Below are positions 1-63,225 of a DNA stretch of 63,225 bases, in pieces; position 1 is the first letter of the stretch, and each line of letters opens with the position of its first letter. Position numbers and translations under genes: made by a program. The stretch lies in contig JAFMVD010000034.1 in the NCBI GenBank assembly GCA_025499625.1, positions 1-63,225 of the forward strand, read 5' to 3'. The stretch is from Carboxylicivirga fragile (GTDB taxonomy: Bacteria; Bacteroidota; Bacteroidia; Bacteroidales; Marinilabiliaceae). The notes under the pieces were generated by a model, which worked only from the letters and a program-made list of their open reading frames with translations, had not been told where the DNA came from and made no database searches.

Positions 1-90
1 ACTTTAGGGGAGGTTTGGAGGGGTAGAAATAAAGGTTAAGTTTTAATCTATAAGTTGTCTGGATTTTAAATTCTCTTTTGAGACAGCCTC
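1..90 (+). repeat. Terminal copy of a dispersed inverted repeat (left)
   Basis: Positions 1-88 match the reverse complement of 63135-63222 with one mismatch (position 74); a second mismatch is at 89. Read outward from the window, the element begins with GGCTGTCTCAAAA, which resembles insertion-sequence or MITE ends. The outermost bases (with the three extra bases at the right end) form half of a CCTCC/GGAGG palindrome. No transposase gene is visible. The gene ending at 170 lies about 80 bp inside. Confidence 0.85.
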
Positions 91-169
91 TTTTTTTTAT
101 TGGATCAAAACAATCCATAATAAAAGACCCTGAAGCAAAATGCACCAGAGCCAAACAGACAAGTTTATT

Positions 170-661
170 TTATTTACTTAAATACGCTTCTAACTTTCCT
201 TCTTCAAGCACCTCAACTAATCGCTTCAGCTCCTTAGTTAATTTCATCTTATTGATAGGGTTATTGCAATAATTTAGCAACGAAACTAAAGTTCCATCCT
301 CTATTTCTTTCTGACTCGCACCTTCATTTTCTATTACCGTTAAGGCATAGCAACTCAAATATAAATTCTTTAAATCATCGCGCTCTTCCGTCATTAAGAA
401 AACATCCTCATTGATTAAAGCAGACAAATCTTCTGATTTTGATAACCAAGCTTTCACAAAAGCAGTAGCCCTATCACGCTGAACATCTTTTTTATCGTAG
501 CGTGTTGCCGTTAAATAATAACAACAATCCAAAACATATTCTTCTGCATCTTTTAATTGCTCCTTATCATTTAATTCAATATCGTTTAAATAAGAAAAAT
601 CTTGAGCCTTTGTTGAAACTGCTAGAACTAAAGCTATCAGTGTTATAATTAATTGTTTCAT
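170..661 (-). CDS. Hypothetical secreted protein, ~163 aa
   Basis: I do not recognise the family. An N-terminal signal peptide (MKQLIITLIALVLAVSTKAQ) points to export to the periplasm. The mature part is short, acidic and probably all-helical, with adjacent cysteines (DCCYYL) near its start, and ends in charged helices. The ATG at 661 puts the signal sequence at the N-terminus; an in-frame ATG at 676 adds five residues. It stands alone, reading toward the terminal repeat. Role unknown. Confidence 0.6.
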   Translation of the reverse strand: MKQLIITLIALVLAVSTKAQDFSYLNDIELNDKEQLKDAEEYVLDCCYYLTATRYDKKDVQRDRATAFVKAWLSKSEDLSALINEDVFLMTEERDDLKNLYLSCYALTVIENEGASQKEIEDGTLVSLLNYCNNPINKMKLTKELKRLVEVLEEGKLEAYLSK

Positions 662-841
662 AATTTCAGTTTTCATTTAATAATTTCTGAAAGTGTTAAG
701 TAGTACGGCCTTACGGATAAACGACTCAATTATTTTGACAAACAGCCACATCACATAGACTAACACACAAAAATCATTAACGAAAGTTTTCAACAAAAGA
801 GCTAACAATCAGATTTACAAAGCAGTAAAACAATGGATTAT

Positions 842-1285
842 TTAAGCTCTTTTTAGCAATAAATAATTAAGGAAAGTATAGATATAACACCCAACACAAA
901 AATTAAAGAAACACTCTAAACCAGCAAACACCATTAACAACAAACTAAAGGCATTTGCCAAGCCTGAAGCCCCAATAATATATAGAACAAATATTAAACC
1001 TGTAAATATAAAACCTAAACGGGCAGCAAATACCTTAGGCGCTCTATCAATTTGTGGCGCATTTGAAAACCATTTTGACGCAAGGTAATAAGCAATCTGA
1101 CCAACAACACTATAGCGGCGGCCAACGAAACCACGCTGAAAAAAATCAAATACCAATAAAAGTGGAATTACAAATGAATTTAAAAGCATACTTACACCCA
1201 ACAACAAAATAACTATAAATGCTGACACCCTTGGCTGGGCTTCCGATATACGATTTCCTGAAATGGGACAAGTAATATTTTTCAT
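842..1285 (-). CDS. DUF4395-like integral membrane protein
   Basis: About 147 aa. The N-terminus carries a CPISG motif, followed by several hydrophobic segments and a late CVGCYIY motif. Two cysteine motifs around four TM helices are typical of DUF4395 proteins, a family of unknown function sometimes associated with thiol chemistry. The ATG at 1285 starts right before the cysteine motif; an in-frame upstream start adds three residues. Flanking AT-rich DNA has no partner gene. Family call by eye, role not known. Confidence 0.65.
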   Translation of the reverse strand: MKNITCPISGNRISEAQPRVSAFIVILLLGVSMLLNSFVIPLLLVFDFFQRGFVGRRYSVVGQIAYYLASKWFSNAPQIDRAPKVFAARLGFIFTGLIFVLYIIGASGLANAFSLLLMVFAGLECFFNFCVGCYIYTFLNYLLLKRA

Positions 1286-1472
1286 AACAATCAATTAAAT
1301 AATCTTCACTATTAAGATGCTTTTATCTTTTTCCATTGCAAATATAGAAACATTTACCATATATCATTCTTTTTTAGTGTATTTTTTTATTAATAACCCC
1401 AAATAACCTTATTTTATTAGCATTATTTTTCATTGTTTTTTTATATGATTTAATGCAATAAGATAAAAAAAA

Positions 1473-1491
1473 CCGACATAAAATATGTCGG
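1473..1491 (-). terminator. Intrinsic terminator of the 1521-1865 gene
   Basis: A perfect 8-bp stem, CCGACATA/TATGTCGG, with a 3-base loop. On the minus strand it is followed by a run of about eight T. It lies 30 bp beyond the stop of the minus-strand gene at 1521. Confidence 0.8.
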
Positions 1492-1520
1492 TTGCAATAC
1501 ATTATACTAGAATATGATCT

Positions 1521-1865
1521 CTAAATCACCTGCTTTCGCTGCCTACGAAAAAACAGGAATAAGAATGTTGATTTTAATAGAACACCCGAGGCAATCAGCC
1601 AACCATACATATGCTTTAATTCAGGCGAACCCTTTACAAATACCCCTGTTAGAACCAACGACACACCAATTGGTAACAATACTATTTCTGCACCTATTTT
1701 AAATCGCCCCGACCTAATTCCAATTATCAAGTAAATAGCTTTTAGCAAACCACCCAATGAAAACAACACCACAGGCAAGATTCCTGAAACTCCAGATATA
1801 CGTAGAATTATTGCAGTTAATATAAAAACACCTCCAACAATCAGGAGTGATTTAACTCTTCCCAT
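1521..1865 (-). CDS. Small hypothetical membrane protein
   Basis: About 114 aa with four hydrophobic segments (around residues 5-25, 28-48, 55-75 and 85-105) and a basic tail (FFRRQRKQ), so it should sit in the inner membrane. No catalytic motif is visible and the family is not recognised. The ATG at 1865 is preferred; the frame stays open to a TTG at 1910, which would add 15 residues. It is divergent from the phosphoesterase at 2029 and has a good terminator downstream. Confidence 0.55.
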   Translation of the reverse strand: MGRVKSLLIVGGVFILTAIILRISGVSGILPVVLFSLGGLLKAIYLIIGIRSGRFKIGAEIVLLPIGVSLVLTGVFVKGSPELKHMYGWLIASGVLLKSTFLFLFFRRQRKQVI

Positions 1866-2028
1866 ATTCTCTTTTGTTTTATTCAATACATAAAAAGCTT
1901 TAACATCCAATGGTGCAAAGCTGAGAACTTCAAAAGTAACACATCCATTATTAAGTCCAATTATATAACAATATTATTGTGAGCTTTACTATATTTACAA
2001 TACATAACACCCTAATCGAAACTTAATA

Positions 2029-3192
2029 ATGAAAATAGCCAGCATACTAATTTTTCTTGGAATCATACTTAGCGTTCATTTCACGGTTAATTATTACATT
2101 TATTCACGTGGCATTCAATGCCTCCAAGGCGCTCCACAACTCAAGAGCTTTTTCAGAGCCATCATGATTATATTAGTCATTGCCTATCCTCTTGGTCGCT
2201 TCCTTGAAAAAATATGGTACTCTCCTGTCGCAACCAGCCTCCATTGGATTGGTGCCTTTTGGTTTGCAGGCATGCTATACTTCACTCTTAGTTTAATTAC
2301 GATAGATTTAATTCGCCTTATTAACCTAGCTTTCCATTTTCTCCCGGCGAAAAACACAGATTCATACGAAAAACTAAAACTCTTTTTAGGATCAGGTGTA
2401 ACTATGCTGATTCTCTTGCTAATGTTGGCTGGCTTTATCAATGCTTGGACCCCCAAAACATCACGACACAACATTACCATTAATAAATCAGCGGGAGAAA
2501 TAACAGAACTGCGGATTGTTGCCGTTTCCGACATTCATCTGGGCACCATTATCGGTCCTCGAAAAACCGAAAAACTGGTTCAATCCATCAACCGCCTTAA
2601 ACCTGATATTATATTACTCGCTGGCGACATTGTGGATGAAGATGTTCAACCCGTAATAAAACAAAACCTTGGCGAGAGCCTCAAACAACTCAAAGCTCCC
2701 TTGGGTATTTATGCTTCAACGGGTAATCACGAATACATTGGTGGCGTTGAACGAGCAGCAAAATACCTTTCGGAACACGGCTTGACTCTTCTACGGGATT
2801 CAAATATCCTCATAAACAATTCCTTTTACATTATCGGACGCGAAGACAAGGACAAGAACAGAAGCAGAAGTGCATCTGAACGCAAAGATTTAGATCAATT
2901 ACTTCTTGACATCGACAAGGCTAAACCAATGATCCTACTTGATCATCAGCCTTTCAATCTTGATGAAGCGACCAAAGCAGGCATAGATCTGCAAATATCC
3001 GGACATACTCACCACGGGCAACTTTGGCCAATCAACTACATCACCAAACGAATTTTTGAAGTGAGTCGAGGATACAAACAGAAAGAGCAATCGCATTTTA
3101 TTGTGAGCACAGGGTTTGGAACATGGGGACCACCCATCAGAACGGGGAATCGTCCGGAGATATTAGAGATTACACTTAAGTTTAATCCTTAA
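2029..3192 (+). CDS. Membrane-anchored metallophosphoesterase (YkuE-like)
   Basis: 387 aa. The N-terminal ~140 residues hold four hydrophobic segments, followed by a calcineurin-like domain with all metal-binding motifs: SDIHLG near 166, GDIVDE near 199, GNHEY near 231 and GHTHHG near 325. This layout fits the YaeI/YkuE-type phosphoesterases, some of which act on UDP-diacylglucosamine or phospholipids; the substrate here cannot be told. The catalytic part should face the periplasm or the membrane surface. A TATATTTAC box lies about 35 bp upstream. Monocistronic, followed by a receptor gene with its own promoter. Confidence 0.85.
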   Translation: MKIASILIFLGIILSVHFTVNYYIYSRGIQCLQGAPQLKSFFRAIMIILVIAYPLGRFLEKIWYSPVATSLHWIGAFWFAGMLYFTLSLITIDLIRLINLAFHFLPAKNTDSYEKLKLFLGSGVTMLILLLMLAGFINAWTPKTSRHNITINKSAGEITELRIVAVSDIHLGTIIGPRKTEKLVQSINRLKPDIILLAGDIVDEDVQPVIKQNLGESLKQLKAPLGIYASTGNHEYIGGVERAAKYLSEHGLTLLRDSNILINNSFYIIGREDKDKNRSRSASERKDLDQLLLDIDKAKPMILLDHQPFNLDEATKAGIDLQISGHTHHGQLWPINYITKRIFEVSRGYKQKEQSHFIVSTGFGTWGPPIRTGNRPEILEITLKFNP

Positions 3193-3233
3193 AATTTCAT
3201 AACAATATTAAAGTACAAAATGCCATAAAATCC

Positions 3234-3241
3234 TATATTTG
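3234..3241 (+). promoter_or_regulatory. Bacteroidota -7 promoter box (TATATTTG)
   Basis: Matches TAnnTTTG and sits 71 bp before the TonB receptor start. No convincing TTTG -33 box is at the right distance, so confidence is moderate. Confidence 0.45.
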
Positions 3242-3311
3242 CAGCAGCAATACCGCACACACTTGTGCTTTAGAAACGATTGCTGATTAACCTTAATCTG
3301 ATTTTGGCAGA

Positions 3312-5720
3312 ATGATTCGGCTATTTTATATTTTTTTATTCTTAAGCTTTATATCAAAGGTAGCAGGCCAAACAGTACTCGTAAGAGATCACCAAAGCCT
3401 TCAGCCTCTTGAGCTCGTAACGATTTTTACTCAAAATCCAATTAAGAGTACTGTCACAAATATGAAAGGACAAAGCTCTATCCAAGAATTTGTAAACCTC
3501 GACAGCATTCATTTTAGACTAATTGGCTACGAAACCATAATTATTAATTATGCAGACCTAAAGAACAGACAGTTTGAGGTACTGATGGAGCAAAGCGAAT
3601 TATCGCTTGATGAGGTGGTGGTATCTGCAACAAAATGGAAGCAAGGCAGAAGAGATACGCCATCTAAAATATCAGTTCTTAAACCCAAGGATGTTAGCTT
3701 CCTAAATCCTCAAACAGCAGCCGATCTTATTGAAAAAACAGGTGACGTATTTATTCAAAAAAGTCAGATGGGTGGCGGCAGCCCAATGATTCGAGGATTT
3801 GCAACCAATCGTGTATTAATAACGGTTGATGGTGTAAGAATGAACAATGCCATATTCCGAAGCGGAAACATTCAAAACATTATATCACTCGATCCCTTTG
3901 CAACTAACAGAGCCGAAGTGATATTTGGCCCAGGCTCAATCATTTATGGAAGCGATGCCATTGGCGGTGTGATGGGCTTCTATACATTTGATCCCATCCT
4001 CTCTCATGGAGAGCGAAACTTCGACCTAATTCGTGCAAATACCAGATACTCATCAGCCAATAGTGAAATAACCGGACATGTTGATTTCAACCTTGGATTC
4101 GACAAGTGGGCTTCCTTTTCAAGCATCACCTATTCTAAATATGGTGATCAGAAAATGGGCAAAAACGGCCCAGATGATTATTTACGCTCTGAGTATGTGG
4201 AAAGACAAAATGGTGTTGATGAAATAATCGATAATCGGGAACCAACAAATCAGATTCCCAGTGGCTATAATCAATTGAACTTAATGCAGAAGTTTAAGTA
4301 TGCACCTAATGATCGGTGGCAACTTAATTACGGCTTCCATTATTCCGAATCCTCAAATGTTGATCGCTACGATCGTTTAATTCAATATAAGGACGATGCC
4401 TTACGCTATGCCGAATGGTATTATGGCCCACAAGTTTGGCTAATGAATAATCTTAACATTCAGCACTCTGGCACCAGTAAAATGTACGACCACGTTCAAA
4501 TTCTAGCTTCACATCAATTCTTCAAGGAAAGCAGACACAGTAGAAGCCTTAATGCCATTGACAAGAAACACCGAACTGAAAAAGTAAATGCCTACAGTAT
4601 AAACATAGATTTAGAAAAAGGCTGGAGAGATGGTAATCGCTTATTTTATGGTTTTGAAACCGTAATAAACAAGGTTAATTCCAAAGGTCAAAAAGAAGAC
4701 ATAAGTAATAACACCTGTATCCCAGATGCTTCACGCTATCCAGATGGATCTATATGGTTATCAATGGCAGGATACGGAAACATACTTCATAAGTTCAATG
4801 AGAAAACAAGTTTTCAAGGTGGATTAAGATACAATTACATCTATCTAAATGCCGATTTCAACAATGACTACTACGACTTTCAGTTTACCAATGCACGCAT
4901 TAATACAGGTGCGGTAACAGGAAGTGCCGGGCTCATCCATAACCCTATCGACCACTGGCAACTAAGTGCTACTATAGCTACAGGATTTAGAGCGCCTAAC
5001 ATTGATGATGTGGGAAAAGTATTCGATTCTGAGCCTGGATCAGTTGTAGTTCCTAATCCAGACTTAAAACCTGAATATGCCATAAATGGAGAACTGGGAG
5101 CGGCTGTTGTTGTGGTTAAAAAACTCAAAATTGATTTTGCAACGTATTATACCATATTAACCGATGCCATGGTACGTCGTGATTTCACACTTAATGGTGA
5201 AGAGTACATTATGTACGATGATGAATTAAGTAAAGTGCAAGCCATACAAAATGCTGCTCATGCCTATGTTTATGGTATTCAATGCGGATTTGAGTTTAAA
5301 CTTAAATCTGGCATCAGTGCCTCATCTCGCTTCAACTACCAAAAGGGCGAAGAGGAACTGGAAGATGGCACCTATTCGCCAATGCGCCATGCGCCACCTT
5401 GGTTTGGATCGAGCCACATTAGCTATAAAAACGAAAAACTAAAACTGGATTTCAACCTACAATACAATGGCCAGGTAGCCTACAATAATATGCCAGCCAG
5501 CGAAATTAGTAAAACACACATTTATGCACTCGATGGCAACGGTAATCCATACTCCCCTTCCTGGACAACCATGAATATTCGTGGGCAATATCAGATAAAT
5601 GATGCTTTACTCGCCACCGCTGGCATCGATAACCTAACAGACAAACGCTATAAAGGTTATTCATCAGGCATTGCTGCTCCGGGAAGAAATTTCATTATTT
5701 CACTCATGTTATCATTGTAA
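3312..5720 (+). CDS. TonB-dependent outer-membrane receptor, heme/hemoglobin-receptor type
   Basis: 802 aa. Order: signal peptide (1-19), carboxypeptidase-regulatory-like domain (~20-105), plug (~115-235) and 22-strand barrel to the end. The plug has the conserved GGGSPMIRGF and RVLITVDGVRMNNA stretches and GSIIYGSDAIGG, typical of the HmuR/ShuA group of heme and hemoglobin receptors. The barrel contains the ATGFRAPN region usual in that group. It takes up a ligand across the outer membrane using ExbBD-TonB energy. Heme is the favoured substrate by similarity, but no heme-handling gene lies next to it, so substrate is an inference. Confidence 0.85.
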   Translation: MIRLFYIFLFLSFISKVAGQTVLVRDHQSLQPLELVTIFTQNPIKSTVTNMKGQSSIQEFVNLDSIHFRLIGYETIIINYADLKNRQFEVLMEQSELSLDEVVVSATKWKQGRRDTPSKISVLKPKDVSFLNPQTAADLIEKTGDVFIQKSQMGGGSPMIRGFATNRVLITVDGVRMNNAIFRSGNIQNIISLDPFATNRAEVIFGPGSIIYGSDAIGGVMGFYTFDPILSHGERNFDLIRANTRYSSANSEITGHVDFNLGFDKWASFSSITYSKYGDQKMGKNGPDDYLRSEYVERQNGVDEIIDNREPTNQIPSGYNQLNLMQKFKYAPNDRWQLNYGFHYSESSNVDRYDRLIQYKDDALRYAEWYYGPQVWLMNNLNIQHSGTSKMYDHVQILASHQFFKESRHSRSLNAIDKKHRTEKVNAYSINIDLEKGWRDGNRLFYGFETVINKVNSKGQKEDISNNTCIPDASRYPDGSIWLSMAGYGNILHKFNEKTSFQGGLRYNYIYLNADFNNDYYDFQFTNARINTGAVTGSAGLIHNPIDHWQLSATIATGFRAPNIDDVGKVFDSEPGSVVVPNPDLKPEYAINGELGAAVVVVKKLKIDFATYYTILTDAMVRRDFTLNGEEYIMYDDELSKVQAIQNAAHAYVYGIQCGFEFKLKSGISASSRFNYQKGEEELEDGTYSPMRHAPPWFGSSHISYKNEKLKLDFNLQYNGQVAYNNMPASEISKTHIYALDGNGNPYSPSWTTMNIRGQYQINDALLATAGIDNLTDKRYKGYSSGIAAPGRNFIISLMLSL

Positions 5721-5807
5721 TGGATAAATAATCCCCCTCAAACGTTAATTAAAGCCAAAAAACACATTTAGACCAAGTCAAGACTACTCATTATCAAAAA
5801 ATAGGTC

Positions 5808-5815
5808 TATCTTTG
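5808..5815 (+). promoter_or_regulatory. Bacteroidota -7 promoter box (TATCTTTG)
   Basis: TATCTTTGCGCC is a classic form of the TAnnTTTG box. Transcription from it would give the DEAD-box gene a leader of about 110 nt, long enough for cold-shock-type 5' UTR control, as seen in csdA-like genes elsewhere (inference). Confidence 0.6.
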
Positions 5816-5930
5816 CGCCCGATAATAAAAACAAGACCTCTCTGGTCACTTTCCGTAGCATTTCGTAGCATAGCTAAAATTCTGGGTAACCGCTGCATGA
5901 ACGTGAAAACGAGTGGTAAAAGAATTTTTT

Positions 5931-7613
5931 ATGCAAACATTTAAAGACACAGGTCTTCCCGAGGAGATTCTGAAAGCTATTGGTGAGCTCGGTTACGAAA
6001 CACCAACCCCTATTCAAAGTAAAACTATTCCTGAAATTTTAAATCACGGAAATGACTTAATTGCTTTGGCACAAACCGGCACAGGTAAAACTGGCGCTTT
6101 CGGTCTACCTGTAATACCACAGGTGGTTACCGAAGAAAAAAGAGTTCAAGCACTTATCCTTTGTCCAACACGTGAACTGTGTTTACAAATCACAAAGGAT
6201 TTACAGAAATATGCTAAATATTACAAAGATTTATTTGTAACACCTGTATATGGTGGTACTGAGATACGTACACAGATGAGAGCTTTGAAAAAAGGGTCTC
6301 ACATTGTTGTTGGTACGCCAGGCAGAATGAATGATCTTATCAACCGTAAGGCAATTGAATTAGGTGATGTTCGTTGGTTAATCCTTGATGAAGCTGATGA
6401 AATGCTTAACATGGGTTTCAAAGACGATCTTGAAAGCATCATGGCGCAAACACCAGAGTGGCGTCAAACGCTATTATTTTCGGCAACCATGCCTGCTGCG
6501 ATTGCAAAGATGTCGAAGAAGTACATGTCTGATCCAGTGGAACTAAGCGTAGGTGCTAAAAACGCTGGAGCAAGTAACGTGGAGCATCAATTCTACATGG
6601 TGCAAGCTCACGATCGCTACAAAGCCTTAAAGCGAATTGTTGATGTTACACCTGATGTATACGGTATTATCTTTTGCCGTACACGACAGGAAACAAAAGA
6701 CATTGCTGATAAATTGATGGCTGATGGTTACAATGCCGATGCTATTCATGGTGATTTATCACAAGCACAGCGCGATATGGTTATGCACCGTTTCCGCAAA
6801 AAGCACCTTCAACTATTGGTAGCTACCGATGTGGCTGCTCGTGGTATTGATGTAAACGATCTAACACACGTTATCAACTATAATTTACCTGACGATATTG
6901 AGGTATACATCCACCGTAGTGGGCGTACTGGACGTGCCGGCAAAAAAGGTATCGCTGTTACAATCATTCACTCGCGTGAGATGCACCGCATCAAAGCAAT
7001 CGAAAAAATTGCTAAGAAAACATTCGAGCGTAAAATGGTTCCTAAGGCAGATGAAATTTGTGAAAAACAATTGTTCAGCTTCCTGGATCGAGTTAGCGTT
7101 ACCGAACTAGAGGAAACTTCACCAGTGAATGCGTTATTACCTGCTGCCTATGATAAGCTAGCAAATATGGAACGCGAGCAATTGATCAAGCAATTTGTGG
7201 CTGCTGAATTTAACCGTTTCATGGAGTATTACAAAGATGCGCCAGACTTAAATATCTATAAAGAAGATAGAGGCCGTGGTGGTAGAGATCGTCGTGATGG
7301 TGGAAGAGGCCGTGACAATGCTGACTTCAGCCGCTTATTCATTAACGTTGGTAAGGTCGACAAGATTACCTCTGGTGATATCATTGGTTTAATTAACAGC
7401 AAACTAAAAGGTGTTACAGTAAAAGTTGGTAAAATTGAACTACTGCGTAACTTCTCATTTGTTGAAGTTGATAAAGCGTACGAGCAAGATGTAATTACCA
7501 AACTTAGCAAAGCTAAGATGAAAGGCAAAAGCGTAAACTTAGAAGTAGCTTCGCCAAAACCTTCATCTTCATCCAGAAGAAGACCGCAGTCAGGACGCAA
7601 AAAACGTTACTAA
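5931..7613 (+). CDS. deaD: ATP-dependent RNA helicase, DEAD-box, DeaD/CsdA-like
   Basis: 560 aa. RecA domain 1 has the Q motif, Walker A (AQTGTGKTG, near residue 45), PTRELC, DEADE and SAT; domain 2 has ARGID and HRSGRTGRAG. A charged RGG-like linker (around 445-465) leads to a C-terminal DbpA-type RNA-binding domain (around 470-540) and a basic tail. It unwinds structured RNA, probably in ribosome assembly and cold adaptation. The ATG at 5931 gives the usual N-terminus; a GTG at 5913 would add six residues. A long leader separates it from its promoter. Confidence 0.9.
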   Translation: MQTFKDTGLPEEILKAIGELGYETPTPIQSKTIPEILNHGNDLIALAQTGTGKTGAFGLPVIPQVVTEEKRVQALILCPTRELCLQITKDLQKYAKYYKDLFVTPVYGGTEIRTQMRALKKGSHIVVGTPGRMNDLINRKAIELGDVRWLILDEADEMLNMGFKDDLESIMAQTPEWRQTLLFSATMPAAIAKMSKKYMSDPVELSVGAKNAGASNVEHQFYMVQAHDRYKALKRIVDVTPDVYGIIFCRTRQETKDIADKLMADGYNADAIHGDLSQAQRDMVMHRFRKKHLQLLVATDVAARGIDVNDLTHVINYNLPDDIEVYIHRSGRTGRAGKKGIAVTIIHSREMHRIKAIEKIAKKTFERKMVPKADEICEKQLFSFLDRVSVTELEETSPVNALLPAAYDKLANMEREQLIKQFVAAEFNRFMEYYKDAPDLNIYKEDRGRGGRDRRDGGRGRDNADFSRLFINVGKVDKITSGDIIGLINSKLKGVTVKVGKIELLRNFSFVEVDKAYEQDVITKLSKAKMKGKSVNLEVASPKPSSSSRRRPQSGRKKRY

Positions 7614-7634
7614 GGAATTAGTGAACTAATATAT

Positions 7635-7667
7635 AAAAGGGGAAAATCAATGTGATTTTCCCCTTTT
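7635..7667. terminator. Bidirectional terminator between convergent genes
   Basis: AAAAGGGGAAAATCA and TGATTTTCCCCTTTT form a 15-bp perfect stem with a 3-base loop, flanked by A/T runs on both sides. It serves the helicase gene (+) and the DUF6599-like gene (-). Confidence 0.9.
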
Positions 7668-7673
7668 TTATTT

Positions 7674-8519
7674 CTATTGAACAGTTTCAATCAAATCATC
7701 CAATAACTTTAAGTGCTTTTCGGGTTCTTTAGCATCTAGCAAACCACAAATTACACCTTCCTTATAGTTAAGCACTACCTTGCCTATGTAAGGGTCGTCA
7801 AATTGATACCGCTTCTCTTTCAATCGCTTCTTATATTTGAGTCTAGTAAAGTAACGCTCAATTACAGCTCTGCAATGTTCATCATCTCCTTTATAAGCAA
7901 ACAAACGAATTGATTCTCCCTCGTTTTCATAAACAACGGTACAGGCGCCATTAAAGCCAGTAATACCCATAAAATTCTCGGCCATATAGCGCTCAGTAGA
8001 AGCTACTTTAAATTTCTTTGGAAACCATGTGAATTGCTCAGGCAATGCACAAGGCTCGCAAATAAGCGAAGCCACTTGTTTCGAAAACTTTAGTAATTCA
8101 TCTTCGGGAACAGCCGGATAGCCATTGTAAACTTTTACGTAGTAATCTTTTGCAAGAAAAAACACAGCTCCACTCTCAATAAAACCCTCAGCTCCGATGC
8201 TGCTTAATTTAGCTCCTTGCGGACGTTCTTCGGTGTAAATACCAAAGGCAAACATAGGATTCTTATGGCGATACAGCTCTAATGTCACAAGTTTTCCATC
8301 GGGATTAGCATAATCAACTACCCATAAATCCTGAAACTTGTAACCAAGGTAAAAATCTGATGCTCCGTTTATATAATCATACAAATTATCACGATCATAA
8401 AATTGTTTTTCACCAGAGATACTATAACCATCAACCTTCTTAAATTGCTCAGGATAATCCTGAGAAAAACCATTTAGTGCTACAACAAACACCAACATCA
8501 CTACAAAAAATCGCCTCAT
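7674..8519 (-). CDS. Secreted DUF6599-like protein
   Basis: 281 aa with a signal peptide (first ~20 residues, ending LNGFSQ). The N-terminal half has the block DNLYDYINGASDFYLGY followed by an aromatic-rich region and a CEPC pair near residue 155; this resembles DUF6599, exported proteins of unknown function. It lies 17 bp downstream of the aldo/keto reductase gene on the same strand, so the two probably form an operon. A role in handling or supporting that exported redox enzyme is possible but only inferred. Confidence 0.65.
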   Translation of the reverse strand: MRRFFVVMLVFVVALNGFSQDYPEQFKKVDGYSISGEKQFYDRDNLYDYINGASDFYLGYKFQDLWVVDYANPDGKLVTLELYRHKNPMFAFGIYTEERPQGAKLSSIGAEGFIESGAVFFLAKDYYVKVYNGYPAVPEDELLKFSKQVASLICEPCALPEQFTWFPKKFKVASTERYMAENFMGITGFNGACTVVYENEGESIRLFAYKGDDEHCRAVIERYFTRLKYKKRLKEKRYQFDDPYIGKVVLNYKEGVICGLLDAKEPEKHLKLLDDLIETVQ

Positions 8520-8536
8520 CTAATATCAATTACTAA

Positions 8537-9730
8537 TTACACAACAAAATCTTCTGGCACATCAACCAAACGACTTACTTCTTTAATTTTATCAGCAACA
8601 GCAAACTGCTTTACACAACTTACAGTACAAGAGTCACAAGTGCTACATGGATCGTTTACAACTCCCATATTTGCCAACAATTCCTTTGCCTTGCCCATTT
8701 CGCGATACCCGTAGGTATACATATACGAACGCATTATCTCAGGTATAGGCAAGTTCTTTTTACATTGACCATTACATACATCGCAAGCGTTGCAATATAA
8801 TCCTGCATATTCACGTGCAAATTCTAAATCTTTCTCTTCCGATTTATTTAACTTGAGTTTTTCCATTACACTCCAACTCTCTTCCAGTTGATCAATGGTA
8901 GCAACACTAGGGATAGAAGTGCAAATATGCTCATTTTGCAAAGCCCATTTTAGTGCCGCTTTTGTATTAACAGGTTTAGTCTGATCTTTATCTAAAAAGC
9001 CACCCGCCATTACTTTCATAGCCACGAAACCAATACCTTTGGCAGCGCCTTCTTCAATCGCCATATTTAACTCTGGTAAATGATCTTGCTTGAAATTATA
9101 AGCAGTTAATACAACGTCATATATTTCGGCCTCAATGGCCGCACGTATAACTTCCGGCTCGTTTTTATGAGTAGAAACACCCAAAAATTTACACTTACCT
9201 TGCTCTTTAGCCAATTTTACAGCCTTAATAACTTCGGGATGTAATACTGCTTGTTTAGTCGAAACAGCATGCACATATAATAAATCAACACTTTTTACTT
9301 GCAGTCGTTCCAAACTGGTATCGAACATCTTTAAAAAGTTCTCAGCGGTACACTCTTCACCTATCAAACCAGTTTTCCGATCCATGTCATCAGGAACAAT
9401 TTTAGTAACTGTAAATAGCTTGCTCAAATCCTGATCTTCTAGAGCCTCACCTAACATGGTTTCATTTTTACCTTTTTGATATACATGAGCCGTATCAAAG
9501 TGTTTAATACCTTTAATTAAACCGGCTTTTACCATCGACGGATCTTTCATAGCTCCCACACTAACAATAGGTAATTTTATACCTGTTCGGCCAAGTGTTC
9601 GGTAAATAACAGCTTCTTTCTTTTTTGATTTTGCGGCACTATCCGTTGTTTTAAGCAGCGACGCTCCAGCTATACCCGCTGTGGCTACTTTCAGAAAATG
9701 TCTTCTACTCTTCTTTTCAGTCTTATTCAT
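8537..9730 (-). CDS. Tat-exported aldo/keto reductase with C-terminal [4Fe-4S]-type cysteine clusters
   Basis: 397 aa. A twin-arginine signal (KKSRRHFLKVATAGIAGASLL) precedes an AKR barrel (around 40-310) with the catalytic Asp/Tyr region HFDTAHVY and Lys motif. The C-terminus has two cysteine clusters, CNACDVCNGQC and CSTCDSCTVSC, resembling ferredoxin-like AKRs. The Tat signal implies that cofactors are inserted before export to the periplasm. Substrate unknown; sugars or sugar derivatives are common for the family. Its small exported neighbour at 7674 is probably co-transcribed. Confidence 0.85.
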   Translation of the reverse strand: MNKTEKKSRRHFLKVATAGIAGASLLKTTDSAAKSKKKEAVIYRTLGRTGIKLPIVSVGAMKDPSMVKAGLIKGIKHFDTAHVYQKGKNETMLGEALEDQDLSKLFTVTKIVPDDMDRKTGLIGEECTAENFLKMFDTSLERLQVKSVDLLYVHAVSTKQAVLHPEVIKAVKLAKEQGKCKFLGVSTHKNEPEVIRAAIEAEIYDVVLTAYNFKQDHLPELNMAIEEGAAKGIGFVAMKVMAGGFLDKDQTKPVNTKAALKWALQNEHICTSIPSVATIDQLEESWSVMEKLKLNKSEEKDLEFAREYAGLYCNACDVCNGQCKKNLPIPEIMRSYMYTYGYREMGKAKELLANMGVVNDPCSTCDSCTVSCVKQFAVADKIKEVSRLVDVPEDFVV

Positions 9731-9960
9731 GATATATGGGTTTTAAAGGAATTGTAAGGTAGCAATTTTAAACCATCCTTTTATCATGGTTACTAACAAC
9801 ATAGCCAATATAGTTTCAATCAAAATAAGCAACTGATATATCTCAGTACAATTCATAAATAAAGCCCTTATTTTTATGTCGTAAAATCGTTAACACTTTT
9901 AATATTGACTATATTGCTGATATTAAGATGTTCAAACATTAGTCTAAAAATAATCACATC

Positions 9961-12045
9961 ATGAAACACATTGTTTTTTATGCCTTTGTAGCTCTTTTAC
10001 TTGCAGCCTGTTCAGCGCCGCAACAAAAACAAGAAGAGACATTTACAAACCGCGACATCAAGGTCGAAAGTCCAATTATGACACCCGAAGTTCTATGGTC
10101 ATTTGGTCGTGTTGGTAGCGTTGCCGTATCTCCAGATGGGCAAACAGTAGCGTTCACAATCTCTTACACCAAAATTGAAGAGAATAAAACCTACTCCGAC
10201 ATTTACACAATGCCTGCCAAAGGTGGTGACTTTAAACAAATCACATCAACTAAAGGTGGTGAATTTGAAGTAAGATGGCGACCTGATGGTGCTAAAATAA
10301 CTTATATGACTGCTGCCTCTGGTGATGTTCAACTTTGGGAAATGAATGCCGATGGAACGCAGAACAAACAAGTAACAAGAGTAAAAGGTGGCATAGAAGG
10401 CTATAAATATGCGCCAACAATGGATAAATTGGTTTACACCAAAAGTGTGAAGCTTGATCAAACCATTCACGATCGTTATCCTGACTTAAAACATGCTGAT
10501 GCCCGCATCGAAGACGACCTGATGTATCGCCACTGGGACCATTGGGTTGACCCAACATATACACACGTTTTTTACATCAGCTACGCGAACGGCGCCACCA
10601 CTGGAGAAGGCGTTGATATCATGAAAGACGAGCGTTTTCACTCACCAAACAAACCTTGGGGTGGCATGGAGCAAATTACTTTCTCTCCAGATGGAAAAAA
10701 CATTGCTTATACAAGTAAGAAAAAGGTTGGTATGGAATCAGCATTCTCAACCAATAGCGACATCTATGTATTCTCTATCGAAACTGGTAAAACAGAGAAT
10801 TACTCTGAAGGTATGATGGGGTATGACATTGCTCCTACCTATTCTCCTGATGGAAAATACATTGCCTGGGAAAGCATGGAACGCGATGGTTACGAGGCCG
10901 ATCAAAATCGCCTATTCATCATGGATCTTGCCACAAAAGAGAAGAAAGATTACACAGCTGATTTCGATCAGAATGTACATGGATTAACATGGACATCTGA
11001 TAGCAAACAAATCTACTTTACAAGTGAGGACAAAGGTTCTAAAGAGATTTTTCGCTTTGACATAAGCAACAATAGTATTTCTCAGATTACCGATGGTATT
11101 CACAACTATAACTCAGTTGCTCCAGCTGGCGATATGTTGATTGCAACTCGTACTTCAATGCAATACCCAACCGAGATTATTTCCGTTAACCCTGAAACAG
11201 GCGAAGGCGAAAACATCTCAAAAGTAAATGAACCATTGTTAGCTCAACTTAAAATGGGTAAGGTTGAAAAGCGTTGGATAAAAACTACCGACAACAAAGA
11301 AATGTTGACTTGGGTAATTTACCCTCCTAATTTCGATTCTGCCAAGAAATATCCAACACTACTATATTGTGGTGGTGGCCCACAGAGCATGGTAAGTCAG
11401 TTTTGGAGCCTCCGTTGGAACTTCCAAATGATGGCTGCCAACGATTACATTATTGTTGCTCCTAACCGTAGAGGCTTACCAGGATTTGGTCAGGAATGGA
11501 ACGAGCAAATTAGTGGTGACTATGGCGGTCAGAACATGAAAGATTACCTTTCAGCCATTGATGAAGTTGCAAAAGAGCCATTTGTTGATAATGATAACCT
11601 TGGATCTATCGGAGCAAGTTATGGAGGTTACTCTGTGTACTGGCTAGCTGGAAACCACAACAAACGTTTTAGTGCATTTATCTCACACTGTGGTATTTTC
11701 AACTTTGAGCAAATGTACAGTACTACTGAGGAGATGTTCTTCGTTGACTTCGATTACAAAGGCAACTATTGGGATAAAAGCAATAAAACAGCTATGCGTA
11801 GTTATGCCAACTCTCCACACAACTTTGTTAAAAACTGGGATACACCAATGTTAGTAATACATGGTGCGAAGGATTTCCGTATTCCTTACACGCAAGGCAT
11901 GGGAGCATACAACGTAGCTAAGATGCGCGGACTACAAGCTCGCTTCTTATATTTCCCTGAGGAAAACCATTGGGTTCTTTCTTGCCACAACGGTATTCTT
12001 TGGCAACGAGAATTCTTCCGTTTCTTAGATGAAACTTTGAAATAG
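9961..12045 (+). CDS. S9 family peptidase (acylaminoacyl/prolyl-oligopeptidase type), lipoprotein
   Basis: 694 aa. A lipobox (LLLAACSA) indicates a lipoprotein. A seven-bladed propeller with WD40-like TolB repeats (about 45-430) precedes an alpha/beta hydrolase domain (about 440-694). The triad is visible: Ser553 in GASYGGY, Asp638 in GAKDFRI and His670 in ENHWV. It should cleave short peptides in the periplasm or at the surface. It stands alone with its own terminator at 12064. A paralogous S9 enzyme (DPP IV) is at 60889. Confidence 0.9.
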   Translation: MKHIVFYAFVALLLAACSAPQQKQEETFTNRDIKVESPIMTPEVLWSFGRVGSVAVSPDGQTVAFTISYTKIEENKTYSDIYTMPAKGGDFKQITSTKGGEFEVRWRPDGAKITYMTAASGDVQLWEMNADGTQNKQVTRVKGGIEGYKYAPTMDKLVYTKSVKLDQTIHDRYPDLKHADARIEDDLMYRHWDHWVDPTYTHVFYISYANGATTGEGVDIMKDERFHSPNKPWGGMEQITFSPDGKNIAYTSKKKVGMESAFSTNSDIYVFSIETGKTENYSEGMMGYDIAPTYSPDGKYIAWESMERDGYEADQNRLFIMDLATKEKKDYTADFDQNVHGLTWTSDSKQIYFTSEDKGSKEIFRFDISNNSISQITDGIHNYNSVAPAGDMLIATRTSMQYPTEIISVNPETGEGENISKVNEPLLAQLKMGKVEKRWIKTTDNKEMLTWVIYPPNFDSAKKYPTLLYCGGGPQSMVSQFWSLRWNFQMMAANDYIIVAPNRRGLPGFGQEWNEQISGDYGGQNMKDYLSAIDEVAKEPFVDNDNLGSIGASYGGYSVYWLAGNHNKRFSAFISHCGIFNFEQMYSTTEEMFFVDFDYKGNYWDKSNKTAMRSYANSPHNFVKNWDTPMLVIHGAKDFRIPYTQGMGAYNVAKMRGLQARFLYFPEENHWVLSCHNGILWQREFFRFLDETLK

Positions 12046-12063
12046 ATCAAAACTGAAAATACT

Positions 12064-12100
12064 AAAACAGCCTCATTTACTCTGCAAATGGGGCTGTTTT
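12064..12100 (+). terminator. Terminator of the S9 peptidase gene
   Basis: AAAACAGCC pairs with GGGCTGTTTT, extended by an inner CATTT/AAATG stem. It ends in TTTT and sits 18 bp after the stop codon. Confidence 0.8.
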
Positions 12101-12350
12101 GTTAAAAGCTCAATAGGTTAGTTACGTATGTTTCGGATTTTATTTAGATAAGCCGTAAAGAGATATGGCGGCTATCTGCAAATCAAGCAACCTGCATTTT
12201 CAATTTCAACCGTGCATTATCAAACACTACACCGGGCGTTTTTGCTCAACTTAACTTCATCTAACGAAGCTTACATTCTATAAATGTAGAACTTAAAACT
12301 CTTGGCTCATAAGTTGATAATTCAATTCCAAAATTAAAAAACATAGAGTC
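12101..12350. other. Intergenic region with an imperfect hairpin
   Basis: No gene is seen. A bulged hairpin (AGATaAGCCG at ~12145 pairing with CGGCTATCT ending ~12177) lies in the first half, and a small CTTC/GAAG hairpin near 12258-12272. This DNA probably holds the promoter and leader of the gene at 12351, but no clear TAnnTTTG box stands out. Confidence 0.35.
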
Positions 12351-13109
12351 ATGAAAAAAATTAACATTTTATTCGCGCTGCTTTTCTCATTTATAGTTGC
12401 ATCCGCACAAGAAACTGAATTAAAGCAAAAGTTTATCCTCGAAACCCTTGTTGAAGCCCCAGTATTCGTAGGCCATGCTAATATTGACAAGAGTGATCAA
12501 ATAACCTTTACACACTTTCTTCAGCAAGAACTAGAGTACCTATCGGAACTTGACTATCCTGACAAAGAAGGTATCGTTGGCGTCAGGTTTACGGTTAATG
12601 CTGATGGTTCGTTATCAAAAATACATATTGAAAACTCTGTCTCCAAGACATTAGATTACGCTGTATTGCATGCCATAAAGACAAGTGATAAAAAATGGTT
12701 AGCTGGAAAAATAAACGGATCAGCAACTGCTATGGAAAAAACAATGTATGTGAAATTTGATATTCCTGGCAATCCAAACCATGTTGATATGGCCAACTTG
12801 CACTTAGGTTTTGCAATGAAGCAACTAAATGACATTAAGAATCTACCTACCAGATCATTGGATAAAAACAGACTTATTATCAAGACACAGCGCAAAGCTA
12901 AAGTAGCAAGCTCTCATTTGGCCAATGCTGAAAAATATGTACCAAATGATATGTCAATTACTTTTTGGCAAGCATTTATTTATGAATTACAAGGCAACAC
13001 CGAATTAATGAACCAACGTTTGGAGAAATACCTTGAATTAGTCGAATACAAAACACTTAATGAAAAGGTAAAAAAAGACATGAACCTAGCAGTAATCACA
13101 TTCAAGTAA
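12351..13109 (+). CDS. Secreted TonB C-terminal-domain protein
   Basis: 252 aa. A signal peptide ending SAQ is followed by a TonB-C-like module (about residues 45-130; GVRFTVNADGSLSKIHI then a conserved Ala-Lys helix region). The rest is helical and TPR-like (about 150-235). Unlike true TonB proteins it has no proline-rich spanner or N-terminal anchor, so it probably does not energise receptors; such free TonB-C proteins are common in Bacteroidota and of unclear role. It is convergent with a TonB receptor gene. Confidence 0.7.
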   Translation: MKKINILFALLFSFIVASAQETELKQKFILETLVEAPVFVGHANIDKSDQITFTHFLQQELEYLSELDYPDKEGIVGVRFTVNADGSLSKIHIENSVSKTLDYAVLHAIKTSDKKWLAGKINGSATAMEKTMYVKFDIPGNPNHVDMANLHLGFAMKQLNDIKNLPTRSLDKNRLIIKTQRKAKVASSHLANAEKYVPNDMSITFWQAFIYELQGNTELMNQRLEKYLELVEYKTLNEKVKKDMNLAVITFK

Positions 13110-13163
13110 AATCGCTATTAATATAGACTTACTCAATTCATCCATAAATTAACAATACCTTTT

Positions 13164-13199
13164 ACGCTCAATTTCCTTAATAATTTGGAAATTGAGCGT
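13164..13199. terminator. Bidirectional terminator, 13-bp stem
   Basis: ACGCTCAATTTCC and GGAAATTGAGCGT form a perfect stem around a 10-base loop. It sits between the convergent genes ending at 13109 (+) and 13208 (-). Confidence 0.85.
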
Positions 13200-13207
13200 C
13201 TTTATAA

Positions 13208-15601
13208 CTAAAACTCAATCATCAAACCAATTGTAGGTAAAACTGTACCTGAAGATGCGGCCAGTTCTTTCAATAAATAACGTTGCTCTTCATATGGATC
13301 GCCTGGATTAATTATAATTGGTAGATTGTTTTCATCTAGCTCTTGAACGAGTTGAGGCGGTTGCTCAGCCTTTTGATTATACAAATTTTGTATGTCGATA
13401 TAAAAGCCTAAAGTCATATTCTTAAACTCATAGGTCTTGTCCACACGGATATCTAACTGGTGAAAACTAATCAGGCGTTGTGTATTATATTGAGAATAAT
13501 CCAAATATTGTCTGTTTTGAATATCCCAGGCTTGTACCAATTCTGATTTTTCTCTATCGTAGGGCGTATATGGCAAACCTCCTGCAAAGCGCCATTTAGC
13601 ACCAATGCTCCAATTACGTTTTAAAGTTTGGTTTAGTGTGATCGTAAACAAATGACGACTATCCCAAGATGATGGTACGTATGCATCTTTATAATCGGTA
13701 AATTCACTTCTCACATAGGTATAGGCCGCAATTAGGTTTAAACCTTTATGCGTTCTGGTTCTGACTAAAGCTTCAACACCATAGGCTTTTCCTCGCGAAG
13801 TGGGTGTAACTTCCTCATCGCCAAACACACCAAAATCACCTCCCTTACTAGCCATCGAAACTGAATCTTTGACTGAGAAAGGATAATTATCGTAGTTCTT
13901 ATAAAACCCCTCTAAAGTAATGCGACTATGATTGTTTGGACGATATTCAAAACCGGCTACAAAATGATCGGAATAGATGTGTTTTAAACCATTCTGCTTA
14001 TTCAGCAAGTTGCCATCTTCATCGCGATAGCCCATGGTTGTGTAAGCTGGATTCTGATAATAACGTCCCACGTTAGCATTGAAATATACCTCGGGCAACA
14101 CCATATATGATAATGCCAGGCGCGGACTAATTTGATCGAGCAAGTTATTCATATCTGAAGAGTAGCTATTCGCATCCATCCTTAAACTAGCAGAAAGATT
14201 CAACCGATTATTAAAAAATGGATGTGATACGGAACCAAATACCGACCATTTCAGAAAATTCAAATCTGAAGAATAGTTAATCTCATTGGCTTGATCATCA
14301 ATAAAAACTCGACTATAAGTGCGATTACTATATTGCACATACTCCGTTCCGGCTCCAACATTAATAGTAAATTGATTAGGACGAGCAGTGTACTCCATTC
14401 TAAACTTATTTTCTATTTCATCCGAACTATAATCGTAATTCAAATTCTGTGGCACCTCAATGTTATCCTGATATTTATATGCTTCGTTATTTAAATGGTT
14501 ACGACTTAAAAAGAACGAAAAATAACTACGCTCCAAATAATGCTTAAAAGTAGATCCAATAGTGTAGTTCCATTGATTATTTACCGGCAGATAACCTAAA
14601 GTATAATTATTCTCCTCCGTCGGTTCTGCATCGGTATTAAGTTTAAACTTATCAATGGCACCAACACCAATAAAACTTATTTCATTCTTATCATCAATGC
14701 GTGTCTTGGTCTTAAACTGAAAATCGGTAAAAGTGGGCAAAAAAGGCAACTCTAATGCAGAAAACAAAAATTGTAAATAGGAGCGGCGAACGGATGCGAT
14801 TAAACCTGTTTTTTCACTAATAGGCGTCATAGCCGTAAACGAAACCTCTGAAGCACCAAGCGTGGCTTTAAAGTTTGAATTATCCATATCCACATCAACC
14901 TGCTTAAATTCAAATACCGAACTTAATGCGTTGCCCTTTGCCGCGGGAAAAGCACTTGAATAAAAATCTACTTCCCGTATAAAATCAACATTTAATATAC
15001 CAACAGGTCCACCAGAAGCTCCCTGTGTAGCAAAGTGATTGATATTTGGAATCTCAATTCCGTCAATAAAAAATCGGTTTTCAGATGGCCCACCACCGCG
15101 AACAAATAAATCATTTCGAAAGGTACTTGCACTCCCCACACCTGGAAAAGATTGCAAAACCTTGGAAATATCACGGTTGGCACCAGCACTTTTTTCAATC
15201 TGATCAATGCCAATACGGCGCAAAGAAACAGGCGCTTCAGGCTTAACAGCAAATGGAGAAGCCGTTATTCTAATTTCATCAATCGCTTCTGTTGTACTTT
15301 CTAAACTAATCTCAACAAAATTACCACGTATCTGCGAAATGTTGTATTCTTCGGTTATTAAATCTGCATAACCGATACTCGATAGTTGCAAACGAATAAA
15401 CCCCGATGGCAAATTATTTATCTCAAAACGCCCCAGGGTATCCGTCATTGTACCATTGGTTGTTTCAAAAACAGTAACCGCTGCAAAAGGTATTGGTTTA
15501 TTGGTATAAACATCACGTACCAAGCCCTTAATTGTACCTTTCTGGGCTAGCACATTAAAAGCCAACACAATAAATCCTAATAATATATATATCTTTTTCA
15601 T
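13208..15601 (-). CDS. TonB-dependent receptor with carboxypeptidase-regulatory-like domain
   Basis: 797 aa from the ATG at 15601. Signal peptide (ends VLAQ), beta-sandwich domain (about 22-105), plug (about 130-250: NDLFVRGGGPSENRFFIDG, then FPAAKGNALSS) and barrel ending in the aromatic IEF. A longer reading frame to 15655 would translate straight through a CCCGAT hairpin, so the inner ATG is preferred. The plug type resembles receptors annotated in Bacteroidota for siderophores or unknown ligands; the ligand cannot be told. No SusD partner is present. Confidence 0.85.
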   Translation of the reverse strand: MKKIYILLGFIVLAFNVLAQKGTIKGLVRDVYTNKPIPFAAVTVFETTNGTMTDTLGRFEINNLPSGFIRLQLSSIGYADLITEEYNISQIRGNFVEISLESTTEAIDEIRITASPFAVKPEAPVSLRRIGIDQIEKSAGANRDISKVLQSFPGVGSASTFRNDLFVRGGGPSENRFFIDGIEIPNINHFATQGASGGPVGILNVDFIREVDFYSSAFPAAKGNALSSVFEFKQVDVDMDNSNFKATLGASEVSFTAMTPISEKTGLIASVRRSYLQFLFSALELPFLPTFTDFQFKTKTRIDDKNEISFIGVGAIDKFKLNTDAEPTEENNYTLGYLPVNNQWNYTIGSTFKHYLERSYFSFFLSRNHLNNEAYKYQDNIEVPQNLNYDYSSDEIENKFRMEYTARPNQFTINVGAGTEYVQYSNRTYSRVFIDDQANEINYSSDLNFLKWSVFGSVSHPFFNNRLNLSASLRMDANSYSSDMNNLLDQISPRLALSYMVLPEVYFNANVGRYYQNPAYTTMGYRDEDGNLLNKQNGLKHIYSDHFVAGFEYRPNNHSRITLEGFYKNYDNYPFSVKDSVSMASKGGDFGVFGDEEVTPTSRGKAYGVEALVRTRTHKGLNLIAAYTYVRSEFTDYKDAYVPSSWDSRHLFTITLNQTLKRNWSIGAKWRFAGGLPYTPYDREKSELVQAWDIQNRQYLDYSQYNTQRLISFHQLDIRVDKTYEFKNMTLGFYIDIQNLYNQKAEQPPQLVQELDENNLPIIINPGDPYEEQRYLLKELAASSGTVLPTIGLMIEF

Positions 15602-15642
15602 CTGTTTATATTTTTGTTCTTTAAGGTCAGATGTAACTCGCC

Positions 15643-15660
15643 TCCCGATAGTCATCGGGA
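15643..15660. repeat. CCCGAT...ATCGGG palindromic element
   Basis: TCCCGAT-AGTC-ATCGGGA, a perfect hairpin upstream of the receptor gene. Related hairpins occur at 23837, 25221, 26747 and 31473, all intergenic, so this looks like a small dispersed palindrome family. Confidence 0.6.
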
Positions 15661-15802
15661 TTAGTCATTCTACTATGTGTGAGAACTTTTTCTCATGGGT
15701 CGTTTCATGTTTAATCTTATCTGCTTAATGCTAAACAACATTAGTAGAAAAAAGTTTTCTTCAACAAAACTTTAAAATTTACTACCTTTCCACAACAATG
15801 CA

Positions 15803-17584
15803 ATGAAAATGAACCGAAAATCCCTCTTTCGACAATTTTTAGTTTGGCGCTTAAGGCACGTAAGCAATCGTCAGTTTATGATGATACTTAGCGTCTTAGT
15901 TGGCATATCAGCCGGACTAGCTGCAGTTGTCATTAAAAACTCGGTACATTTCATAAGCGATTTCGTTCGAAATATTCTCGAAAGCGACTATGGGTATATC
16001 TATTTAATTGCTCCTAGTGTTGGGATTTTTCTCACTGTGTTATTTATTAAGTTTGTTATCCGACGACCCGTTCGACATGGTATTCCAAATGTTTTGTATT
16101 CCATTTCGAAGAATGAAGGACAAATGAATCGACACAACATGGTTTCTTCAATAGTTACCAGTGCACTTACCGTTGGCTTTGGTGGAAGTGTTGGATTGGA
16201 GGGACCTACTGTTTCAACAGGAGCAGCCATAGGTAGTAACATTGGTCAAATGTTCCGCTTAAACTACCGTCAGCTCAAACTTCTGTTGGGATGTGCGTGT
16301 GCTGGAGCCATGGCAGCCATCTTTAAGGCTCCCATTGCCGCCATTGTTTTTGCCCTGGAAGTGATAATGCTTGATTTAACACTGGCTTCATTAGTACCTA
16401 TTCTTCTGGCATCCATATCCGCCGTTGTCACCTCTTATATTTTTATGGGGCAAGAAGTGGTTTATCCCTTTAAGGTAGAATATACTTATCAGCTTATCGA
16501 CTTATTATACTATGGTATACTGGGAATAATAGCTGGCTTTGTGGCTACCTATTTTACACGTGTTTATATTTTGCTTGAGCGCTGGTTCGAAAACATGGGT
16601 AAAATGCGAATACGAATGCTTGTTGGCGGTTTGCTACTTGGTACCTTGCTATTCTTTTTCCCTTCCTTATACGGTGAAGGTTATGAAGTGATTAACGGTG
16701 CCCTTTCGGGAGACATTACCTATATTTTTGCTGATACAATATTTGAAAGTTGGTCAAGTAGTTTTGTTGCATTTGTAGTACTACTTAGCCTGATAATATT
16801 ACTTAAAGTTATTGCAGCATCGCTAACCTTTGGTAGTGGCGGTGTTGGTGGTATTTTTGCGCCTACTCTGTTTATGGGCGCCAATACCGGTTTATTGTTT
16901 GCAACCATTGTTAATAAACTAGGTTTTCACCAGTTACAAGTTCAAAACTTTGCACTTATTGGTATGGCTGGCTTGATCGCCGGCGTATTACAAGCACCTC
17001 TTACAGGTTTATTTTTAATTGCTGATTTATCAGGTGGTTATCAAATGTTTCTACCTTTAATGATAACTGCAACGGCCTCTTTTGCTACGGCTAAAACATT
17101 TGAGAAACATTCGGTTTACACGCACCTTTTGGCTAAGCGTAATGAGTTGTTAACGCACGATAAGGATCAAGCCGTGCTTACTATGATGGAAGTTAAAAAC
17201 CTCATCGAGACGGATTTTGCTAAAATTGCGCCCGAAGCCAACCTTGGGGATTTGGTAGAAGTGGTATCCGAAGCTCATCGCAACTTGTTTCCAGTGGTTG
17301 ATGACAAAGGCATGATGCATGGAATGATCAAGATGGACGATATCCGTAAAATCATATTTAAGCCAGACTTATACGACTCTGTGCTTGTTAAGGATCTTAT
17401 GTACATGCCTGAATATTTCATAAGTCCTGATGACTCCATGGAAGACCTGGTTGAAATGTTTCGTAAGTCGAGCCGCTTCAACATTGCAGTAATCGACAAA
17501 GGCCAATACCTAGGATTTATATCACGGGCCAATGCATTTACAGCCTACCGAAATCAACTAAGAATGTTCTCGGGCGATCATTAA
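15803..17584 (+). CDS. ClC-type chloride channel/transporter with CBS pair (paralogue 1)
   Basis: 593 aa. The ClC membrane domain (about 30-440) has GFGGSVGLEGPTVSTG (gating Glu near residue 133) and GSGGVGGIFAPTLFMG; two CBS domains follow (about 465-590). In place of the EE pair that holds the proton glutamate of E. coli ClC, the sequence reads FALEV, so the inner Glu203 equivalent appears to be Val. That favours chloride channelling or altered coupling, but needs alignment. A close paralogue lies at 19743. It ends in a 4-bp overlap with the convergent dus gene. Confidence 0.9.
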   Translation: MKMNRKSLFRQFLVWRLRHVSNRQFMMILSVLVGISAGLAAVVIKNSVHFISDFVRNILESDYGYIYLIAPSVGIFLTVLFIKFVIRRPVRHGIPNVLYSISKNEGQMNRHNMVSSIVTSALTVGFGGSVGLEGPTVSTGAAIGSNIGQMFRLNYRQLKLLLGCACAGAMAAIFKAPIAAIVFALEVIMLDLTLASLVPILLASISAVVTSYIFMGQEVVYPFKVEYTYQLIDLLYYGILGIIAGFVATYFTRVYILLERWFENMGKMRIRMLVGGLLLGTLLFFFPSLYGEGYEVINGALSGDITYIFADTIFESWSSSFVAFVVLLSLIILLKVIAASLTFGSGGVGGIFAPTLFMGANTGLLFATIVNKLGFHQLQVQNFALIGMAGLIAGVLQAPLTGLFLIADLSGGYQMFLPLMITATASFATAKTFEKHSVYTHLLAKRNELLTHDKDQAVLTMMEVKNLIETDFAKIAPEANLGDLVEVVSEAHRNLFPVVDDKGMMHGMIKMDDIRKIIFKPDLYDSVLVKDLMYMPEYFISPDDSMEDLVEMFRKSSRFNIAVIDKGQYLGFISRANAFTAYRNQLRMFSGDH

Positions 17585-18651
17585 TTATCGACATCGTTCT
17601 GTTCTGCCTCAAGCTCCCGACGTTTCGCTTCAACAAGAAAATCATTTAGGATTTTATCTACTTCATCAAAGCCGTTGGTCTCCATTAACTGAGCCCTTAA
17701 TTGAGCAGCAGCAACAAAACTATTGGTATATATTTTAAAGAAGCGTTTCAGAATCGCCCATGGCTTTTCACCTGACCATGTTCTTGCATATAAAGAAGAA
17801 TGCAGTCGTAATGCTTCAATACGTTCTTCTAACGATGGTTCATGACCAGGATTATATAACCACGGATTATGAAAAATCCCACGTCCAACCATAACGCCAT
17901 CTACACCGTAATCTCTAACCTTCTGCTCCGATTCGTTTAGGGACATAACATCGCCATTACCGAGTAGCTTGATACTCGGATTCATTTCATTCTTTAGCTC
18001 AACGGCTAAGGCAATTTCATCCCAATTGGCAACACCTTCCGACATCATTTTTTGAATACGGCCATGTACAATTAAAGCATCGGTTTCAGATTGCAGTAAG
18101 GTTGAAATCCATGGTTCAGTAACAATTGATTTGAAACCTACGCGCGTTTTTACACTCAAAGGCAAATCAGAAGCTTCATGAACAGCCGATATAATCTCAC
18201 GTGCTAATTCTGGTGTATTAATTAATGCCGAACACGCACCTTTTTTAATGATATTCTTCATGGGGCAGCCCATGTTAATATCAATCCCGTCAAACTCGGT
18301 TTCTTCGGCAATGTACTTGGCCGTCTGATAAAATTTATCTGGATCGGTTCCCCATATTTGAGCAACCAATTTCACATTCATCTCTCGAGCTAAGGCTAAC
18401 TCTTCAGGATTAATTTTAAAGCGATGAATAACTTTTTCTCGACCAATAGGATGACAAAACCCATCTGTAGATAGAAACTCACTAAATAATAAATGAATAT
18501 GTCCTGGCTTACTCAAACGTAAAACCACCTCACGAAACACTGTATCAGTAACATCCTCCATTGGCGCTAATGCCCAAATAGAATCATTTGTATTCTTCCA
18601 GTAATTTGTTTTCCCTGTAACTACCCTTCCACTCATAATCTTTATATTCAT
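17581..18651 (-). CDS. dus: tRNA-dihydrouridine synthase family protein
   Basis: 356 aa. A flavin-dependent TIM barrel starting with ALAPMEDVTD, with the catalytic-cysteine loop NMGCPMKN, the GACSAL motif and the FMN-binding run GNGDV and GVMVGRG. It reduces uridine to dihydrouridine in the tRNA D-loop. Length and motifs fit the DusC/DusB-like branch, but the target position cannot be assigned by eye. The ATG at 18651 is used; the codon before it is a TTG. Convergent with ClC paralogue 1, sharing 4 bp at the stops. Confidence 0.85.
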   Translation of the reverse strand: MNIKIMSGRVVTGKTNYWKNTNDSIWALAPMEDVTDTVFREVVLRLSKPGHIHLLFSEFLSTDGFCHPIGREKVIHRFKINPEELALAREMNVKLVAQIWGTDPDKFYQTAKYIAEETEFDGIDINMGCPMKNIIKKGACSALINTPELAREIISAVHEASDLPLSVKTRVGFKSIVTEPWISTLLQSETDALIVHGRIQKMMSEGVANWDEIALAVELKNEMNPSIKLLGNGDVMSLNESEQKVRDYGVDGVMVGRGIFHNPWLYNPGHEPSLEERIEALRLHSSLYARTWSGEKPWAILKRFFKIYTNSFVAAAQLRAQLMETNGFDEVDKILNDFLVEAKRRELEAEQNDVDN

Positions 18652-18654
18652 CAA

Positions 18655-19032
18655 CTATTACAAATAGCCTTAAGTCTAATACTATTGCACATCGTTCAAC
18701 TAACGTGTATATGCACCATAAGTTTTATGCCAACTCAATGTTTTGCCTGAACACAATGAAATGCAATTATTCTGCAAATATATTAAATTGATCAAGATTT
18801 GAAGAAAGTCCTGCATATGCTTATGAGCTAAAATATTAATCCTTAAATAACACTTAACTTTTTTTAACAGTATTAGATTATGGTAAGATATTGCATCAAC
18901 AAACCCTTTTTTATACTTTTGCTATTACTTTTGAACAGTTAGTCAGTTATAATCGTTAGAATTTTTAAACACACACCAGGTAAACAACTGACTATCTGAA
19001 CAAAGTGCACAAACCCAAACTAGAACAATGTT
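18655..19032. other. Intergenic region with promoter and 5'-UTR inverted repeat
   Basis: Nearly 380 bp between dus (-) and the NUMOD4 gene (+). The left part is AT-rich with no gene. The right part holds the promoter at 18891-18921 and, downstream of it, a 9-bp inverted repeat TAGTCAGTT (18940-18948) / AACTGACTA (18986-18994), within the predicted leader of the NUMOD4 gene. This could be an RNA stem or an operator (inference). Confidence 0.5.
18891..18921 (+). promoter_or_regulatory. Promoter of the NUMOD4/HNH gene
   Basis: TTGC at 18891, a 19-bp spacer, and TACTTTTG at 18914-18921 fit the -33/-7 pattern. A second TACTTTTG follows at 18926-18933, so there may be two overlapping start sites. 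Confidence 0.55.
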
Positions 19033-19596
19033 ATGAAACCAACCACCAACACACGCAAACTTCGAAAAATAGACGATGAGGAGTGGAAACAATTAACGTT
19101 CACCGACAAAAAATACGAAATAAGTAATTATGGACGTATTAAGAGTTACTGTTACGATAAAGAAAATGGACGCATTGTAAAACTTGGCAACATTAAAGGT
19201 TTTTTTAATGTAAGTCTTCGCGTGGAAGGAAAAAAGAAATCCTTTCTTGTTCATAAATTAACGGCACAATACTTTGTTGATAAAACTGCCGATGATCAGG
19301 ATGTTGTAATACACCTTGATTGGAACAAACAAAACAACTTCTTCACAAACCTGCAATGGGTTACTAAAGCCGAAAGTTACAAGCGCATGCACAAGGTGCT
19401 TCAGGAAGCACGCAAGAAAGCAGGCAAAGTGGTTACAAGCTCGAAGTTAACAACTGATGATGTTGCTGTAATTAAAGGCATGTTGGTTAAAGGTGTTAAG
19501 CAAAACTTGATTTCTAAACTATTCTGCGTTAGCGAAATGCAAGTAAGTAGGATTGCACGCAAAGAAAACTGGCCTGAGATTGAGCCTAAATTATAG
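19033..19596 (+). CDS. NUMOD4-HNH-HTH protein (homing-endonuclease-like or regulator)
   Basis: 187 aa. Residues ~10-40 form a NUMOD4 module (EEWKQL...YEISNYGRIKS); ~70-125 an HNH_3-like fold with VIHLDWNKQNN and NLQWVT; ~130-180 a helix-turn-helix resembling the resolvase type (LTTDDVAVIKGML...QNLISKLFCVSEMQVSRIAR). The His and Asn of the HNH core remain, so nuclease activity is possible. Free-standing genes of this type are common in Bacteroidota and may be domesticated DNA-binding proteins. It lies between two ClC paralogues and has its own promoter and a ~100-nt leader. Confidence 0.8.
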   Translation: MKPTTNTRKLRKIDDEEWKQLTFTDKKYEISNYGRIKSYCYDKENGRIVKLGNIKGFFNVSLRVEGKKKSFLVHKLTAQYFVDKTADDQDVVIHLDWNKQNNFFTNLQWVTKAESYKRMHKVLQEARKKAGKVVTSSKLTTDDVAVIKGMLVKGVKQNLISKLFCVSEMQVSRIARKENWPEIEPKL

Positions 19597-19706
19597 ACTT
19601 CTATCCCTTTCGATTGATAAGTAAGAATTATGATTCAATTGTGAATTCGTGCCTGAGCCGTATGTTGAGCACTAGTTTATAATCAAATTAAATACCTATC
19701 ATGGTA

Positions 19707-19734
19707 TTTGGCATACCTTTTTGTATTACTTTTG
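19707..19734 (+). promoter_or_regulatory. Promoter that fixes the start of ClC paralogue 2
   Basis: TTTG at 19707-19710, a 16-bp spacer and TACTTTTG at 19727-19734. Transcription should start near 19741, so the in-frame ATG at 19701 lies upstream of the transcript and cannot be used; the ATG at 19743 would be almost leaderless. Confidence 0.6.
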
Positions 19735-19742
19735 CGGCCATT

Positions 19743-21521
19743 ATGAAAAAGGTGAATCAACTTTTGGGGAGATTTTTGGTATGGAGGGTTCGCAACATCA
19801 GCCAAAAGCAGTTTATTTTAATTCTGAGTTTATTGGTTGGAGTTTTAAGTGGACTAGCGGCAGTTGTACTTAAAAACACCATTCACACAACACATGGTTT
19901 ATTAACCAACAATTTCAACACCGAGAGTTTAAACTACCTTTATCTTGCCTACCCAATCATAGGTATATTAATCACCATTCTTATCGTAAAATACGTCATT
20001 AAGGATAATCTGGGTCATGGTGTGAGTAAAATTCTCTACGCAATCTCTAAGCGTGGTGGACACATCAAATCTCATAACAATTACTCATCCATATTAAGCA
20101 GTACATTCACAATTGGTTTTGGTGGATCGGTAGGAGCTGAGGCTCCAATTGTTCTAACAGGTGCATCCATCGGATCATCGCTAGGCCGATTGTTTCACAT
20201 GAACACAAAAACCATCATTCTACTAATAGGGTGTGGTGCTGCAGGTGCTATTGGAGGTATTTTTAAAGCCCCTATTGCAGGGCTGGTATTTACACTGGAA
20301 GTATTAATGCTGGATTTAACAATGGCCTCGTTGGTACCTTTATTGATTGCAGCTGTTTCGGCCGCCACGGTGTCGTACTTTTTCTTGGGTAAAGAGGTTG
20401 AATTTGCCTTTGCCCTAGAAGCCCCTTTTCACCTAAGCAATATACCATACTATCTGGCACTTGGAATAATGGCAGGACTAATCTCCCTCTATTTTACACG
20501 AGGTGTAATGCAAGTTGAGAAACGCCTTGGTGGTATTAAAAACACCTACTCTAAATGGTTAGTTGGAGGTATCGGCCTAAGCTTTTTGATTTTTCTTTTT
20601 CCACCACTATATGGTGAGGGTTATCACACCATTACCGCTTTATTAAATGGCAATAGCCACGAAGTATTAAGCGGTAGTTTATTCTATAGTTTTCAGGACA
20701 ATACGTGGGGACTACTGACTTTTCTCGGGCTTTTAATCGTCTTTAAAGTATTTGCCACAGCATTCACAACTGGTAGCGGTGGTATCGGTGGTATTTTTGC
20801 CCCAACACTATTTATGGGAGGTATCACGGGTTATTTCTTTTCTCGCTTAGCCAATAGTCTGGGTTTTGTTGATTTGCCAACCTCACATTTTACACTTGTT
20901 GGCATGGCAGGAATGATGGCAGGTGTGATGCATGCACCATTAACCGCTATTTTCCTTATCGCCGAAATAACAAATGGATATGGATTATTCATCCCATTGA
21001 TGATTACCTCAACCATTGCCTACTTAACCATTATGTATTTTGAGCCACACTCCTTATATACAAAGCGATTGGCTGCCAAAGGCGAGTTAATCACGCACCA
21101 CAAGGACAAAGCTGTATTAACCATGATGCGCCTGGATCGTGTACTAGAAACTGACTTTAAAACCATTCATCCGCAGATGACGCTTGGCGAATTGGTTAAA
21201 GTTATCTCTACCTCGAAACGTAATATCTTTCCGGTTATTAAGAAAAGTGGCGAATTGCGCGGTATTGTCTTGCTCGACGACATTCGCGAAATCATGTTTA
21301 ACCACGAAATGTACGAGGAAACTCTGGTTGAAGAATTAATGAACATACCTCCTACCATGATTGAACGTGAAGAAAACATGGATGCTGTGATGCGTAAGTT
21401 TGAGGAAACAGGTGCCTGGAACCTTCCTGTTGTTGAAGGTGGTAAATACCTGGGCTTTGTATCTAAATCAAAAATTTTCTCTGTCTATCGTCGTGTTTTG
21501 ATTCACTTCTCTGACGAATAA
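19743..21521 (+). CDS. ClC-type chloride channel/transporter with CBS pair (paralogue 2)
   Basis: 592 aa from the ATG at 19743. Same order as the gene at 15803: ClC domain with GFGGSVGAEAPIVLTG and GSGGIGGIFAPTLFMG, then two CBS domains (about 460-590). The gating Glu is kept, in GAEAP rather than the GREGP of the best-known ClCs; the proton-Glu region reads FTLEV, as in the paralogue. Length and start (MKKVNQLLGRFLVWRVR) match paralogue 1 closely, so the pair likely arose by duplication. CBS domains suggest control by nucleotides. Confidence 0.88.
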   Translation: MKKVNQLLGRFLVWRVRNISQKQFILILSLLVGVLSGLAAVVLKNTIHTTHGLLTNNFNTESLNYLYLAYPIIGILITILIVKYVIKDNLGHGVSKILYAISKRGGHIKSHNNYSSILSSTFTIGFGGSVGAEAPIVLTGASIGSSLGRLFHMNTKTIILLIGCGAAGAIGGIFKAPIAGLVFTLEVLMLDLTMASLVPLLIAAVSAATVSYFFLGKEVEFAFALEAPFHLSNIPYYLALGIMAGLISLYFTRGVMQVEKRLGGIKNTYSKWLVGGIGLSFLIFLFPPLYGEGYHTITALLNGNSHEVLSGSLFYSFQDNTWGLLTFLGLLIVFKVFATAFTTGSGGIGGIFAPTLFMGGITGYFFSRLANSLGFVDLPTSHFTLVGMAGMMAGVMHAPLTAIFLIAEITNGYGLFIPLMITSTIAYLTIMYFEPHSLYTKRLAAKGELITHHKDKAVLTMMRLDRVLETDFKTIHPQMTLGELVKVISTSKRNIFPVIKKSGELRGIVLLDDIREIMFNHEMYEETLVEELMNIPPTMIEREENMDAVMRKFEETGAWNLPVVEGGKYLGFVSKSKIFSVYRRVLIHFSDE

Positions 21522-21543
21522 AACTCTAAGAAATTAGATAATA

Positions 21544-21564
21544 GACTTCTAGATGATAGAAGTC
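21544..21564. terminator. Hairpin between convergent genes
   Basis: GACTTCTA/TAGAAGTC with a 5-base loop, inside an outer AGAAATTA/TAATTTCT pair (~21529-21577). It sits between ClC paralogue 2 (+) and the DUF2752 gene (-). There is no long T-run, so terminator function is tentative. Confidence 0.4.
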
Positions 21565-21618
21565 CATCATAATTTCTCTGAAACACGGACTTCGGACTAC
21601 TTGCTACGGACTTTCAAT

Positions 21619-22014
21619 CTAAATCCCCACTATTATACTACGGCCCCAAGCAACCAAAATTAGCACTAATAAGATAATAACATAGATCTTTGGCCACGGA
21701 CGCTTCAATGCCTTCCACAAACTTGCTTCTCCATAGATCATATCACGCAACGACCAGAATAAAGCCAGAAGCAGAAAACCATTAAACACTATCCCAAATG
21801 GGTGATAGTACAAGGATGCCAACACATCGCCTCGTAGCAGTTTCCAGGTACTACGACCCATACCACAACCCGGACAAGGGATGCCACTTACCCCTTTAAA
21901 CAAACATGTGCTTTGGTAATTATCTATGGTCTTAAAGAATAGTAAATACGCATAACCTGCTACAATTACTACCGCAATTATGACATTAATATATGACGAT
22001 CGAAAGCGAATCAA
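21619..22014 (-). CDS. DUF2752 membrane protein
   Basis: 131 aa with three TM helices. It carries the hallmark C..G(I/V)PCPGCGMGRS motif (around residues 36-52) followed by a HPFG segment, the signature of DUF2752, a small membrane family of unknown function often next to TM2 proteins. The frame has no ATG; the first codon is a TTG directly after the TAA of the TM2 gene, so the two are translationally coupled. Cysteine pairs suggest metal or redox binding (inference). Confidence 0.75.
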   Translation of the reverse strand: MIRFRSSYINVIIAVVIVAGYAYLLFFKTIDNYQSTCLFKGVSGIPCPGCGMGRSTWKLLRGDVLASLYYHPFGIVFNGFLLLALFWSLRDMIYGEASLWKALKRPWPKIYVIILLVLILVAWGRSIIVGI

Positions 22015-22353
22015 TTATAAGGAGGCGTGATAAAACTTTTCGAAATTACTTTCTTTGGTAGCACTCATAATAATAAACAGATCAACAATGTACCAAAAAC
22101 CCAATCCTCCGCATGTAAGTAACTTAGCAAAACCTAATCCAACCTGTCCAATCATAAAACGATCAATACCCAAGGTTCCAAAAAAGAAAGACAGAAGAAA
22201 TACCACTATCGGGCTTCTGTATTCCTGGGCGTGAACCAAAAACGCCTTTTGTTCATCCAGATTATCCAAACTTTGCTTGATCATTGGCAAACGTTCTGCT
22301 GGAAATTTATCGCTGTTTTGAGCCAGAAAAAAAGTAACTGCATTTGCGTCCAT
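22015..22353 (-). CDS. TM2 domain protein
   Basis: About 112 aa starting MDANAVTFFL. An N-terminal soluble helix region (1-45) is followed by the TM2 domain: two TM helices with the GTLGIDRFMIG turn and a GGLGFWYIVDLF segment. TM2 proteins are small membrane proteins of unclear function. The ATG at 22353 matches the usual N-terminus; the frame stays open to 22407. It is the first gene of a two-gene unit with the DUF2752 gene and divergent from glyA. The 12-bp palindrome ATCCTGCAGGAT (22407-22418) lies just upstream. Confidence 0.75.
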   Translation of the reverse strand: MDANAVTFFLAQNSDKFPAERLPMIKQSLDNLDEQKAFLVHAQEYRSPIVVFLLSFFFGTLGIDRFMIGQVGLGFAKLLTCGGLGFWYIVDLFIIMSATKESNFEKFYHASL

Positions 22354-22480
22354 ATATCTCATTATTTTAAGTGTATTCAAATCTACTAAAAATGTGAGTT
22401 TTATCAATCCTGCAGGATATCATTTTTGCAGTTCGATAAAAGTTATAAACTGCAACACTTTTTTATATCATATAGTTGCG

Positions 22481-22488
22481 TAAATTTG
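22481..22488 (+). promoter_or_regulatory. -7 box of glyA (TAAATTTG)
   Basis: Fits TAnnTTTG, 53 bp before the preferred glyA start. The -33 element is not clear. Confidence 0.5.
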
Positions 22489-22540
22489 TGGACTATTGAT
22501 GAAAAAGCTGTAAAAACTATTGAAAACAAATTACATACAG

Positions 22541-23821
22541 ATGAAAAGAGATACAGTAATCTTTGACTTGATCAATCAGGAATACGATCGTCAAAAAAAC
22601 GGCATCGAATTAATCGCTTCTGAAAACTTTGTGAGCGAACAAGTAATGGAAGCACAAGGCTCTTGTTTAACCAACAAATATGCCGAAGGATACCCAGGGA
22701 AACGCTATTATGGCGGATGTCAGGTGGTTGATAAAACTGAGCAATTGGCTATCGACAGAGCATGTGAATTATTTGGTGCAGAATACGCCAATGTACAGCC
22801 TCACTCAGGTGCTCAAGCTAATGCTGCTGTATTTTTCGCGGTACTTAAGCCAGGTGACACTTTCATGGGCTTAGACCTTGCACATGGTGGTCACTTAACA
22901 CACGGTTCGCCGGTAAACTTCTCAGGTGTAACTTATAACCCAATTTGCTATCACGTAAAAGAAGATACTGGATTGGTTGATTACGACGAGATGGAAACAT
23001 TGGCTCGTGAGCAAAAACCTAAAATGATTATTGCTGGTGCTTCTGCTTACTCTCGCGAGTGGGATTATGCACGTATGCGTCGTTTGGCTGATGAGATTGG
23101 TGCTTTGTTATTGTGCGACATGGCTCACCCAGCCGGAATGATTGCTAAAGGTCGTTTGAACAACCCTGTTGAGCACTGTCACATTGTAACTACCACTACT
23201 CACAAAACTTTACGTGGCCCTCGCGGCGGTATGATTTTGATGGGTAAAGATTACGAAAACCCATTTGGATACAAGACTCCAAAAGGTGAAACTAAGATGA
23301 TGAGCGCAGTGCTTGACTTCGCTGTATTTCCAGGACAACAAGGTGGACCTTTGGAGCACGTAATTGCCGCTAAGGCTATTGCTTTTGGTGAGGCTCTTTC
23401 TGATGGTTTTGCAACGTACGTTGACCAGGTGCGCTCAAATGCACAGGCTATGGCTGGCGAGTTTGTAAAACTAGGGTATAAGATTATTTCAGGTGGAACT
23501 GATAACCACCTAATGTTGATCGACCTTCGTTCTAAATTCCCTGATATATCAGGTAAGAAAGTAGAAAATACTTTGGTTAAGGCTGACATCACTATTAACA
23601 AAAACATGGTGCCTTTCGATACACGTTCACCATTCTCAACATCGGGTATCCGCATTGGTACTTCTGCCATCACTTCGCGTGGTTTGAAAGAAGACGAAAT
23701 GCGTGTGATCGTTAACTTCATCGACGAGGTTATTTCTAACATCGATAACGAGGAAGTTATTGCTGGTGTTTGCAAAAAGGTAAACGCATTGATGGCTGAT
23801 AAGCCGATGTTTGCATGGTAG
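22541..23821 (+). CDS. glyA: Serine hydroxymethyltransferase
   Basis: 426 aa, full length. Converts serine and tetrahydrofolate to glycine and 5,10-methylene-THF in the cytosol. Visible motifs: [26 protein letters not shown], the PLP-lysine stretch [14 protein letters not shown] near residue 230, and the GG(T)DNHL block. The start [10 protein letters not shown] is preferred over a TTG seven codons upstream. Its last eight codons (ADKPMFAW), stop and terminator are repeated at 31424, on the far side of a 7.6-kb accessory block. Confidence 0.95.
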
Positions 23822-23937
23822 GTTAATAGCCACTAGCCCCCGATAGCTATCGGGGTAGCGATTTACATAATATACAAATAATTTAAGGAACGGTTCTTTA
23901 CTGCTGTATTGCAATAGAGAACCGTTCCTTTTTTATA
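23795..23937 (+). repeat. Direct repeat A: glyA 3' end plus terminator
   Basis: Runs from the GCTGAT that encodes the start of ADKPMFAW through the stop, a CCCCCGATAGCTATCGGGG palindrome (23837-23855), the run AGCGATTTACAT and the terminator. Copy B at 31424-31577 has the same parts in the same order. The terminator is identical over more than 45 bp, and the stop-to-palindrome spacer is more diverged. Confidence 0.9.
23885..23934 (+). terminator. glyA terminator
   Basis: AAGGAACGGTTCT pairs perfectly with AGAACCGTTCCTT (23918-23930) around a 20-base loop, followed by TTTT. An identical copy terminates the receptor gene at 31524. Confidence 0.9.
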
Positions 23938-23959
23938 TACGTTAAGCGCTTACGGCCAT

Positions 23960-24295
23960 ACATACAACACCAACCATCCTACACATGCGTCTATCAGACT
24001 TACATATAATGCTACCTGATTTACAAAGCCTTTTGGTATTAATACATATAATGCTGGCACTTTTTCATACTTCTCTGTAACGATTACATACCATACTGCT
24101 TGCCTTACATAGTCAGCTAACAATAAAACATACAACGCTGACATCTTAACATATCCTTCTACCTTACTTACACACGTTGCTTCCTAAACCACATAGCCTA
24201 TCACAATTAAAGCATACTGCTCTATCAACTTTACATACAACTTTCCCATTAATACCATACAATACTTAAGCTATTGCTATCGTACCTATACTATT
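23960..24295. repeat. Degenerate 21-bp tandem array, about 13-16 units
   Basis: Units begin at 23960, 23981, 24002 and then every 21 bp to about 24233, with looser units to ~24295. Consensus is about ACATAYAAYGCTNNCNNNTTT; best units are 24002, 24044, 24086 and 24128. On the minus strand the array reads as heptads starting YV (for example YVLLLAD, YVRQAVW, YVLIPKG), interrupted by one stop (TAG, 24184-24186). It is therefore either a decayed heptad-coding repeat or a non-coding 2-helical-turn repeat. It is not a CRISPR: there are no constant repeats or unique spacers. Confidence 0.7.
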
Positions 24296-24347
24296 TACTA
24301 TCACACTGGCATTTATCAAACAAAACAACCTATTCACATAAGAATAC

Positions 24348-24447
24348 GAGTCACTCATCATAGAAATTGAATTTTCATCCCTAAAAAGGTGTTACGATTC
24401 TGCTTTTCTGCAATTAATGAGTGAGCACTCAATTTTGAGTCACTCAT
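24348..24447 (+). promoter_or_regulatory. Operator-like repeats before the helical-protein gene
   Basis: GAGTCACTCAT occurs at 24348-24358 and 24437-24447. The second copy is the right arm of a near-perfect palindrome (24417-24447, ATGAGTGA...TCACTCAT) with a nested ACTCAA/TTGAGT hairpin. It lies 21 bp before the ATG at 24469. Binding by a dimeric regulator, possibly the HTH protein at 25268, is an inference. Confidence 0.5.
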
Positions 24448-24468
24448 AACCTTAAATTTATCCAAACC

Positions 24469-25143
24469 ATGAATGCACAGCAACGCAACAAAGTGGCCAT
24501 GTTTAAGGCCGTAAAAAATGTATTTGACACCTACCCTACTGAATTGAACCTTATTAAAGCTCTGGAAGGCTTTATTGTTGACTTCGATGCTTTATTAGTA
24601 AAAATTGAGGCAGCGCATCAGGTGCAGCAGGGCAATACAACCGGTAACCGCCAACTGAAGTTAAAAGAAGAGGCCGAAATGATACAGGCCACTGTTCAAG
24701 TAGCGGGTACCATGTTTGTGTATGCACAAGTTAATGAACTACCCGATTTACAAGCCAAGTGTGCTGTTTCGGCATCGCAACTGGAACGTATGTCGGATGA
24801 AAAAGTGAGAGCAACTTGCTTAAATATATACGAAGAAGCCCACAAACTAGGTGATGCATTAACTGACTATGGGAAAACAGCGGAAGATGTGGCTCAATTG
24901 AAAAAGGAGATTGACGACTTCGCAGCCATCATTTCCTCGCCTCGATCCGCCATAGTAACGCGTTCGCAAGCCACCAAAGAACTGGCGATACTAACCAAAG
25001 ATTGTAACGATCTGCTACGTAATAAAATTGATAAACTCGTAGAATTATTAAAAGACTCACAAGCTAAAGTATATAATACTTATCGGGCAGCTCGTGTAAT
25101 TGTTGATTTACGAGGTGGACATCAACATATTGATGAAGAGTAA
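24469..25143 (+). CDS. Hypothetical all-helical protein, ~224 aa
   Basis: No signal peptide or TM segment, so cytosolic. Almost wholly predicted helix, with two similar-looking four-helix halves (about 1-110 and 115-215). A conserved-looking stretch ISSPRSAIVTRSQATKEL lies around residues 150-170, and the tail is GGHQHIDEE. I recall proteins of this look in Bacteroidota but cannot name a function. It is preceded by an operator-like palindrome and followed by a strong terminator, so it is a single-gene unit, first in the accessory block. Confidence 0.7.
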   Translation: MNAQQRNKVAMFKAVKNVFDTYPTELNLIKALEGFIVDFDALLVKIEAAHQVQQGNTTGNRQLKLKEEAEMIQATVQVAGTMFVYAQVNELPDLQAKCAVSASQLERMSDEKVRATCLNIYEEAHKLGDALTDYGKTAEDVAQLKKEIDDFAAIISSPRSAIVTRSQATKELAILTKDCNDLLRNKIDKLVELLKDSQAKVYNTYRAARVIVDLRGGHQHIDEE

Positions 25144-25153
25144 ACTTAACTAA

Positions 25154-25200
25154 GGATGCGATCTTAATTAACAAGGTGTAAATAAAGATCGCATCCTTTT
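25154..25200 (+). terminator. Terminator of the helical-protein gene
   Basis: GGATGCGATCTT pairs with AAGATCGCATCC (25185-25196) and is followed by TTTTT. Confidence 0.9.
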
Positions 25201-25220
25201 TCATTACAAGCATTAACCTA

Positions 25221-25250
25221 CCCCAATCCCGATAATTATCGGGATCGGGG
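25221..25250. repeat. CCCGAT...ATCGGG palindromic element
   Basis: CCCC-AAT-CCCGATAATTATCGGG-ATC-GGGG: a nested palindrome of the same family as at 15643, located just upstream of the HTH gene. Confidence 0.65.
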
Positions 25251-25267
25251 CTTAGACCTATTTTACT

Positions 25268-25513
25268 ATGAAACTTAACCAAAAGATAACGCCTTACCAG
25301 CAATTAATTACCTTAATTGAGAACGAAACGACAGGATCGGCAAAGGAACTTTCCAATTTTATTGGTATTTCTCGAGCTACCTTATTTACTATGCTCGACG
25401 AAATTAGAGGCATGGGTGTTGGCATCAAATACGATGAAGAAATAAACAGTTACATCTATACAAACGGGAAACGCATAAAGGTGAATAAACCCATAGAAGT
25501 AATTGAAACATAG
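25268..25513 (+). CDS. Small HTH DNA-binding protein
   Basis: 81 aa. Residues ~10-50 fold as a DeoR/HTH_11-like helix-turn-helix (LIENETTGSAKELSNFIGISRATLFTMLDEI is the run, split here as tri-helical), followed by a short beta wing (IKYDEEINSYIYTNGK). No effector domain, so it should act as a simple DNA-binding switch. It starts 17 bp after a palindromic element and 39 bp before the first GLPGLI gene, so it is probably their local regulator and co-transcribed. Target unknown. Confidence 0.75.
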   Translation: MKLNQKITPYQQLITLIENETTGSAKELSNFIGISRATLFTMLDEIRGMGVGIKYDEEINSYIYTNGKRIKVNKPIEVIET

Positions 25514-25552
25514 AAACATTGTAAAATACTCACAAAACTTAAGGCCCAACTT

Positions 25553-26380
25553 ATGAGCAAATTAATGCCCCTATTCCTAATCTCCTTTATAGGCAATTAC
25601 TTTAGTTGCAATAGCCAAAACCTCACTGTGCTCGATACAAGCATATACTTTTGTCAGTACAACTATGTGGTTCAGGTTGATTCAACTGATGTAGCAATTA
25701 AACAAGCAACAGTAATGAACCTCTATATTGGGAATGGCATTTCGAAATACGAGCACAGTAGTAACTTTAGAAAGGACTCATTATTAAAAGTCCACAGCAA
25801 GGAAGACCCTACTACTGCCGCATTAAAGATTTTACCATCGCTCATGAATAACAGGAGCAATTTTTTTACAAAATATCAAGTGATTAAAACAAAAACAAAC
25901 AAAGTAGTGCTGAAGGAACAAATCGAAAAAACATTTTATCAAGTAGAGATGGACACTGCCCTTTCGTGGCAACTAATCGATAGAGATACCACTATACTTG
26001 GTTTAAATTGCAAAATGGCCAGAACCGACTATAAAGGAAGAAACTACAAGGCTTATTATACCACTGATATTCCAATAGGAGACGGCCCGTATATCTTCAA
26101 AGGTTTGCCGGGTCTTATCATTTCAATTACTGACGCTCACAAAGAACATACCTTTGAACTCATTACATTTCTTCCTAATAGTTATAAAAGACCAATCTAC
26201 GATTATAACATAGTTTATAAAAGTATAACAAGCCAACAATACATTAAAGCAAAAGAAGTTTCGTTAAATAGTCAGATTGAAAAATATACATCCTCATCAA
26301 TGACACAAGATCCTAACATAGCCCTGAGAATGCGCTTCCATATGATGAAACACAATAACTTTATCGAACGCTTTCAGTAA
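25553..26380 (+). CDS. GLPGLI family protein 1
   Basis: 275 aa with an N-terminal export signal (first ~20 residues). It has the family signature GDGPYIFKGLPGLIISI around residues 177-193, preceded by the GRNYKAYYTTDIPI strand and ending with the typical NNFIERF. The family is exported, beta-rich and of unknown function, and usually sits beside TonB-receptor-like barrels. Here it follows the small HTH gene and precedes a strong terminator. The paralogues at 27068 and 27930 share the signature and the C-terminal motif. Confidence 0.85.
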   Translation: MSKLMPLFLISFIGNYFSCNSQNLTVLDTSIYFCQYNYVVQVDSTDVAIKQATVMNLYIGNGISKYEHSSNFRKDSLLKVHSKEDPTTAALKILPSLMNNRSNFFTKYQVIKTKTNKVVLKEQIEKTFYQVEMDTALSWQLIDRDTTILGLNCKMARTDYKGRNYKAYYTTDIPIGDGPYIFKGLPGLIISITDAHKEHTFELITFLPNSYKRPIYDYNIVYKSITSQQYIKAKEVSLNSQIEKYTSSSMTQDPNIALRMRFHMMKHNNFIERFQ

Positions 26381-26407
26381 GTTGAACTATTCTTCATAGT
26401 GTACCAA

Positions 26408-26449
26408 GGAGCGGCTCTCTTTTGCTTATTGCTTATAAAGAGCCGCTCC
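26408..26449 (+). terminator. Terminator of the HTH-GLPGLI1 unit
   Basis: GGAGCGGCTCT pairs perfectly with AGAGCCGCTCC (26439-26449) over a 20-base loop, 27 bp after the stop codon. The tail is CTTATT rather than a clean T-run. Confidence 0.8.
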
Positions 26450-26482
26450 CTTATTACTAACATTAAAATAATTATAAAAAAA

Positions 26483-26650
26483 GGGGGGGGGCAGTCTATT
26501 TTTTTAGACTGGTTGACACTTATATTTGTTCCTGCTTAATAAAAATGGCCATTTTAAAAAGCAAACCCTGCCTACCAAGCACAATGTTCGACGCAGTGCA
26601 GCTTGGCCGCGGTAATAACCGCTAAGCAGGGCCGCAGGATTAAACCTGCA
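26483..26650 (+). other. Structured non-coding segment (candidate ncRNA or leader)
   Basis: Starts with nine G (26483-26491) and the hairpin CAGTCTA/TAGACTG (26492-26511). TATATTTG (26521-26528) fits a -7 box. Downstream is a possible three-way junction: CCCTGC (26566-26571) with GCAGGG (26626-26631), CCAAGC (26575-26580) with GCTTGG (26601-26606), and GCGGT (26609-26613) with ACCGC (26618-26622). It is followed by the hairpin GCAGG/CCTGC (26634-26649). It is markedly more GC-rich than its surroundings and no open frame is present. Confidence 0.5.
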
Positions 26651-26663
26651 CAAATTTAATTTA

Positions 26664-26783
26664 TACCAATTGTATTTCAAAAGAAATGCAAAGGCATTCT
26701 GCTAAATACAATGGTAAATGCCGATACACAATCACAGATTGATATTCCCCGACATTATCGGGGTCGTCTTGATTGGTAATCGG
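26664..26783. repeat. Composite palindromic elements before the small secreted peptide
   Basis: TACCAATTGTATTT (26664) pairs with AAATACAATGGTA (to 26716), with an inner AATGC/GCATT hairpin. Next, CCGAT (26721) pairs with ATCGG (to 26783), enclosing AATC/GATT and the CCCCGA/TCGGGG hairpin at 26747-26762. These look like small mobile palindromes (REP/MITE-type) and would lie in the leader of the gene at 26814. Confidence 0.55.
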
Positions 26784-26813
26784 TATATTTATTAATCATT
26801 TAAATTTTGTGTG

Positions 26814-27008
26814 ATGAAAAAAGTCAAAAGTTTATTTTTATTAATGTTATTTGTTACTGCCGTATCGCAAACAACTATTGCTGAATGCTATACTGTAAGA
26901 ATGTGCGATGGTGAAGACGGAGGACGTCGATATGGATTGATATGTGGTGACACCTATGATGAAATAAGGGAATCCGTTGATGAGATGTGGGAAATACTTG
27001 AATGCTAA
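26814..27008 (+). CDS. Small secreted four-cysteine peptide
   Basis: 64 aa. A signal peptide (MKKVKSLFLLMLFVTAVSQTTIA, start of ~22 residues) is followed by an acidic mature peptide of about 41 aa with four Cys (ECY, RMC, LIC and the C-terminal LEC), enough for two disulfides. No known family recognised. The ATG at 26814 is preferred over the GTG one codon earlier. It has its own terminator and lies between GLPGLI genes and a receptor, so it could be a secreted peptide handled by them (inference). Confidence 0.6.
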   Translation: MKKVKSLFLLMLFVTAVSQTTIAECYTVRMCDGEDGGRRYGLICGDTYDEIRESVDEMWEILEC

Positions 27009-27021
27009 AACAATAAATATG

Positions 27022-27050
27022 AAAGAGCTACCAACAATTGGTGGCTCTTT
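27022..27050 (+). terminator. Terminator of the small peptide gene
   Basis: AAAGAGC-T-ACCA pairs with TGGT-G-GCTCTTT around a 5-base loop, 13 bp after the stop. Confidence 0.75.
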
Positions 27051-27067
27051 AAATTAACTCAGTTATT

Positions 27068-27913
27068 ATGATTACATCATTAAAAATTATTAACTTATTC
27101 TTTGTTCTAACCATAATTAGCTTTTCGGGTTATTCACAAGAAATAACACCAATTGACACGATAAAGTACGACATTGAATATAGGTATACTTTCCTTCAAG
27201 ATTCCAATAATACCCTGTCTATAAAAGAACAAATAATGGCATTAGAGATAGGAGGGCGTGTATCAAAATATAAAAGCAAAAATGGCCTAACAGACGATTC
27301 CATTCTATTTGTTAATAGAAATAAAAGCTTCGGAGAAATAATGCAAATAATAAAACCACAGTTAAGTAAATCCCACACAAGTCATTTTTGCAATTATACT
27401 ATATATAAAAAGTATCCTAAAAAGCAGCAACTATTATTTACAGGGCCAATCTCACCAAAGCAATGGATGTCATTCATTGAGGAGTTAGATTTCAAATGGG
27501 CATTAAGCTCATTACCTGAAACCTTAGTATTAGGATATAAATGTAAAACTGCTTACCTCGTTTATGGAGGTAGAAAATTCATAGCTCACTATACACTAGA
27601 CATACCTATAAGCGAAGGGCCATATAAGTTTTGCGGTTTACCGGGTTTAATCCTTAAAATACATGATGAAGATGAGCTACATTGCTTCGAAGCAATAGGA
27701 ATAAAAAAGCTGAATGAAGTAAAACCTATATTATTAACGAAAAAGGATTATATAGCAGGCTCACAAAAAGATTATATACTTGGAAAAAAAGCAAGAACTG
27801 AAGAACTATTAAGAACCTTTATATACCAACAAGGCAGTTCATATAGTGAAGAAACTAAAGCAAAGGCAGTTCACAATCTAAAATCAAGAAACAACTACAT
27901 TGAACGCTTTTAA
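27068..27913 (+). CDS. GLPGLI family protein 2
   Basis: 281 aa with a signal peptide (ends GYSQ). The signature here is SEGPYKFCGLPGLILKI (around 194-210), with a Cys inside the motif that the other two paralogues lack, then the C-terminal NNYIERF. Upstream strand GGRKFIAHYTLDIPI is also typical. Sequence is well diverged from GLPGLI1, so the set is not a fresh tandem duplication. It lies 16 bp before GLPGLI3, and the run through the receptor at 28793 is probably one transcript. Confidence 0.85.
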   Translation: MITSLKIINLFFVLTIISFSGYSQEITPIDTIKYDIEYRYTFLQDSNNTLSIKEQIMALEIGGRVSKYKSKNGLTDDSILFVNRNKSFGEIMQIIKPQLSKSHTSHFCNYTIYKKYPKKQQLLFTGPISPKQWMSFIEELDFKWALSSLPETLVLGYKCKTAYLVYGGRKFIAHYTLDIPISEGPYKFCGLPGLILKIHDEDELHCFEAIGIKKLNEVKPILLTKKDYIAGSQKDYILGKKARTEELLRTFIYQQGSSYSEETKAKAVHNLKSRNNYIERF

Positions 27914-27929
27914 TTACTAATTAAAACCA

Positions 27930-28769
27930 ATGGTTAGAACACTTACTATCATCCTCTTTTCAATTTTATTGTACAAGCTCTCGTGGGCGCAAGATTGGAA
28001 AGTGCTAGATCAATCAGAATACATAGCAGAGTATGCTTACATAGTTCAAGAAGATTCGGCAAACGCTGATAAAACACGCCACTATTCAATGGCTTTATAC
28101 ATTGGTGAAAAATACAGTAAGTTTGAACATATCGGACACTATTATCGTGATTCGTTAAAGCAAGCATCTCGCCAATCAGGCAATAATGAGGCATCTAGCT
28201 ATGATGTATTTTCTAAAACAAGCAATAAACCATCTAGCGGACTTTTAAACAGATATCGCATTATTAAACAAACAGATAATGATTCGATTTTATTAACAGA
28301 AGGGACAATTAACTTTACCGATCGTATTAAAGTAGAAGAAATAATTAAATTCGATTGGCATCTGGTTAAAAGTAAAATACAAACCATTAATGGTTTTGTT
28401 TGTCACAAAGCAACTACCCAGTTCAGAGGGCGTAATTATACAGCATGGTACACGCTGGAAATACCAATTAGTGATGGCCCATACAAGTTTAAGGGACTTC
28501 CTGGCCTAATTGTTAAAATAGAGGACAAGCAAAAACAACACATGTTTGAACTGGTCAAAATAGAAAGGTCAAATAGTTTTAAAAAGATTTATACCAAATC
28601 GGAGAATTATCAAGTGGTGAGCATGCAGAATTACCATCGTTATAAAAAAGCTGAAAACTTAAAATTCATTGAACTTTTTAATAATCCTGAGAAATTTAAA
28701 ACGACCGGAAATATTGGTGAGATTACAGCTAAAATGAGTCGAATCAATAACTTTATTGAACGCTTTTAA
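27930..28769 (+). CDS. GLPGLI family protein 3
   Basis: 279 aa with a signal peptide ending LSWAQ. Signature SDGPYKFKGLPGLIVKI (around 184-200) after GRNYTAWYTLEIPI, and the C-terminal NNFIERF. Probably periplasmic or surface-attached and rich in beta-strand. It sits 23 bp before a receptor-like barrel gene, the most common family neighbour, so the two likely work together in the envelope. Actual role unknown. Confidence 0.85.
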   Translation: MVRTLTIILFSILLYKLSWAQDWKVLDQSEYIAEYAYIVQEDSANADKTRHYSMALYIGEKYSKFEHIGHYYRDSLKQASRQSGNNEASSYDVFSKTSNKPSSGLLNRYRIIKQTDNDSILLTEGTINFTDRIKVEEIIKFDWHLVKSKIQTINGFVCHKATTQFRGRNYTAWYTLEIPISDGPYKFKGLPGLIVKIEDKQKQHMFELVKIERSNSFKKIYTKSENYQVVSMQNYHRYKKAENLKFIELFNNPEKFKTTGNIGEITAKMSRINNFIERF

Positions 28770-28792
28770 TTTTAAACCCTTGTAAAAAGTCA

Positions 28793-31423
28793 ATGCGCCT
28801 AAGTTTACTCCTTTCTATATTAACATTCGCAATAAATTGCACCTGTGCTCAAGTTACCATCAAAGGGCAATTTATAAGCAATTCAGATCAGCTCATTAAG
28901 GGTATTAGTATTCTTGTACATGAGGCATCTAATGCTAATGCCATTATCACCTATGGTTTTTCGGATGAACAAGGCAAGTTTGAGTTAAAAGTCAACAGTA
29001 AATTGGATACCCTTGCCATCAGTACACGCTCGCTCAACTACCGCGATACAACATTAATTATTTCTAATCGCAACCAGGAACTTAGTATCACATTGATCAA
29101 CGAGGTGCAGCAAATTAAAGAGGTGAGTGTGCGTGGCACGCCTATTATTAGCAAAGACGATACTACTAAATACATTGTTAGTGCCTTTGAAAAAAAGAGC
29201 GATGAATCGATTGGTGATGTGATTGATCGCATGCCTGGCTTTACGGTCGATAGTAAGGGTAAGATATCGTATATGGGTCGCCCCATCGATAAGTATTACA
29301 TAGAAGGCATGGATTTATTGGAGGGGCGTTACAGCATCGCCAATAAAAACCTTTCGAACAAGGCAGTGGGTTCGGTAGAGGTATTACACAACCACCAGCC
29401 CATTAAAATGCTGCGCAAAAAACAATTTCACGATGGTACATCGGTGAACATTAAGCTGAAAAAGAAATACACCACAACATTTAGAGGTGAAGCGGCACTT
29501 GGTCTACCCTGGCCAAGATATAGCCTTAATGTAACACCCATGCTTTTCTCGCCCAAGCACCAGATGATTGCCTCGCTTCAAGCCAATAACACAGGCCGCG
29601 ACTTATCGACACAGCACCACCCCTTTACCTTATCGTATAGCGAAATTGACAACTATACTAACACCAAACCTAACCTATTAAACATATCGTCGGTGGCTCC
29701 ACCAGGCATTAGCAACAATGAGCGTTTTTTGTATAATCAGGCAGCACTTATCAGCTTTAACTACCTCTCGAAACTAAGCGACGATGAAGAACTTAAAACA
29801 AACGTGTCGTACTTCAACGACCGTATCGAAGAAAAAGCGCTGGTTGAAAGTGAATACTATCTGGAAACTGACACCACCCGCCTAAGTGAATACACCTTCA
29901 ATCGCTTCAAAAAAAGCAGTATTATAACCGATTTGATATATACGAATAACGCCAGTCAAAAATACGTAAATAATAAATTCAGGCTCGAGAATTATTGGGA
30001 CAAGGCCGAATCGTCGATCAACGACACTCAACAGAAGCAGCAAGGAGAACTGCCACATTTTTCAATAGCCAACGAATTGGATTGGCACCGCATGGTAAAT
30101 AAGCATTTCATTAGTTTTAAAGCCTTTGTTGATTACAACCACAGTCCGCAAAGCATGAACTACCAACCTGGGGTATTTAATGACTACATCAATAATGGAG
30201 AAAACTATACTAAAGCAAGCCAACACTACTTAAAAGAAGATTTATTAGCCAAGGCTTCGGCTGCTTTCACGCTTAGCCATAAACGCTGGGCTTTTGCTAC
30301 CAAACTTTATGCAAACATGGATATTAACAAACTGCAAACAACCATCGATAAAAATAATACATTGGTGGAGGCTGATAGTTTACGTAATCAAATGGATTGG
30401 CTACAGAGCGAGTTTGGAGTAGATGAAAGAATAACATACGAGACTCAAAATTTGAGGCTACGCTTTAACCTGCCCCTATCCTATGTGCATTACAACATCA
30501 ACGATGATTATCATCTGGCAGGTCAAAATATCAAGCAAACATTATTTGCGCCCCGCGCCTATTTAAATTATCAATTTCTACATTACTTTAAATTCATCAC
30601 ATCGGGGTCTATCAGCAAGAGTCTTGGTGAAGTAGATAAACTAACACAGGGCTTTGTCATAAAAAACTACCGTAGTTTGGGAAGAGGAACCAACTTGCTT
30701 CCACAAAAATACCGTATATCTTATTTAGCAAAAGGAGAGTTTAAAAATCCTCTGTCGGGTTGGTTTGCATCCCTCGATTACAGATATAGCTTAAATCATA
30801 GCGATGTTATTCTTCGGCAAATCAGTTTGGGTAATGGCATTTTTCAGAGCGAAGCACTACCGTACGATAACGAAACCATTGACAATACTATTAACGCGGA
30901 GTTAACCTACTACATTGCCAAGTGGCGTTCAACCATTGGCATTAATACCTTTAATAACTACCGTGAAACACAATACGTTTTAAACAGCGAATTAAGCGAC
31001 CGAAATAGCAAAACCAATCAGATAGCCTTAGATATCAATTGGGGATTTTGGAAAGCATTACAAGTAAAATACAAGTTTAAATACAGCCAAAGCAAGCAGG
31101 TAACTACTCAAGCCAGTAGCCAATATTACAATCGCGATCACAGTTTAGATTTCTTCTTCTACCTGAGCAAAACACAATGGGTTAACCTCAGGGGCGAATA
31201 TACCTCAAGCCTAAGTAATGGTCAATCGCAAAGCACATATTTTGGTGACCTCACCTATGCGTACAAGCCTAAAAAAGGGAAACTTAGTTACAAGATACAA
31301 TGCCGAAACATCTTTAACGCTGATAAACTGATTAACTATTGGAATAGTGATATTTCATTCGTGCGAAACACTTACTATTTACGCCCACGAGAAATTCTGC
31401 TTAATGTCAGCTACCGCTTTTAA
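28793..31423 (+). CDS. TonB-receptor-like barrel with carboxypeptidase-regulatory-like domain
   Basis: 876 aa. Signal peptide (ends CTCAQ), CarboxypepD_reg-like sandwich (about 22-105), shortened plug-like region (about 115-235: VIDRMPGFTV...YYIEGMDLLEGRY) and a large barrel ending in the aromatic NVSYRF. The plug lacks the usual RGG and TonB-box features, as in other GLPGLI-linked receptors, so TonB dependence is uncertain. Its stop codon abuts copy B of the glyA tail repeat, whose terminator it now uses. Confidence 0.85.
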   Translation: MRLSLLLSILTFAINCTCAQVTIKGQFISNSDQLIKGISILVHEASNANAIITYGFSDEQGKFELKVNSKLDTLAISTRSLNYRDTTLIISNRNQELSITLINEVQQIKEVSVRGTPIISKDDTTKYIVSAFEKKSDESIGDVIDRMPGFTVDSKGKISYMGRPIDKYYIEGMDLLEGRYSIANKNLSNKAVGSVEVLHNHQPIKMLRKKQFHDGTSVNIKLKKKYTTTFRGEAALGLPWPRYSLNVTPMLFSPKHQMIASLQANNTGRDLSTQHHPFTLSYSEIDNYTNTKPNLLNISSVAPPGISNNERFLYNQAALISFNYLSKLSDDEELKTNVSYFNDRIEEKALVESEYYLETDTTRLSEYTFNRFKKSSIITDLIYTNNASQKYVNNKFRLENYWDKAESSINDTQQKQQGELPHFSIANELDWHRMVNKHFISFKAFVDYNHSPQSMNYQPGVFNDYINNGENYTKASQHYLKEDLLAKASAAFTLSHKRWAFATKLYANMDINKLQTTIDKNNTLVEADSLRNQMDWLQSEFGVDERITYETQNLRLRFNLPLSYVHYNINDDYHLAGQNIKQTLFAPRAYLNYQFLHYFKFITSGSISKSLGEVDKLTQGFVIKNYRSLGRGTNLLPQKYRISYLAKGEFKNPLSGWFASLDYRYSLNHSDVILRQISLGNGIFQSEALPYDNETIDNTINAELTYYIAKWRSTIGINTFNNYRETQYVLNSELSDRNSKTNQIALDINWGFWKALQVKYKFKYSQSKQVTTQASSQYYNRDHSLDFFFYLSKTQWVNLRGEYTSSLSNGQSQSTYFGDLTYAYKPKKGKLSYKIQCRNIFNADKLINYWNSDISFVRNTYYLRPREILLNVSYRF

Positions 31424-31577
31424 GCTGATAAGCCAATGTTTGCATGGTAATAATAGATCGTTTCGCTTATAGCCCCCGATAAATATCGGGGTAGCGATTT
31501 ACATGATGTAAAATAAATAATTTAAGGAACGGTTCTTTACTGCTGTATTGCAATAGAGAACCGTTCCTTTTTGTATA
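31424..31577 (+). repeat. Direct repeat B: relic glyA 3' end plus terminator
   Basis: Begins on the base after the receptor stop. It still reads GCT GAT AAG CCA ATG TTT GCA TGG TAA, that is ADKPMFAW-stop, with one synonymous change (CCG to CCA) and a TAG-to-TAA stop change from copy A. Then come a CCCCCGATAAATATCGGGG palindrome (31472-31490) and the same AGCGATTTACAT run and terminator. Coding sense is kept, but no glyA body precedes it. Confidence 0.9.
31524..31573 (+). terminator. Terminator copy downstream of the receptor gene
   Basis: Same stem as at 23885: AAGGAACGGTTCT / AGAACCGTTCCTT (to 31569) plus T-run; the stem and loop are identical in both copies. Confidence 0.9.
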
Positions 31578-31597
31578 AGCTTTTCTCAACAATACAC

Positions 31598-31605
31598 TAC
31601 CTTTG
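31598..31605 (+). promoter_or_regulatory. -7 box of the TSUP gene (TACCTTTG)
   Basis: The box ends 4 bp before the ATG at 31610, which predicts a leaderless or almost leaderless transcript. A weak TTTT stretch (31581) takes the -33 place. Confidence 0.5.
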
Positions 31606-31609
31606 AGGT

Positions 31610-32380
31610 ATGGACATTACATTATTCGACGCATTACTATTGATTGTTGCCGGCCTCTTCGCCGGATTTATAAATACCTTGGCTGGTAGTGGCTCACTTA
31701 TTACCCTGCCACTCTTAATGTTTTTAGGATTGTCGCCGCATCAGGCAAATGCCACCAATCGGGTAGCTATCTTTTTTCAAACCCTTGTGGCGGTGCGTAA
31801 TTTTGAGAAACAGAAAACACTGGATATAAAGCAAAATCTATCTTTGGTTATTCCTGCTTTAATTGGCTCGGCTGTTGGTGCAACATTGGCCATTAACATA
31901 AACGAAGAATTGCTTAATGCCTTTATTGGTGGCTTATTATTTGTGATGTTTTTTGTGATATTATTTAAGCCCGAACGATGGGTGAAAGAACAAGCTGGCA
32001 GTGTTGATGCCAAACCGACTTTCTGGCGAATCATCATTTTCTTTGGAATCGGTTTGTATGGAGGATTTATTCAAGCCGGAGTTGGTTTTTTCCTATTGGC
32101 TGGATTGGTCTTGGGAGTTGGTTACGATCTGATAAGAGCCAATGCTGTTAAAGTTCTCATTGTATTTTGCTATACGGCACTTGCATTGGGCATCTTCATG
32201 TGGTCGGGACAGGTTAATTATTTGTTTGGGATCGTACTGGCCATTGGTAATGCAAGTGGTGCCTACATTGCTTCGCGTTACTCAAAACAGATAGGTACCA
32301 AGTATATTCGTTACATTTTATTGGTTGCTGTTATGTTGGCGGCATTGAAAGTACTGGGTGTGTTTGAATTGTTATTTTAG
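31610..32380 (+). CDS. TSUP (TauE/SafE-like) membrane permease
   Basis: 256 aa with seven to eight TM helices and two similar halves: GFINTLAGSGSLITLPLLMFLG in the first (start of run) and GGFIQAGVGFFLLAGLV in the second. This is the TauE/SafE family, which moves sulfite, sulfonates or other organic anions across the inner membrane. Substrate cannot be told. In an ancestor without the 7.6-kb block it would have been directly downstream of glyA. Near-leaderless by its promoter position. Confidence 0.85.
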   Translation: MDITLFDALLLIVAGLFAGFINTLAGSGSLITLPLLMFLGLSPHQANATNRVAIFFQTLVAVRNFEKQKTLDIKQNLSLVIPALIGSAVGATLAININEELLNAFIGGLLFVMFFVILFKPERWVKEQAGSVDAKPTFWRIIIFFGIGLYGGFIQAGVGFFLLAGLVLGVGYDLIRANAVKVLIVFCYTALALGIFMWSGQVNYLFGIVLAIGNASGAYIASRYSKQIGTKYIRYILLVAVMLAALKVLGVFELLF

Positions 32381-32391
32381 ACCTCGACCTC

Positions 32392-32417
32392 GCTATTAGA
32401 TTAGCAATTCTAATAGC
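32392..32417. terminator. Hairpin between convergent TSUP and tonB genes
   Basis: GCTATTAGA/TCTAATAGC with an 8-base loop. No clear T-run, so it may be only a weak terminator. Confidence 0.45.
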
Positions 32418-32485
32418 TTGCCGAGATGATATTATTATAGTTTAGATGGATTTAAACCAGAATGATAAGCGACCAAGATGAGATT

Positions 32486-33391
32486 CTAATCCAATACAAA
32501 ATGATAAGTAATGGTTCCTTCCTGATAGGCAGCAGCCATTTTATCAGCATTAAACTTAGCCTTTTTGGCAGCTTCAATGGCTTTTTGTTTCAAGTAGTTG
32601 TTTTGGGTAGTTGAGCCCTTAAGTTGAAATTCGGCACTGGTTACATTGCCATTTCTATCAACACGGATCTTAACATTAATAATTCCTTCTTCTTGTATGT
32701 TATAACTTGGTTTTGGCAAGCCTCCAACCAAACTACGCCCAGTTAAATCAAAACCACTTCCCGAATTACCAAGACCTGATCCCTTACGATTCTTCGAATT
32801 AGGATCACCAGACGTGTAGCCTTGATTACCCGATCCAGTATCTTCACCTTCGGAATCGCTATCGCCTGTGCTTTTACCAAAGGCACCTTTGGTTTTGTTA
32901 CGTATATCAGCAGCTTGTTTATCCAAGCGCTCCTGTTCTATTCGTTTTTCCTCTTCAATGCGCTTTCGTTCAGCCTCAGCTTTACGGTCGGCTTCTAATT
33001 TCTCTTTCCTTATTCGGTCAGCCTCTTCCTGTTCCTTGCGTAACTTATCTAATCGCTCCCACTCTTCTCTTTCCTTCTTTTTCTCCGCCTCGGTTTGAAC
33101 CACAGGTGCATCATCATAATCCTGCGCCTTTATAGTTTCCTCTTCAGGTTCAGGAATTACTGGTTCAGGCTCCTTAGCAGGTGGTGGTGGCGTAACTTCC
33201 TCAACTTTTTCGGGCTCTGCTTGCTTAGGTTCTACTTCTCCCCCAGCTAGTATGGTATCACCGAAATTAACCAATATCCCCTCCTCTTCTTGTGGTAAAG
33301 TTTTTAAACCAAAGAAGATTAACAACAATAACAACAGTAAATGAAAAACTGTTGTGCCAATTACACCGTATTTTTTATTCTTATCATTCAT
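32486..33391 (-). CDS. tonB: TonB-like energy transducer
   Basis: 301 aa. One N-terminal TM helix (about 9-30), a proline/glutamate-rich stretch (about 45-95), a long charged coiled coil (about 100-170), a Gly/Ser-rich linker, and a TonB-C-like domain (about 225-301; IINVKIRVDRNGNV). It spans the periplasm and links ExbB/ExbD to outer-membrane receptors. Last gene of the exbB-exbD-exbD-tonB operon, 2 bp after the second exbD. The coiled coil makes it look TolA-like in part, so a TolA role is the main alternative. Confidence 0.85.
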   Translation of the reverse strand: MNDKNKKYGVIGTTVFHLLLLLLLIFFGLKTLPQEEEGILVNFGDTILAGGEVEPKQAEPEKVEEVTPPPPAKEPEPVIPEPEEETIKAQDYDDAPVVQTEAEKKKEREEWERLDKLRKEQEEADRIRKEKLEADRKAEAERKRIEEEKRIEQERLDKQAADIRNKTKGAFGKSTGDSDSEGEDTGSGNQGYTSGDPNSKNRKGSGLGNSGSGFDLTGRSLVGGLPKPSYNIQEEGIINVKIRVDRNGNVTSAEFQLKGSTTQNNYLKQKAIEAAKKAKFNADKMAAAYQEGTITYHFVLD

Positions 33392-33393
33392 AT

Positions 33394-33789
33394 TTATTTG
33401 GCTTGTGTGGCCAGTATCAACTTGAATTTATTACGAATGGCAATATCTCTAATTTTCCCAACTATTGAGAACGGAACCGACTGATCAACGTGCAAAGCAA
33501 TGTACATTTCAGGACTATCTTCCAATATTTCCTTCAGACGTCTTTCTACCTTCCAAAATGGTAATTCCTCTCCTTCTACAAAGTATTTTCGATCCGCTGT
33601 AACCGATATCGTCGTATTTGGCTTGGCAGAAACCTGATGATCACTCTCGGGTAATTTTAGGTTTTTAACCGCTGGAGGAGTTACCAAGGTAGATGTAATC
33701 ATAAAGAATATGAGCAATAGAAACACAATGTCGGTCATTGACGACATGCTAAAACCAGATTCAACTTTGCTTCTTCTCTTTAACCCCAT
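33394..33789 (-). CDS. exbD: ExbD/TolR-type biopolymer transport protein (second)
   Basis: 131 aa. A single TM helix with the proton-path aspartate in SSMTDIVFLLLIFFM (around residues 16-30), followed by a periplasmic domain. It works with ExbB to power TonB or TolA. Its ATG overlaps the last base of the upstream exbD stop, which implies translational coupling. It differs enough from the first ExbD to be an old duplication; a mixed ExbD dimer is possible. Confidence 0.9.
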   Translation of the reverse strand: MGLKRRSKVESGFSMSSMTDIVFLLLIFFMITSTLVTPPAVKNLKLPESDHQVSAKPNTTISVTADRKYFVEGEELPFWKVERRLKEILEDSPEMYIALHVDQSVPFSIVGKIRDIAIRNKFKLILATQAK

Positions 33790-34178
33790 TATCTAATGTC
33801 TAAAATAACTTTAACACCATTCGACTCCGCAATATCAAGCACTCGAGCCACATCACCAGTTGAAGCATTTTTATCTGTTCGTAGCTTCACAACCGTTTTA
33901 TCGCTATTAGCAAAAGTACTTAACAAACGTGCTTCAACATTTTCAGCACCCATCCATTTTCCAGCCACAACATATCGACTAGATGCAGTTACCCTCACAT
34001 CAATAAACTTAGTTACCTCAACTTTTTTTGTTGCCTTTTTAGGTATCAACAATTTAATGGCATTGGGATGCACCATTGTTGATGTTATCATAAAGAATAT
34101 CAACAATAGAAACACAATGTCAGTCATTGACGACATGCTAAAACTTACGCTTATTTTTGTTCTTCTCTTTAGCGCCAT
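33789..34178 (-). CDS. exbD: ExbD/TolR-type biopolymer transport protein (first)
   Basis: 129 aa with the same layout as its neighbour: basic N-terminus, TM helix with the SSMTDIVFLLLIFFM run holding the functional Asp, and a periplasmic domain. Two exbD genes in a row are typical of Bacteroidota exb operons. It lies 3 bp after exbB. Confidence 0.9.
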   Translation of the reverse strand: MALKRRTKISVSFSMSSMTDIVFLLLIFFMITSTMVHPNAIKLLIPKKATKKVEVTKFIDVRVTASSRYVVAGKWMGAENVEARLLSTFANSDKTVVKLRTDKNASTGDVARVLDIAESNGVKVILDIR

Positions 34179-34181
34179 CCC

Positions 34182-34877
34182 TTAGTGAGCAGGTTCATTT
34201 AATAAATCCATAAATTCCATGGTGCTTGCTTCCATTTTGAAAACCACTTTTTCAACCTTAGCTACCAATATATTATAAGCAAAATAGGCAATAATACCCA
34301 CTACCAAACCTGTTACAGTTGTTACCATTGCCGTATATATTCCCGACGACAGAACGCCTACATCAATGTTATTACCTGCATTGGCCATATCGTAGAAGGC
34401 TCTGATCATACCAATAACGGTTCCCAAAAATCCAATCATTGGAGCTCCACCAGCCACAGTTGCCAATGTTGGCAAGCTTTTTTCTAAGCGACTAATTTCG
34501 AGGTTACCTACATTTTCGATGGCTGTATTTACATCGTTCAATGGCCTGCCAATACGTGAAACCCCTTTTTCAATCATTCGTGAAATCGGAAAATCGTGCG
34601 ATTGACAAAGGGCAATGGCAGAATCAATTTTACCATCGTGTATGTAATCCTTAATCTTATTCATAAAACCATCATCTTCCTTAGAAGCCTTTTTGATGGC
34701 AACAAAACGTTCAAAAAAGATATACACCGAAATGATGGACAATAAGGCTAGCGGAATCATAATCCAACCACCATTCATCGCCATTTCAATATAATTCATG
34801 CCTTGTTCAGCACCTTCTTCTAATTCAACATCATTTAAGTTCTCAGCTGTTGCCTGAATAAATAATAATAGGTTCAT
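34182..34877 (-). CDS. exbB: ExbB/TolQ/MotA-type proton channel
   Basis: 231 aa. An N-terminal hydrophobic segment precedes the TM1 block (GGWIMIPLALLSIISVYIFFER, start of run) and the C-terminal pair of TM helices containing GGAPMIGFLGTVIGMI. Forms the pentameric channel that drives the two ExbD proteins and the TonB-like protein. First gene of the operon, 64 bp after the tamB gene on the same strand, so it may have its own promoter. Confidence 0.92.
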   Translation of the reverse strand: MNLLLFIQATAENLNDVELEEGAEQGMNYIEMAMNGGWIMIPLALLSIISVYIFFERFVAIKKASKEDDGFMNKIKDYIHDGKIDSAIALCQSHDFPISRMIEKGVSRIGRPLNDVNTAIENVGNLEISRLEKSLPTLATVAGGAPMIGFLGTVIGMIRAFYDMANAGNNIDVGVLSSGIYTAMVTTVTGLVVGIIAYFAYNILVAKVEKVVFKMEASTMEFMDLLNEPAH

Positions 34878-34941
34878 ATTGTTCTTTTTATTTCTAACAC
34901 GGCTAATTTAGCAAAAATGTATTTTGTATTCGCATTTGAAA

Positions 34942-37900
34942 CTATAACGTTTCCTTTTCTTCTTTAGTCTCCACTTCCTCTTCCTTTTTACCTTCCCCTC
35001 TAATTTTCATCCAATACCTGTGCATTAGCTCCCTTAATGTATCAAATTCTTCGTTAAAAGAAATACCAACACCCTGAGTGGTTGGAGAACTGGTGTAAAC
35101 GATATCGTCATTAGAATGCGTATAAGCTTTGGCACGTAAGCTACCCGATGCATTTAGTTTTACATCTACATCAAAATCACCAATAAGTGCGCTTGTTCGT
35201 GTTTCATCTTGTCCATATCCAACATTACCATTTATGGAAACACGATTATTAAATACTTGGGTAGAGAGAGCTACCTCCACCTCATCACTCGTCACCTCAT
35301 CACCTGGGCGATAACTCACACCGATGTCAAAATCATTACTAATTTGTGATAACCAATTACTAAGCTGATTCGACAACATCTCAGATGTGGTTACAAGAGC
35401 TGCATTATTACCTGTTGAACGATTTCCATTACCTACGTTTGCCGACTGGTTTTCGTCGGAATAAAAACGATTAAGTACCAGTAAAGAAAGCACCTGTCTA
35501 TTCAATTCCTCTTCGGAATTAATAAAGGCATCAATAAAATCCTGATTATTTTTCTGCGCCGATGGTGTTACAATCTCAAATTGAATGGCTGGTTTCGTTA
35601 ATCGATCAGTCAGTAACATATTACAATGCACTGGAATTCGCCTTCTATACTCATCCAACGAAGGATCATCCTGCATACTAGAAGCAACCAAATCGTAAAG
35701 CGATGTTTTTAATTTGTAGGTCGCATTTAAGTCTATATTTGCATCATATGGATTACCGTTCCATTGAATATTACTGCCTTGATTAATTAAAAAACGCTTG
35801 TTCAAAACATTTTGAAGGGTAAATAAATAATCGCCTTCGGTAAAACTAAAATCACCATAGAAATTAATTCCACCTTCCTTGTCCATCTTTATTTGAAGAT
35901 TACCGTTGCCACTTCCTTTCAAGATATCCCCACTTTTAGAATCAAAAATAACTTGGGTTTTAGCTTCTGGTGTAATATCTAAATCCATTGTCACCGTCAT
36001 TCCCGACAAGTCTGCTTCGTACCCCTGAACTTCTTCCTTATCCACTATATCATAGAGTGTTTCATCCTTAACAAATCGAATAAAATTCGATTCTTCAACA
36101 CTTTCCTCACCCCTCAGTGGAATATAAAAATTGGTATTTTCCTCAGTGGTTCCACTAATATCAATAATGATATCGCTTGTTGTACCTGTTATCGACATGT
36201 TACCATTGGAAAAAACCGTTCCGTAGTAAAGCTGATTATCAACACTCTTCGTATCTAAAACCAACATATTGTTGGTCAGTAGAACTAAATCATAGGACAT
36301 ATCGTGAAAGCCAGTATGGGTAATGTCACCATTAAACGTTCCCGAATTACCAAAACGATCGGATAAATTAAGCCCTTGAAATAACATTCTATTAGGTTCA
36401 AAAATAACAGAATCACTAATGGAATAGGTTGTCTTCAATAAATCAACGTCGAAAAAAGCTTTGTTAATATTAAGTCTACCAAGCAACTCTGGTTCTGATA
36501 TAGGCCCAACAACGGCAATATCACCTGAAGCTGTTCCTGACAGATTTTGCATGATTCGTTTTAGATAGAGATTAAGAAAACCTATTTCTAAACTATCTAT
36601 TTGAAAAGCCATATCCATGCTCAATTTGTCCATATCAAAATACCCACCACCAGACAAGGGCACAGTATTGTTCTTCATCACTTTTGAATCAAGTAGTAGG
36701 TGTTTATTGTCTGGCTCATAATTCGTTTCCAAATAAAAGTCGCCTATCATATCTTTATTAAACTCAAAGTCTTTTATAGCTAGATCACTGGTTACAATAG
36801 GTACACGAAAAACATCTTTAATACTGATATTTCCATTTAAGAGACCAGAAATATCCATACTACTCAAATTTTCTTTGCTTAATATATGCCCAAGGTTTAT
36901 ATTCTGAATGTGAATATTCAAACCATCGGAAATAGTTTTATGTAGAAAACCATTGATGCCAATCTCTTGATTTTGATGATGAACTCTAAAATTCTTAAAT
37001 GATAGACCCAAAGGATGATAATTAACTCTGCAAGGCTGTACCTCCCACAAACTATCACGTATCATTACATACGAAGGCTCAATGTCAATAAGCGCATATA
37101 AGCCTCTATCGCTCGAACGCAGATGTGTTTTTGTGAGAATTGAACCACTATTGGTATACTCGTTCCAATTATTCCAAAACACATTAAATACAACTGTGTC
37201 CCTGTACAGATGTTGATGCAAGCTCAAATTCTGAAATATTGTTTCTTCATCAATATCAATATTTTTAAAGCGTGTGATTAGTGATAAACTCTCATCTCCC
37301 TTTGAGCTAATGTTTAATTCTGGTCGGATTGCACTAACGTTTTTATACTTTAAATAACCAAGTTCACCACTCACATCAACGTAACCAGTCTCACTATTAT
37401 ACCTTCCCAAAACCAAACCTTCATCGGATATCACTATGTTTGGTTGAATTAAGTTCATGATAGACGACACCTTCTTTAGACGACACGAAAATGTGAACTC
37501 ATTGGCATGGTATTCAAACTCTTTTACCTCCAACTCTTTTTTTAATGCAGGTAAATAATCAACTATTTTACGGTTAATAAGCGACCCCAGGTATTTAAAA
37601 TTATATTTTCCAATTAAATCGCCTTCAGCCAAATCAGACTGTAATATCAAGTGTTTGTCATCTCCCTCTCGAACAGAAATAATTAACAATGAATCCATTT
37701 TAACATCGTGGATTGGCGATTCAAAAAGAGCATCTTTCACCTTTACAAATCCAACAATATCATTTAAATCACGCCCACTAAAATTAGTTTCCAGATTTAA
37801 TGAAAAGTTATTATCCACAACGCTCGGAACAATATTCAACTTATCTAATTTAGCACCCCTAATTGTTGCATTAAAATCAAAATTTGGGACATCTCCTGAG

Positions 37901-39363
37901 AAATCTATCTTTCCATTAAAAGCCAAGGCACCATTGGGATCTTTAACAGCAAAATGTCCATCGAACTTATTATTAGCAAACAATCCGTTCAAATTAATAT
38001 TGGTATAATCATAATCATTGATTCTCAAAGAATCAATATTACCTTGTAAATGTGCATAAAAGGAACTAGCTGACTTACGTTGCCCCTTGATAGTAACTGA
38101 CATTGTTACATTCTCCATTAAACTGTCAGCTTTAGCTAATTTACCAATATTAAAACCTTGTGTAGATAAGTTCCCTGCAAACAGTAACCCCTTTTCTTCA
38201 TCAATTTTAACACCAATATCCGTATCTATACTTCCAAGTGCAGAATTAAATTGCCCATAGGCCACCATGTCACTTAAGAAACCAGTTAAATTACCCTTAT
38301 ATCTTATCTCTTCTAAACTTTGTAGCGCACTAGGCAACTTCACAGCAGTTCCTCTGGAAAATGAAAGCAAGCGTTCTAAATCATTTGGCGAAGATTTTAA
38401 ATGACTAATATTTAAGTATAAGAATGATTCATCTATATTCGGCAGACCACTAATATCAAAACTCGTCGCGATTGAAGATTGCGAACCAAATTCGAGCCTT
38501 ACCTTGCGCCCTTTAATATTGTCAATTCTTCCATAAAAGTTACCTGATAAACCAACAGGCACTCGTAAATAATTCTGATTTGGATTAAAGAACGAAAAAT
38601 CTAAAGGTGAAATATAAGATGGCTTGACTCCCAAGTGAAAGGTTCCAAGCTGTTCTATGCCCTCAAACTTTTTATTTATCTGACAAAAAACAGAATCAAT
38701 ATACAATGAAGAATACGATGTATTTAGTTTTATCTCGGTTGCTGAAACAAATGTATCGTTAAATTTAGCCGTGCAGGAGCCATCCATCATCCTAAAGCCT
38801 CGTTTTTCAGAGAAACTTATGGCTTTCAAGGCAAAAGACACGATACTATCTTGTTTTATATTACTTATAGCCACATTTAAATTATGAATATCGGCGTCTA
38901 TATTACTGCCTCTATCCCCATACCTAAGGGCACCATTTTTTATGTGGATATTACTAAGTCCCACTGACCAACGATCATGAATTACAGAATCCTTCTTCCC
39001 CAAATGCGCCAATAAAAATGAATAGTTATATAAACTATCAACTTTCTCAACTTGAATCAATGGTTTGTTAAGTTGAATATTTCGAAAAAAGATTTGCTTT
39101 TTACTCAATCGAAATGAATCAATAGCCGAACTCATTTTCTGCACAAAAACTAAAGTATCTTTCTGTTCATCCAATAGTAAAACATCATCCAGAACCAGAT
39201 GCTTAAATGGCTTAAAATAAACACGTCCTACAGAAATATCCGTATTAAACTCTTCTGATAATTGTGCGGTAAAATAATCAAGTGCCTTGGTTTGAACGGC
39301 AGGAATTAAAATGATGGTATACAACAGTATGGGCACTGCCAAAAGCACTGCCGAAACATACAA
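34942..39363 (-). CDS. tamB: TamB-like inner-membrane/periplasm bridge protein
   Basis: 1473 aa. One N-terminal TM helix, a very long beta-taco-forming region and a C-terminal TamB (DUF490) domain. The family bridges inner and outer membranes, in phospholipid transport and/or barrel assembly. No ATG is found at the expected N-terminus: the frame opens at a TAA (39418), gives a basic stretch (KRDKSIKKNIKIG) without Met, and the first usable codon is a TTG at 39363. The true start may be this TTG or an unusual codon upstream. Divergent from tsaD. Confidence 0.85.
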   Translation of the reverse strand: MYVSAVLLAVPILLYTIILIPAVQTKALDYFTAQLSEEFNTDISVGRVYFKPFKHLVLDDVLLLDEQKDTLVFVQKMSSAIDSFRLSKKQIFFRNIQLNKPLIQVEKVDSLYNYSFLLAHLGKKDSVIHDRWSVGLSNIHIKNGALRYGDRGSNIDADIHNLNVAISNIKQDSIVSFALKAISFSEKRGFRMMDGSCTAKFNDTFVSATEIKLNTSYSSLYIDSVFCQINKKFEGIEQLGTFHLGVKPSYISPLDFSFFNPNQNYLRVPVGLSGNFYGRIDNIKGRKVRLEFGSQSSIATSFDISGLPNIDESFLYLNISHLKSSPNDLERLLSFSRGTAVKLPSALQSLEEIRYKGNLTGFLSDMVAYGQFNSALGSIDTDIGVKIDEEKGLLFAGNLSTQGFNIGKLAKADSLMENVTMSVTIKGQRKSASSFYAHLQGNIDSLRINDYDYTNINLNGLFANNKFDGHFAVKDPNGALAFNGKIDFSGDVPNFDFNATIRGAKLDKLNIVPSVVDNNFSLNLETNFSGRDLNDIVGFVKVKDALFESPIHDVKMDSLLIISVREGDDKHLILQSDLAEGDLIGKYNFKYLGSLINRKIVDYLPALKKELEVKEFEYHANEFTFSCRLKKVSSIMNLIQPNIVISDEGLVLGRYNSETGYVDVSGELGYLKYKNVSAIRPELNISSKGDESLSLITRFKNIDIDEETIFQNLSLHQHLYRDTVVFNVFWNNWNEYTNSGSILTKTHLRSSDRGLYALIDIEPSYVMIRDSLWEVQPCRVNYHPLGLSFKNFRVHHQNQEIGINGFLHKTISDGLNIHIQNINLGHILSKENLSSMDISGLLNGNISIKDVFRVPIVTSDLAIKDFEFNKDMIGDFYLETNYEPDNKHLLLDSKVMKNNTVPLSGGGYFDMDKLSMDMAFQIDSLEIGFLNLYLKRIMQNLSGTASGDIAVVGPISEPELLGRLNINKAFFDVDLLKTTYSISDSVIFEPNRMLFQGLNLSDRFGNSGTFNGDITHTGFHDMSYDLVLLTNNMLVLDTKSVDNQLYYGTVFSNGNMSITGTTSDIIIDISGTTEENTNFYIPLRGEESVEESNFIRFVKDETLYDIVDKEEVQGYEADLSGMTVTMDLDITPEAKTQVIFDSKSGDILKGSGNGNLQIKMDKEGGINFYGDFSFTEGDYLFTLQNVLNKRFLINQGSNIQWNGNPYDANIDLNATYKLKTSLYDLVASSMQDDPSLDEYRRRIPVHCNMLLTDRLTKPAIQFEIVTPSAQKNNQDFIDAFINSEEELNRQVLSLLVLNRFYSDENQSANVGNGNRSTGNNAALVTTSEMLSNQLSNWLSQISNDFDIGVSYRPGDEVTSDEVEVALSTQVFNNRVSINGNVGYGQDETRTSALIGDFDVDVKLNASGSLRAKAYTHSNDDIVYTSSPTTQGVGISFNEEFDTLRELMHRYWMKIRGEGKKEEEVETKEEKETL

Positions 39364-39473
39364 TCCTATTTTGATATTTTTTTTTATACTTTTATCCCGT
39401 TTTATAACCCACCAAAATTAGCAAAAACGTGGGATATTATGCGGATTTAAAGGTAATTCATTAAAATCAAATT

Positions 39474-40493
39474 ATGAGTGTTGTTATTTTGGGTATTGAG
39501 TCGTCGTGTGACGATACTTCAGCATCGGTTTTTCGTGATGAAGTTGTGCTATCAAATTGCGTCGCCAACCAGGACGTTCATCAAGCTTACGGGGGAGTAG
39601 TACCCGAATTAGCTTCGCGTGCCCACCAACAAAATATTATCCCTGTTGTCGAAAAAGCAATTCGTGATGCAAAAGTCTCAAAGGATGAAATTGATGCTGT
39701 GGCTTTTACACGTGGCCCAGGATTAATGGGGTCATTATTGGTAGGAACTTCATTTGCGAAAGGTTTTGCACTTGCCAATAACCTACCTTTAATTGAGGTT
39801 AACCATTTACATGCTCATGTATTAGCACATTTTATTAAGGAGGACAAAGACGATAATAACCAACCAAAATTCCCGTTTTTGTGTCTTTTGGTATCAGGCG
39901 GAAACAGTCAAATTGTGCATGTCAAGAGTCACCTTGATATGGAAATAATTGGTCAAACCATTGATGACGCCGCTGGAGAGGCTTTTGATAAGTGTGCAAA
40001 AGTAATGGGATTGCCATATCCTGGAGGACCGTTAATTGACAAATTAGCTAAAGAAGGTAATCCCGATGCATTTCAATTTAGTAAACCACGAATAGCGGAT
40101 TTCAATTACAGCTTTAGTGGATTAAAAACTTCTTTTCTTTACTTCTTGCGTGATCAACTTAAAGTTAATGCAAATTTCATTGAAGAAAACAAAGCTGACA
40201 TCTGTGCTTCCTTGCAAAAAACCATAATTGATATTCTTATGGATAAATTAATTAAAGCATCGAAAGCCACAAACATAAAGCAAATCACGCTTGCTGGAGG
40301 CGTTTCCGCCAATTCAGGCTTACGAAATCGTGTTGAAGAATTAGCTAAATCAAACAATTGGGTAACCTATGTGCCAAAATTTTCGTACACAACCGACAAT
40401 GCTGCAATGATTGCCATAAACGGTTACTACAAATACTTGAAGAAAGAGTTTGTAAAACAGGACATAGCACCTTTTGCAAGACTTGAGTTTTAA
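39474..40493 (+). CDS. tsaD: tRNA N6-adenosine threonylcarbamoyltransferase
   Basis: 339 aa, the usual length. Contains GIESSCDDTS at the N-terminus, the metal-binding HxxxH in NHLHAHVLAHF, LLVSGGNSQ, DDAAGEAFDK, GGPLIDKLA and the late GGVSANSGLR and TTDNAAMIA motifs. It transfers threonylcarbamoyl to A37 of ANN-decoding tRNAs in the cytosol. Start and motifs are all standard. Confidence 0.95.
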   Translation: MSVVILGIESSCDDTSASVFRDEVVLSNCVANQDVHQAYGGVVPELASRAHQQNIIPVVEKAIRDAKVSKDEIDAVAFTRGPGLMGSLLVGTSFAKGFALANNLPLIEVNHLHAHVLAHFIKEDKDDNNQPKFPFLCLLVSGGNSQIVHVKSHLDMEIIGQTIDDAAGEAFDKCAKVMGLPYPGGPLIDKLAKEGNPDAFQFSKPRIADFNYSFSGLKTSFLYFLRDQLKVNANFIEENKADICASLQKTIIDILMDKLIKASKATNIKQITLAGGVSANSGLRNRVEELAKSNNWVTYVPKFSYTTDNAAMIAINGYYKYLKKEFVKQDIAPFARLEF

Positions 40494-40591
40494 ATATTTT
40501 AAATGTCAAGTATTTGGTAGAATAAAAAAGCCGATTAGTCAAAATAAAACGCATTTTTACCGTAAAAAAGGGAGCTTTGAGGGTTTTTTTA

Positions 40592-40599
40592 TATTTTTG
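40592..40599 (+). promoter_or_regulatory. -7 box of the peptide locus (TATTTTTG)
   Basis: A TAnnTTTG box, 19 bp before the GTG of the PqqD-like gene, in the 125-bp gap after tsaD. TTTG at 40576 may be the -33 part, but the spacing (12 bp) is short. It would drive the compact run of genes to 42439. Confidence 0.45.
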
Positions 40600-40618
40600 C
40601 AAGCATATTTAGGTAATT

Positions 40619-40918
40619 GTGGGGGAGTTATATTACGAAAAAGCATCGGGATTTGTTGAAAAGCATATTGGAAATGAATTAGTTATTGTTCCATTAGTTG
40701 GAGCAGTAGCACAGATGGATAAAGTATTCTCTCTTAACGAAATTGGTTCTTTCATCTATTTTTTAATTGATGAACCTAAAACAAAAGGTGAGATTTTAGA
40801 TAAAATCTTAACCGATTTTGATGTAACTGAAGAAATTGCTAAAACAGACTTAGATAGTTTTTTGTTAAAAGCTAAGGAAGCGGGAATCGTCAATATCATA
40901 AATGAAGTGACAAGATAA
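40619..40918 (+). CDS. PqqD-like peptide carrier (RiPP recognition element)
   Basis: 99 aa. Acidic, with the PqqD-fold layout: beta strand near 5-25, then the block VFSLNEIGSFIYFLI and a three-helix winged-helix-like part with the motif EIAKTDLDSFLLKAKEAGIV. Such proteins bind the leader of ribosomal peptide precursors and present it to modifying enzymes. It starts at a GTG (no in-frame ATG before residue 32, and length fits). It ends 2 bp before the precursor-like ORF. Fold called by eye, not searched. Confidence 0.75.
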   Translation: MGELYYEKASGFVEKHIGNELVIVPLVGAVAQMDKVFSLNEIGSFIYFLIDEPKTKGEILDKILTDFDVTEEIAKTDLDSFLLKAKEAGIVNIINEVTR

Positions 40919-40920
40919 GA

Positions 40921-41124
40921 ATGAGCGTAAAGAGGAAATACATAAAACCAAGTATTGAGGTTTACAATATAGATCAAGAAATTAGTTTGGTTATGGCTTC
41001 AGTTCCTGTCGATCCGCCATGGGGAGCCGCAGCTCCTGCGGAAGAATCTCTACCAGATTACCCTAATACATTAAAAAGTGATTCTCCTTTTGGAGGAGAC
41101 AAACCGGATTATGATAACATGTAA
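40921..41124 (+). CDS. Small precursor-like peptide (putative RiPP precursor)
   Basis: 67 aa. The first ~27 residues (MSVKRKYIKPSIEVYNIDQ, then EISLVMAS) look like a leader; the rest is Pro/Gly/Asp-rich, with DPPWGAAAPAEES, SDSPFGGDKPDYD and no Cys or Lys-rich tail. Ser and Asp near the end are candidates for modification. It is sandwiched, with gaps of 2 and 9 bp, between the PqqD-like and HprK-like genes, as expected of a precursor. No signal peptide of the usual kind. Core and cleavage sites are inferred. Confidence 0.65.
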   Translation: MSVKRKYIKPSIEVYNIDQEISLVMASVPVDPPWGAAAPAEESLPDYPNTLKSDSPFGGDKPDYDNM

Positions 41125-41133
41125 AGGCCAATA

Positions 41134-42018
41134 GTGAATAAGACTTTAACTTATAATATAGGGGGCATAGGAATACAAGTAAATTTCCTTTGCCCCTTTT
41201 TATTTCCTGACAATAAAGCTGGAAGCCATTTCTTTCAAGATTCATTCCACTCGTGGATATTAAACATTTGCTCTACAAACGACATTAATATTAAAGATTA
41301 CAGACTCACATTTGCTGGGTCTGAAGAGTTTGACATAGAAATACCATATAAATGGAGTCTCTATTCAAGTAGCATTAAAAAGGCAATTGTATTCGAGTTT
41401 GAACAAGATGATTATTTCTCAAAAGGAATAGCAGAAATAAATATTGAAACCAAGACTATAGAACTTAGCTTGGTTCATCACCAGCAATCAGAAAAAAAAA
41501 TAGACCCGTTTTTTCATCCCTTCGGAATATTGCTTTTGCAATACCTTGTCCACCTGAACAGCGGAGTTATTATTCACGCATCGGCTGTTGAGTACAAAAA
41601 CAAAGGTTATCTTTTTTCTGCCATTTCGGGAACAGGTAAGTCAACAATGGCTAATCTCTGGAAAAGTTGTGGAGCTAAAATCATCAATGACGACCGAATC
41701 ATAATATCGCCTCAAAAATCAGAGTATTATTTACACAATACTCCAATGCCGCACTATCAAGATCAAAATAAAAAAGCCCCGCTATACAAAGCCTTCCTTT
41801 TAAAACAAGCAAAGGAAAATTACATTGAACCATTATCACCCATTAAAAGTACAATGGGACTTTTAAGCAACTGCATTCAATACCAATACGATGAAGGTCA
41901 GGTTAAACAACGTTTGAATACACTCGAAAACATCGCCCAAAATTACGGCGTATTTGAACTAGGTTTTAAACCAGATACATCAATAGTATCATTTATTGAA
42001 AACTATTTTGAAACTTGA
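41134..42018 (+). CDS. HprK-like P-loop kinase
   Basis: 294 aa from a GTG (no ATG is available). The N-terminal half is beta-rich. From about 145 the order is typical of HPr-kinase/PEPCK-like enzymes: HASAVEYKNKGYLFSA, Walker A SGTGKST (about 165-171) and INDDRI (about 189-194). No HprK hexamer signature was found. HprK-like proteins near PqqD homologues phosphorylate peptide serines in some lasso-type pathways, the suggested role here. It overlaps the downstream gene by 23 bp. Confidence 0.75.
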   Translation: MNKTLTYNIGGIGIQVNFLCPFLFPDNKAGSHFFQDSFHSWILNICSTNDINIKDYRLTFAGSEEFDIEIPYKWSLYSSSIKKAIVFEFEQDDYFSKGIAEINIETKTIELSLVHHQQSEKKIDPFFHPFGILLLQYLVHLNSGVIIHASAVEYKNKGYLFSAISGTGKSTMANLWKSCGAKIINDDRIIISPQKSEYYLHNTPMPHYQDQNKKAPLYKAFLLKQAKENYIEPLSPIKSTMGLLSNCIQYQYDEGQVKQRLNTLENIAQNYGVFELGFKPDTSIVSFIENYFET

Positions 42019-42439
42019 TAATGTAAAACATATCGTCGAAGAGCTATTGAATGATGGTAAAAGCACTGAGATAACAGCGCAAGGAATTAGCATGTACCCA
42101 CTTCTACAGCCAAATGACAAATTACTGGTAAAGAAGTACGATAAATATAAAAAAGGGGATATCGTTATTTTTGATCGAGGTGATGTTTTTGTTGCACATC
42201 GCGTTATAAGTATTCGGAACGAAAAAGTAATTTGCAAAGGTGATAGCCTGATTAAAGCAGACCCAATGATCAATAAAAAAGAGATACTTGGTAAAATCAC
42301 TGCTAGAACCAGACACACTAAAACTATTACTACTAGGCATTGGAAATTCAGACTAATGACACATATAATGCCTACATTTCATCCTCTTTTAGCATACCCT
42401 TTTATGGTGATGGCAATACTCCATCAAAAATACATCTAA
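41996..42439 (+). CDS. S26 signal-peptidase-like protein with Ser-His motif
   Basis: 147 aa from a TTG that overlaps the kinase gene by 23 bp. It has the nucleophile motif QGISMYPLL (around 30-38), then the GDIVIFDRGD loop and VAHRVISI, where the His replaces the Lys of bacterial SPase I, as in SipW/ER-type peptidases. A weak C-terminal hydrophobic segment (about 125-143) may be an anchor. It is a candidate to remove the leader of the peptide encoded at 40921. Start codon uncertain. Confidence 0.7.
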   Translation: MKTILKLDNVKHIVEELLNDGKSTEITAQGISMYPLLQPNDKLLVKKYDKYKKGDIVIFDRGDVFVAHRVISIRNEKVICKGDSLIKADPMINKKEILGKITARTRHTKTITTRHWKFRLMTHIMPTFHPLLAYPFMVMAILHQKYI

Positions 42440-42524
42440 CACAAGCACATTAAATCTTTCCTGCTTCAATATTAAATTCAATCAGATTATATAGTATTTT
42501 AGTAACTGATTTATGAATTAGCCA

Positions 42525-44312
42525 ATGAACATTCATCCGAAAGAAAGATTCACATATTTAATACAAGCGATAAAACTAGTGTATTACAGTTCGCCAAAGT
42601 GGACTGTAATAAATATACTTACAACAAGCCTAAGAGGCTTTATTCCACTTCTCTTACTATATGTTGTAAAGGAGTTAGTGGATGTTGTTGCACAAACAGT
42701 TGAAACAAATGGATCAAACATAAACCTAACCGAAGTTTATACAACAGTTGCTTTGGCTGGGATTTTCTTTCTTCTGAACGCTGTAAGTGGTTCAATAAAC
42801 GCATTGGTGCGCGAACGCCAGGCACACTTTGTCAACGATCATATTCAATCATTAATACAAGACAAAACAGTTAATATCCCGTATCGTTATTTTGAAGATG
42901 CGAATTATCAAGACATTTTTTACCGTGCCATTAATGAAGCACCCTATCGACCTGGTGCCATTTTTTATAGCTTATTAGGCTTATTACAGAACCTCATTAC
43001 CTTGGGGATCGTAATTATTATTTTAAGTACTTTTCATTGGAGTTTAATTCCTGTTTTATTGCTTGCGGGCGTTCCAATTATCTTATTTCGATTTTATTAC
43101 TCGCGCAAATTGTATGCAATAAAAAAGGAGCAAACTGAAGATGAGCGCAAAATGCATTATTTTAATCGCCTATTAACGGCCAAGGATTTTGCTAAAGAGC
43201 TTCGAATTTTTAATCTTAATGATACCTTTCGCGATAAATATGTTGAAGTACGCGACAGGTTAAGAGCTAAACAATGGCAACTATCGAAAAACAAAACTGC
43301 TTGGGAAAGCATGGTTCAAATTCTTTCCACATCAGTTCTTCTCATTGTTTTTTCCGTTATTATTTTAGGAGCCATCAAAGGAGAAATAAGCAATGGTTCG
43401 ATGGCCATGTATTTCCTAGCCCTACATAGAGGTTATGCTGTTCTTCAGGTTCTATTGAGTAAAATAACCTCCCTTTATGAAGATAATCTGTTTCTTAAAA
43501 ACTTTTTCGAGTTTCAAAAAATAAGCTTACCTAGTGAAGAAAGCACAAAAGCTGACTTTCCATCGCCATTAAACAATGGCATTACTTTTAATGACGTAAG
43601 CTTCAAATACCCAAATACCAAGCGTTGGGTCTTTAAAAACATCAATTTACACATTCCATCAGGAAAAACAATTGCCTTAGTTGGCGAGAATGGTTCTGGT
43701 AAAACAACCTTGGTGAAAATGCTTGCTGGCTTATACCAACCAAGCAATGGAAATATTAAGCTCGATAATGTTGATATAAACAACATCAAGCATGAAGAGC
43801 TAGCGCAGAACATCAGTGTAATTTTTCAGGACTTCATGCTATACAATATGTCGGCATCCGATAATATTCGATTTGGAAATGTAAAACGCCCATTTGAAGC
43901 TGATAATATAATTAAAGCAGCCAATGAAGCTGGCATACACAATGTTTTCAATGGTTTACCCAAAGGGTATGATACAACTTTAGGAACACTTTTTAAAGAT
44001 AGCGAAATGCTTAGCCGCGGCGAATGGCAACGTACAGCCCTTGCTCGCTCATTTTATAACGAAGCCCAATTGGTAATACTTGATGAACCAACGAGCTCGC
44101 TCGACGCCTTCACCGAAGCAAGTTTAATAAAACATTTCAAACAGATTATTCATGGCAGAACGGCCATTATTGTTAGTCATAGATTAACGACGATAAGCAT
44201 GGCCGACATAATAGTGGTATTAAAAGATGACGGCATTGCGGAATACGGCGAATATCAGCACTTAATGCAAACCAAAGGAGAACTATATAGAATGATCGAA
44301 TCCTTAAAATAA
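42525..44312 (+). CDS. ABC exporter (fused TM and ATPase), MsbA/lasso-exporter type
   Basis: 595 aa. Six TM helices in residues ~20-320, with no C39 peptidase domain in front, then the ATPase: Walker A GENGSGKTT near 386-394, Q-loop FQDF, signature LSRGEWQ near 496, Walker B VILDEPTS near 517 and SHR. The LSRGEWQ signature (not LSGGQ) is seen in peptide exporters. It follows the peptidase gene by 85 bp, so it is the probable exporter of the mature peptide. Lipid export is the main alternative. Confidence 0.88.
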   Translation: MNIHPKERFTYLIQAIKLVYYSSPKWTVINILTTSLRGFIPLLLLYVVKELVDVVAQTVETNGSNINLTEVYTTVALAGIFFLLNAVSGSINALVRERQAHFVNDHIQSLIQDKTVNIPYRYFEDANYQDIFYRAINEAPYRPGAIFYSLLGLLQNLITLGIVIIILSTFHWSLIPVLLLAGVPIILFRFYYSRKLYAIKKEQTEDERKMHYFNRLLTAKDFAKELRIFNLNDTFRDKYVEVRDRLRAKQWQLSKNKTAWESMVQILSTSVLLIVFSVIILGAIKGEISNGSMAMYFLALHRGYAVLQVLLSKITSLYEDNLFLKNFFEFQKISLPSEESTKADFPSPLNNGITFNDVSFKYPNTKRWVFKNINLHIPSGKTIALVGENGSGKTTLVKMLAGLYQPSNGNIKLDNVDINNIKHEELAQNISVIFQDFMLYNMSASDNIRFGNVKRPFEADNIIKAANEAGIHNVFNGLPKGYDTTLGTLFKDSEMLSRGEWQRTALARSFYNEAQLVILDEPTSSLDAFTEASLIKHFKQIIHGRTAIIVSHRLTTISMADIIVVLKDDGIAEYGEYQHLMQTKGELYRMIESLK

Positions 44313-44317
44313 ATAAC

Positions 44318-45685
44318 CTATTTAATCAATACTGTTATGCCTCCAAAAAACGCGAAAGAATAAGGCTGGAAACTATAGGCATCGTTACTACTTACCGAGC
44401 CCATATAGTACTTAAAACGAGGCTCAATATTGAAGCGTACTATTTTGGATAAGGGCAATTCCATGCCAATCCCCACCGAACTACTCAGCGCCATTGGCTT
44501 AATATCGGCCGTTTCTCCAATTTCAATTTTCTTACCATCCGAAATCATATAAGCATTATTACCAATTAAGAAATTAGTGCTAACACCTCCTGACAAGGAA
44601 AGATTAACAAAAGATTCTAGTACCTGATATCGCGCCATTAATGGCACCTCCAAATAATCAAGTGTTTGTCGTAAGGCATCTGATTGAGCTAACATTGAAT
44701 TAGTAGTAATAATATTCATTCCTTCATTTTTCAGATCATTCGCAAATTCGATACTCGACCCCTCATTTAAACTTATCGCCCCCATCGAATTACTTAAGTC
44801 AGCAGGCGTCGGCATTACACTTGACATATCTGAATGACCATACATAGGATAATCACTATACAATCCAGCGGTCTGACTAACCTCTTGCCCTAACTGAGCA
44901 AATAACACACCGGTTTCAAAACTCCAACGTGATTGCCCTTCAATCCTGACATTGATGCCGCCTCCAAGAGTAATGATACCACTTTCGGTATTTCTTGATG
45001 ATCCGTGACTATACATCACAGATTGATTAGCACTACCCGATTGCTTTGAATTATAGGCTGATGAAACTGAACCTCCCAAATGCACTCTTAATTGTTTTCT
45101 TTTAGAAGAAGTATTATTAGATGCAAACATTACCTCTTCAAATTCTTTGAATCGACTATGCTTATGAAGAAATTTAGTTGAAATTATAGAGATTGGAAGC
45201 TGAACATCATCTTTACTATCCATTCCTACCCATTGTTCGCGCTTTACTATTTCCTCTTCTTCATTTTCCTGAGTATCAACAATGCTATTAATAACAGTCT
45301 TTGTTGGTTCAGAATTAGTAGAAACAGCAGACACAAGTGCTATCGGGTCACTTTTCTTTCCTTCAACTATCACCTTTTTACTTAGCTTTATTTCTTTGTC
45401 TATACCATTGCTTGTACTCTCCGAATTTAAAACATCACCTGCTGTCAATAATGCCTGATTGTTTTCCAAAGGCGACAATAAATCAAAAACAATAAACAAA
45501 CCTAAAAGAGTAACTATGGATGCTGCAATGCCTACTTGGTGATAAAATATAATTCGCTTTTTCTTTGCAGTAGCACTAAGGTGAGATTCAATACCAGCCC
45601 AAACTGCATCGGAAGGAGCAGAACTTAAATCATTTAGTCCTCCTTTGAATACCTCATCTATTTTATTGCTATTCAAATTCAACAT
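44318..45685 (-). CDS. Anti-sigma-like protein fused to a barrel-like C-terminal region
   Basis: 455 aa. N-terminal ~45 residues are cytosolic (LSSAPSDAVWAGIESHL), then one TM helix (about 48-68), a low-complexity stretch (about 75-195) and a beta-rich C-terminus (about 200-455) reading like an outer-membrane barrel of the PorT type. Because it overlaps an ECF sigma gene by 7 bp, it is probably the cognate anti-sigma factor. Having inner-membrane and outer-membrane-type parts in one chain is odd; the C-terminal part might be a periplasmic sensor instead. Convergent with the ABC exporter gene. Confidence 0.7.
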   Translation of the reverse strand: MLNLNSNKIDEVFKGGLNDLSSAPSDAVWAGIESHLSATAKKKRIIFYHQVGIAASIVTLLGLFIVFDLLSPLENNQALLTAGDVLNSESTSNGIDKEIKLSKKVIVEGKKSDPIALVSAVSTNSEPTKTVINSIVDTQENEEEEIVKREQWVGMDSKDDVQLPISIISTKFLHKHSRFKEFEEVMFASNNTSSKRKQLRVHLGGSVSSAYNSKQSGSANQSVMYSHGSSRNTESGIITLGGGINVRIEGQSRWSFETGVLFAQLGQEVSQTAGLYSDYPMYGHSDMSSVMPTPADLSNSMGAISLNEGSSIEFANDLKNEGMNIITTNSMLAQSDALRQTLDYLEVPLMARYQVLESFVNLSLSGGVSTNFLIGNNAYMISDGKKIEIGETADIKPMALSSSVGIGMELPLSKIVRFNIEPRFKYYMGSVSSNDAYSFQPYSFAFFGGITVLIK

Positions 45686-46245
45686 ACTTCCTGTTTTTTA
45701 CTACTTACTTCCAACTCTATTTTATTTTTCAGCCATTGTTTTGCCCTCGACAGATTGGATTTCGAAGTTCCTATCGAGATACCAATATCTTCAGCAATTT
45801 CCTTATGCGAATAGCCTTCAATAACATACATGTTAAATACTAAGCGATATTGGCTGGGTAATTCCTGAATTAAGCTTAGCAATACCTTCTCGTTTACAAC
45901 TGGCACATAAATATCCGCCTCTTCATTTTCTCTCATTAAAGGAAACTCATCAACCAACACTTCTAACTTTTTCTTACGAAAATGCTCAATTACAGTATTA
46001 ACAATTATTCTACGCACCCAACCTTCGAACGAACCTTTAAATCCAAATAAATGAATCTTAGTAAACACCTTAATAAAACCTTCTTGCAAACAATCCTCAG
46101 CCTCCATGCGATCTTTACAATAGCGCAGACAAACACCCATCATTTTATCAGCATACAACTGATACAATTGATGTTGCGACTTACGTTTGCCTTTTTGGCA
46201 ATTCTTGATTATTTCTTCTATTTGGGTCACAGACAATTGAAACAT
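45679..46245 (-). CDS. ECF-type RNA polymerase sigma factor
   Basis: 188 aa. Region 2 is around residues 35-100 (DRMEAEDCLQEGFIKVF and GWVRRIIVNTVIEHFRKK) and region 4 around 125-180 (LPSQYRLVFNMYVIEGYSHKEIA and the GTSKSNLSRAKQWL helix). It recruits RNA polymerase to promoters of a small regulon, probably envelope-related. The start is the ATG at 46245. The downstream anti-sigma-like gene overlaps it by 7 bp, so the pair is translated together. Confidence 0.9.
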   Translation of the reverse strand: MFQLSVTQIEEIIKNCQKGKRKSQHQLYQLYADKMMGVCLRYCKDRMEAEDCLQEGFIKVFTKIHLFGFKGSFEGWVRRIIVNTVIEHFRKKKLEVLVDEFPLMRENEEADIYVPVVNEKVLLSLIQELPSQYRLVFNMYVIEGYSHKEIAEDIGISIGTSKSNLSRAKQWLKNKIELEVSSKKQEVC

Positions 46246-46395
46246 TCAGACTTAAAAACCTAATGTTTGAAATTAACTCTTTTAAGTGAATCCTTCAACC
46301 AGTTGATTAAAGAACTAATTTAGCATGGCCACCAGAGCTTCTTTTCTCACTTATTGAGACGTCTGTTTAAATGAAGGGTTGCGTGCAGATGATAA

Positions 46396-46857
46396 TTAAT
46401 AATTCTTTTTCACCCGATCCATTTCACGATTGGCATCCTTCTGCTTAAGTGTTTCGCGCTTATCGTGTCGTTTCTTACCTTTTGCTAAGGCTATTTCAAC
46501 CTTTGCCAATCCTCGGTCATTTAAAAATAACTTAATTGGAATAATGGTTAAACCCGAATCCTTAGTTTTGCGTTCAAGTTTCTGCAACTCTTTTTTCTGT
46601 AGTAATAACTTTCTTTCGCGCTCCGGTTGATGATTATTATAGGTTCCGTAGAAATACTCTGACACACGCATACCCTTTAACCATAACTCACCTTTCACAA
46701 AAAAACAGTATGAATCCACCAAACTTGCCTTCCCAAGACGAATTGATTTTATTTCGGTACCTGCAAGCTGAACACCTGCAGTAAAACGTTCAATCAACTC
46801 ATAATCAAAAGTGGAACGTTTATTTCTTATATTTATTCTTGGTGCAGTCTGGCTCAT
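46396..46857 (-). CDS. smpB: SsrA-binding protein
   Basis: 153 aa. Contains the SmpB core: [37 protein letters not shown], the [11 protein letters not shown] helix, and the C-terminal [19 protein letters not shown] tail that enters the ribosome. It binds tmRNA for trans-translation. It overlaps the upstream Yip1-like gene by 4 bp, so they form one transcript. Full length. Confidence 0.95.
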
Positions 46858-47465
46858 AGGTTAAAAGTGAATCCGCTTAAACGAATTAGTAAAAAATAGA
46901 CTAAATATGGCAATGAAAGAACTAGAGCTGAAACACTTATGGTTTGCCAAAATCGTGTTTCCTTGCTAGCATTCCCTAATTCACAAATGGCTTCCCAAAC
47001 AATGTAGGCTGCGTATAACATTAAAAAACTCAAGAAAAACGTTTCAGGAAACAACACTGTAACAATTCCTACCAGGTAAATCGAAACAGATGGATAAGCA
47101 GCTATTTTAAACGCATCATCTTTCTCAAGCTTTAAGCCCAAAAACGGTAGTACATTTAGTATCACAATATAAGCAAGGTACAAACCAAAAAAGCAGGCCG
47201 AAAAGGTAAATATTGCATACTTCAAAGCTAACTCAAAATCAACCCCTTGATGATTAAATATATACCCTAAAAAAGTAGCAAGTGTAAAAGCTCCAATCAG
47301 CGGCAAGCTAAAATACTTTAACACATCGTTAAGCCCTGTTTTTTCAGACCAAATTATCGTCCAGGCCTTACGTGGTGTGAAAACCAATTCCCTTATCGTG
47401 AAGAATAATTTTTTATAAAATTCTCCCAAGGTCAATGTTTCGTTATTCATTTTTTCCTTCGCCAT
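46854..47465 (-). CDS. Yip1-domain-like integral membrane protein
   Basis: About 203 aa with five TM helices and a soluble N-terminus (residues 1-35, with [11 protein letters not shown]). The layout matches Yip1/YIPF-like bacterial membrane proteins of unknown function. The ATG at 47465 is used; the frame begins at a GTG three codons before. It lies immediately upstream of smpB with a 4-bp overlap, and divergent from miaA. Role unknown. Confidence 0.65.
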
Positions 47466-47584
47466 AGTTGTCACAAAAATAACAAAATTATCCTATCTTA
47501 TATTCAACGGATATGACATCGAACGATTATCACAATTCAAAGTTTCATTAATTTGTTCTAATTTTGGATATAAAATAAATCGAA

Positions 47585-48514
47585 ATGACTTCAATTGATA
47601 CACCATATAATCTGTTAGTGATATTAGGCCCAACGGCTTCGGGCAAAACAAGCTTTGCAACCCAACTTGCACTTCGTCTAGATGCTGAGATCATTAGCGC
47701 TGACTCGCGACAGATATACAGAGGTATGGATTTAGGAACAGGTAAAGATATTGAGGACTATACCATTGGTGATGTTACCATTCCGCATCATTTGATCGAC
47801 ATAGTTGATGCAGGTTACAAGTACAATGTATTTGAATACCAAGCTGATTTTTTTAAAGCATTTGAAAAAGTCAAAGCCAATAATCACTTTCCTATTATGT
47901 GTGGTGGAACTGGTATGTACATTGAATCGGTATTAAAAAAATACAAATTAATTAATGTGCCTAATAATGATGAATTAAGAAATACGCTTCAAAATAAAAC
48001 ACTTGAAGAATTAAGTCAACGCCTTAACGAATACAAATCGCTACATAATCAAACAGATACCGATACTGTTGCGCGTGCTATTAGAGCTATTGAAATTGAA
48101 GAATATTATAAAACGAATCCGGAAATTAAACTTGACCTCCCCGAAGTAAACCCTTTAATTATTGGCGTTAACATCAATCGTCAAGCTCGCCGCAAGAAAA
48201 TAACAAATCGACTTAAAAAGCGTTTAGAAGAGGGTATGATCGACGAAGTCAAAACACTTTTAGCTCAAGGGATTAATCCAGATGACTTAATTTACTATGG
48301 ACTAGAATACAAGTATCTAACGCTTCATGCCACTGGTCAAATCACATACAAAGAGATGTTTGATAAATTAAATGTTGCCATTCATCAGTTTGCGAAACGA
48401 CAAATGACATGGTTCAGAGGTATGGAACGCAAAGGCGCCAACATTCATTGGGTTGATGCATTTGAACCCATTGATGAAAGAATCGATCGTGTAATCAAGC
48501 TCTTAAAAGCATAG
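47585..48514 (+). CDS. miaA: tRNA dimethylallyltransferase
   Basis: 309 aa. Has the P-loop GPTASGKT, SADSRQIYRGMDLGTGK, the GGTGMYIES motif and the late motifs DEVKTLL and QFAKRQMTWFRG. It transfers a dimethylallyl group to A37 of tRNAs that read UNN codons. Length and N-terminus are standard. Convergent with the gene at 48524. Confidence 0.95.
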   Translation: MTSIDTPYNLLVILGPTASGKTSFATQLALRLDAEIISADSRQIYRGMDLGTGKDIEDYTIGDVTIPHHLIDIVDAGYKYNVFEYQADFFKAFEKVKANNHFPIMCGGTGMYIESVLKKYKLINVPNNDELRNTLQNKTLEELSQRLNEYKSLHNQTDTDTVARAIRAIEIEEYYKTNPEIKLDLPEVNPLIIGVNINRQARRKKITNRLKKRLEEGMIDEVKTLLAQGINPDDLIYYGLEYKYLTLHATGQITYKEMFDKLNVAIHQFAKRQMTWFRGMERKGANIHWVDAFEPIDERIDRVIKLLKA

Positions 48515-48523
48515 AGCTGACAA

Positions 48524-49360
48524 TTACTCCATGCGATAAGCAATAATTCTGTTATCGAAAAAAGTAGGCACAAGTATTAATTTGCTTTCGTGAATAAAAC
48601 CAATATCAGCACAGTTTATTTTCTGTTCCACAGTATTTAGCAAAACAATAGGTTTTTCGTCGGGTACTACATGAAACAACATACCTTGCCACGATGAAAA
48701 GTAATAGCCTCCTTCGTTATCCGCTTCAATACCATCAATTGCAACTGTTTCGGGAACATATATTTCGTGAGTCTTCTCTGGCAAGCTAACCTTTAACATA
48801 TTATTCGCAGTTCCAACTAATAAGTGATAGTCTTCATAAAACAAGCCATTAACTCCTTTTAAATAATCACCTTCCAACCAAAGGACTAATTTATCATCTT
48901 CCAATTTCAAAATCTGACCTGTCGCCGCATCTGAAACAAAAACATCACCAGTTTCGGTCATGCACACATCATTTAAAAATTTTGCTGATTCATATTTTAT
49001 TCGGTTGTGAATCTGTTTCAATTCAATATCAATTATTACCAATTCATTAATATCAGACACATACAGGTATTTAGCATCAGCTGCCATGCCTTTGGGTGCA
49101 CTTATTCCGCTAACCCACTGTAATTCTTCAACGGAGCCATCCACCTTCACAAGCGAAATAAATCCTTCCCCATCCTTATCTGCAGGACCTCCTTGAATAT
49201 TCGAAACAAAAATTCGATTACTAAACTTATGATAAAGTACACTTTCAGGCACATTAAAAACTGCTTCTGAGCTCCAAATTCGATTTAACTCTTGACTGTT
49301 AGCTCCATGAGATAAAATAACAAGTGCTAAAAGTGGAAAAAGACGTAAATATTTCATCAT
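48524..49360 (-). CDS. Secreted SMP-30/gluconolactonase-like propeller protein
   Basis: 278 aa with a signal peptide (ends HGANSQ). The rest is a six-bladed-propeller pattern: PESVLYHKFSNRIFVSNIQG, APKGMAADAKYLYVSD, LNDVCMTETGDVFVSDAATG, GVNGLFYEDYHLLVG and IDGIEADNEGGYYFSSWQG (start of runs). The metal-binding layout of SMP-30 is only partly apparent, so lactonase activity is not certain. The ATG at 49360 is taken; an earlier TTG-like frame extension adds nine residues. It stands alone. Confidence 0.7.
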   Translation of the reverse strand: MMKYLRLFPLLALVILSHGANSQELNRIWSSEAVFNVPESVLYHKFSNRIFVSNIQGGPADKDGEGFISLVKVDGSVEELQWVSGISAPKGMAADAKYLYVSDINELVIIDIELKQIHNRIKYESAKFLNDVCMTETGDVFVSDAATGQILKLEDDKLVLWLEGDYLKGVNGLFYEDYHLLVGTANNMLKVSLPEKTHEIYVPETVAIDGIEADNEGGYYFSSWQGMLFHVVPDEKPIVLLNTVEQKINCADIGFIHESKLILVPTFFDNRIIAYRME

Positions 49361-49540
49361 AATGCATTTTTTATTGTTCCGATACAACGAAGAGTTATTA
49401 TCTTGTCATAACATTTTGAAAAAATCAACGTAACAGGATGTGTTCGTTTTAAATTTTTACCTATTCATTAACAAAAATAACTAAACTGAACTAACCAACA
49501 ATTACTTGATTACAAAAATACCCTAAATTAGCACCCAACA

Positions 49541-50938
49541 ATGGAGAGCATTGAAGAATACATCTTAAGGATTACAAAATTAGCCAACCGTAATAAAGAA
49601 TTAAACGACCAATTACAAGGATTAGTTGGGTGGTACGAAATTCTTCAGCGGCAAAATGAAAAATACCTGCACTTACTCTCCGAATATTCTTATGAAGAAA
49701 TAGAAGATCGTTTAAAGGTCCCTAGCAAGAGGAGTATTAAGCGTTTTAAAATGGTTTCTATTTTATACGCTACTATTTCTGGTTTTAAAAAGCTCAATGG
49801 TCACCCCAATGCCCAATTATTGATTGATGCTCTTGATGAATTATATCTGACATTTGATGATATTGCTAAAAAATATGGCGTTCTGAAGGTTAAAACCATT
49901 GGTGACACTTTTTTATTTGCAGGTGGTGTATTGGAAGAGAATAGAACTAACCCCATAGATGTAATTAACACAGCTATTGAAATGCAAGCTGCTGCCAAAA
50001 AATGTATCATAAGCGGTGATGATGATCCGTTTTGGAGTATTAGCATTGGCATACATACCGGACCGGTTCTTGGTGAGCCAACGGGCAAGAAAAACTCACC
50101 TTACACCTTAACTGGTGAAAGTGTAAACATCGCCTCACGCATGGGTATGGCAGCTGAAACTGGACAAATTAACATCTCGGCCATGACCTACGAATTGGTT
50201 AAGGAGTTTTTTGAGATGCAATTAAAAGGTCACATGCCGGCTAAATATAAAGGATTACTTGAGATGCATAATATCGAAGGTATTCTGCCCGAAATATCGA
50301 GCGAAGGCAAAGGTTTATTCCCGAATAATAAATTCACAACAAAATATCGCCTCATCCAATTTATGGATATCCAAGAGGAAGTACTAGATTTATTAGAACA
50401 AAAACTTCCCGCAAGTCTTTATTACCACAACATCAAACACACAATTGATGTTGTAACCGAAGTTGAATTAATAGGCTGGGCCGAAGGTTTGAGTGAAGAA
50501 GATATTCTTACGCTTAAACTGGCTGCAATATTCCACGACAGTGGTCATATAGTCGATTATGAGGAACATGAATTAAGGGGCAGCGAAATTGCGCGCGAAA
50601 CACTTAAACGTTACCATTACACGGAGAAAAAAATTGATGAAGTTTGTCGCTTAATTATGTCGACAAAATTCCCGCCTGAACCAAAAGATTTATTAGAACA
50701 GGTTATTTGTGACTCCGATTTGGATTACTTGGGAAGAAGTGACTTCATTCCTGTTTCTACCAATCTTTATCACGAATTAAAAGAACGTAATTTAATCGGT
50801 TCGCTTGAAGAGTGGAACATGATGCAATTGAATTTCATTCGTAAGCACCAATATTACACCGAAACAGCTCGTAATCTTCGACAGGTCAACAAAGACAGTC
50901 AGGTTTCAAGACTAGAAAAACTATTGCGAATTAATTAG
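49541..50938 (+). CDS. Class III cyclase-like domain fused to an HD phosphohydrolase domain
   Basis: 465 aa, cytosolic. A short coiled coil (about 5-45) precedes a class III cyclase domain (about 70-235) and an HD domain (about 290-440; HNIKHTIDV, then HD at 332-333). Most cyclase residues are there: KTIGD (second metal Asp, substrate Lys) and VNIASRM. The first metal-binding Asp, normally in the FADI motif, is Thr78 in YATIS, so catalysis may be weak or lost. The HD half may hydrolyse a cyclic nucleotide. Role: nucleotide signalling, direction uncertain. Confidence 0.8.
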   Translation: MESIEEYILRITKLANRNKELNDQLQGLVGWYEILQRQNEKYLHLLSEYSYEEIEDRLKVPSKRSIKRFKMVSILYATISGFKKLNGHPNAQLLIDALDELYLTFDDIAKKYGVLKVKTIGDTFLFAGGVLEENRTNPIDVINTAIEMQAAAKKCIISGDDDPFWSISIGIHTGPVLGEPTGKKNSPYTLTGESVNIASRMGMAAETGQINISAMTYELVKEFFEMQLKGHMPAKYKGLLEMHNIEGILPEISSEGKGLFPNNKFTTKYRLIQFMDIQEEVLDLLEQKLPASLYYHNIKHTIDVVTEVELIGWAEGLSEEDILTLKLAAIFHDSGHIVDYEEHELRGSEIARETLKRYHYTEKKIDEVCRLIMSTKFPPEPKDLLEQVICDSDLDYLGRSDFIPVSTNLYHELKERNLIGSLEEWNMMQLNFIRKHQYYTETARNLRQVNKDSQVSRLEKLLRIN

Positions 50939-51111
50939 TTACAAATAAATACTTCTTTTACATCAGAAATATGTCGGGTAACATATGCTGTTATTTGCCG
51001 TCATTACACTTGTTATGTAATTTAGTCAGCCTAACAAGAAAATGTTCTTGCCTGGTAAAAGTTGATAATCCCAACTATTCATAAAAAATAAAATCACTAA
51101 ATTAATCTTGT

Positions 51112-52752
51112 ATGAATAAATTAATCTTGGCCATGATGGCCATCTTTGTACTTTCTGCATGTAATCAAAAACCAGCTAAAGTGTACACTGCATCAAATCC
51201 TGATTTAAAACAAAAAGTGGAAGAGTTTATTTCGGTTAAATTAACAACCGACATGAGCCAGCTCACTGAAAAAGAAAAGCAGATGTTACCCCTATTATTT
51301 GAAACGGCTCAAATAATGGACGACCTATATTGGAAACAGGCTTGGGGCAACAAAAAAGAATTACTTGACAATTCTGCTGACGAGTATTTGAAAAAATTCA
51401 TTCAAATAAACTACGGCCCCTGGGAACGTTTAAATGATAATTCATCATTTGTTGAAGGCATAGGTAAAAAACCTGCTGGTGCCGGTTTCTATCCTGCCGA
51501 TATGACCAAAGAGGAATTCGAAGCTTTTGAAGCTGATAACAAAGATGAACTTTATACAGTCATCAAACGAAAAGAAGATGGTTCGTTAAATGCTATTCCT
51601 TATAGCAAAGCGTACAACAAAGAATTGACTAAAGCCGCTGATCTATTAAAACAAGCTGCTTTACTAGCCGAAGATGAAGGCTTAAAAACTTATTTAGAAA
51701 CAAGAGCCAAAGCATTATTATCAAACGAGTATTTGGAAAGTGATTTGGCTTGGATGGATATGAAAACCAACACCATTGATTTTGTTGTTGGACCCATCGA
51801 AAATTACGAAGATGCCTTATATGGCTATAAAGCAGCATTTGAAGCATTTATTCTAATTAAGGATAAAGAATGGTCAGATAAATTAAGTCGATTTGCTTCG
51901 ATGTTACCTGAGCTTCAAAAATCTTTGCCTGTGGCAGACGAGTATAAAGCTGAAGTTCCGGGTAGCGATAGTGACCTTGGTGCTTATGATGCCTTATATT
52001 ATGGCGGCGATTGTAATGCCGGAAGTAAAACCATTGCCATTAACCTTCCGAACGATCCACAAGTTCATGTTGAAAAAGGAAGTCGTAAATTGCAACTTAA
52101 AAACTCAATGCGTGCTAAATTCGATCACATTCTTATCCCAATAAGCAAAGTATTAATTGCCCCTGAACAACAAAAACATGTGAAGTTTGATGCCTTCTTC
52201 GAGAATACTATGTTCCATGAAGTAGCTCATGGTTTGGGCATTAAAGAAACCATCAATGGAAAAGGTGGCGTTCGTGAAGCGCTTAAAGAAACTTACTCTT
52301 CAATTGAAGAAGCCAAGGCTGATATTCTAGGCTTGTACATGGTTAGCGAATTAGATAAAATGGGCGAACTACCTGGTAAAGAAATAATGGATAACTATGT
52401 TACGTTTATGGCAGGCATATTCCGCTCAGTGCGTTTTGGAGCAGCAAGTGCACATGGAAAAGCAAACATGATGCGTTTCAATTATTTTCAAGAAACAGGT
52501 GCATTTAGCTATGATGAAGAAAGTGGTTATTACACTGTTGACTTTGATAAAATGACGGCAGCTATGAATAGTCTTTCTGCCGAAATTCTTACCATGCAAG
52601 GTAACGGTGATTACGAAGCAGCCAAAGATGCTCTAGCGAAAATGGGTACTATCCGACCTGCTCTTCAAAAAGATCTTGACCGCATTGCAGCGGCAGGAAT
52701 TCCACGAGACATTGTTTTTGAACAAGGCCCTAAAGCTTGCGGTTTAAAATAA
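51112..52752 (+). CDS. M49-type (dipeptidyl-peptidase III-like) zinc peptidase, lipoprotein
   Basis: 546 aa. A lipobox (FVLSACNQ) gives an N-terminal lipid anchor. The zinc site is HEVAH (His369) with a downstream EEAKAD helix near residue 399, which places it in the M49 group. Classical DPP III has a six-residue HELLGH; this has a five-residue HExxH, a variant seen in some bacterial homologues. Likely cleaves dipeptides from small peptides at the outer membrane or periplasm. A strong terminator follows; no partner gene. Confidence 0.85.
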   Translation: MNKLILAMMAIFVLSACNQKPAKVYTASNPDLKQKVEEFISVKLTTDMSQLTEKEKQMLPLLFETAQIMDDLYWKQAWGNKKELLDNSADEYLKKFIQINYGPWERLNDNSSFVEGIGKKPAGAGFYPADMTKEEFEAFEADNKDELYTVIKRKEDGSLNAIPYSKAYNKELTKAADLLKQAALLAEDEGLKTYLETRAKALLSNEYLESDLAWMDMKTNTIDFVVGPIENYEDALYGYKAAFEAFILIKDKEWSDKLSRFASMLPELQKSLPVADEYKAEVPGSDSDLGAYDALYYGGDCNAGSKTIAINLPNDPQVHVEKGSRKLQLKNSMRAKFDHILIPISKVLIAPEQQKHVKFDAFFENTMFHEVAHGLGIKETINGKGGVREALKETYSSIEEAKADILGLYMVSELDKMGELPGKEIMDNYVTFMAGIFRSVRFGAASAHGKANMMRFNYFQETGAFSYDEESGYYTVDFDKMTAAMNSLSAEILTMQGNGDYEAAKDALAKMGTIRPALQKDLDRIAAAGIPRDIVFEQGPKACGLK

Positions 52753-52774
52753 ACAATAAAATACAAGCTACTAC

Positions 52775-52805
52775 AAAGGTCACTCTTATTCAAAGAGTGA
52801 CCTTT
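52775..52805 (+). terminator. Terminator of the M49 peptidase gene
   Basis: AAAGGTCACTCTT pairs with AAGAGTGACCTTT around a 5-base loop, followed by a T-run, 22 bp after the stop. Confidence 0.9.
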
Positions 52806-53019
52806 TTATTTCGTTAATAGCCACTGTATTACCGAAATAAAAATTCGACTTTTTGATTCAAACATGCTACTCCGCTTTATATTAATCAACATATTCTTCA
52901 TGTTCATGTAAAGGTTACGTCAATTAATCAAAGCTAAATAATAGGCTCAAGTAATCTATCTATATTGCGGCCGTTAACAGGAAATTAAAGTATTTAAAAT
53001 ATATCTACCCTAACCATTA

Positions 53020-53053
53020 AAGCCCGTTATCGATTAATTTCGATAGCGGGCTT
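53020..53053 (+). terminator. Orphan terminator, possible sRNA 3' end
   Basis: AAGCCCGTTATCGA pairs with TCGATAGCGGGCTT with one mismatch around a 6-base loop, then TTTT. The closest upstream gene already has a terminator at 52775. Confidence 0.7.
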
Positions 53054-53075
53054 TTGTGTTATACATACAAAAAGC

Positions 53076-53097
53076 GCAGGCTTAAAAATAAACCTGC
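53076..53097 (-). terminator. Terminator of the minus-strand rhodanese gene
   Basis: On the minus strand, GCAGG pairs with CCTGC over a short loop, extended by AA/TT, followed by TTTTT (53073-53069). Confidence 0.6.
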
Positions 53098-53147
53098 ACT
53101 TCCATCAAAACTAAAATATCTAATGACTATGAAACCAATATAAATAT

Positions 53148-53468
53148 TTAGGCACTTTGCATTACGCGAAAAACTTTGTGCCAGCTACCACCGTTATGCA
53201 CATCATCTACACCACTTGATCTTAAAGTGTACATTGCTGAAGCACTTCTTGTACCCGAAGCACAACAAAGCAATACTGGACGATTCAGCTTTTTAATCTT
53301 CTTTATCGTTGTTGAATTTAACTTGTCTAATGGTATATTAACCGATCCATCAACATTTCCCATTCTAAATTCTTGAGGCGTTCGCACATCAATTATTTTA
53401 GCATCGCGCTCCAAAGCCTCTAATATTATCCTCTTACGTTTTCCAAATAGATTACTGAATAATCCCAT
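53148..53468 (-). CDS. Single-domain rhodanese (sulfurtransferase)
   Basis: 106 aa. Has IIDVRTPQEFRMGNVDG, then the catalytic Cys in the loop CASGTR (around residue 70) and the late VHNGGSWHKV. Single rhodanese domains of this type move sulfane sulfur as persulfide. It lies 45 bp downstream of the CoA-disulfide-reductase/rhodanese gene on the same strand and likely belongs to its operon. Cys precedes the loop twice (LLCCASG). Confidence 0.9.
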   Translation of the reverse strand: MGLFSNLFGKRKRIILEALERDAKIIDVRTPQEFRMGNVDGSVNIPLDKLNSTTIKKIKKLNRPVLLCCASGTRSASAMYTLRSSGVDDVHNGGSWHKVFRVMQSA

Positions 53469-53513
53469 AATTTTTATTCCTCAATTATTTAAACTTCTTA
53501 TCACTACACTCTT

Positions 53514-55808
53514 TTATACTTGTGCCATCATAGATGCAATTCCGCCTCCATTTGTAACATTGGTAAATCCTCTTTGGTTCAATACTTGTTGAGCATATGC
53601 TGATCTGGCGCCCGAAGCACAATAAACAATTATTTCACGCTCTGAATTCGATCCAAGATCCGCTTTACCAGCCATAATATCATCGAGTGGGATATTTACT
53701 GCATTTGGAAAAGCGCCGGACATGAACTCGCCAGGTGTGCGAACATCAATAACTAATCGCTCTAATTCATCCTGCCCAACACGATCATTACTCTCCTCTT
53801 GATCTTCACTAGGATAATTAGCCATCATCGAGCTAACACCTCCACCATTGGTGATATTGGTATAGCCATTTTGAAGCAGAAATTGCTGTGCATATGCTGA
53901 TCTGGCGCCCGAAGCACAATAAACAATAATCTCACGATCTTTATTAGTTTCCAAATCTGCACCTGAAGTTATATCATCAAGCGGTATATTAATGGCTCCC
54001 GGATACGCTCCCTCTTCGAACTCTTCCTGAGTACGTACATCGATTACCAAACGTTCATTATCATTTGTATTTATCTCCTGATTACTCTCAACACTTTCCT
54101 CAACAGATGATTCAATGCTTTTCTTTTCAATTGGTAAGGCTACAACCTGAAAGTTTTTATAACCTACAGCAGCTGCGTGACGTTGTAACGATATATGTCC
54201 ACCTGAAATATTATACACTTCAGTAAATCCAGCTCCAATAAGTGTTCTTAAAGCTTGATGCCCCTTCTTACCTATTTCATCATATACAAGAATTGGAACT
54301 TCTTTAGGAATAGACTCTAGTTGCTCTGACAACATTTCTAATGGTAAATGATGCGCACCTTTCAAGCTACTTTTCTGGAACGAGAAAACATCACGAACAT
54401 CTAACACAACCAATCGTTTTCCTTCTATAAATTCATCTAATTCTGATGCCAACAAACTTGGGCTATAACCCGACATCTTGTTTTCAGCAGTATAAGCCGC
54501 CATATTCATAGCATCGTTTGCAGTTCCAATAGGAGGAGAATAAGCAAAATCCATATCGGCAATCTCACTTACTTTTATTTTTGCAGCCGCAGCTGTGGCC
54601 AGTACGTCTAAACGTTTATCCGCACCTTTATATCCTGCAGTCTGGCCACCTAGTACAACACCAGTCTTTTTATCATAGATCACCATTACACTAACAGTTT
54701 CCGCACCTGGATAATAAGATGTATGATGTTCCTTGTGAACAACAACAGCATCAGCATCGATACCTGCAGCCTTAGCTTGCTTCAACGACATACCAGTGAT
54801 ACCAGCCACCGCTTCAAAAACTCTTACCACAGAAGTTCCAACAGAACCCTTATAAGCATGCGCACCACCTAAAGCATTCTCGGCAGCAATGCGCCCTTGT
54901 CGATTAGCGGGACCTGCCAATGGAATGCGTACCTTCTTACCGCTTACCCTGTGCTCAATCTCAACCATGTCACCTCCTGCATAAATATCTGCATCTGATG
55001 TTTGCAAATATTCATCAACCAACAAACCGCCTGCTTCACCAATCTTTAAACCAGTATCGATGGCCAACTGAAGCGTTGGACGAACACCAACAGATAACAA
55101 TACCATATCGGCATCCAAAGTTTTACCATTATCCAATTCAACTGTATTACTTCCAATGGATGTTACGGCAGCATTGGTATGAACCCCAACTCCATAGGAT
55201 AATAGCTCGCGAGTAACAAACCCGGCCGTCTCAGCATCCATCAATGACATAACGTGAGGCATCTTCTCTACAACATGCACTTTAAGTCCACGTTTAACCA
55301 ATGCTTCAACCATTTCTAATCCAATGAATCCGCCACCAACAACAACCGCTGTTTTAGGCTCATTATTGGTAAGATGAGCATCAATTTTATCCATGTCATC
55401 TAAAGTCCATAGACTAAAGACATGATCGTCAGTGGCACCTGGCAAATCAGGTTGAATTGGACGCCCGCCTTGGGCAAGTATTAATTTTGTGTAGGTAAAT
55501 TCTTTCTTTGTTCCGTCTTGTGTATTTTCGGTATGTACAACATGTGCTTCTTTATCGATGGAATTAACCAGTGTGTGAATATGCACATCCACATCGTACT
55601 GCTCCTTAAAGCTTTCTGGACTTTGAAGAATTAATTTTGAGCGACTTTCAATATCGCCAGCAATGTAATAAGGTAAACCACAGTTAGCGAACGACACATC
55701 TGGCCCTGCTTCCAACATAGTAATTTGAGCATCAGGCGATAATCTTCTTGCCTTTGCGGCAGCTGTTGCTCCAGCTGCGACCCCTCCAATTATTACAATC
55801 TTTTCCAT
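53514..55808 (-). CDS. CoA-disulfide/polysulfide reductase fused to three rhodanese domains
   Basis: 764 aa. The FAD/NAD domain (about 1-445) starts IVIIGGVAAGATAAAKARR, with the active Cys in SFANCGLPYYIAG; then come three rhodanese domains. The first (about 465-545) has no catalytic Cys (loop reads VYDEIGKKG), so it is presumed inactive. The second (about 585-665) and third (about 685-764) have CASGARSAYAQQ loops and very similar DNA, so they are a fairly recent duplication. It probably reduces CoA persulfides or polysulfide. Upstream Crp/Fnr gene is a probable regulator. Confidence 0.9.
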   Translation of the reverse strand: MEKIVIIGGVAAGATAAAKARRLSPDAQITMLEAGPDVSFANCGLPYYIAGDIESRSKLILQSPESFKEQYDVDVHIHTLVNSIDKEAHVVHTENTQDGTKKEFTYTKLILAQGGRPIQPDLPGATDDHVFSLWTLDDMDKIDAHLTNNEPKTAVVVGGGFIGLEMVEALVKRGLKVHVVEKMPHVMSLMDAETAGFVTRELLSYGVGVHTNAAVTSIGSNTVELDNGKTLDADMVLLSVGVRPTLQLAIDTGLKIGEAGGLLVDEYLQTSDADIYAGGDMVEIEHRVSGKKVRIPLAGPANRQGRIAAENALGGAHAYKGSVGTSVVRVFEAVAGITGMSLKQAKAAGIDADAVVVHKEHHTSYYPGAETVSVMVIYDKKTGVVLGGQTAGYKGADKRLDVLATAAAAKIKVSEIADMDFAYSPPIGTANDAMNMAAYTAENKMSGYSPSLLASELDEFIEGKRLVVLDVRDVFSFQKSSLKGAHHLPLEMLSEQLESIPKEVPILVYDEIGKKGHQALRTLIGAGFTEVYNISGGHISLQRHAAAVGYKNFQVVALPIEKKSIESSVEESVESNQEINTNDNERLVIDVRTQEEFEEGAYPGAINIPLDDITSGADLETNKDREIIVYCASGARSAYAQQFLLQNGYTNITNGGGVSSMMANYPSEDQEESNDRVGQDELERLVIDVRTPGEFMSGAFPNAVNIPLDDIMAGKADLGSNSEREIIVYCASGARSAYAQQVLNQRGFTNVTNGGGIASMMAQV

Positions 55809-55845
55809 ATCCTATATTTTTATTTTTTTGTTTTGTCTTTTTTGA

Positions 55846-55895
55846 TGTGACAAAACTAATACAGGCCGAAAAAGTGATTTGTGCCTATTGTCACA
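55846..55895 (-). promoter_or_regulatory. Promoter/operator before the CoA-disulfide-reductase gene
   Basis: On the minus strand, TAGTTTTG (55851-55858) fits TAnnTTTG. TGTGACA (55846-55852) and TGTCACA (55889-55895) are inverted CRP-like half-sites about 36 bp apart, one overlapping the -7 box and the other near -45. They flank the gene just downstream of a Crp/Fnr gene, so control by that protein is likely (inference). Confidence 0.5.
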
Positions 55896-56532
55896 TAAGG
55901 TTGATAATTTCAATCTTATTACGAGACAAACGCACTCTACCTAGCTTTTCAAGTTGCTTTAACAACCTGGAAACCACCTCTCTTGATGTATGTAAGTCAT
56001 CAGCAATCTCTTGATGTGTACCAAGTAAAATTGTTGTATTAATTTCGGCAGATCGTTGAGCTAAGTACTTTTCCAAACGTTCATCCATCTTCATGAACGC
56101 GATGCTATCTATTGTCTGCAACATCTCTTCGAAACGAATGCTATAGGATTGCATAATGAAATTGCGCCAACTGCTATACTTTTTCAACCATTCATCCATG
56201 CAGCGAATTGGCACCAAAATAGCTGTTAAATCATCAATAACTGTCGCTCTAATTTCACTACTCACTTTATTCATGCAGCAACTTAAGGTTGATGCACATG
56301 TATCTCCCCCATTAAGGTAATAAAGTAATAACTCATTGCCATCTTTATCTTCACGAACTACCTTAATACTGCCTTCTATTAACAATGGCATGGCAACAAC
56401 TTCATCGCCTATCTCAATAAAATTACTTCCTGCAGGCATGGTGCGCGATGTGCAATACTTTTCCATTTCGTTAAGCAACTCTGGCTCAACAAGAATAGGG
56501 AATTTCTGCTTTACTATTTCTTTAATAGTCAT
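55891..56532 (-). CDS. Crp/Fnr-family regulator with a cysteine-rich loop
   Basis: 213 aa. An N-terminal cNMP-binding-like domain (about 15-125), a dimer helix (about 130-155), and a C-terminal HTH (about 160-210; GTHQEIADDLHTSREVVSRLLKQLEK, start of run). The phosphate-binding cassette is not typical of cAMP binding and carries CASTLSCC, a Cys trio that could sense sulfur or oxygen. Directly upstream of the sulfur genes by 82 bp, so it is their probable regulator. Start ATG at 56532. Confidence 0.85.
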   Translation of the reverse strand: MTIKEIVKQKFPILVEPELLNEMEKYCTSRTMPAGSNFIEIGDEVVAMPLLIEGSIKVVREDKDGNELLLYYLNGGDTCASTLSCCMNKVSSEIRATVIDDLTAILVPIRCMDEWLKKYSSWRNFIMQSYSIRFEEMLQTIDSIAFMKMDERLEKYLAQRSAEINTTILLGTHQEIADDLHTSREVVSRLLKQLEKLGRVRLSRNKIEIINLM

Positions 56533-56591
56533 TTTTAATCCATTTTTCGAATTGTAAAAATGGGTATTTTTAGATATAGTTGAAAATAATT

Positions 56592-57734
56592 TTAAAAGCC
56601 ATGCAAGTTTATCTTATTTGCATCAATACGATCGACCCACTTCCCCATTTTTTTCTGGATCACCCTGAAATGATGTTCTTCATCGGGATTAACCAAGGAA
56701 ATGGCTTCCCCAGGAGATTCCGCACGACCTGTACGACCGATACGATGAATATAATCCTTTGGTGAACGCGGCAACTCATAATTAATAACACACGGCAAAA
56801 ACTCGATATCAATACCTCGCGCCAATAAATCGGTGGTAACCAAAACTCTTAATCGACCAGCCTTAAAATTGGTGATCGCTTTGGTTCTTGATGTTTGTCC
56901 TTTTTTACCATGAATGGCTGTTGCTTCGATACCATTATTTCGCAGCTTATCAACCACTGCATCGGCCTTAAATGTAGATGACACGAAGACCAAGACTTGT
57001 TGCAGATCTTGTTTCTTTATAATGTAGCGCAACAATGGGCCCTTCTTCTCTTCAGCCACATAATAGGCCAGCTGCTCTATTAAATCGACCTTTTCACTTT
57101 CATCAACCACCTTTATAACAACAGGATCGTTCAACAGAATCTGCTTCACTTGATCTAAATCTTCGCTTAAAGTAGCCGAGAATAATAAATTTTGGCGCAT
57201 GGCAGGAAGCATCTTGAAGATGCGATTCATTTCATCCTTGAATCCCATGGTAAGCAGCTTATCAGCTTCATCTAATATCAACATTGAGATAGCTGAAAGT
57301 TTTACCGCATTTTTCTCTACCAATTCCAACAACCTACCTGGTGTTGCTACCAATATGTTTATTCCCTGAAGGGCCTGCATCTGTGGATTTATTGCAACTC
57401 CACCAAAAACAGCTTGTGTTTTTATACGCTCTGGAATGATGGAACCAAATTGTTGAAACACATCCTTCACCTGAACAGCCAATTCCCTTGAAGGAACCAA
57501 AACCAACACGTTAATATGTCTGTTTTTTGTTTCCCTGTTCCGCTGAAGATTACGTAGCACAGGTAAAACATAACTAGCTGTTTTTCCAGAACCTGTTTTT
57601 GCGATTCCAAACACATCCTTATTGTCCAAAATAGCCGGGATGGCTTTTTGTTGGATTGGATAAGCTTGGGTAAATTTTTGATCCTGTAATGCTTTTAATA
57701 ACGATGGTGATAATCCTAAAGATGAAAATGACAT
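56592..57734 (-). CDS. rhlE: DEAD-box RNA helicase, RhlE-like
   Basis: 380 aa from the ATG at 57734 (MSFSSLGLSPSLLKAL, the typical RhlE start; a TTG nine codons before would extend it). Motifs: Q motif YPIQQKAIPA, Walker A AKTGSGKTA, PSRELA, DEADK, SAT, ARGID and HRIGRTGRA. Only the two RecA domains, with no C-terminal extension. A different branch from the helicase at 5931. Remodels RNA in the cytosol. It may be co-transcribed with neighbours only weakly; crp lies downstream. Confidence 0.9.
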   Translation of the reverse strand: MSFSSLGLSPSLLKALQDQKFTQAYPIQQKAIPAILDNKDVFGIAKTGSGKTASYVLPVLRNLQRNRETKNRHINVLVLVPSRELAVQVKDVFQQFGSIIPERIKTQAVFGGVAINPQMQALQGINILVATPGRLLELVEKNAVKLSAISMLILDEADKLLTMGFKDEMNRIFKMLPAMRQNLLFSATLSEDLDQVKQILLNDPVVIKVVDESEKVDLIEQLAYYVAEEKKGPLLRYIIKKQDLQQVLVFVSSTFKADAVVDKLRNNGIEATAIHGKKGQTSRTKAITNFKAGRLRVLVTTDLLARGIDIEFLPCVINYELPRSPKDYIHRIGRTGRAESPGEAISLVNPDEEHHFRVIQKKMGKWVDRIDANKINLHGF

Positions 57735-57824
57735 GCGCTGTATTATATGATTTGATTGCAAAGATACGTGAAATTATACGCTTTGAGCATTAATTTTTTC
57801 TACGACAGGTTTAATATCTTTATG

Positions 57825-57832
57825 TACTTTTG
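57825..57832 (+). promoter_or_regulatory. -7 box of the ThrE-like gene (TACTTTTG)
   Basis: Matches TAnnTTTG 26 bp before the ATG at 57859. No clear TTTG -33 box. Confidence 0.5.
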
Positions 57833-57858
57833 CTTCCGATTAAATAACATGATATCCA

Positions 57859-59070
57859 ATGCAGGTTCCTCATCAATATAAATTCATTGTTCAGCTTGGT
57901 AAAGCATTACATACCTACGGTGTTCCATCCTATAAATCGCAACAATACCTTACGGAGATTTCTGCTCTAAAAGGTATAAAAGGTAGTTTTATGGATACAC
58001 CTACCTGGATTAACTATGTATTTTATGAAGAGGATGAACATACGTACAATCATGTAGAATGTGTACCTCCAGGCGAACTTAATCTAGGCGCATTATCGAA
58101 CATTGTTGAAATAACCAATAAGGTATTAAGCGATGAACTTAGCTTTGAAGAAGCGCAAAAAAGCATTGAGGATTTAAAACACACTCCCTCAGCATATGGT
58201 AAAATTATCGAGTTAGGCTCATACATGTTGTCGGCTGGCGCTTTTAGCGTAATACTCGATACCAATTGGACATCGGTAATAACAGCTACTGTACTTGGCG
58301 CTTTGGTGTACGGATTAACTTTATTAGCCCGAACATCGAGTTACATCCGAAGCACCCTTGAATCTCTGGCAGCATTTATTGTTACTATCATCACTTGTTT
58401 GCTATCGCTGCACTTTGAACAGATAAATATCTCGATGACCATATTGGCATCCATCATCGTATTTATACCGGGATTGGCCATTACAACGGCCTTGGAAGAA
58501 ATTACTTCCAAAAGTCTGGTATCGGGAACTGCTAAATTATTTGACGCACTCGTCTCTTTGTTTAAACAATTCTTTGGTGTAGTAATGGGGCTGGCTATCT
58601 TACCCTTATTCATGGAAGTAAAACAAGCCGAAATCATCAGAGATATACCACTATGGGTTGATTACCCTGCTATATTTATTTTGGCTCTAAGTCTATTACC
58701 CGTATTTAAAGTTCGGCCTAAGGACTTAATATTAGGTGTTATCACCGGCTTCTCCTGCTTTTACGTCACCACTCTTTTTGATTTCACGGGTATATTAGTG
58801 AGCATTTTTATTGGAACTATCACTGCCGTAAGCACAAGTAAGCTATTTAGTAAACTGACCAAAACACCGCGACTGGTTTACCTTATACCCGGATTAATCA
58901 TGTTGGTCCCTGGTAGTAAAGCTTTTATTGGATTAAGTACAGTATTTCTCGACTCAAGCGTAAACTCTGGCTCCAATATGGGCGAGCAAGTATTGTACAT
59001 CTTTATGGGAATTATTGGCGGTCTTATCTTTTCTGGTTCGTTTATGGATAAGGCTCTAAAAAGCAAATAA
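57859..59070 (+). CDS. ThrE/ThrP-like threonine-serine exporter family membrane protein
   Basis: 403 aa. The N-terminal ~110 residues are soluble (LGKALHTYGVPSYKSQQYL... resembles the YjjP domain), followed by ten hydrophobic segments, with an internal pseudo-repeat and the VPGLAITTALEEI-like loop and the LVPGSKAFIG motif of the YjjB part. YjjP and YjjB are often separate genes; here they are fused in one chain as in Corynebacterium ThrE. Exports threonine/serine or dicarboxylates such as succinate; substrate uncertain. Confidence 0.8.
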   Translation: MQVPHQYKFIVQLGKALHTYGVPSYKSQQYLTEISALKGIKGSFMDTPTWINYVFYEEDEHTYNHVECVPPGELNLGALSNIVEITNKVLSDELSFEEAQKSIEDLKHTPSAYGKIIELGSYMLSAGAFSVILDTNWTSVITATVLGALVYGLTLLARTSSYIRSTLESLAAFIVTIITCLLSLHFEQINISMTILASIIVFIPGLAITTALEEITSKSLVSGTAKLFDALVSLFKQFFGVVMGLAILPLFMEVKQAEIIRDIPLWVDYPAIFILALSLLPVFKVRPKDLILGVITGFSCFYVTTLFDFTGILVSIFIGTITAVSTSKLFSKLTKTPRLVYLIPGLIMLVPGSKAFIGLSTVFLDSSVNSGSNMGEQVLYIFMGIIGGLIFSGSFMDKALKSK

Positions 59071-59073
59071 TAT

Positions 59074-59814
59074 CTATTCGCTAATGCTTTTTGCACATCT
59101 AAATCCCACAGCAAAATCGCACCAGCCAGGAGAAAGGTTTTTGCGGTAATAAACCCTCTTACACATGGCACCAGAGTGCCAACTACCACCACGTATCACA
59201 CGACCAACGCCCTCCGCTGGACCTTGGGGATTAGCTGATGGACTATTTACATAGTAAGTAGGTGAATACTTATCAGCCACCCATTCCCACACATTACCTC
59301 CCATGTCGTATAACCCAAAGCCATTAGCCTTATCTTGTCCTACAGGAAATAATAAATTCTGCCACGAACCACCAGTTTGTTTAGCTTTCTCCTTGGTCCA
59401 CTTATTACCGTTGGGATATTCTTTATTGATTAATCCACCACGAGCCGCACACTCCCACTCAGCCTCCGTTGGCAAACGCTTACCAGCCCACTCCGCATAA
59501 GCTTTTGCATCCGCCCAAGCTACGCCAACAACTGGATGGTTCGGAAAATCATCACCACTTCTAAAAATAGCCGTATTCCAAAACTCTGGCAGCCGATGTT
59601 CAGTCTCATCACAAAATAATTTGTATTCTGCGTTGGTCACTTCGTATTTATCCATCATAAAAGCATCAACATATACAGTATGTGCAGGCGTCATTGAGTT
59701 TGGCTCATCATAATCTTTACCCATTATAAATTCACCAGCAGGAATCATTACCATATCCTGAGCAAAAGAGGAGTAATAACAAAACAAAAACAGTATTAGA
59801 TATAAATGCTTCAT
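59074..59814 (-). CDS. Formylglycine-generating-enzyme (SUMF1)-like secreted protein
   Basis: 246 aa with a signal peptide (ends YSSFAQ). The FGE-sulfatase fold is clear: MVMIPAGEFIMGKDYDE, VTNAEYKLFCD, HPVVGVAWADAKAYAEWAGKRLPTEAEWE, GLYDMGGNVWEWVAD and VIRGGSWHSG (start of runs). The catalytic Cys pair of true FGE is not obvious, so it more likely belongs to the broad, non-sulfatase-activating SUMF1 group (binding or maturation). No sulfatase is nearby. It ends 4 bp from the convergent ThrE-like gene. Confidence 0.8.
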   Translation of the reverse strand: MKHLYLILFLFCYYSSFAQDMVMIPAGEFIMGKDYDEPNSMTPAHTVYVDAFMMDKYEVTNAEYKLFCDETEHRLPEFWNTAIFRSGDDFPNHPVVGVAWADAKAYAEWAGKRLPTEAEWECAARGGLINKEYPNGNKWTKEKAKQTGGSWQNLLFPVGQDKANGFGLYDMGGNVWEWVADKYSPTYYVNSPSANPQGPAEGVGRVIRGGSWHSGAMCKRVYYRKNLSPGWCDFAVGFRCAKSISE

Positions 59815-59856
59815 GACTTTAACTTTTTTGAGAATTATATCAATGTAAAAAATTCA

Positions 59857-60594
59857 CTATAAGAATATCTGGAACCCAATGTAAAAGAAGAGGCCATCTT
59901 CCTTACTTTCACTTTCGTGATAATTATATACTTTCTCAAGATTTGAAGATTCACCAATAATGAGATGTTCGGGAATTGAATTTATATCAGAATTTAAATG
60001 AGAGTCATTGTATGCTTCATAATTAAATTCATCTTTGGACCAACGATAAATTAATTTGGGCTCAATTGATACTTTTGAATTAATAAAAATAGCATAACCT
60101 ACAGCTAAGCCCAATGATTTTGAAGTGACGTCAAAATCTTTTTCTAAAAAATCTGATTCACTTTCTTCATTTACATTATGCCAAGCTACCTGTCCCTCGA
60201 CAAACATTCCAAAATCAAAATAATACTTTACAAATGGACTTATACCATATGAGAAACTTTTTGACTCAGTACCATCACTTACTTTAGAAAAGGTGTATCC
60301 CAAAGGAAGAGATGCACCAATTGCCAAACCATCCGAAATAAAATACCCTAAATTAGGAGTAAGGTTAAAATTATAATCATTGCTCGTCAATTCAGTATAA
60401 TGTTTATATGAACTAAAACCATCGTTATAACCAACTGTACTTTTAGTCGTATTTTTTACCTTATTAAAATTCACAAATCCACCTAGCAGTATATTCCCTT
60501 TAGTAGTGGGCTTAACAAACTCTTTTTTCTCTTCGGTTTGTGCATTAGCAATTAACGACACCAACACAAATGCAAGCATTAAACATTTCTTCAT
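59857..60594 (-). CDS. Small outer-membrane beta-barrel protein
   Basis: 245 aa with a signal peptide (ends NAQTEE). The rest alternates hydrophobic and polar residues in short strands, with a terminal aromatic (GFQIFL), typical of small porin-like barrels (OmpW/PorT-like). Contains repeated Asp/Ser-rich loops. No known ligand. Upstream of the SUMF1-like gene by 43 bp on the same strand, so they may share a transcript. Confidence 0.7.
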   Translation of the reverse strand: MKKCLMLAFVLVSLIANAQTEEKKEFVKPTTKGNILLGGFVNFNKVKNTTKSTVGYNDGFSSYKHYTELTSNDYNFNLTPNLGYFISDGLAIGASLPLGYTFSKVSDGTESKSFSYGISPFVKYYFDFGMFVEGQVAWHNVNEESESDFLEKDFDVTSKSLGLAVGYAIFINSKVSIEPKLIYRWSKDEFNYEAYNDSHLNSDINSIPEHLIIGESSNLEKVYNYHESESKEDGLFFYIGFQIFL

Positions 60595-60888
60595 TTCAGG
60601 TTACTTTAGTTCGGTTTATAAAAGTTGAAGGTAAAGATAGAACTTTCACGCATTCTATTTAACAAACATTCTATTTTTTAGAAGTCAGAAAACAATTAAA
60701 AACCAAAGCACATTATTACGAATTAAAAGAATTTGCAGCTTTATTATTTTAAACTGACAATTATCAAATTTTCTTCGGTAAGTACTAAATACATTTGACA
60801 CCGATATCATATAAATAAGTGCTCTATTATTAGTACCTTATAAAAGCTAATTAGCTTTAAAGGTCTTTACTTAATAAACTCAAGAACC

Positions 60889-63123
60889 ATGAAATCATTT
60901 TTTACACTGCTATGCATCTGTATGTTCCCAATAGCTAGCATAGCGCAAGTCGTTTCTCCCGAGTTCACACTCGAAAATATTTATAAAAACAACATTCTCG
61001 ACATCCAATATTTTGGCCCCGTACGTTGGTTAAAAGATGGGCAACACTATTCGACACTTGAGTATAATAAGGATACCAAGGGGCAGGACATTGTAAGATA
61101 CGATGCCAAATCGGGCAAGCGCGAAGTTCTCATTGTTTCCGACAATTTAATTCCAGCGGGTCGCACTTCGGCTCTATCGGTTCGCGATTACATTTGGTCC
61201 GATAACGATCAGAAAGTACTTATCTTCACAAATACCGAAAGGGTTTGGCGTTATCATACCCGTGGCGATTACTGGGTGTATAATATGAAAAACAAAACTT
61301 TACAGCAGGTTGGCATTGGTTTACCAGAGTCGAGTTTAATGTTTGCCAAATTTGCCCCGCAGGGCGATAGAGTAGCCTACGTAAGTAAAAACAATGTTTA
61401 TTCCGAAGATTTAGCCACAGGAAAAATCACACAATTAACCAGTGATGGCGGTGAGCACATTGTTAACGGCACCTTCGACTGGGTATACGAAGAAGAGTTC
61501 GACTGTCGCGATGGATTCAGATGGAGCCCCGATGGAAAAACCATTTCGTATTGGCAATCAAACACTGAAGGCACTGGCACCTTTTACATGGTTAACAACC
61601 TCGATTCGGTTTATTCGAAAATAATTCCACTACCCTACCCAAAAGCAGGCACACCAAACTCAGCAGTAAAAGTAGGTGTTGTGAGTGCAAGCGGTGGTGA
61701 AACAAAATGGATTGAACTACTGGGCGACCCACGCAATAATTACATCCCACGCATGGATTTCATCCCTAACAGCAACGACTTATTGATTCAACAAATGAAT
61801 CGCTTGCAAAACACCAATAACTTATGGGTGGTGGATGCAGCTTCCTTGTCGAAAAAAATAATTCACACCGAAACAGAAGACACCTGGGTTGATGTACATG
61901 ATAACATTCAATGGTTGGATAATGAAAAATATTTTACCTGGACCAGCGAGAAAGATGGCTATCGGCATTTATATAAGGTGAGTCGCGATGGTAAAGAATG
62001 GTCGCAGATTACCAAGGGTGAATTTGATGTGATACAAATTCAGTGCATCGACGAAAAAGGAGGCTATGTGTATTACACAGCCGCGCCCGATGATTACTAC
62101 AGAAAACAACTGTATCGAAAAAAACTAAGTGGTAAAGGAGCCGCAGAATGTATAACTCCTGAAGATGTAAAAGGACATCATAATTATCAGATTTCGCCAA
62201 CGGCTAAATTTGCTATTCATCGTTTCAACAATTCAAACACACCCACCGTCACCTCATTGGTTAAGTTACCAAAGCACGAGACTATACAGGTATTTGAAGA
62301 CAATAAAAAAGCAAAGGCAAGCTACGATAGCTTTGGTTTAAAAACAAAAGAATTTATCAAGGTTGATATTGGAGAAACCATTTTAGATGCCTGGTTAATT
62401 AAACCAGTTGATTTTGATCCGGCTAAAAAATATCCAACTATATTCTATGTGTATGGCGAACCATTCTTGAGTGAAGTACAGGACACGTGGAAGAGCAGCG
62501 ACTTGTGGCATCAGTACATGGCACAACAAGGATACATCATCGCCTGCGTTGATAATCGTGGAACCAATGTTGCCAGAGGTACCGAGTGGCGTAAGTGCAT
62601 TTATGGTCAGGTTGGCGAATTGGCCGTACACGATCAAGCAGCAGCCGCAAAAAAAATAATGGAAGAACACCCTTACATCGATTCGGAGCGACTTGGCATT
62701 TGGGGCTGGAGTGGTGGCGGTTCTATGACTTTAAATTGCATGTTCCGTTATGCCAACATATACAGTACAGGTATTGCCGTTGCTTTTGTTTCTAACCAAA
62801 AATTATACGATACCATTTACCAGGAGCGCTTCATGGGCTTGCCGCAAACCAATCCCGAGGGCTACAAAAACGGATCGCCAATAACGCATGCTTCCAAACT
62901 TGAAGGCAATCTCATGCTCATACACGGAACCGGTGACGACAACGTACATTATCAAAGTTGCGAAATGCTCATTGATGAGCTGGTGAAACAAAATAAACTA
63001 TTTAGCCTGATGAGTTACCCTATGCGAAGTCATGGCATTTACGAAAGAGACAATACCTCCTTACACTTAAGGCGGACGATGGAACAATACTGGTTGAAGA
63101 ATTTAAAACCAGGATCGAAATAA
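60889..63123 (+). CDS. Dipeptidyl-peptidase IV (S9)
   Basis: 744 aa, exported (signal ends SIAQ). The propeller (about 35-480) holds the Glu-Glu substrate motif in DWVYEEEFDCRDG; the hydrolase domain has Ser608 in GWSGGGSM, Asp683 in GTGDDNV and His715 in SHGIY. Most DPP IV enzymes read GWSYGG; here the Tyr is Gly. Removes Xaa-Pro dipeptides from peptides in the periplasm. Stop lies 10 bp before the right terminal repeat. Confidence 0.9.
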   Translation: MKSFFTLLCICMFPIASIAQVVSPEFTLENIYKNNILDIQYFGPVRWLKDGQHYSTLEYNKDTKGQDIVRYDAKSGKREVLIVSDNLIPAGRTSALSVRDYIWSDNDQKVLIFTNTERVWRYHTRGDYWVYNMKNKTLQQVGIGLPESSLMFAKFAPQGDRVAYVSKNNVYSEDLATGKITQLTSDGGEHIVNGTFDWVYEEEFDCRDGFRWSPDGKTISYWQSNTEGTGTFYMVNNLDSVYSKIIPLPYPKAGTPNSAVKVGVVSASGGETKWIELLGDPRNNYIPRMDFIPNSNDLLIQQMNRLQNTNNLWVVDAASLSKKIIHTETEDTWVDVHDNIQWLDNEKYFTWTSEKDGYRHLYKVSRDGKEWSQITKGEFDVIQIQCIDEKGGYVYYTAAPDDYYRKQLYRKKLSGKGAAECITPEDVKGHHNYQISPTAKFAIHRFNNSNTPTVTSLVKLPKHETIQVFEDNKKAKASYDSFGLKTKEFIKVDIGETILDAWLIKPVDFDPAKKYPTIFYVYGEPFLSEVQDTWKSSDLWHQYMAQQGYIIACVDNRGTNVARGTEWRKCIYGQVGELAVHDQAAAAKKIMEEHPYIDSERLGIWGWSGGGSMTLNCMFRYANIYSTGIAVAFVSNQKLYDTIYQERFMGLPQTNPEGYKNGSPITHASKLEGNLMLIHGTGDDNVHYQSCEMLIDELVKQNKLFSLMSYPMRSHGIYERDNTSLHLRRTMEQYWLKNLKPGSK

Positions 63124-63132
63124 AAATGGAAA

Positions 63133-63225
63133 GGGGCTGTCTCAAAAGTGAATTTAAAATCCAGACAACTTATAGATTAAAACTTAACCTTTATTTCTAC
63201 CCCTCCAAACCTCCCCTAAAGTGGA
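63133..63225 (-). repeat. Terminal copy of the dispersed inverted repeat (right)
   Basis: Positions 63135-63222 are the reverse complement of 1-88 with one mismatch. The element begins GGGGCTGTCTCAAAA just after the DPP IV stop and runs off the window. The three last bases continue a GGAGG/CCTCC palindrome. Confidence 0.85.

Follow-up and report, generated by a model that had tools for sequence, protein, structure and literature searches.

The five-gene locus at 40619..44312 of the window (the whole stretch of DNA analysed, 63,225 nt of contig JAFMVD010000034.1 from the Carboxylicivirga fragile assembly GCA_025499625.1) probably makes phosphorylated peptides of the linear polyphosphorylated peptide (LPP) class, judging from its gene content. 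Taken as a whole, we consider it likely that this is a Bacteroidota relative of the LPP-type RiPP system with several precursors, whose peptides act together with T9SS surface proteins. That reading is built on homology, conservation, co-occurrence and gene order, from which phosphorylation and the protein partnership are inferred. All five open reading frames named by the initial annotation were confirmed, including the 67-aa precursor and the GTG or TTG starts of three genes. They form a single tight run on the + strand, with intergenic distances of 2, 9, -23 (an overlap) and 85 nt.

39474..40493, + strand: tsaD, upstream neighbour with a homologue at related loci; context outside the pathway
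40619..40918, + strand: PqqD-like discrete RiPP recognition element (RRE), predicted to bind the leader; GTG start
40921..41124, + strand: precursor peptide, 67 aa, with family homologues; ATG start
40939..41001, + strand: leader motif Tyr7..Pro10..Asp18..Met25-x-Ser27, from conservation in 97 sequences
41086..41121, + strand: conserved C-terminal tail of the precursor core, PFGGDKPDYDNM, from PF / NPF conservation
41134..42018, + strand: HprK/PEPCK-fold kinase, from invariant residues, profile and model; GTG start
41996..42439, + strand: archaeal/ER-type signal-peptidase-like leader peptidase (Ser32, His68, Asp83/Asp89); TTG start
42525..44312, + strand: MsbA-like ABC exporter, from NCBIfam and Pfam; ATG start

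A tsaD homologue is found at 48 of 81 compared loci, mostly immediately 5' of the PqqD gene. The window has no Rfam match at gathering scores. A plasmid origin was rejected: the kinase gave two plasmid matches, both weak, and the peptidase and PqqD gave none.

By alignment, the precursor is a true family of 97 distinct homologues with an ungapped common leader. Tyr, Pro(+3) and a Ser/Thr at +20 from the Tyr are present in 97/97, Asp(+11) has a frequency of 0.98, and position Tyr+5 is I, L or V. The invariant Ser/Thr corresponds in the window to Ser27 (codon nt 40999-41001), the Ser of VMAS, and cleavage or phosphorylation at or after this residue is likely. The tails carry PF in 86 of the 97 sequences and NPF in 46, and PFGG-like endings are frequent among cluster precursors of Marinilabiliaceae. 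Homologues at E<=1e-5 were found in 61 of 71 genomes of this family, with no match in the other 10. At the same-genus loci fetched, a precursor homologue lies 5' of the kinase in 13/13. Of 81 kinase loci, 49 have a match to the precursor HMM (E<1e-5), and the 32 without one include several interrupted by contig ends. The gene grouping is therefore beyond chance, the opposite of the unconserved ORF or non-peptide context that the initial annotation had named as grounds against its proposal. The precursor profile matched no leader in the PDB, and the precursor modelled alone showed no fold, at low confidence (pLDDT 66, pTM 0.12).

The RRE gene is the sole PqqD match within its own genome (Pfam PqqD, 5e-13). 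A profile of 35 homologues scored best against the lasso RREs TbiB1 (4e-11) and PbaB1 (9x90, 1.7e-10), followed by LppB (9x8z, 3e-8), a third lasso RRE, TfuB1 (5e-6), and the PQQ protein PqqD (4e-4), which places LppB under two lasso RREs and over a third. The kinase matches Pfam weakly (Hpr_kinase_C, 0.03), and its profile finds HPrK (1jb1) at 8e-5. The AlphaFold2 model has a pLDDT of 96, and all its Foldseek matches at E<=1e-3 are PEPCK or HPr kinase structures. Across 70 kinase sequences, H148, S165, G166, G168, K169, T171, D186 and D187 are invariant. The peptidase matches Pfam S24 (4e-6) and the archaeal signal peptidase model TIGR02228 (1.3e-11; 44.6 bits, under the cut-off of 51.85), and its profile finds SEC11C at 4e-10. 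Residues G30, S32 and H68 are conserved in 59/59 sequences and D83 and D89 in 58/59. The exporter matches Pfam ABC_tran (4e-33) and, as its best NCBIfam model, MsbA_lipidA (7e-77; 259 bits against a cut-off of 602); kinase, peptidase and exporter each score under the curated cut-off of their own best NCBIfam model. At 15 of 80 related loci the peptidase and exporter are fused, five of these fusions having been inspected at the sequence level, and this suggests that leader cutting is tied to export. A signal-peptidase domain joined to an ABC exporter in one protein would parallel the Cys-protease (C39) exporters, with a serine-type enzyme in place of the Cys protease.

The initial annotation left the class unassigned, but LPPs were since described in May 2026 from Bacillota, with members LppA/B/K/S/D/N; that report states them to be restricted to Bacillota, patchy in Bacilli and of unknown role (PMC13381572). 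The window locus and the LPP clusters share a discrete RRE, an HprK-like kinase, an MsbA-like exporter and an archaeal-type Ser-His-Asp signal peptidase, neither has a macrolactam cyclase gene in its cluster, and their leaders are alike in YxxPx[I/L] and a later hydrophobic-x-[S/T] ahead of the putative cut (PMC13381572). The differences are also considerable. The LPP leader consensus is YxxPxVLxHQxIxFETxxS (PMC13381572), whereas the leader of the window family keeps YxxP, lacks HQ.I.FET and exceeds it by 5 residues; core Ser3, the site of multiple phosphates in the Bacillota peptides (PMC13381572), has no counterpart, Tyr+23 being Ser in 6% of the 97 sequences. LPPs are patchy in Bacillota with precursors in capsule loci (PMC13381572), while the window type is near-universal in a Bacteroidota family, at a fixed site near tsaD, with dispersed precursors beside T9SS-type surface proteins and, in some relatives, peptidase-exporter fusions. 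Among the literature matches listed, none reports LPPs in Bacteroidota or with T9SS. A locus on the Butyrivibrio fibrisolvens plasmid NZ_CP146964.1 resembles that of the window in its consecutive kinase, YVKPEL precursor, PqqD and S24/S26 peptidase genes, with nucleotidyltransferase genes close by, but has a Cys-rich core, capsule glycosyltransferase neighbours and an ABC exporter for which the annotation gives two short genes.

LPP clusters also encode a fifth enzyme, a nucleotidyltransferase (PMC13381572), which for the window locus is encoded at another site. No such gene is present in the window cluster; an NTP_transf_5 gene (PF14907) lies away from it in 68 of 71 family genomes, on a different contig in the own genome. 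Outside the family it is found in 22/25 genomes with a strong LPP-type PqqD, 15/19 with a weak PqqD and 1/16 without a PqqD match (22/25 against 1/16, Fisher p 2e-7), and among the 25 strong-PqqD genomes at least 8 (G082, G096, G104, G154, G181, G646, G744 and G803) have it on the same contig within 8 kb of the cluster. The kinase, which the initial annotation took for the only modifying enzyme, is thus probably not alone. Nor is the compact locus self-contained, since the nucleotidyltransferase and a second precursor of the own genome sit on other contigs. The interpretation in that annotation is supported in part: its phosphorylated linear peptide is favoured, but the locus serves more than one precursor. 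The kinase itself is present in 13/13 same-genus, 55/57 same-family and 25/127 other genomes of the order, and the machine is mostly single-copy and near-universal within the family.

Paeninodin-type lasso clusters carry an ABC exporter, as the window locus does, and lasso cores follow the rule of Gly1 with Glu/Asp at positions 7-9. A lasso locus with its cyclase lost or outsourced, making a phosphorylated lasso peptide completed by enzymes elsewhere, would accommodate the RRE profile, with its top scores for TbiB1 and PbaB1, and the RRE, HprK-like kinase and NTP transferase also described for paeninodin-type clusters (PMC13381572). We nevertheless reject this as very improbable, chiefly because the B2 leader peptidase (PF13471) is over cut-off in 0/71 family genomes, with two weak sub-cut-off matches; a signal-peptidase-type enzyme takes its place in 68/71, and the leader has YxxP rather than the WxxP of the paeninodin type. 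No macrolactam cyclase is found among the five genes, and by eye the cores open P/D/G-rich with no evident Gly1 and Glu/Asp at 7-9. The LPP enzyme set, the missing B2 peptidase and the invariant Ser/Thr make a phosphorylated linear peptide, as initially proposed, the best-supported reading. SynChlorMet and HPr-rel-A systems show a distant likeness (ScmC 4e-8, HprK_rel_A 6e-6, ScmD 4e-4) but differ in that no radical SAM gene is among the five; membership was rejected on scores of 25.6 against a cut-off of 200 bits for HprK_rel_A and 32.8 against 125 for ScmC.

The peptide could also be a regulatory substrate, with kinase and peptidase reading the state of the cell via the precursor, in the way that HPr lets HprK sense metabolism; the exporter would then be a mere neighbour. 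Such a role would suit a machine that is near-universal, mostly single-copy and next to a housekeeping gene, tsaD, in contrast to the patchy occurrence of LPPs in Bacilli (PMC13381572), but the fusion of peptidase to exporter and the sharing of one machine by several precursors with divergent cores make it improbable.

In the LPP-type reading, the Y..P.[IL] leader would be bound by the PqqD-like RRE, phosphate placed on Ser/Thr by the kinase, and the leader cut after [M/L]-x-[S/T] (Ser27 in the window) by the Ser-His-Asp enzyme. The Pro/Ser/Gly/Asp-rich peptide would then be carried to the periplasm by the exporter, perhaps decorated further by the nucleotidyltransferase, a single machine serving at least two precursors dispersed in the genome.

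The neighbourhoods of these further precursors point to where the product may act. Of 20 second precursors fetched, 19 begin 5-40 nt 3' of a gene for a large, mostly T9SS-sorted surface protein, so the most likely place of action for the mature phosphopeptide is the cell surface, in concert with a protein of this kind. The neighbours carry the T9SS sorting domain TIGR04183 (E<=0.01, matches mostly weak to fair) in 15/18, Ig-like Big_5 in 15/18 and the Pfam T9SS tail in only 5/18; the own-genome neighbour scores 21.5 bits against TIGR04183, under the cut-off of 23. Third and later precursors have mixed neighbours, the majority without a T9SS domain. In the own genus, giant proteins lie away from the operon (G000, contig C122; G002, at 2.69 Mb), and no precursor is present in the 354 nt available upstream of the own-genome giant on C122.

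This nearness could simply be inherited gene order without function. Most of the second precursors sit at one and the same orthologous locus, with common methyltransferase and rlmD-like neighbours, and so are not independent events, and one of 20 loci in an extra set (L280) is that locus again. A giant-protein profile (A5) has 34 of 42 strong matches within 50 kb of the locus, where uniform chance gives about 2, a figure that is partly circular because its proteins were picked for nearness to the locus, with tandem paralogues numerous among them. With a threshold of E<=1e-6, A5 matched 9 of 60 genomes outside the family; no match went below 1e-10, and they were spread alike over strong-PqqD and other genomes, so this protein type gives no co-occurrence signal there. 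Against inherited order, the arrangement is seen again in genomes beyond the family, at a different locus: there, 6 of 13 precursors (12 loci) lie 12-39 nt 3' of a T9SS-type protein gene. In a precursor-only search, too, TIGR04183 occurred in 7/36 neighbours of further precursors against at most 3/135 other genes (p 8e-4). We regard inherited order as unlikely, though with real weight.

A functional partnership would, at its broadest, make this a general Bacteroidota peptide-adhesin system, in which an LPP-like machine makes phosphopeptides that are each the dedicated partner of a giant T9SS-sorted protein, many of them co-encoded; we offer this generalisation tentatively, as rather doubtful. 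The peptide might serve, for example, as a charged docking or anchoring group that aids placement, folding or cross-linking of the surface protein and, in the extreme case, might be covalently joined to the T9SS C-terminus. The invariant Ser/Thr offers one defined residue for mutation. The near-universal form in a Bacteroidota family suggests a deeper role that may be a housekeeping one, while the recurrent pairing with T9SS proteins provides a testable idea and a first hint of peptide function.

The five open reading frames proposed in the initial annotation are all present at 40619..44312 and lie on the same (+) strand, with intergenic gaps of 2, 9, -23 and 85 nt. They encode a PqqD-like protein (the single PqqD match in this genome), a 67-aa peptide, a kinase of the HprK/PEPCK fold, a protein resembling archaeal/ER-type signal peptidases and an MsbA-like exporter. 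The best NCBIfam models for these proteins scored below their curated cut-offs, and they are therefore distant members. The kinase is scarcely detected by Pfam (Hpr_kinase_C, 0.03). Its predicted AlphaFold2 structure (70 input sequences, pLDDT 96) gave 33 PDB hits at E≤1e-3, every one a PEPCK or HPr kinase; this domain match is partial, since TM-scores are low (0.2-0.5) with an rmsd of 8-17 Å. His148, the P-loop and Asp186-Asp187 are conserved across 70 sequences. A TAnnTTTG match to the Bacteroidota -7 consensus is located at 40592-40599, starting 27 nt before the GTG start of the PqqD gene, with no clear -33 box evident by eye. Directly downstream of the exporter, genes for an outer-membrane beta-barrel protein and an ECF sigma factor occupy 44318-46245 (-). 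Among 81 loci, the former has homologues in 25 and the latter in 28, and their position is kept in many relatives.

A precursor homologue lies upstream of the kinase in 13/13 same-genus loci fetched. Judged from its sequences, the precursor is a true family. With a precursor HMM (23 seeds) and a threshold of E<1e-5, matches appear in 49 of the 81 kinase loci and none in the other 32, some of which are truncated by contig ends. When precursors alone were sought in 71 Marinilabiliaceae genomes (E≤1e-5), they were found in 61 (at least two copies in 52) and not in 10. We compared 97 distinct precursors, many from close relatives, by an ungapped count from the leader Tyr. This Tyr and Pro at +3 are invariant (97/97), followed by Asp at +11 (98%), Ile/Val at +14 (90%), Leu at +16 (79%) and Met/Leu at +18 (75%). 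Position +20 carries a hydroxyl residue in all 97 (Ser 69%, Thr 31%) and never Ala or Gly; the HMM leans towards Ser/Thr here because all seeds have it, without demanding it. In the window this residue is Ser27 (nt 40999-41001), inside the VMAS region where leader cleavage had been suggested. The remainder is rich in Pro, Ser, Gly and Asp, with 'PF' in 86/97 (as NPF in 46).

The named relatives belong to Carboxylicivirga, Saccharicrinis and further Marinilabiliaceae. At E≤1e-3, 94 of the 198 genomes searched have the kinase, own genome included: 13/13 others of the genus, 55/57 from the rest of the family and 25/127 others of the order. A profile search across the class (E≤1e-8) found it in 25/395 genomes. 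A tsaD homologue is present in 48/81 compared loci, usually directly 5' of PqqD. The peptidase occurs in 68/71 family genomes, nearly always singly (a second weak match in three, a split match in one), including those where the kinase is tens of kb or more away. One contig (G047:C1) carries two PqqD-precursor-kinase sets, at 0.38 and 2.2 Mb, each beside giant genes of the type IX secretion (T9SS) type, and that genome has one peptidase match despite the two sets. In 15/80 related loci the peptidase forms the N-terminal part of the exporter (fused proteins of 742-781 aa); many of these are labelled Paludibacter or Porphyromonas, others Bacteroidales or Bacteroidetes. The fusion supports a putative cut-and-export unit and, like C39 exporters, joins a protease to an exporter, but the protease is of the serine type.

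These parts resemble those of the linear polyphosphorylated peptides (LPPs; PMC13381572, Nat Commun 2026). That paper describes a discrete RiPP recognition element (RRE), LppB, a kinase (LppK), an exporter (LppD), a nucleotidyltransferase (LppN) and a signal-peptidase-like LppS (Ser29, His68, Asp93). There, the leader YxxPxVLxHQxIxFETxxS is cleaved after T, phosphates are on core Ser3, the P1 residue can be Thr or Ala (motif Px9Fx[T/A]), and LPPs are stated to be restricted to Bacillota, with their role unknown. Our RRE profile matches LppB (9x8z) at 3e-8. Two lasso RREs, TbiB1 and PbaB1, score better than LppB; TfuB1 scores worse, and PQQ PqqD much worse. Our L-x-M/L-x-[S/T] fits I-x-F-x-T of the LPP leader, with spacing five residues longer. 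A Butyrivibrio fibrisolvens plasmid (NZ_CP146964.1, 8572-10595) encodes consecutively a kinase, a YVKPEL precursor, PqqD and an S24/S26 peptidase, adjoined by capsule glycosyltransferase genes. The core of its precursor is Cys-rich, and the locus is likely a Clostridia relative. LppN is missing from the window, which is resolved at the genome level since NTP_transf_5 is encoded elsewhere (G000:C59:35874-36581). It is present in 68/71 family genomes, and the family gives no test of its linkage to PqqD because nearly all have both. Outside the family, NTP_transf_5 occurs in 22/25 genomes with a strong LPP-type PqqD (≤8 kb from it in at least eight), 15/19 with a weak one and 1/16 without PqqD; given the weak-PqqD genomes, the enzyme also accompanies other PqqD systems.

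Among 20 second precursors fetched, from mostly orthologous loci, 19 start 5-40 nt 3' of a large same-strand gene, which in our genome encodes a 1547-aa protein; at the other locus a giant gene is ~0.9 kb off on the opposite strand. Scanning 18 of the large proteins revealed the TIGR04183 T9SS sorting domain in 15 at E≤0.01 (own-genome neighbour 21.5 bits, cut-off 23), the Pfam T9SS tail in five and Ig-like Big_5 in 15. A methyltransferase gene precedes the pair in 15/20 loci; for our own (G000:C46; L259 1548-2255), the top NCBIfam model is that of the daptide RiPP methyltransferase, matched at 1.3e-7 with a score well short of the cut-off. Outside the family, six of 13 precursors (12 loci) sit 12-39 nt 3' of a T9SS-type gene, with PqqD next in 5/6 and the sorting domain HMM-confirmed in both loci scanned (L171, L173). 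Several Marinilabiliaceae have giant T9SS-type genes (up to 5356 codons) between or beside the kinase and peptidase genes. A giant-protein profile (A5) gave 42 strong matches in 16/17 genomes, 34 of them ≤50 kb from kinase or peptidase against ~2 expected under uniform placement, a count that is partly circular because A5 was built from locus-near proteins and many matches are tandem paralogues. Genomes of the window's own genus carry the giant elsewhere, yet in G002 a precursor lies 101 nt before it. Neighbours of 20 third-or-later precursors (one, L280, being the orthologous second-precursor locus again) vary, including glycyl-tRNA synthetase, TonB receptors and GalE; a T9SS domain occurs in 7/36 genes ≤700 bp away versus at most 3/135 other genes there, an upper limit because only families with at least three members were tabulated.

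We propose that one machine would bind several precursors through their common leader, and that the kinase would phosphorylate a hydroxyl, on Ser27 or a core Ser. Position +20 is never Ala, whereas the LPP P1 residue can be; this favours a need for a hydroxyl, with Ser27 as putative acceptor or P1 residue. The peptide would then be trimmed and exported, and the nucleotidyltransferase may attach a further group. Because the neighbouring proteins are T9SS cargo, the mature peptide most likely acts at the cell surface.
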